Positions 1 through 24,123 of a stretch of 24,123 nucleotides of DNA are shown one piece after another. The translations under genes were made by a program, and so were the position numbers. Source of the DNA: Promethearchaeota archaeon (GTDB lineage: Archaea > Asgardarchaeota > Lokiarchaeia > Helarchaeales > RDOG01); contig RDOG01000033.1 in assembly GCA_011365055.1 (NCBI GenBank), forward strand, positions 1-24,123. Reading direction: 5' to 3'. Below the pieces are notes generated by a model. It saw nothing but the letters and a program-made list of their open reading frames with translations, was not told the origin of the DNA and did not search any database. Every line of letters starts with the position of its first letter. The first letter of the stretch is position 1.

Positions 1-3000
1 GTAAACAAGCCAATTCAAAAATTCTACATCAACTTCACCACCAGTGCCTCCACCATTATTAATGCTAATATAGATCTGATCAGATGCCTTAGCACCATAA
101 ATGTCAGTTATTGTCACCCGTAAATAATAAAAACCGTCAGATACTTGATTTGAATCAAACATTCCCATCCAAGTAGAATCAGGATCGACTAAAGTCCCAT
201 TATAAACCAAATTCATATTACTAGCATCAAGTATTTCGTATATTCCTTCAACAATAACATTCGGCCCTGATGCAGGAGCCGTGATGGGATAATTCCCACT
301 AATATAATAATATCCATAATATGAATAATAACCGTAAGGATCATATGGAATTATTGATACTTCTATAAATTCAGTATTGTTTATATATCCGATTAATTCG
401 GTTAATTTTGCACCATACATGTCTATTATTCCTGCATAGACAAGTATGTTTTGATTTGGCAAGTCATAAGAGGGCCATTGTGCTTCCCAATAATATGAAG
501 AACCATTATATGTAAGTGGAATACTAGCAAGTTGTTCGAATCCAGTATTATCAAATAACCAAATAAATGCTGCCAAGATAGGATTTGGACTCGATCCGTT
601 AATTTTGAATTCAACCATCCCAGATAATTCACCAGTTACTGGTGAAACAATTTCAATACTGGAAGAATTCACGCTAGCTAAGGTAAAGTCAAAAGTTTCA
701 TAATAAATTATTGTTGGATATTTGTTATATTGATCATTGTGACCTTCTATCGCTATTAATATTTTATATTCACCATCTGGCAGGTTATATCCAGCATATT
801 GACCTGTAAAATAAGTGCCATTATACATTAAATTAGCTCTATCAAAGGTTTCAGCAAGTGTCCAGCTTAAACTATTTGTTAAGTTTTCAAAGAAGTTCTT
901 CTCGAAGATATAAGCATTTATATAAAGATTATTAGGATCACAAATTCCCATATAATCATTTTCAAAAACGGTAATTTGGAAAACATCACCAACAGTTCCC
1001 GTGGGTTCCGATAAAGAAATATCAAAAAGAATTGCTGTAAAATTAACTTGGCAATATGTCATATCCATTCTAATGTCATAAAACATCGTGTCACTTTGTT
1101 GTTCGTGTTTAATATTTTTATAAGCCATAAAGGATTGATGACCATTATAAATACCTGTGTTGTTATTTTGTGTAATCAATGATGCAAATCCATCAGCACT
1201 AACACTAGTGATATTAGCATTTTGTATTATAGTTTCCACATAACCATATAGTGATGTAGTTTCACAATCAGTCACGTTAAATGGCATGGTTAAAACATTA
1301 GCATAATCAAGCGTATAATTATTAGTTGTTGAATTATAGTTAGATCCAAAATATAATGGCAGATAAATATTAGCGGTTATAACTTCATGACCAATTTCCG
1401 AACCCACATTTGGATCAAAGGGAAATATGTCCACAGTAGGATAATAGGCAGACCTTTCTCCGGTCTCGTTATAAAAGTCTGGAGAAGCAGGAGTTCCTTT
1501 CCAAAATTGTTGAAAATCGTATTTCCAGCATAAATATGATAAATTAGTTGTCAATCGGGAAGTATCAAATGCATTAGCAAGCCCTCCAGGAACATCGTTT
1601 TGAAATTTATTGATAAACGTGGTATAATCAATTACAGAATAATTGCATGCAAAAATAATGAACTTAAAATGCCTATTCGTAAAATTAGAAATTAATGTGA
1701 AATTTCCTTCCATTCCAAATGCTTTTTCATATTCAATTTTGATTTCAGTAGCCTTTAAATCCCATTCAGACTCATTGTATAAATTTTCTCCGGAAATGAT
1801 TAGCAAAACATCTTGATCATCAGTATTTGGAGTATTGGCTCCAAAAGCAAATTCATCTTCCCAAACATTCCGCATTATCTTGCTATCATTATCATTGGCA
1901 GCCATTAAATCAACCCTCACATTGTCAAAAGCAGATGTTATATTTATTCCAGAAGTGAGATTATATCCACCAAATTGACCAGAAATGAGGATGTTACCTT
2001 GTGGATCAACAATTGATCTAATTTTTTCAGCGTAAAACGTGTTATTAATATTAGTTTTAACCATCTTTGATCTAGTATAAGAAACATTTTGCATGTATTG
2101 ATTCAGACCCAAAACAAGTGAATCTTTGGCAGTTATTTTTATTTCAATTTCACCGTTAGGACAACATGCAATAGAATCAAACCAACCTTCGTATAATTTG
2201 GAACCATCATTATATATTAAATTGATCGTTTGGTAGGTTTCACCTGAAACTTGTCCCATTACACCAATAGAAGATGGTGAGGATATAACTGCTTGTACCG
2301 ATGAATTATCCACTCCATTAGCACTAGTTATATTAGCTGAAATAGACACGTTTCCAGCTACAAAGGATGGAAGTACACAATCGATTTGGATCATAGGAAC
2401 AGTCAAGTTGACTTCAATATCATTTGAAGAATTTAATCCATTATCTAAATCCCATACATTATAAACAATTGACATATTATTATTTTGTAAAGTTAAATTG
2501 TTATCAGGAATAAAACCTGTGTATTCCGCTATTGGCATTGGCAGATAACTCATAAGATCTGCATAATCATTTACACATTGAAACATTAAACTTGATTTAA
2601 CGTAATCTGCCATTGAATCAGGTTTTCCTATCAAGCTTGAGGGTGTCTTATTTAAAACTTGAGCTAAAGAAAATTCCTTATCCCCTGCATTATCATGCAA
2701 CCAATATGAATCGTAAAAATCTGCAACACTGATTAAAACAACATTACCCGTATCATAAACAGGGAACATATCAGATCCCATCAAATATTGATTTGGATTA
2801 AAAGTTTCAAATCCAGGTCTATTCCATACAATTTCTAAGGCAGCATCAGATTCATTTATCTTACTATCTTTTAAAACATTCATTAAATTTGAATCCTTAG
2901 CATAATTATTAAAGAAATCATCTTGAAAGGATGAAAAATTAAACGTGCCGGTATAATTCATTCCAAATATCATATAATTCATATTAGAAAACATACTTGT

Positions 3001-6000
3001 TCCGTTTTGATCTTGTATTTGTAACAATTCGATTTCAGTCCCTGTATTGAATACTCGTTCTATTTCATTTTCGATAGCCCCAGCCCTATCAGCCATTTCA
3101 GAACCAGTGTAATCAGGACCGTAAATCATCGTATTGAAAACATTTTCATAAAAAACAAAGATATGGACATCCCTGGGAGGTGCTTCGAAAAATCCACCTG
3201 TAATCAATCGATGGTCGTATTCAGTACTCTGATTATCATTATAAGCTATAAATAATATGCACTGCACACCATCCAATTCTGGAATGCTAGTGTTAACATC
3301 AACATATAATTCAGAACCAATTACCTGTGACCGTACAGATACCCCACCATCAAAAATTATAATGTTCAAAGAGTCTTCAATATAACTATTATTAATATAA
3401 AAATTAAGTGTGGAATTGGACGAGCCAACTGCCTGATAAATATCTTCTGCAAAAATTTTAACGGATTGGTTACCCCATGTTAATCCCTCCAAGTTTAATG
3501 AGCCATTCCAAAAGCCAGAACCTGCATCGTACGCCAAATCAATGACATGCTCATTTGAGATAATACCTAAATTTCTCAATCCCCTTGATTCTGCAAATGA
3601 ACATGCAAGTACATCATTAATTGTATCGTTATTTAAATCACCAGAGGCATCAAGATTAGTAATACCCATATTTCCATATCCAGAAATCTCATCATTTATG
3701 TTAGCGATATTACTTTGTTGAATGAATGATCCATCAGAATAAATCATTGCATGGATATAGCCACCATTATAGCCAAATAATAAGTCGGGAACACCGTCCA
3801 TGTTTAAATCTCCTGATCCCATGGTAGAAGGAGTATTATCATCAGATGGAATCACATTATTCCAATAGGTGAAATTAGCAATCCCATCATTTATCCATAA
3901 ATCAGCACTTGAACCATGTTGAATAGCAATATCGGTGTAAGAATCGTTATTGAAATCACCTACGGCAAGAGGAGCTTGTGATCCATCACCATAGGGAGAT
4001 CCGAATACGTCTGAATCATAATTGAAAGTAGTTCCATTATTTAAAAACAAGAATACATTTTGAGATGTATCAGAGCAAATTATATCGTCATAATCATTTT
4101 GATCAAAATCAGCACTTACAACATAATATGGAGTGTTGGGTAAACCTGTAATATTAGCCCAAAAGGAGAAGCTTCCTGGTTCTGAAATATTATTTAGCCA
4201 AAATTCTAAATAATGATTACTTGACATGTCAGAATAAAGAACTACAAAGTCAGGTAAAGTATCATTATTAAAATCACCAACAGCAATATCATTTGGAGTA
4301 ATTAGACTATTTATAATAATTGTTGTTGGATCCTCAAAATCACCCGTTCCATCATTTAAATAAAGTGAAATTTCTCTATACATCCCCATCTGGTCTCTTG
4401 CACCTAATACATCATCATATCCATCATTATTAATGTCAACGATTATGCCACTAACAAGCATTAGATTATTAGTCGTAAAATCATGAAATTGATATAAATC
4501 AGAAAATTTAGTTGGTTGCTCTTCTTTCCCGAATTGATTCGTTACTGTCGCCCATGCGTGTTCTATCGTATAGGGATTTGAAATATTTACAGCAAAATCA
4601 AGAGATCCATCAGCCTTTAAGCTAACAACTGTATTATTTAGTGGATCTTCGAAATCAAATAACATATTATCGGAATTTGTAATGTTAATATCATCAACAA
4701 GCAATCCCATTCCAAGGACTCCACCACAAGCTAATAGAGGTTCACCATAACTTACAAGATCACTATAAATTCCTTTTACAACAAGGACATATTTACCGTT
4801 TGGTATAATATATGAAGTCAAATTAGCAGTCCAATTGTTAGGGGAGGTGTTTTCAAAATAAATATCTAAAATTGGATTTGGATTGTCTTTAGAGTTAGGG
4901 ATATAAGAGTGGAAATCATTATAAGAGTAAATTTCTCCATAGACGCTTATTAAATCTGTATTATTATTAATATTTAATTCAATATATTCTAAATCACCTA
5001 TTTCATCAGTTATTGGCTGTGTACGTTCAATATAAACCTGTGGAGCTGTAAAATTAAGTTCGATTTCATTTAATGCAGGCTGACCTGTCAGATTATAATA
5101 GACCTCGACATCGTTGATGAAAGATATATAAGATTCACTCATAACATCAGGCGAGGAGTTGTAATAATAAGAATTTTGAATGTATGTATAAATTGAAGAA
5201 GCAATATTAGTAGCATATTCAGTTTCATTACACGACTTAATTGAACTCACACCTGAAATAGTTCCTACATTTAAAGTTCTATTATCGGTTGAATTATAAG
5301 GAGTATAATATTCAGGTAATTTTTGCATTACTCTTATTTGGTTTTCAAAATACGGATCAAAAGTAATAGAAGATATATATTCTTCAAATAAATCAATATT
5401 TGCGTGAAAAACTTCTAAAATACCATCTCTCGAGTACATATTATCATTTAATACTAAGGAATTTAATCCATTAGGAAGGGAACTATTAAGAAAATTTAAA
5501 AAATAAGTATAATTCCTTTCAGTACTTAAATTGGCAGTAAAAATCAAATGAATAATATCTAGTTCCAACCCATTATTCCAATCACTCACCATATGGCTGT
5601 AATTTAGTTCAGAACCAGTGGAATTTAAATTAAATATTTGATTCCAATCTTCTGCGATCATTTCTCCATAAGAAAGTAGTTCTGATTTTAATAATTGAAG
5701 CGGTGCTGGAAATCCACAAGTTAAAACAAGCTCCCCTATAGAATCGTTATTTACTGACGGATTATTTTTATAATTTTCATGAATTGATGAACTTTCATTA
5801 AATATAATAAAGGAAATATACATTGCCCGATCATAGGCAGAAAGGGAATCGTTTAGTTCAGCTATAAAGGGTTGATCCGATTGAAAAGTAGCAGAAATCG
5901 TTAAATTGCCATTAGGATCAACATAATAATTAACTTGCTCCACATAATAGGATCTACCACCAGGAGTTGATGACCGGTTCAATCCAAAAATTGAAGATAA

Positions 6001-6147
6001 AATGGGAGCAATTAATCCCGTGGCAAATATCATTCCGACTAAAATACTTAATACAAACGTGGAAAGAATAAATAAAGATAAAATTTTAAGCCGGGTTTTA
6101 CGGACAATATAAAATCGGCTTGTTTTGTTATGCTGATCGTATAACAT
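1..6147 (-). CDS. Giant membrane-anchored surface protein with FG-GAP propeller and triplicated unknown domain (partial, C-terminus outside window)
   Basis: I read every codon from ATG at 6147 to base 1 and found no stop, so at least 2049 residues are encoded and the gene continues left. A ribosome site GAGGAA (6155-6160) sits 7 nt before the ATG. Residues about 20-50 are a basic stretch followed by one hydrophobic segment, a signal anchor, so the rest should be extracellular; Asn-X-Ser/Thr sites are abundant. Order seen: anchor; unknown module 1 (about 70-369); Ig-like region; six Asp-rich FG-GAP/VCBS loops (571-845); Ig-like region; module 2 (about 1000-1190); Ig-like regions; module 3 (about 1430-1690); then several Ig-like beta modules, the last two each carrying a D-x-YGAK motif. 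FG-GAP propellers are known from integrins and microbial adhesins, so adhesion or cell-surface assembly is likely, but this is inference. The full C-terminus, and any sorting tail, is not visible. Confidence 0.9.
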   Translation of the reverse strand, partial: MLYDQHNKTSRFYIVRKTRLKILSLFILSTFVLSILVGMIFATGLIAPILSSIFGLNRSSTPGGRSYYVEQVNYYVDPNGNLTISATFQSDQPFIAELNDSLSAYDRAMYISFIIFNESSSIHENYKNNPSVNNDSIGELVLTCGFPAPLQLLKSELLSYGEMIAEDWNQIFNLNSTGSELNYSHMVSDWNNGLELDIIHLIFTANLSTERNYTYFLNFLNSSLPNGLNSLVLNDNMYSRDGILEVFHANIDLFEEYISSITFDPYFENQIRVMQKLPEYYTPYNSTDNRTLNVGTISGVSSIKSCNETEYATNIASSIYTYIQNSYYYNSSPDVMSESYISFINDVEVYYNLTGQPALNEIELNFTAPQVYIERTQPITDEIGDLEYIELNINNNTDLISVYGEIYSYNDFHSYIPNSKDNPNPILDIYFENTSPNNWTANLTSYIIPNGKYVLVVKGIYSDLVSYGEPLLACGGVLGMGLLVDDINITNSDNMLFDFEDPLNNTVVSLKADGSLDFAVNISNPYTIEHAWATVTNQFGKEEQPTKFSDLYQFHDFTTNNLMLVSGIIVDINNDGYDDVLGARDQMGMYREISLYLNDGTGDFEDPTTIIINSLITPNDIAVGDFNNDTLPDFVVLYSDMSSNHYLEFWLNNISEPGSFSFWANITGLPNTPYYVVSADFDQNDYDDIICSDTSQNVFLFLNNGTTFNYDSDVFGSPYGDGSQAPLAVGDFNNDSYTDIAIQHGSSADLWINDGIANFTYWNNVIPSDDNTPSTMGSGDLNMDGVPDLLFGYNGGYIHAMIYSDGSFIQQSNIANINDEISGYGNMGITNLDASGDLNNDTINDVLACSFAESRGLRNLGIISNEHVIDLAYDAGSGFWNGSLNLEGLTWGNQSVKIFAEDIYQAVGSSNSTLNFYINNSYIEDSLNIIIFDGGVSVRSQVIGSELYVDVNTSIPELDGVQCILFIAYNDNQSTEYDHRLITGGFFEAPPRDVHIFVFYENVFNTMIYGPDYTGSEMADRAGAIENEIERVFNTGTEIELLQIQDQNGTSMFSNMNYMIFGMNYTGTFNFSSFQDDFFNNYAKDSNLMNVLKDSKINESDAALEIVWNRPGFETFNPNQYLMGSDMFPVYDTGNVVLISVADFYDSYWLHDNAGDKEFSLAQVLNKTPSSLIGKPDSMADYVKSSLMFQCVNDYADLMSYLPMPIAEYTGFIPDNNLTLQNNNMSIVYNVWDLDNGLNSSNDIEVNLTVPMIQIDCVLPSFVAGNVSISANITSANGVDNSSVQAVISSPSSIGVMGQVSGETYQTINLIYNDGSKLYEGWFDSIACCPNGEIEIKITAKDSLVLGLNQYMQNVSYTRSKMVKTNINNTFYAEKIRSIVDPQGNILISGQFGGYNLTSGINITSAFDNVRVDLMAANDNDSKIMRNVWEDEFAFGANTPNTDDQDVLLIISGENLYNESEWDLKATEIKIEYEKAFGMEGNFTLISNFTNRHFKFIIFACNYSVIDYTTFINKFQNDVPGGLANAFDTSRLTTNLSYLCWKYDFQQFWKGTPASPDFYNETGERSAYYPTVDIFPFDPNVGSEIGHEVITANIYLPLYFGSNYNSTTNNYTLDYANVLTMPFNVTDCETTSLYGYVETIIQNANITSVSADGFASLITQNNNTGIYNGHQSFMAYKNIKHEQQSDTMFYDIRMDMTYCQVNFTAILFDISLSEPTGTVGDVFQITVFENDYMGICDPNNLYINAYIFEKNFFENLTNSLSWTLAETFDRANLMYNGTYFTGQYAGYNLPDGEYKILIAIEGHNDQYNKYPTIIYYETFDFTLASVNSSSIEIVSPVTGELSGMVEFKINGSSPNPILAAFIWLFDNTGFEQLASIPLTYNGSSYYWEAQWPSYDLPNQNILVYAGIIDMYGAKLTELIGYINNTEFIEVSIIPYDPYGYYSYYGYYYISGNYPITAPASGPNVIVEGIYEILDASNMNLVYNGTLVDPDSTWMGMFDSNQVSDGFYYLRVTITDIYGAKASDQIYISINNGGGTGGEVDVEFLNWLVY
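1561..1680 (-). repeat. Core of unknown module, copy 3 of 3
   Basis: Residues about 1490-1529. The segment contains IIFACNYS followed by YTTFINKF and VPGGLAN, matching IFTANLS / YTYFLNFL / LPNGLN of copy 1. Copies 1 and 3 also share a later FDP ... YNST ... C-x-[ET]-T/E ... IQN series. Confidence 0.6.
2881..3000 (-). repeat. Core of unknown module, copy 2 of 3
   Basis: Residues about 1050-1089. The segment contains MIFGMNYT followed by an aromatic stretch FSSFQDDFFNN, matching copies 1 and 3 in position and pattern. The copy is the most diverged of the three and is followed by a VNLTVP strand comparable to NFTAP after copy 1. Confidence 0.5.
3613..4437 (-). repeat. Six FG-GAP/VCBS calcium-loop repeats inside the giant surface protein
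   Basis: Six loops of the form D-x-[ND]-x-[DN]-x-x-x-D occur at residues 571-579, 625-633, 680-688, 731-739, 780-788 and 837-845, spaced 49 to 57 residues apart. Examples are DINNDGYDD, GDFNNDTLPD and GDLNMDGVPD. This spacing and motif are the hallmark of FG-GAP/VCBS blades, which bind calcium and build a beta-propeller. A seventh blade without acidic residues could exist but I could not identify one. Confidence 0.85.
5461..5580 (-). repeat. Core of unknown module, copy 1 of 3
   Basis: Residues about 190-229 of the giant protein. The segment reads hydrophobic strand, IFTANLS, short spacer, then an aromatic helix-like stretch ending LPNGLN. It aligns by eye with the segments at 2881-3000 and 1561-1680. 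The full module probably spans about residues 70-369 and ends in an NFTAP-type strand. Confidence 0.6.
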
Positions 6148-6207
6148 ATAACGATTCCTCAAAAAGAATTTTTAGGTACCAGAGTGTAGTATGATCCTAA
6201 TACCATA

Positions 6208-6216
6208 ATATATAAA
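6208..6216 (-). promoter_or_regulatory. Probable TATA box of the giant surface protein gene
   Basis: Read on the minus strand the site is TTTATATAT, 61-69 nt before the ATG, preceded by an A/G-rich BRE-like stretch. Initiation about 25 nt downstream would leave a leader of about 35-40 nt that contains the GAGGAA ribosome site. Confidence 0.4.
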
Positions 6217-6369
6217 CTTTTATTTATCAAATTGTGAAATTCTCAATATAAATAAAAAGGAGAAGCCATTTCATTACTAGTATATTACACTTTCGTTTAT
6301 ATCTATATGATTATTATTAGACAATAACTTAAAAAAACATCTAAGATTAAGAATTTCACGAATTATTTT

Positions 6370-8982
6370 TTGGTGAAAAATTTGCAGGAATATGAAGAAG
6401 AAATTGAATTTTCAGTCAAGGATATCATTAATTATAGGACTCTAAAAGCAGTTCTTTTAATTTTTGCTATTGGATTTATAAGTGTAATTATTGGATTGGC
6501 AATACTTCACTTTATCGGTTATCAGCCAGCAATTATTTTGGTTCAATATATTTTAAACACGCTTGTAGCACCAGAAGGGCTTACTAAATGGATTTATGGA
6601 TATGCAGTGGATATTTATACCCTAACGTTTGATGCTAATTTCTTTTTCATTCTCATAATAACCAATAACTTTTTGCGTATTCTTTTAAGTTCTATTGGAG
6701 CAGCTTTATTTTGGGTTAGTATTATTGGTTTTTATAAATATTTTATAAAAAATGAGAAAAAAGATCGAAATCCAAAATTGTACATAATAGGAATCGCAAT
6801 TTTCATTGTAGAATATTTCTTATTTGATGACCAATTTACTATCAGCGCTTTAATTATTCTTCCATTAATTTTTGGAGGAATAATTTGGCTAATAAGAAGA
6901 ATTAGAAAGCAAAATAATAATGAATCTTTCATTAATACATTCTTAAAAATTTCAATCTATTCTATTTTTGTCGCTGAATTGTTAACTTTCGTGTTTCATG
7001 TAGCAAATTATTTTGTTTTTGTTCCAGCACCATTTACTACAACTACCGAGTGGTTTACTACAGTTGCCCCTCATCTTTTCATAGAACTTATTGCAATCAT
7101 GATGGGTACTGCAATAGGATATTTCATTGCTGTAGACATGAGACAAGCTTTGGATGAAGAAGGAATTGATGGATTTTTAGATGAAGGAGAGGCTATCCTT
7201 TCAAATAAAAAGATTTGGAAAGCAGTCCTAATAACTTTAGTAGTTTTTGTTATTGGTGGATTAGTTGAAGCTTATTTTTCAATTCTTTATATATGGCCTG
7301 CTTATGGATCATATGAATTCACAGTAATCGGTAATTTGATATGGGAAATTTTTCTTAATTGGGGACCTATAATTCTAATTTGCGGTATACTTTATCTTGG
7401 AACGAAAAATACGAAATATTGGCCCTTTATTGAGATAATAATTATTGTGCTAATTATTGAAGGAATATTTTATCTATTTAGTTATTTGAATGTTATTAAT
7501 AGTATTGTTAATCCCACTTCTACTTCTACCATTTCTACAATTTTTAATCCTTTTCCAGAAAATCAACCAATGGCACTTCATTTCGTCGTAATGGCTCTGT
7601 TCTTTTCGGGTGAAGCAATTCAAAATTTTGCCATGTTTAGCGTATTAATTTTATTTGTTATAGTTACAAAATTGGTTTTAGACTATCGAAAGAAAAAATT
7701 GGTCTATACAGGTAGTATTGAAAATCCAATAACTCAAAAAGGAATTTTTAACGCGTTTTCAGTACAAAATAGTGAACTTTTAAAATATAATTTGATAAAT
7801 GGAATTTTTCCGATAATGCCGATGATATTGTTATTATATAGTATTGAAGGATTAGATTATTTTCAAATGAATATTATATTGTTTTTATTCCTTGTTTGGC
7901 GATTTAGGGGTACTACAGATAAAGCGATGACATTAAAAATTTCACCCATGGAATTTGATGAACATGGAAATACAATTATTGAAAATAAAGGGAAGAAAGA
8001 AGCCTTTATGAGTATAATTATGAAACTTTATTATGTAGGAATGCTAGTTTTTAATATTTATTCAATATATAATCTGATTATTTCCGATATTAATCAATAT
8101 TATTTCTTTTACTATACTTTATCGTTTGTTAAACAATTAATTCTCGCAATAGTTTTATTACCATTTTTGACAACATTCGGTTCTATTTTTCTTGTAAAAT
8201 TAAGAGATTTTTTTGGAAAAATAAAATTCAATTTAAAAGGGCAATTCATAAAAGCATTATTATATTCCATCCCTGTTTCTATTCTAGCTGTAGGAATTCT
8301 AATTGGATTATCTTATTTTAGTACTTTTTTAATCTTTGGAGTATTGGATTTTAATACCGCTTTATCAATAGCTACTAGTTATAACCTTGATACAACTTAT
8401 TTTTTTAGTGTGAATTTATGGTTGACAGTTAATGTATTAATATTTTTCAGTATATTTATTATAATAGGATATGTATCAGTCCAATTTTCGATTAAATATA
8501 AAATTTCTAAAGTTTATATTATATTTTGTACTGTATGTCTTTCTTTCCCATTAATGTGGATTCTTCTGCCATCGACACATTATTTAGTATCTGCAACTTT
8601 AAATTTTATTTTTTCAGGTCAAAATTGGATGATTAGTACTATCCTTATACCGATCTTCCCGGATATCCCCACGACTTGGGAAATGGTCCCTTGGCTACTC
8701 GTGAATAGTGCATTAGGAGGATTATGGGGATTAATTACGTTCTTTCCGGTCTTCATATTGATAACTATTCGCTCATTTGTTTCAATAATAGGATTACCAG
8801 ACTTAACAGGATTCTTAAGTGAAAATTATTTATTTTTTCCAAATTTATATTATCAGAATTTTATTTTCTTGCTTAATTTTTCTCTAATCATGATGGGAGC
8901 AATAATCATTGGTTATTACGTGTTCTATGTTAAGAAATTAGAAAAGAAACAGCGAAGGAAGAAATTTAAGAGAACAAATTAA
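6370..8982 (+). CDS. Multipass membrane protein (about 16-18 segments) with a possible SpoIIM-like core
   Basis: The 870-residue product is dominated by long Leu/Ile/Phe helices separated by short charged loops, ending in a Lys/Arg-rich cytoplasmic tail. A stop at 6325 and the absence of an early ATG leave TTG (6370) or GTG (6373) as starts; no convincing ribosome site is seen. Residues about 90-125 (an NN pair in a hydrophobic run) and 234-305 (PHLFIEL, then a helix ending GGLVEAYF) resemble the SpoIIM/DUF95 membrane family, whose members carry a P-H-x-x-x-E motif and a later membrane Glu. That match is from memory and partial, and the protein is far longer than a usual SpoIIM protein. The second half is unrecognised. 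It is divergent from the giant surface protein, so a role in exporting or organising surface material is possible but unproven. Confidence 0.8.
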   Translation: MVKNLQEYEEEIEFSVKDIINYRTLKAVLLIFAIGFISVIIGLAILHFIGYQPAIILVQYILNTLVAPEGLTKWIYGYAVDIYTLTFDANFFFILIITNNFLRILLSSIGAALFWVSIIGFYKYFIKNEKKDRNPKLYIIGIAIFIVEYFLFDDQFTISALIILPLIFGGIIWLIRRIRKQNNNESFINTFLKISIYSIFVAELLTFVFHVANYFVFVPAPFTTTTEWFTTVAPHLFIELIAIMMGTAIGYFIAVDMRQALDEEGIDGFLDEGEAILSNKKIWKAVLITLVVFVIGGLVEAYFSILYIWPAYGSYEFTVIGNLIWEIFLNWGPIILICGILYLGTKNTKYWPFIEIIIIVLIIEGIFYLFSYLNVINSIVNPTSTSTISTIFNPFPENQPMALHFVVMALFFSGEAIQNFAMFSVLILFVIVTKLVLDYRKKKLVYTGSIENPITQKGIFNAFSVQNSELLKYNLINGIFPIMPMILLLYSIEGLDYFQMNIILFLFLVWRFRGTTDKAMTLKISPMEFDEHGNTIIENKGKKEAFMSIIMKLYYVGMLVFNIYSIYNLIISDINQYYFFYYTLSFVKQLILAIVLLPFLTTFGSIFLVKLRDFFGKIKFNLKGQFIKALLYSIPVSILAVGILIGLSYFSTFLIFGVLDFNTALSIATSYNLDTTYFFSVNLWLTVNVLIFFSIFIIIGYVSVQFSIKYKISKVYIIFCTVCLSFPLMWILLPSTHYLVSATLNFIFSGQNWMISTILIPIFPDIPTTWEMVPWLLVNSALGGLWGLITFFPVFILITIRSFVSIIGLPDLTGFLSENYLFFPNLYYQNFIFLLNFSLIMMGAIIIGYYVFYVKKLEKKQRRKKFKRTN

Positions 8983-8987
8983 ATAAT

Positions 8988-8999
8988 ATTTCTTTTTTT
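8988..8999 (+). terminator. T-rich terminator of the multipass membrane protein gene
   Basis: Just after the stop codon at 8982 the plus strand carries ATTTCTTTTTTT, typical of archaeal oligo-T termination. It reaches the 3' end of the convergent gene. Confidence 0.45.
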
Positions 9000-9570
9000 A
9001 ATTAAATGATAATGGAGATCTAATATTTTTTAAAACTTTAATTCTTTTAAAAAGGAAAAATACACAAATAATAATTAAAAGAGCTGAAATAATGCTTACA
9101 AACTCAAATCCGGGAATTAATAGGATTGGATATTCATATCCCCCAACTAAAGAAATATTTAGATCAAATTCACATCCAAGAATGTAAATTGTATTAATTT
9201 TTATTAAATAATATCCGGTTAAATTACATTTAATACTACAATTTTGATAATCATTACCAAAAGTGTCCGAACTATCAGATAAATTATTAATGCTGCTATA
9301 TAAAAATAAACTTAAGTTGTATTTTGATGAATTAAAACTTATATTCACTGAAAAATTCGCATCCAAAAGACAATAAACTTTGTAATAAATTTCCGATTTT
9401 CCAGCAGGAATTTCTTCAATATAATTGCCAGGGGTTCTAGTCATCGCATTGGCAAAACTAGAACCATCTTCTGCTGTATATCCTTCATTAATGGGCGTAA
9501 TTAAAAGGATTGAAAATAAAAAAACAAATGAACACAATAAAAAAATCTTTTTTTGAAATGGTTTAGGCAT
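8998..9570 (-). CDS. Small secreted surface protein, PPC-like beta domain with IPGFE-type sorting tail
   Basis: The 190-residue product has a classic signal peptide (basic start, hydrophobic residues 9-25) and a beta-rich ectodomain (about 35-145). The pattern AGKSEIYYKVY ... LSLFLYSS ... LTGYYLIKI ... FDLNIS resembles pre-peptidase C-terminal (PPC) domains. Three ectodomain cysteines could form a disulfide. Residues 152-156 are IPGFE, followed by a hydrophobic helix (157-174) and basic residues from 175. This tripartite tail matches the layout of the Loki-CTERM/PGF-CTERM class of archaeal sorting signals. A GGAAAG ribosome site lies just before the ATG. The gene is convergent with the multipass membrane protein gene, 15 nt away. 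The domain assignment is tentative; the secreted and tail-anchored topology is clear. Confidence 0.8.
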   Translation of the reverse strand: MPKPFQKKIFLLCSFVFLFSILLITPINEGYTAEDGSSFANAMTRTPGNYIEEIPAGKSEIYYKVYCLLDANFSVNISFNSSKYNLSLFLYSSINNLSDSSDTFGNDYQNCSIKCNLTGYYLIKINTIYILGCEFDLNISLVGGYEYPILLIPGFEFVSIISALLIIICVFFLFKRIKVLKNIRSPLSFN

Positions 9571-9768
9571 CTTTCCTATTTCCCATTATTTTTTCATTCA
9601 TTTACGGATATCATATTCCTTAGCGTGATATAAAAATATTTTCGATTCAACATCATGCTTTAATATTATTGGGCTTTCAATCTTGAATAATTGAAAAAGC
9701 ATAAAATAAAAAATTTTAAAAGTAAATATTTTTTTTCTTTTTTTAGCATAATAAAGGGATTTTAAATA

Positions 9769-10971
9769 TTGTATAATGGAATTAAGGATAAAATTGCAGT
9801 AAGGACTGTTTTAGGTGTAAATTTAAATATTTTTCTTCTCGGTTTGACTTCTCTATTTACGGACTGGTCAAGTGAGATGATTGGTGCCATTTTACCCTTA
9901 TTCATTCTTTCCATTGGAGGAAATATAATTGTTATTGGATTAATTGAAGGAATCTCTAATGCAACTTCAAATATATTAAAGGGAGTTTCAGGGATTTTAG
10001 CAGATACAAGGAAATTGGAAACTAATAGGAAGGGAATTGTTGCAGCAGGATATTCTATCTCTAATTTATCAAAGCCATTAATTGGACTTTTTCCAAATTG
10101 GCTTGTAACACTCGGATTAAAATTTACTGACAGGATTGGAAAAGGAGTAAGGACTTCACCAAGAGATGCAATGATTGCAGATTATGAGGATAAAAATAGA
10201 GGTAAATCCTTTGGAATTCATAGAGCATTAGATACCATGGGTGCAATTTTTGGACCTCTCACAGCTTCAATTTTATTATTTCTGGGACTTACATATAATA
10301 TAATAATCATAGTATCCATCATCCCAGGAGTCATCGCAATAAGTATCTTATTATTTGTAAAAGAAACGAAAAAATTAGTAAAAGATCAAAAAGAAGCAGG
10401 ACAAAAACCAACAAAAAAGTTTCTAAAAATGATGATCGTTTTGGGGGTTATAGAATTTGCATCCATTGATCTTGCTTTTATAATAGTTAGAGCTTCTGAT
10501 TTTGTTTTACCAGCATTTATTCCACTAATGATCGTCGCAACTAACATATTATATGTAATTTTTGCAATAGTTGCAGGTGATTTATCGGATAAAATTGGCA
10601 GAAAAAAAATGATAGTAGCGGGTTTAATAATTCTATTATCAATTTCAATAATGTTAATTTTTAATTATCCCATTAATTTCTTTTCAATAATGTTAATTAC
10701 TATTATTTTTATTATGTTTGGCATTTACATGGGAGTTGTCGATCCTGTATCGAGAGCTTATGTAGCAGATTTATCTGGTAAGAAGAAGAAGGGAACAGCT
10801 TATGGAATTTATTACCTATTCATTGGGTTAATCTCAATGCCAGAATCAATTTTATTCGGTTTTTTTTATGAGACTTTTTCATATACTTTTGCATTTACTT
10901 TTTCTTCTATATTGCTCGTAATTTGCATTATAATATTCTTATTTCAGGATTTTAGGATTGAAAAAGAGTAA
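9769..10971 (+). CDS. Major facilitator superfamily transporter
   Basis: The 400-residue product has about 12 membrane helices. Characteristic loops are DRIGKGVRTSPRDAMIAD (121-138), GKSFGIHRALDTMGA (145-159) and a GDLSDKIGRKK motif A at the start of the second half. These are typical of MFS exporters and sugar or drug carriers of this GKGxRxxPRDA subgroup; the substrate cannot be read from sequence. The start is TTG, fixed by a TAA two codons upstream (9763) and a ribosome site AAGGGA about 8 nt before. It precedes the GH3 glycosidase gene by 137 nt on the same strand, so transport of a sugar or glycoside is plausible, but the gap is large enough for a separate promoter. Confidence 0.9.
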   Translation: MYNGIKDKIAVRTVLGVNLNIFLLGLTSLFTDWSSEMIGAILPLFILSIGGNIIVIGLIEGISNATSNILKGVSGILADTRKLETNRKGIVAAGYSISNLSKPLIGLFPNWLVTLGLKFTDRIGKGVRTSPRDAMIADYEDKNRGKSFGIHRALDTMGAIFGPLTASILLFLGLTYNIIIIVSIIPGVIAISILLFVKETKKLVKDQKEAGQKPTKKFLKMMIVLGVIEFASIDLAFIIVRASDFVLPAFIPLMIVATNILYVIFAIVAGDLSDKIGRKKMIVAGLIILLSISIMLIFNYPINFFSIMLITIIFIMFGIYMGVVDPVSRAYVADLSGKKKKGTAYGIYYLFIGLISMPESILFGFFYETFSYTFAFTFSSILLVICIIIFLFQDFRIEKE

Positions 10972-11108
10972 ATTATTAATTTTGTATAATTTTAACTCAT
11001 AAAGATTATTTTATCGATGAAGATGAAGTTAAGATTTAAGAATATAGCATTCGATTAGTGATTAAAACCAATAATTTATTTCATTACTTAAATTAATGAA
11101 TTTGAGGT

Positions 11109-13157
11109 ATGCTTTTGATCAAAAAATACACCAAAATTGAATTATCAAAATTACCTTTCATGGATACAAGTTTAGAATTAGAAAAGAGAGTTGAAGATAT
11201 ATTAAGTAGATTAACTTTAGATGAAAAAATTAAACTAGGCGGCGGTCGTTTGGACATGTCATCTACTAAAAAAATCAAACGACTTGGTATAAAACCATTT
11301 AAAATGACAGATGGACCTCATGGAGTTGGAGGTATCGGACTTTTAGCAATGTTATTTAAAAAAAATTCTTATTTTCCAGTCTCGGCTTGTAGAGCGGCGA
11401 CTTGGAATCCAGAGTTGTTACATAGATATGGAATAGCTATTGCAGAAGAAATAAGGGCAGTGGGGTTTCATATGATCCTTTCACCAGGCATAAATATCGT
11501 CAGATCCCCACTTTGTGGAAGGAATTTTGAATATTTCACGGAAGATCCATACCTTGTTAAAAAATTGGCCGTTGCAGAGGTTAAAGGATATCAAAGCTTA
11601 GGGATTGCGGCGTGTGTCAAACATTTCGCAGTAAATAATCAAGATACAAATCGGTTTAGAGTAAATGCTATCGTGAGTGAACGAGCACTTGAAGAAATTT
11701 ATTTGCCAGCTTTTGAAGCTACGGTTCGTGAAGGTGATGCTTGGTCATTTATGGCTTGTTATAATAAAGTAAATAATTTACATGGATGTGAAAACACTTT
11801 CTTACTTAAGAAAAAATTGATGGATGAATGGGGTTTTCGAGGCTTTGTTGTATCTGATTGGTTTGCTTCTAAAAATCCTCAGAATACAGAAAGTTGTATT
11901 AATGCAGGATTAAGCCTTGAAATGCCTTGGTCTATAAAATATAAGAAATGGAAGGTTAAACGAGCATTAAAAGAGGGATTCATTACAGAAGAAAAATTAG
12001 ATGATAATGTTAGAAGATTATTACGCGTGATGTTCTTAGTTGGTATGTTTGATGATATAAGCTCGGTACCAAAAGGTAATAGAAATACAGAAGAGCATCA
12101 ATTATTAGCTCGTGAAATAGCTGAAGAAGGAATCGTGCTTCTTAAAAATGAAAATGATATTTTACCATTAAATATTGAAAAAATTAAAAAAATAGCTGTA
12201 TTAGGCCCAAATGCGAAGAAAAAGCATTCGTTTGGCGGTGGAAGTTCATCAGTTAGAGCGTTTTATGAGATAACTCCACTTCAAGGTATTGAGGAAAAAT
12301 GTGGTGAGAAAGTTGAAATCGTTAAAGATCCTGCACTTGCGGATGTTGTGATTTTCTTTGGTGGATTAAAACACGCTGCAGGTCAAGATGCAGAAGGTGC
12401 AGATAAAAAATCTTTAGAGCTTCCAAAGAAACAAGTCGATTTAATTAATAAAACTGTAAAAGCAAATTCTAATACAATTGTCGTTTTAATTTCTGGGAGC
12501 CCAATAGCCATGGAAGGTTGGTTAGAAAAAATTCCAGCATTAATTGAAGCATGGTATCCAGGAATGGAAGGTGGACATGCTATTGCTAACGTGATTTTTG
12601 GAGAAATAAATCCATCAGGAAAACTCCCAGTAACTTTTCCTAAAAAATTATCAGATTCACCTGCAAATACATCTATAAGAACGTTTCCGGGAAGAGAAAA
12701 TGTTTATTATGATGAGGGAATCTTCGTTGGATATAGGCATTATGATACAAAACAAATTGAGCCACTTTTTCCGTTCGGATTTGGTCTCTCCTATACTTCT
12801 TTTGAATATCAAAATCTCAAAATTTCTCCAGATTCGATAAAAACTAATGATACCTTAAAAGTTTCCGTTGATATAACTAATTCTGGAAACCGAGAAGGTG
12901 CGGAGATCGTTCAATTATATGTACAGGATATTGAAGCAAGCGTAGAACGACCTCTAAAGGAATTAAAAGGTTTCAAAAAAATAAAATTAAACCCAGAAGA
13001 AAAGAAAACTGTAGAATTCGAACTTTTAAAAGAAGATCTTTCCTTTTATGATGAGAAAGAGCATTCATGGAGAGCAGAAAAAGGAAAATTTAAGTTACTC
13101 GTTGGTAGTTCTTCAAGAGACATCAGATTAGAAGGAGAATTTAATTATATCGATTAA
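11109..13157 (+). CDS. Glycoside hydrolase family 3 (beta-glucosidase/beta-xylosidase type), cytosolic
   Basis: The 682-residue product carries the GH3 N-terminal barrel with TDGPHG (67-72), GRNFEYFTEDP (from 138), KHF (171-173) and VVSDW with the nucleophile Asp250. The second domain has LLKNENDILPL, a GQDAEGADKKSLELP segment that probably supplies the acid/base Glu, and PSGKLPVTFP. An FnIII-like domain (about the last 115 residues) ends the protein. There is no signal peptide, so it acts inside the cell on imported glycosides; exact linkage and sugar are unknown. The ribosome site GAGGT (11104-11108) touches the ATG directly, so TTG at 11115, 6 nt downstream of it, may be the true start. 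The gene converges on the EutA-like gene with a 4-nt overlap of the stop codons. Confidence 0.95.
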   Translation: MLLIKKYTKIELSKLPFMDTSLELEKRVEDILSRLTLDEKIKLGGGRLDMSSTKKIKRLGIKPFKMTDGPHGVGGIGLLAMLFKKNSYFPVSACRAATWNPELLHRYGIAIAEEIRAVGFHMILSPGINIVRSPLCGRNFEYFTEDPYLVKKLAVAEVKGYQSLGIAACVKHFAVNNQDTNRFRVNAIVSERALEEIYLPAFEATVREGDAWSFMACYNKVNNLHGCENTFLLKKKLMDEWGFRGFVVSDWFASKNPQNTESCINAGLSLEMPWSIKYKKWKVKRALKEGFITEEKLDDNVRRLLRVMFLVGMFDDISSVPKGNRNTEEHQLLAREIAEEGIVLLKNENDILPLNIEKIKKIAVLGPNAKKKHSFGGGSSSVRAFYEITPLQGIEEKCGEKVEIVKDPALADVVIFFGGLKHAAGQDAEGADKKSLELPKKQVDLINKTVKANSNTIVVLISGSPIAMEGWLEKIPALIEAWYPGMEGGHAIANVIFGEINPSGKLPVTFPKKLSDSPANTSIRTFPGRENVYYDEGIFVGYRHYDTKQIEPLFPFGFGLSYTSFEYQNLKISPDSIKTNDTLKVSVDITNSGNREGAEIVQLYVQDIEASVERPLKELKGFKKIKLNPEEKKTVEFELLKEDLSFYDEKEHSWRAEKGKFKLLVGSSSRDIRLEGEFNYID

Positions 13158-15280
13158 GAATCTTTCTTTTCATTATTAAATACCAAACTTTTAACGGTTA
13201 CCGGAAATGCTTCAGCTGATTCAAGTTGAGCACCGAAAGCTCGACCGGATTTGAGTGGTGCACCGATATCAATCCAAACACCTGCTTCTAAAATTAATTC
13301 GTCAAGACACATTAAGTTTTGAATGGATGTTTCGCGATTAATTGCTAATCCCATAAGTTTAGCTACATCGTCATAGAACAGTAATATGATAGGTTTTTTA
13401 TTAGCGATCGAATGAGGGAGGGATTTTTCAATAGCTTTGGCAAATCCTGGCATCCATCTTGTTGAACGATGAATGGGATCCTTGAAATAAAGAGCGATTA
13501 TATCTTCCCCTTCTTGGAAATCAAAATTTTTATAAGCCTTTTCAATTTCTTCTTTAACATAATCTGAATTCACTTCGTCTTTTATGAGATCACAAACAAC
13601 TTCTTTTTTTAAGGGAACGGGAATGACGGGTATATTATTAAGGGGAAAATCAATGCCTTTATCAAAATAACACGTAGAACCTGATATTGAAAGCGAAAAA
13701 GCACCCGCACCGATAACTGTTGCTCTGATTTTATTTTCAGGTTCGACTAGTTGTAGTTTGAGACCATCTAAAATGTTTTTAATTTCTTCTGCAAGATATT
13801 TTCCAATATCATTAAAGTTCTTAGGTGTTTGATTAGTATAAATTATCTCCCCTATTCCACCTGAGATCGATATTTCATCGAATGGGATTGATTGATCTAA
13901 ATTGTCCGTCATCATTAACATTTTCGCAATCGGACTTGTTGCCGAACCCTTCATTACTTCTATTAATGCATTTGCATATTCATGGGCGATAGTTCTTACA
14001 TCTTCCTCGGGGATTGTATCTCCTAACTGATAGTTCATATTCAACTCCTTCATTACTCTATAACTAGGTTCATCTATTCTCCAGATTTTGAAATTTTTGT
14101 CGATACCTAACAAACGGCCGCCTACATTAATACAAGCTGTACTCACGACATCTCCATTTGAGCATATAGCCATGTTGCTTGTACCACCACCGACATCTAC
14201 GTTTAATATCGTACAATGTTTCATACGGGATCGTTCGACGATGCCGCTTCCCATGGCACCGAGAAGAGATTCAAAGTTTGGACCTGCTGCAGCACTAACA
14301 AATTTTCCCGACTCTGAAGAAATACGAACAACTATTTCTGCGGCATTTTCTTTTTTAGCAGTCTCTCCAGTTACTATAACTGCACCAGTATCAACCATTT
14401 CAGGCAAGATTCCCGCTTTTTTATATTCATCTTCACAAAATTTTATGACAGCTTCGATATCAATATTATAACGATCAATCAAAGGAGTGAAAATAATATC
14501 ACTCTCATATATAATTTCTCGATTTATAGGCAAGAAGCGATTTGTCATATTGAAAAAACTTGCTTCTCTTTTATAAGTTAGACGGGAAAAGATTAAATGA
14601 GAAGTCGATGATCCCACATCTATGCCAACACTTAAAATTTTAAGATATTCAACATTTCCATCTGAGGAATTTGTATGAGACAATAACATTTCAGCAGGAT
14701 ATATTTTAATTTCTTCAAACGGTTCATTCTCTTTTTCCTCTTCGATCTTAACAATTTTTATTACCATTTCTTTATCATGATGCTTAGGTAATTCTATTTT
14801 TTCAGAATCATCCATTAATTTTGCCTTTATTTCTTGCGGAATTTCAAAGTTCTGCTCGCAAACCGTACAGTAATAGCGAAGATCCATCGATTTACTGCTC
14901 CCAGGTATTATTGGACCTTTTTGTTTTTGCGTAAATTTTTTATCATTGAGTTGTCTCCGAACTCTATCTAATATAATATTAAAATTAAACACCCAAGTAT
15001 CACAAATAGAATCATATAATTTACCAGGTTCTAATATTGTATTTAATGCAGGTTTTAAGTTAGTGAGATATCTATAAAATTCTGTAAGTTTGTTATCATC
15101 TTCCCTTGTCTGTTCTTTGAGCAGTTTTTCATATGTTTGATTAAACTTTTTCATTAAATCTTCTGAATCCTTACGATCATTCGTCTCTAACAAGTATTTA
15201 AGGTAATAAATTAAAGTTTGTTTAAGCGATTCGAGTTGGAAATTATAATTGGCGATTCGTTCTTCAACGCTGTTTTTCAT
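13154..15280 (-). CDS. eutA: EutA-like reactivating ATPase with long N-terminal extension
   Basis: Residues from about 215 to 700 match the ethanolamine ammonia-lyase reactivase EutA: SVGIDVGSSTSHLIFSR (phosphate 1, 217-233), VDVGGGTSN (phosphate 2, 361-369), ISGGIGEI (adenosine motif, about 472-479), all of the actin/Hsp70-fold ATPase type. Bacterial EutA ejects damaged B12 from EutBC. Here no eutB or eutC lies in the window. Residues 1-215 are extra: helical, charged, with one CTVC pair (138, 141) that could bind metal if dimerised. The total of 708 residues is well above the usual EutA length of roughly 470. The gene appears leaderless, with TTTAAATT about 26 nt before ATG, and is divergent from a small winged-helix-like gene. 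It may serve another B12 enzyme or a different client altogether. Confidence 0.9.
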   Translation of the reverse strand: MKNSVEERIANYNFQLESLKQTLIYYLKYLLETNDRKDSEDLMKKFNQTYEKLLKEQTREDDNKLTEFYRYLTNLKPALNTILEPGKLYDSICDTWVFNFNIILDRVRRQLNDKKFTQKQKGPIIPGSSKSMDLRYYCTVCEQNFEIPQEIKAKLMDDSEKIELPKHHDKEMVIKIVKIEEEKENEPFEEIKIYPAEMLLSHTNSSDGNVEYLKILSVGIDVGSSTSHLIFSRLTYKREASFFNMTNRFLPINREIIYESDIIFTPLIDRYNIDIEAVIKFCEDEYKKAGILPEMVDTGAVIVTGETAKKENAAEIVVRISSESGKFVSAAAGPNFESLLGAMGSGIVERSRMKHCTILNVDVGGGTSNMAICSNGDVVSTACINVGGRLLGIDKNFKIWRIDEPSYRVMKELNMNYQLGDTIPEEDVRTIAHEYANALIEVMKGSATSPIAKMLMMTDNLDQSIPFDEISISGGIGEIIYTNQTPKNFNDIGKYLAEEIKNILDGLKLQLVEPENKIRATVIGAGAFSLSISGSTCYFDKGIDFPLNNIPVIPVPLKKEVVCDLIKDEVNSDYVKEEIEKAYKNFDFQEGEDIIALYFKDPIHRSTRWMPGFAKAIEKSLPHSIANKKPIILLFYDDVAKLMGLAINRETSIQNLMCLDELILEAGVWIDIGAPLKSGRAFGAQLESAEAFPVTVKSLVFNNEKKDS

Positions 15281-15302
15281 AATAAAGTGAAATCAATGAA
15301 AA

Positions 15303-15310
15303 AATTTAAA
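15303..15310 (-). promoter_or_regulatory. TATA box of the EutA-like gene (leaderless)
   Basis: Minus-strand TTTAAATT is centred about 26 nt before the ATG at 15280. That spacing puts transcription start at or next to the start codon, which fits the lack of a ribosome site. Confidence 0.45.
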
Positions 15311-15347
15311 CGTTTGTATATTTTGAGATACAATAACATACTTAAAG

Positions 15348-15355
15348 TTTATAAG
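15348..15355 (+). promoter_or_regulatory. TATA box of the divergent small winged-helix-like gene (leaderless)
   Basis: TTTATAAG preceded by CTTAAAG (BRE-like) is centred about 28 nt before the ATG at 15379, so the transcript should begin at or near the start codon. It is about 45 nt from the EutA TATA box, so factors bound here could control both directions. Confidence 0.5.
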
Positions 15356-15378
15356 TAAGGATACAATAATATACCTTG

Positions 15379-15783
15379 ATGAGTAATATTCAAAGAAGAA
15401 CACTTAAAGAACGAGTAGTTGCAATATTTAATTTCATCGAAATGCAAAACGAACCTTTTCCTAAGAGTCGATTAAAAGAAATTGGAATTAATCCTCGAAC
15501 TGCAGAAGAATGGTTAAGTTTAATTACATACATTCAAGAACAACCAAAAATTCGGCTCATCCAAACAGAACATAATACAATTATTGAAAAAGTTGAAGGA
15601 AAATACCAAGCACTAATGCGTAAACGTTTCACTGATGAATCGATTCCTTTTGAAGAGCGGATTAAGGACATTACTGATTACTTAAGATCGTTATATCAAA
15701 GAGAACGAACTCAATTTTATGTACCTAAGAACCCCCCAGATAACAGTAAAATCTTAAAAGAGAAGAAAAGAAAACAGAAATAA
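15379..15783 (+). CDS. Small winged-helix-like protein divergent from the EutA-like gene
   Basis: The 134-residue product is basic and ends in a Lys-rich tail. Residues about 8-75 read as helix, SRLKEIGINPRTAEEWLSLI (turn plus recognition-like helix) and two short strands, a pattern compatible with a winged helix. The rest is helical and charged. I do not recognise a named family. ATG at 15379 is preferred over the adjacent TTG because it fits the leaderless promoter spacing. A shared upstream region with the EutA-like gene makes it a candidate local regulator, but DNA binding is only inferred. Confidence 0.7.
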   Translation: MSNIQRRTLKERVVAIFNFIEMQNEPFPKSRLKEIGINPRTAEEWLSLITYIQEQPKIRLIQTEHNTIIEKVEGKYQALMRKRFTDESIPFEERIKDITDYLRSLYQRERTQFYVPKNPPDNSKILKEKKRKQK

Positions 15784-15785
15784 AT

Positions 15786-15808
15786 ATTTTTTAATTTGTT
15801 ATTTTTTG
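15786..15808 (+). terminator. T-rich terminator after the winged-helix-like gene
   Basis: Two T6 runs separated by a short AT stretch follow the stop at 15783. The site overlaps the last codons of the convergent ferredoxin gene. Confidence 0.4.
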
Positions 15809-15991
15809 ATTGATATTTATCTTTATGGCACCAACCGGACACGCCCCAACACAAATCCAACAATGAATGCAATAATCATTTCGATATGGTTCAGCTTTAT
15901 TATTTTTATTTATTCTATATACTGATTTAGGGCATCTCAATTCGCAATTACCGCATCCGATGCATTTTTCTACATCAACTTGTATGTCCAT
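15791..15991 (-). CDS. 2[4Fe-4S] ferredoxin-like protein
   Basis: The 66-residue product has two full cluster motifs, C10-x2-C13-x2-C16-x3-C20-P and C41-x2-C44-x2-C47-x3-C51-P, each expected to bind one [4Fe-4S] cluster by the usual crossed pattern. It is a soluble electron carrier by family knowledge. It starts 26 nt after the molybdoenzyme stop on the same strand, so the two are probably one transcript and the ferredoxin is a likely electron partner of that enzyme. A Trp inside the second motif (HCWIC) is slightly unusual. No other redox subunit is adjacent. Confidence 0.95.
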   Translation of the reverse strand: MDIQVDVEKCIGCGNCELRCPKSVYRINKNNKAEPYRNDYCIHCWICVGACPVGAIKININQKITN

Positions 15992-16017
15992 GGTCTATCA
16001 AATTTTTTCATTGACTT

Positions 16018-16587
16018 TCACGAATATCGTTCTTCTTTCCAAGGATCTGCAGTATTACTGTAACCACCACGTTCCCAATAACCTAATTCATCTTTTTCAA
16101 TGAATTTTAATTTTCTTACCCACTTAGCACTTTTATAAAAATATTTTTTTGGAACTAAGCCCCTTACTGGACCACCATGTTTATTTTCCAATTCTTTTCC
16201 TGCATACTTAAAAGCCAGCATCGAATTCTCATCCGTCAAAACTTCTATAGGCAAGCTAGTCGTAAAGCGTCCTCCAAGATCTTCGCATTCAAAAACAACG
16301 AATTTTGCTTTGTCAGTGGGCTTTACTATTTTGAAAATATCTGTAAATAACACGCCTTCCCATTCAGTATCAAATAGACTCCAGGTTGTTACGCAATGAA
16401 TATCAGTATTAATTTTAGTTCGTGGGAGATTAATGAATTCTTCATAATTAAACGTTTTAGGGGCATCCACTTCCCCATAAATTTCCAAGGACCAATTATT
16501 TTTAGTTAAATGTCTAGGAATATCAGCTGCTTGGAGGACAGGGAACCTATCAACTTTTTTTTGACCAGGGGGTAGTCTTTCTTTCAT
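16018..16587 (-). CDS. Sulfite-oxidase-like molybdopterin oxidoreductase, cytosolic
   Basis: The 189-residue product is a single Oxidored_molyb domain. It has DIHCVTTWS with the molybdenum-ligand Cys65, the region GGPVRGLVPKKYFYKSAKWV that lines the cofactor site, and the end motif GYWERGGYSNTADPW. It is the compact stand-alone form found widely in bacteria and archaea; there is no twin-arginine signal, heme domain or dimerisation domain, so it should be cytosolic, unlike MsrP/YedY. The natural substrate of such proteins is generally unknown. An AGGGTG ribosome site lies about 6 nt before the ATG. It is followed by the ferredoxin gene after 26 nt, suggesting a two-gene redox operon. Confidence 0.95.
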   Translation of the reverse strand: MKERLPPGQKKVDRFPVLQAADIPRHLTKNNWSLEIYGEVDAPKTFNYEEFINLPRTKINTDIHCVTTWSLFDTEWEGVLFTDIFKIVKPTDKAKFVVFECEDLGGRFTTSLPIEVLTDENSMLAFKYAGKELENKHGGPVRGLVPKKYFYKSAKWVRKLKFIEKDELGYWERGGYSNTADPWKEERYS

Positions 16588-16904
16588 TTTTTACACCCTA
16601 AATTTTCGAGATGTGGTTTGAGATAAGTATGAAAATCATTCCTTAAATATTTTTAAATAGGCTTCTAAATAAACGAATATCTAATAAAAATCTAAGAATT
16701 ACAGTTAAAAAATATTAAATAATACCATAAAAAATCGGAATTTCAATTTAATAAAGAAAAGATCAATTAGTTTTTCAAGTAATGATAATAAGTGATATGA
16801 CTATTGAAAAATTCTCGATTTGATCAAGAAATACAGAAAAATGTTTTTTTTTTTAAATCTTTTATTGTTTTTTTTTTCTTTCTTCTTTTTTTTGAAAATT
16901 TCCC
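16588..16904. other. Intergenic region with long pyrimidine tract (plus strand)
   Basis: No open frame or RNA gene was recognised. An AT-rich TATA-like stretch, TATTTAAAAATATTTAAG read on the minus strand (about 16641-16658), could drive the molybdoenzyme operon. From about 16843 to 16915 the plus strand is nearly all T with a few C and G, so the minus strand is a purine tract just past the stop of the DUF998-like gene. In that transcript direction it is A-rich, so it is not an oligo-U terminator for that gene. Confidence 0.5.
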
Positions 16905-17552
16905 TCATTTTTTTAGTACATTGATATTTTGAACTTCAGTCCATAAGATAAAATAATATACACAGATTTTTTGTATCAAGGGGGATATTCCAAGAAACGC
17001 ACCCGAAACATACAAGAAAGCTATCACGATGAATGCTATAGCACCATATCCATGAACTTTCGGGTAGTTTTGGTGTAGAAATATAGCAATGGCGTATAAG
17101 ATAAACGTGACGGCATTAAACACGAAAAAAATGATTGCAGTAACTCCGTGTAATATAGGAAAAATGTCCATGGGGAACACCCCTACTCCGATTAAACTGA
17201 GAGAGGAGATAATGCCTGTGATAGTCCCCGATAATGCAACATAACGGGACCGATCTTGAAAGTGGTTGCGAAACGTGATCCAAAACAGTACCAAGATGAT
17301 TCCCGATGAAACGTTGGCGAAACAAAATAAAGTTGAAGAAATTGGATTCAATGTATTGGGAATGGAGGAGTTGCTTTCTGTTTGGAACCTTCCTAGGACA
17401 CTAAAGTCATCTGTAACAAAGGAATATCCGCCCGGATAGAAATGCATTGCCACAACCGTTAGTGTGACAAAGAGAATTCCAGTAACGACTGAAAATATAA
17501 TAAAAATCATTCGTAATAGTTTAATTCTATCAGGACTGGTATCTTCTTTCAC
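16905..17552 (-). CDS. DUF998-like six-helix membrane protein
   Basis: The 215-residue product has about six membrane helices. After helix 1 it shows HFYPGGYSFVTDDFSVLGR, then NPISSTLF at the start of helix 2, the pattern of the DUF998 family (a widespread prokaryotic membrane family of unknown function). Later helices carry GVGVFPMD and HGVTAIIFF, also usual in this family. Base composition is visibly higher in G and C than in neighbouring genes, which hints at later acquisition. It stands alone: the next genes on both sides are separated by more than 130 nt. Function is unknown. Confidence 0.75.
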   Translation of the reverse strand: MKEDTSPDRIKLLRMIFIIFSVVTGILFVTLTVVAMHFYPGGYSFVTDDFSVLGRFQTESNSSIPNTLNPISSTLFCFANVSSGIILVLFWITFRNHFQDRSRYVALSGTITGIISSLSLIGVGVFPMDIFPILHGVTAIIFFVFNAVTFILYAIAIFLHQNYPKVHGYGAIAFIVIAFLYVSGAFLGISPLIQKICVYYFILWTEVQNINVLKK

Positions 17553-17684
17553 CTAGCATTTTCTTATAGTTCCTTTAAAAATTTTTTTTATTATAAATTA
17601 ATAAGAAAATTAGATGAACTATTTAATGATGATAAAAATAGAATAAAACGAAAACTGGATTTTTTATCCAGAAGATGATATTTT

Positions 17685-18347
17685 ATGAAGAAAAGAGCGT
17701 ATCCCGCAAAATATATCGATGATTTGGGTGAAGTATCAGTTCAAGTTTGGAATGATGGAAAATGTTTGGAACTGAAAATAAGAGATGTGATCTTTTCAGG
17801 ATCAGATTTTGATAGTTTGGAACCTAAAGGAGATCCATCCCCAGAATTACTAAGCAAATTCACATTATATTTAGGTAAAGATTTGTGCAATTGTAATATT
17901 TTATGTGATATTCCTATTGACCTTATTCTAGGCTCTGAGAAGATCTCTAGCACGCTCTCAATGAAATTAATTTTAGGAAAACCTATTCCTCCACGAGGTA
18001 TAGATAAGGAGGTATTAATTTTAGAGTTAAAATATTTAGACAAAAAAATAGTCTCATCTGGTGAAAGTGGATGGTTTGAGGATGAATTAATTGATATTCA
18101 AAGGAAGTTACCAGCCGATGCATATATTTTATGCTGTTTCAATTGTTTATTCTCGGATTATTCACCTTATGGGCATGGACTTTTTGGTAGCATGATGTGT
18201 TTTCGTGATAATAAAGAAAATTATCTTGCAGTCAAGTCCAAGAATGACTTTTTCGCCATCGAAGATACGATGACTGATTATGTACAAGAAATTCATATAT
18301 GTCCAGAATTTCAAAAAAGAATTCCTGGAACAGGGTATCGTGGATGA
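17685..18347 (+). CDS. Cysteine-rich soluble protein resembling DUF6304
   Basis: The 220-residue product has no membrane segment. Features visible are VIFSGSDFDSLEP (36-47), CNCNILCDIPIDL (68-80), then CCFNCLFSDYSPYGHGLFG (150-168), MMCFRDNKE (171-179) and a closing HICPEFQKR with GTGYRG. From memory this resembles the bacterial family DUF6304, but I could not check it. C151, C154, C172 and C206 could form a metal site. The family is of unknown function and some bacterial homologues may sit beside toxins; no toxin gene is visible here. A transfer from bacteria is possible. Confidence 0.6.
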   Translation: MKKRAYPAKYIDDLGEVSVQVWNDGKCLELKIRDVIFSGSDFDSLEPKGDPSPELLSKFTLYLGKDLCNCNILCDIPIDLILGSEKISSTLSMKLILGKPIPPRGIDKEVLILELKYLDKKIVSSGESGWFEDELIDIQRKLPADAYILCCFNCLFSDYSPYGHGLFGSMMCFRDNKENYLAVKSKNDFFAIEDTMTDYVQEIHICPEFQKRIPGTGYRG

Positions 18348-18450
18348 GTGAACCACACTATCCTAAAGGAGGGAGACTTCACTAGAATTAAATATTAATT
18401 TATTATTTTTTACATAAAAGAAAATTTTAATAATTAAACGCTAGGGATTA

Positions 18451-18741
18451 ATGATGGAAATAAAAATAGCTGAATTGGTTAAGGACGTTAAACATTTGAT
18501 TCCAATTTATTCTAAAGAATTTAAAATTTCAGAAGAAGGGAGTGCAGAATTCTTACGTCTTGCAATCATTGAAACTATTAAGACCAATAAAAAAATAAAG
18601 ATGGAAAATATTGATAAAGGTTTCATTATTGGAGAAGAAACTGAAATTCAAGCTTTAAGAAATGAAATTAGTAGTTGGGACGAAAATGAGTTTGATTTAG
18701 AAGATTTTGAAGTAATAGGATATTGTAAAAATATAAGATGA
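18451..18741 (+). CDS. Small acidic protein of unknown function
   Basis: The product is 96 residues (95 if the second ATG at 18454 is used). AGGGAT (18443-18448) lies 5 nt before the second ATG, which favours that start. The sequence is helix-rich, with SAEFLRLAIIETIKTN in the middle and an acidic end (DENEFDLEDFEVIG). No family is recognised and no catalytic motif is visible. It is followed by a T-rich tract and by two further small genes on the same strand. Confidence 0.6.
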   Translation: MMEIKIAELVKDVKHLIPIYSKEFKISEEGSAEFLRLAIIETIKTNKKIKMENIDKGFIIGEETEIQALRNEISSWDENEFDLEDFEVIGYCKNIR

Positions 18742-18744
18742 TTA

Positions 18745-18779
18745 TTTTTTGCCTTAATTCTTTCGATTTTTCCGATTTC
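18745..18779 (+). terminator. T-rich terminator after the small acidic protein gene
   Basis: A pyrimidine-rich stretch with T6 and T5 runs begins 3 nt after the stop codon at 18741, consistent with archaeal termination. Confidence 0.35.
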
Positions 18780-18854
18780 TAATATTTATGGTCATAAAAT
18801 TTTGAAAAAAAATATAAGAGAAATTGAACATAAAAAAGAACAAAAACTAAAAAA

Positions 18855-19346
18855 TTGATAAATTTGAAAATTGAAAATAAAACTAATTGGGAGATTCAAG
18901 ATTGGGTTGAAAAGATAATATTTAAGTTTGTTGAGGATAATCCACAAAAAACTTTCTTGGTCTGTAAAATCTATTCCAAAAAGAAAAAAGCTTATTATTG
19001 CTACGATCTAGAAATAGAAAATGAAACCATATTTATTCAAAGAGCTTATAAAGAGCCAGTTCAAATTGAAAATGAGGAAGTAGATAAATCATATAATGAA
19101 CAGAAAAACATGATAAATACTTTGGATAAGGAATTAATTACTTTAAAACAAGATATGGTGGATAAATCAGAGGGGTTTAATAATGAATTTTCTACCATGA
19201 GAAATCGCATGAACAATATTGAACGTAATTTAGATTTAATGAAATCCGAAATCAAAGATTTAAAAACGAAATTTGATAAAACCTTTGAAAAAATAATGCT
19301 AATTGAGGAAAAAATTGAACATCTCGAGGATCATTTAGAGAAATAA
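18855..19346 (+). CDS. Protein with globular head and C-terminal coiled coil
   Basis: The 163-residue product has a short alpha/beta-like head (1-70, with NPQKTFLVCKIYSKKKKAYYCYDLEI) and a long heptad-rich region (about 75-163) with MINTLDKELITLKQ and MNNIERNLDLMKSEIKDLK. This predicts a parallel coiled coil or helical bundle. There is no ATG near the start: an upstream TAA at 18831 leaves TTG 18855 or TTG 18864. No ribosome site is obvious. The family is unknown; a structural or adaptor role is only a guess from the coiled coil. Confidence 0.65.
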   Translation: MINLKIENKTNWEIQDWVEKIIFKFVEDNPQKTFLVCKIYSKKKKAYYCYDLEIENETIFIQRAYKEPVQIENEEVDKSYNEQKNMINTLDKELITLKQDMVDKSEGFNNEFSTMRNRMNNIERNLDLMKSEIKDLKTKFDKTFEKIMLIEEKIEHLEDHLEK

Positions 19347-19406
19347 TATTTAATATCAAAAAAAAAGCAAGAGACATTTATTTCTGTAACTCTATGTGAA
19401 TTCATA

Positions 19407-19745
19407 ATGACAGAAGAAGAAATGACTGATGAAGATGAAGAATCTTTACTAAATGAAAAAATTTTCAAAGAGAAAAATTCAAGGTTTTTAAAAAAAGTGG
19501 AAAAAATTGATGCGGAAGTTGAGCGCATCATGGAGGAATCAAGACAGCTTGAAATTTCCCTTGACGAAAGTAGAGTTAGAAATGAGGTCGTGCTTTTGGA
19601 TAAATTCCGAGAATTAAAACCTCGTGATAAACCCTCTGGACTCCCTGATGAGCCGGGATCTATCGTGTACCGCGCTGGAGGCGATGGTTTAATTAGAGAA
19701 CTTATACCAGATAACCCCAAAAAGAAAAGATACTTTTTAGATTAA
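19407..19745 (+). CDS. Small charged protein of unknown function
   Basis: The 112-residue product begins with an acidic stretch (MTEEEMTDEDEE), continues as a charged helix to about residue 75, and ends with a Gly/Pro-rich conserved-looking piece (PDEPGSIVYRAGGDGLIRELIP) and KKKRYFLD. It starts 60 nt after the coiled-coil gene on the same strand and may be co-transcribed. No ribosome site is clear. No family is recognised. Confidence 0.6.
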   Translation: MTEEEMTDEDEESLLNEKIFKEKNSRFLKKVEKIDAEVERIMEESRQLEISLDESRVRNEVVLLDKFRELKPRDKPSGLPDEPGSIVYRAGGDGLIRELIPDNPKKKRYFLD

Positions 19746-19749
19746 AATT

Positions 19750-19795
19750 TCTAGCATTTTTAGTTCATTTTCATTATTCTTCGATTTTAATAATT
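19750..19795 (+). terminator. T-rich region after the small charged protein gene
   Basis: Several T4-T5 runs (ATTTTTAG, TTCATTTTCATT, GATTTTAAT) follow the stop at 19745. This is a probable end of the small-gene cluster transcript. Confidence 0.3.
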
Positions 19796-19818
19796 TCAAA
19801 GGAGGAGGGTAGTACTGG

Positions 19819-19887
19819 TTGAATAGAGACGAATTAATGAATAAAAAATGGGATATAAACGAATTAAAAATGTATTTAAAAGTCTGA
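19819..19887 (+). CDS. Candidate 22-codon small ORF behind a strong ribosome site
   Basis: The sequence AAAGGAGGAGGG (19798-19809) is an excellent ribosome site, and a TTG 9 nt downstream opens 22 codons (MNRDELMNKKWDINELKMYLKV). An overlapping ATG at 19848 opens another 22-codon frame rich in Lys. Either a microprotein or a decayed gene start is possible. Nothing confirms translation. Confidence 0.2.
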   Translation: MNRDELMNKKWDINELKMYLKV

Positions 19888-19976
19888 AAAAAGAAGATAT
19901 TGCACGAAAAATTTAATCTGATACAGAAGAAAATAAATAATACTTTTCAGAACTTCTAAAAAAAGATTTATTAAAT

Positions 19977-20615
19977 TTATACTAAATAATTTTTTAAATC
20001 ATATATTTCAATTTTATTATCAATATTAATTTCAAATCCCTCTTTTCCTGCATTTAAAATTATTGATTTATTAACTTGATATTCAGCATGAGCCTCGTGA
20101 ATATGACCACATATAGAAATAGCAGGCTGAAATTCTTCTATCAATTTTAAATATTGTTTAGACCCGACATGTTTTCCTTGTTGTCCCAAGTATGGTTTGG
20201 TCAGATCCCCATACTTGTAGGGGGGTATGTGTGTTACAAGGATAATTTTATTAAATGATTCGGAGATGGCTTTTTCAACAATTTGATAAAATTTTGGAAA
20301 ATTTTGGGTGAAATTTTTCTCATTTCCACCCAATCCAATTAAAACAATATCATCTATCTTAATAGTTTTTAAATTTAAATTAGTAATATTTTTCAGTTGA
20401 TCCTCAGGTTCTTTACCGTCCATGTTCCCCCAAATAAAAAAAGTTTTAACTTCAAAACTGCTTAACAAATTTTCAATTTTATTTAGACTCCCAAAGTTTG
20501 ACATGTCACCTGCCATGATTACAAAATCGGGTTTAATTCTTTTTATTAGTTTATTTGCTCTTCTATAAAGAGAGCGTTTATCGTGAAAATCAGAAAAAGC
20601 AAGAATTCTAACCAT
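19977..20615 (-). CDS. Calcineurin-like metallophosphoesterase
   Basis: The 212-residue product has the full metal-binding set: FSDFHD (Asp9, His11), AGDMSN (Asp37), WGNMD (Asn64, Asp66), THIPP (His129) and CGHIHE (His171, His173). GNMD in place of GNHD is common in archaeal members, and the missing His often means a narrower phosphodiesterase activity. The substrate is unknown. A ribosome site GAGGT sits 8 nt before the ATG. It starts 55 nt downstream of the repeat-protein gene on the same strand, so the two are probably one operon. Confidence 0.93.
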   Translation of the reverse strand: MVRILAFSDFHDKRSLYRRANKLIKRIKPDFVIMAGDMSNFGSLNKIENLLSSFEVKTFFIWGNMDGKEPEDQLKNITNLNLKTIKIDDIVLIGLGGNEKNFTQNFPKFYQIVEKAISESFNKIILVTHIPPYKYGDLTKPYLGQQGKHVGSKQYLKLIEEFQPAISICGHIHEAHAEYQVNKSIILNAGKEGFEINIDNKIEIYDLKNYLV

Positions 20616-20670
20616 TTATAACGACCTCTAAATAATAAAAATAGTAAAAAGATTCAAAAAAAAGGTTGTG

Positions 20671-22353
20671 TTAGGGAAGAATCTTGTATCTCTTATCGAT
20701 TATTTTTCTAATTTCTTTGCTTTTATCTTGTGCTAAAATCAATATTATTTTGACTGGTAAATCTTCTCTTAATGAAATTGTTTTACGAACTTCTTCACAC
20801 GAATCGTGAGCAAGAACAAATTTAATGCGATCAGGGATTCCTTTCCGGCAGGCAATAATCCTTCTAATCTCCTTATTTTTAAATAATGCAAGTTTAGAGA
20901 TTACAGGTTCTGATAAATTTCTTCTATACACGTTTATTTTTCTAATATAATCATCTTTATCTTTTGCTAAATCTAAAATAACGTAGTCTGGCAGATCCTC
21001 TCGGTATGCAATGATTTCTCGAACCATTTTACTTTTATCCTTGGCTAATTCTTGGATAATTTTATTGGATAATATCTCCCTATAAGCTATAATTCTTCTT
21101 ACGGATTCATCTGGATCCTTTGTAAGCAATAGAAGCATATCTTCTGTTAAATCATATCTTGATGCTATTTTTCTCCTCACGCTTACATTTTTATCCTTAG
21201 CTAATGGTAAAATGATATCTGGTGGCAATCTTTCCTTATTGACTATGATTTTTCGAATCTCAGGATCATTATCTGTTGCAAGTTTTCTTATAATTGCGTT
21301 ATTTAGACCACTTCTCATTGCTATAATTTTTCTGACTTCGTAACTTTCATCAACAGCAAGTTTTGATAACAATTCTGTTGAAATATTTTCACGATAAGCT
21401 ATTGTTTTTCTGGTTTCTACATCATCATCTTCTGAGAGTTCATCTATTAGTATATCTCTTAAAGTTGAAAGTTCTTCGACTATGGGCGTTTTTAGATCAT
21501 TTAGGCGTTTTTTCTCAAATATATCTAGAAGAATTTTATCTTCTGCAGCTTTAATGTCGTCTGTTTTTTGATATTTATAGGGAATATTTTGCATGATTGT
21601 AGTATTTACATCTTCTAACTTTTTTAATATTTTATTCCTTAATTCTTCTTCCTCAACTGATAAGAGTTCCTTACGTAATTCATCAAATAAATCTTTTCTA
21701 ACTAGTTCATATTTCAAGTATTCTGTCTTTTTTAAAACGTCAATATAAGCATTTTTTACCTCATCATCATTAGGTCTTAAAAAAAAATCTTTATATTTTT
21801 CTGGATCATCGACATAAAAGTTTCTAAGTGTAAAAGCTATTATATCTTTGGAAGCATAAGGTGCAATTTGAATTAATCCTCTCATTATACGAGATCTCAA
21901 ATCTTTATCAAATTCGAAATTTGCATCTATCTTATTTATGCTCTCATTCATTGATTCAATTAGTCCATAAATTAATCCATTTGCTATGAGATCTTCAATA
22001 AAACATTTTAATGCATAATAATGTTCTTCAGGTTTTAATAACGATAAAAACTTCAATTGCTTATCTAAGGATAATTCAACGAAACAATCTTCAAATTCTT
22101 CATTAAATGAAATTTGACCTATTGGAGCTTTTATGAAATCTATATAAACCTCTTTATCCTCCCGTTTCAAATGAATTCCTTTTTCAACTATTTCATCATT
22201 GACTATTTTTGTAATTGCATTGATTTTTAATTCTAAATCCATTAAATTTTCATCAATATAAGGCTCATATTGCTTTTCATATAAAATTTCTTTGCAATCA
22301 TCATCCAAACATTTTTTTTCTTCATTTGAAATGAATAATGTTTTACCTTCCAA
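20671..22353 (-). CDS. Tandem 26-residue alpha-repeat protein (LRV/HEAT-like)
   Basis: The 560-residue product has an acidic, helical N-terminal half (1-310) of unknown family. From residue 315 come nine repeats of exactly 26 residues plus a final partial one: RKIIAYREDLPxxIIxxLAKDKxxEV is the approximate consensus. The pattern resembles leucine-rich-variant (LRV) repeats, whose canonical length is 24, and is related to HEAT repeats. Such solenoids usually bind proteins or nucleic acid; the many Arg/Lys at fixed repeat positions suggest a basic face. The start is TTG, chosen because GGAGGAG (22364-22370) lies about 10 nt before it and no better start is in frame. A cysteine pair (Cys15, Cys20) near the N-terminus lacks the rest of a cluster-binding motif. 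Downstream is the metallophosphoesterase gene. Confidence 0.85.
   Translation of the reverse strand: MEGKTLFISNEEKKCLDDDCKEILYEKQYEPYIDENLMDLELKINAITKIVNDEIVEKGIHLKREDKEVYIDFIKAPIGQISFNEEFEDCFVELSLDKQLKFLSLLKPEEHYYALKCFIEDLIANGLIYGLIESMNESINKIDANFEFDKDLRSRIMRGLIQIAPYASKDIIAFTLRNFYVDDPEKYKDFFLRPNDDEVKNAYIDVLKKTEYLKYELVRKDLFDELRKELLSVEEEELRNKILKKLEDVNTTIMQNIPYKYQKTDDIKAAEDKILLDIFEKKRLNDLKTPIVEELSTLRDILIDELSEDDDVETRKTIAYRENISTELLSKLAVDESYEVRKIIAMRSGLNNAIIRKLATDNDPEIRKIIVNKERLPPDIILPLAKDKNVSVRRKIASRYDLTEDMLLLLTKDPDESVRRIIAYREILSNKIIQELAKDKSKMVREIIAYREDLPDYVILDLAKDKDDYIRKINVYRRNLSEPVISKLALFKNKEIRRIIACRKGIPDRIKFVLAHDSCEEVRKTISLREDLPVKIILILAQDKSKEIRKIIDKRYKILP
20674..21411 (-). repeat. Nine and a half tandem 78-nt coding repeats (26 residues each)
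   Basis: Repeat starts fall at residues 315, 341, 367, 393, 419, 445, 471, 497, 523 and 549 with no indel between copies. Conserved positions are R1, the [IV][IV]A trio at 3-5, R7, L/I10, L/I14-15, L18, A19, D21 and V/I26. Nucleotide identity between copies is low, so the array is old or under selection at protein level only. Confidence 0.85.
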
Positions 22354-22691
22354 GATTATCTCACTCCTCCAAAGGGAATTATCCCTATTAAAGAATAAGT
22401 CTCTTCATTTTTTTATTTTTTGGTAAACCCCAACCACAAACCAACTACAGTCCCATCATACAATTTATAGTAGTTTGTTGTTATATATTTATGATAACTG
22501 TTTAATAAAGATTTAGAAAAAACTAAAAAATATTTTTTACATATTTATCTTAAAATATTTTTATAAAGAGCGAATTATGATTTGACTGGATTAAAATAGG
22601 TTATAGGGGGGGGGAGTGAATACCAATTTTAAATAGAAAAAAGATCCGTAAAGATGTATTAAAAATTACAGATCAATTAGCAAATTTCCAG
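22354..22691. other. Divergent intergenic region with ribosome site, hairpin and inverted repeat
   Basis: On the minus strand GGAGGAG (22364-22370) serves the repeat-protein TTG. Next to it is a small hairpin AGGGA-ATTA-TCCCT (22373-22386). An imperfect inverted repeat (AACCAACTAC near 22441 and GTAGTTTGTT near 22470, one mismatch in ten) flanks a TATA-like stretch and may be an operator. From 22620 to 22691 an open frame in phase with the esterase could be an N-terminal extension. Confidence 0.4.
22606..22614 (+). repeat. Run of nine G residues
   Basis: A G9 homopolymer lies 77 nt before the esterase ATG and is extremely rare in sequence of this composition. It could act as part of a ribosome site for a start further upstream, vary in length, or reflect a read error. 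Confidence 0.8.
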
Positions 22692-23696
22692 ATGACTGCA
22701 GTTTTTAAATTCCTCGAGCAACATAAGGATGAGGGGATCGGTTTTGAACCCCTCTGGCAAAGAATTGTGACCGCAAATGAAGAGTTTTTTAGAAGAGAGA
22801 AGCCGCCTGAGTCCTTTATAGGCTTTTTAACAAAGAGAGAGATGCTATTTTTAGCTAAAATGTTTCGATACGCGCATAAATTCGCAATGGAAAAAGAGAT
22901 GAAGAAAGCTCCTATTCCTGAAGATGTAAAAATAGAAACAATTGACATTAATGGCGTTCCTGCAGAATGGCAAATAGTTCCTGGCGCGAAGGAAGACCAG
23001 GTATTAATATATTTACATGGAGGTGGATATATTATGGGTTCTCCTCTTACACATAAATTACTTACAGTTGCGCTGGGACAAACAACAAATATGCGAGTTT
23101 TAAGTGTGAATTACCGACTTGGGCCTGAATATAGTTTATTTGCATCGCTTGATGATAGTGTTACTGTTTATAAAGAGCTCTTATCAACCAATATAAGCCC
23201 TCAAAAGATTATTATTGCGGGGGATTCTGCAGGAGCGCACCTTACGATAACCACGCTTTTAAAATTACGTGATGAGGGCATTCCTTTACCAGCCGGAGCA
23301 ATACTTATGGCGCCCTTAACAGACATGACACTCTCGGATGCCACTTTTTTTATAAATAGTGAAACAGATCCCATTTTAGCGGATGTCGGATTTTTCTGGT
23401 GGGGAGAAGCAGCAATAGGAGGTAAAGAAACAGAACTGACAAACCCAATAGTCTCACCGCTATTAGCAGATCTGAGCGGCTTACCGCCTCTCTTATTTCA
23501 GGCTAGTCCCTGCGAGATACTATATAGCGATTCAGTTCGGTTTGTTCAGAAAGCTAAAGCTGCTGGAGTTGATGTGACCTTACAAACATGGGATGAAATG
23601 CCACACAATTTTCAACTTTTCGTCTACAGGGGCTTGCCTGAAGCGAAGGAAGCCATTGCTAAAATCGGTGAATTTGTCCAAAAAATTATTAACTAG
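22692..23696 (+). CDS. Alpha/beta hydrolase, hormone-sensitive-lipase (bHSL) family esterase
   Basis: The 334-residue product has the HSL oxyanion motif HGGGY (109-113), a YRLGPE segment (141-146), the nucleophile elbow GDSAGAH with Ser179 and the catalytic His305 in MPHNF. The acid is less clear: where many relatives have GDEVLLDD this protein has SPCEILYSD, so Glu275 or Asp280 must serve. The family hydrolyses short-chain esters; the true substrate is unknown. It is cytosolic. GC is visibly higher than in neighbours, suggesting transfer. No ribosome site precedes ATG 22692, and an in-phase open stretch back to 22620 encodes a plausible basic helix (ILNRKKIRKDVLK), so the true start may be a non-standard ATT at 22626, 9 nt after GGGGAG. 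Confidence 0.92.
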   Translation: MTAVFKFLEQHKDEGIGFEPLWQRIVTANEEFFRREKPPESFIGFLTKREMLFLAKMFRYAHKFAMEKEMKKAPIPEDVKIETIDINGVPAEWQIVPGAKEDQVLIYLHGGGYIMGSPLTHKLLTVALGQTTNMRVLSVNYRLGPEYSLFASLDDSVTVYKELLSTNISPQKIIIAGDSAGAHLTITTLLKLRDEGIPLPAGAILMAPLTDMTLSDATFFINSETDPILADVGFFWWGEAAIGGKETELTNPIVSPLLADLSGLPPLLFQASPCEILYSDSVRFVQKAKAAGVDVTLQTWDEMPHNFQLFVYRGLPEAKEAIAKIGEFVQKIIN

Positions 23697-23998
23697 TAAT
23701 TTCTTTTACCACTTTAATTATTGGTTCTTCTTTTAGAAGGAAGGATCGGGATATCGGACCTTATTACTCGTTTTATCGTGGTTATATCCAAAGTAATAAT
23801 TGTATTTAAAAAAATATAAAACAAAAAATACGAAGGAAATTAAGTTTTTAACTTTAAAAGCCCAAAATAAATTGACTCCACAAGATATAAGTTCATCGTG
23901 GTATTTTAAAATCTATATTTTTTCACTTAATTTCTTTAGGTTATTTCTTTTTTTGAAGCAGAACCCAATTGTTTAAAAAAATGAAATTAAAAAAAAAT
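23697..23998. other. Intergenic region, nothing coding recognised
   Basis: About 300 nt of AT-rich sequence lie between the esterase stop and the stop of the minus-strand edge gene. T-rich runs at 23700-23740 may terminate the esterase transcript. Near 23940-24000 A-rich and T-rich runs flank the end of the edge gene. No ORF, tRNA or repeat of note was found. Confidence 0.4.
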
Positions 23999-24123
23999 TT
24001 ATGTTCGAAATCTCATTAATAATTTTTTCTTTTTCAATAATGACTTAATAATTTCTTTTAAATCTTCTAATTCGACATACATTTGTCTTGTATGACTAAG
24101 ATCTTCTTTAATTTCATCGATTG
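23999..24123 (-). CDS. C-terminal end of a coiled-coil protein gene (partial, enters from right edge)
   Basis: An open minus-strand frame covers the last 122 nt and ends with TAA at 23999-24001. It encodes 40 residues, heptad-like (IDEIKEDLSHTRQMY, VELEDLKEIIKSLLKKKK) and ending in a basic tail. The length and lack of stops alone are weak evidence in such AT-rich DNA, but the charged amphipathic composition looks like real protein. Confidence 0.5.
   Translation of the reverse strand, partial: IDEIKEDLSHTRQMYVELEDLKEIIKSLLKKKKLLMRFRT

What the first reader, a model, noticed from the sequence alone, without database searches (positions are those of the whole stretch)
1380..5940. Unrecognised ~250-300-residue extracellular domain present in three copies in one giant protein
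Three segments of the surface protein share a core hydrophobic strand, IF-x-x-N-[YL]-[ST], a spacer and an aromatic helix-like stretch (5461-5580, 2881-3000, 1561-1680). Copies 1 and 3 also share FDP, YNST, a Cys-containing N-x-T/E segment and an IQN landmark in the same order, and the copies are followed by similar [IV][EN][LV]N[FL]T strands. I recognise no named domain. Triplication separated by Ig-like spacers and a propeller points to a defined binding or enzymatic unit.
Basis: partly seen in the sequence, partly recalled or inferred. Interest (0 to 1): 0.75.

Follow-up and report, generated by a model that had tools for sequence, protein, structure and literature searches.

The report
Asgard surface domain shaped like PIG-T
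A giant cell-surface protein of an archaeon from the group closest to eukaryotes carries three copies of a so far unnamed domain whose predicted fold best matches part of PIG-T, a piece of the machine that attaches lipid anchors to proteins in our own cells.

Summary
Window ORF 6162-1 (-), cut by the window, has three copies (residues 71-378, 926-1260, 1375-1715) of one ~310-340-residue domain. A profile trained only on copies from other proteins finds all three at 50.7, 62.1 and 53.7 bits; the best of 820 decoys scored 9.4. No Pfam or NCBIfam family covers them above cut-off. Five other Helarchaeota/Lokiarchaeota proteins carry it, one four times; its first third is also detectable near the N-terminus of remote ~900-1,025-aa Asgard proteins (hhalign P 2.8e-7).

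The parts
1..6162 (-). Giant surface protein gene, 2054 codons in the window and running off its start (N-terminal part only)
   Evidence: ORF, translation; 51% identical partial Helarchaeota protein P0003; in genome G002 two contig ends match it, one of them an open frame of 5550 aa that begins at about residue 1259 and ends with a hydrophobic span and a basic tail
6007..6090 (-). N-terminal hydrophobic segment after a basic stretch (signal peptide or signal anchor), about residues 25-52
   Evidence: read by eye; no predictor run
5029..5952 (-). Domain copy D1 (residues 71-378)
   Evidence: 50.7 bits with a profile that holds no window copy or ortholog
3583..4452 (-). FG-GAP beta-propeller, about residues 571-860 (limits by eye)
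   Evidence: Pfam FG-GAP_3 E 3.3e-20 with 5 stretches, FG-GAP E 7.7e-10 with 4
2383..3387 (-). Domain copy D2 (residues 926-1260)
   Evidence: 62.1 bits; AlphaFold model pTM 0.67, PIG-T best match
1018..2040 (-). Domain copy D3 (residues 1375-1715)
   Evidence: 53.7 bits; AlphaFold model pTM 0.75, PIG-T best match
6370..8982 (+). Divergently transcribed 870-aa SpoIIM-like membrane protein, also beside the gene start in G002
   Evidence: Pfam SpoIIM E 2.3e-5, 24.8 bits against a cut-off of 26.9; 45% identical to L085 5764-8388 (-), upstream of the G002 gene start at 9334

Best explanation
The three segments are copies of one non-catalytic, beta-rich domain of about 310-340 residues with the fold of the N-terminal lobe of PIG-T/Gpi16. 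They sit near the N-terminal end of a giant Helarchaeota surface protein: signal segment, D1, Ig-like, propeller, Ig-like, D2, Ig-like, D3, then (seen in a relative) a long Ig-like stalk, a C-terminal membrane span and a short inner tail with zinc-finger-like Cys/His pairs. Shown: triplication, the family, the predicted fold match. Inferred: the domains are rigid protein-binding scaffolds, as the PIG-T lobe is in GPI transamidase, and with the propeller they form a multivalent adhesion or receptor head held out by the stalk. Common descent with PIG-T is plausible (about even odds) but not shown.
Against: Mean pLDDT is 68 and 62; Foldseek TM-scores are 0.45-0.47 by query and 0.31-0.33 by target, under 0.5; only one of the human PIG-T chains, and no yeast Gpi16, is among the 50 Foldseek rows shown for D2, and yeast Gpi16 is not among the 50 for D3. 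All six sequences behind the D3 model are also in the D2 alignment, so the models are not independent. No sequence support: Gpi16 not hit by any of 8 copies, 0 of 227 Asgard genomes over its cut-off; hhalign of 15 copies against 14 PIG-T sequences scores 11.6, reached by 82 of 100 decoys; block search z 1.5 human, 0.9, -0.2, 1.9, -1.3 for four others. The adhesion role has no direct evidence.
Confidence: 0.66

Rival explanations
1. The PIG-T match is convergence: a large twisted antiparallel sheet flanked by short helices arose independently, and the domain has no kinship with GPI transamidase. (This concerns descent; the fold and binding parts of the best explanation could still hold.)
Against: Human and yeast subunits stand 1.7 to 2.3 times above the best other chain for both models, over 74-80% of the domain.
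Confidence: 0.4
2. The copies are structural repeats of an S-layer-like or stalk protein with no specific ligand.
For: Low identity between copies (12-22% to D2 apart from its ortholog), many sequons, and a protein made largely of Ig-like repeats in the relative.
Against: The domain lies towards the N-terminal end, once in some proteins and up to four times in another, while the stalk is made of other repeats.
Confidence: 0.2
3. The domain is an enzyme, for example a glycan- or peptide-processing unit.
For: Size and repeated use only.
Against: One invariant residue (Gly) and four nearly invariant ones over 15 copies, no known catalytic set; the nearest fold is a non-catalytic subunit.
Confidence: 0.04

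Closest known systems
PIG-T / Gpi16 (Pfam PF04113), N-terminal lobe, GPI transamidase scaffold subunit
   Same: Best solved-structure match of both models, aligned over PIG-T residues 28 to 345-348; extracytoplasmic. In remote Asgard relatives the domain's first third is found near the N-terminus of proteins that by eye end in one hydrophobic span.
   Different: No detectable sequence similarity; one to four copies within proteins of about 1,800 to over 5,500 aa; followed by Ig-like stretches; no evidence of a GPI-transamidase complex.
FG-GAP (integrin-alpha-like) propeller proteins
   Same: P0001 has an FG-GAP propeller.
   Different: The repeated domain lies outside the propeller, and the domain profile hits none of the ten FG-GAP proteins P0004-P0013 at E <= 10.
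Ost1 / ribophorin I of oligosaccharyltransferase (chain identity recalled; the tables name only the complex)
   Different: Scores lie in the range of common arrangements; no hit to its Pfam family in any of 8 copies.

Membership tests
PIG-T/Gpi16 (PF04113) | Sequence match to the Pfam family over its cut-off | tested here: not met
   No hit in P0001 at E <= 10 nor in 8 copies scanned alone; 0 of 227 Asgard genomes over cut-off
PIG-T/Gpi16 (PF04113) | Profile-profile similarity to PIG-T sequences | tested here: not met
   hhalign P 0.77; 82 of 100 decoys reach the score locally, 80 of 100 globally; three further archaeal sets: 46, 4 and 36 of 60 decoys reach it. The PIG-T set was narrow: 13 vertebrate sequences and one yeast fragment
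PIG-T/Gpi16 (PF04113) | N-lobe fold | tested here: met
PIG-T/Gpi16 (PF04113) | C-lobe beta-sandwich and a single membrane span behind the N-lobe | tested here: inconclusive
   Ig-like stretches follow each copy in the giant proteins; complete remote Asgard proteins end in one hydrophobic span by eye; no structure of those parts was predicted
PIG-T/Gpi16 (PF04113) | Assembly with PIG-K, GPAA1, PIG-S, PIG-U | not testable with these tools
   Only gene presence was looked at: C13 peptidase over cut-off in 76 of 227 Asgard genomes, but no match in G002, G026, G165 or G171; GAA1 over cut-off in 1 of 227; PIG-S and PIG-U not searched
Ribophorin I (PF04597) | Fold and sequence match | tested here: inconclusive
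Bacterial Ig-like / PKD repeats | Pfam match of the repeated segments | tested here: not met
   Among 8 copies only two weak hits: an Fn3 model at E 0.17 in one copy and a phage tape-measure model at E 0.02 in one copy; Ig/PKD families do hit the stalk of P0014

The most novel reading that the evidence does not exclude
The domain is the archaeal counterpart, by descent, of the PIG-T/Gpi16 N-lobe. It was already spread in Asgard archaea (and perhaps further in archaea) as the N-terminal part of single-span surface proteins, where it docked membrane-anchored C13 caspase-like peptidases such as the 404-aa one of G004; eukaryotes turned that pair into GPI transamidase, while Helarchaeota multiplied the domain in giant adhesins.
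Probability: 0.25. Interest if true: 0.92.

Novelty: new variant of a known kind. Interest (0 to 1): 0.72.

Why it matters
PIG-T/Gpi16 is needed for GPI anchoring and is essential in yeast (PMC12786357, passage). None of the passages I read names a prokaryotic protein with its fold. A 2026 Nature paper (PMC12872458; passages) assigns an Asgard origin to GPI-anchor synthesis and the transamidase complex at pathway level; its main text does not contain the word PIGT. A concrete archaeal domain family with that fold would make the origin of the transamidase scaffold testable by structure and pull-down, and it gives a name to a part of giant Asgard surface proteins that Pfam and NCBIfam leave blank.

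Tried and rejected
Own genome: none held. A genome-contig scan with P0001 gave no relative; a neighbour gene (16018-16587) was then used only to reach two Helarchaeota genomes. PDB by sequence: best E 1.2 for P0001 and 1.3 for the 8-copy profile. Viral structure library: no match with E <= 0.001. Weak Pfam hit Tape_meas_lam_C in copy 2 (E 0.15 in P0001; 0.02 in one of 8 copies), below its cut-off, taken as a chance helix match. PF04113 rows in Asgard genomes are all below cut-off and 7 of 9 contain stops; one of 14 control genomes rang too. Of the weak genome hits, G046 and G040 are unrelated proteins by eye; G021, G186, G220 and G148, G147, G211, G036, G003, G220 were not looked at and not counted; G027 was left out of the seven because its N-terminal part repeats G028. 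By eye I saw an ungapped likeness between the domain's first hairpin and its second helix and human PIG-T; the tests meant to support it failed, and human PIG-T's 8.2 bits with the 15-copy HMM (background of 2,109 ORFs: best 4.2) is not repeated by four vertebrate orthologs (-3.4 to 0.5), so I do not count it. P0016 (99% to P0015) was left out of the 15 copies.

Full report
WHAT WAS CHECKED. The finding lies in ORF 6162..1 (minus strand), 2054 codons, cut by the window's start. The window is Helarchaeota by kinship: its oxidoreductase is 78% and 71% identical to two records titled Candidatus Helarchaeota, and the giant protein is 51% identical over 1284 aligned columns to a partial protein so labelled (P0003). 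No genome is held for the window.

THE COPIES ARE REAL. Local alignment scores between copies are reached by 0, 0 and 3 of 400 shuffles with one matrix and 0, 0 and 1 with another (copies 1-2, 1-3, 2-3; z 2.8-7.6); plain BLASTP alone is weak (E 0.001 at best). With orthologs added, profile-profile P values are 0.0004 (1-2), 0.0084 (1-3) and 0.014 (2-3), with hhalign probabilities of only 35, 4.8 and 3.1%; the profiles are shallow. The strictest test trains a profile on copies from other proteins only (4 single-copy proteins and the 4 copies of P0020) and scans P0001: D1 50.7, D2 62.1, D3 53.7 bits, and 57.4 for D3 of the G002 relative; the best of 820 decoys (500 shuffles of P0001, 300 of P0020, 20 reversed proteins) is 9.4 bits. 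With either foreign family alone the scores fall (single-copy family: D1 26.8, D2 11.3, D3 20.4, best decoy 7.5; P0020 copies: 20.2, 41.3, 47.7, best decoy 10.0), still above decoys. Leave-one-copy-out profiles give 65.7-69.5 bits for the window copy left out, best decoys 8.0-12.4 (same call).

LIMITS AND ANATOMY. D1 71-378, D2 926-1260, D3 1375-1715. Between them lie Ig-like stretches, by eye, and an FG-GAP propeller (Pfam E 3.3e-20). In G002 the relative is on two contigs: the first 547 aa on one, and on another a 5550-aa open frame that starts at about residue 1259 of P0001 and contains D3, Ig/PKD-type repeats (K319L-like PKD E 1.3e-26), a hydrophobic span and a 153-aa basic tail with four Cys/His pairs. 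I take these as two ends of one gene; this is not shown, and the contigs were not joined. Zinc-finger Pfam models touch the tail only at E 0.05-0.1, so 'zinc-finger-like' is a reading of the spacing. A second architecture is P0015 in G004 (2306 aa): one copy at 68-363, Ig-like domains, a span, and a tail with a zinc-ribbon match (E 0.0027, below cut-off).

FAMILY. A protein search with P0015 residues 60-400 gave 5 proteins at E <= 0.001 among 1660 candidates: P0016 (99% to the query, left out), P0017 and P0018 (labelled Helarchaeota; P0017 partial), P0019 (labelled Lokiarchaeota) and P0020 (Helarchaeota, 3916 aa, four copies at 63-386, 624-967, 1064-1376, 1483-1794). With the 15-copy alignment A8, 6 of 227 genomes of the phylum match at E <= 0.001: G002 and G004, in one order of four held genomes, and G019, G032, G033, G165; 17 of 227 match at E <= 0.5. 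Two other archaeal phyla give 0 of 310 and 0 of 302 at E <= 0.001 (best 0.00135 and 0.0404; 3 and 2 genomes at E <= 0.05). The 0.00135 is close to the weakest Asgard hit (9.5e-4), so single hits at this level prove little. Seven remote Asgard proteins (G019, G026, G028, G032, G033, G165, G171), put together as a profile and compared with A8, give hhalign P 2.8e-7, probability 93%, score 57.1 against a maximum of 24.0 in 60 block permutations. Three limits: the seven were chosen because A8's profile hit them; four of them (G019, G028, G032, G033) are close to each other; and the aligned part is model positions 1-115 of 317, the first third of the domain. Single-sequence HMM scores are 7.2-16.4 bits with a decoy maximum of 9.4 in 1,050 shuffles, so two of the seven (G171 9.2, G028 7.2) are not above decoys alone. 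One 399-aa protein (L145 in G282, from the phylum of a record titled Nitrososphaerales archaeon; E 0.0185 in the search of 310 genomes) scores 12.6 bits with the 15-copy HMM, above 1,000 of its shuffles (best 10.6) and 2,109 background ORFs (best 4.2), but the seven-protein HMM does not find it (-2.4 bits); I count it as a lead.

SEQUENCE AGAINST PIG-T. The tests failed: no Pfam hit, no genome of 227 over cut-off, hhalign 11.6 with a decoy mean of 13.9, 82 of 100 decoys reaching it, block search z 1.5, 0.9, -0.2, 1.9, -1.3 for human, frog, gar, shark and yeast, and of 60 decoys 46, 4 and 36 reaching the scores of two remote proteins, the seven, and all 22. The PIG-T set was narrow because only the best 120 of 2,941 hits are listed, and those that bear an organism name are vertebrates. 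Hence I claim the fold, not membership.

HOW IT MAY WORK. In GPI transamidase, PIG-T lobe 1 is a cage of ten twisted strands whose loops and short helices contact GPAA1, PIGK and PIGS, and lobe 2 is a beta-sandwich that contacts GPAA1 and PIGU (PMC9098846, passages; PMC12786357, passages, calls them N- and C-lobe). It is not the catalytic subunit. The archaeal copies show no conserved catalytic set, so a rigid binding scaffold is the simplest function. In the giant protein, three such units plus a propeller towards the N-terminal end, a long stalk and a membrane span make an adhesion or receptor head the most likely whole-protein role; this is inference from architecture. Whether a partner is a C13 peptidase, as in eukaryotes, is open. 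Such genes are over cut-off in 76 of 227 Asgard genomes (and in one of 14 control genomes), among them G001, G003 and G004 of the same order, but none was found in G002, which holds the giant gene. The G004 one reads by eye as a secreted C13 domain with a C-terminal span (404 aa). In the three C13 loci I read no copy of the domain was seen by eye beside them.

WHAT IS IN PRINT. Searches combining Asgard or archaea with PIG-T, GPI transamidase, Gpi16, GPI anchor, PIG-K and legumain, judged by title and start of abstract in lists that were capped, gave one directly relevant paper, PMC12872458, of which I read passages. It reports an Asgard origin of GPI-anchor synthesis and the transamidase complex; its main text does not name PIGT, and of its extended data I saw only a legend. 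A search on Helarchaeota, surface protein and FG-GAP (10 of 26 papers listed) showed nothing on this protein. I found no paper on this domain within those searches of an open-licence library.

Noticed in passing
6370-8982 (+) and L085 5764-8388 (-): A SpoIIM-like 870-aa membrane protein is divergently transcribed next to the giant gene in both genomes (45% identity); the kept pair suggests a shared function, perhaps in export or assembly.
   Followed up: partly
L084 16193-16651 (P0014 residues 5398-5550); L091 tail of P0015: Inner tails of the giant proteins carry Cys/His pairs (CxxH and three CxxC in P0014; a zinc-ribbon match below cut-off in P0015), so they may dock or signal inside the cell.
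   Followed up: partly
L099 1523-4591 (-), L100 1908-4979 (-), L127 1454-4525 (+), L129 779-3856 (-), L132 1223-3886 (-), L126 1494-2813 (+, partial), L128 986-3820 (+, partial): Asgard proteins of ~900-1,025 aa with a remote copy of the domain's first third near the N-terminus; by eye a regulator-like gene, a radical-SAM-like gene and a helicase-like gene flank it in L099 and L100, and the helicase-like gene in L127.
   Followed up: partly
L145 787-1986 (-): 399-aa archaeal protein outside Asgard with a signal segment, a possible copy of the domain and one C-terminal span by eye; would be the smallest PIG-T-like layout if real.
   Followed up: partly
L148 652-1866 (-); L149 3-1637 (-): Helarchaeales C13/caspase-like peptidases that read by eye as secreted proteins with a C-terminal membrane span, the topology of PIG-K.
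   Followed up: no
13154-15280 (-): EutA-type protein (Pfam E 9.9e-130, residues 214-702) with a ~210-residue N-terminal extension without a Pfam match.
   Followed up: no
20671-22353 (-): Protein with LRV/HEAT-type repeats in its C-terminal half (Pfam LRV E 4.4e-10).
   Followed up: no
17685-18347 (+): DUF6304 protein (E 3.3e-34), a family of unknown function.
   Followed up: no
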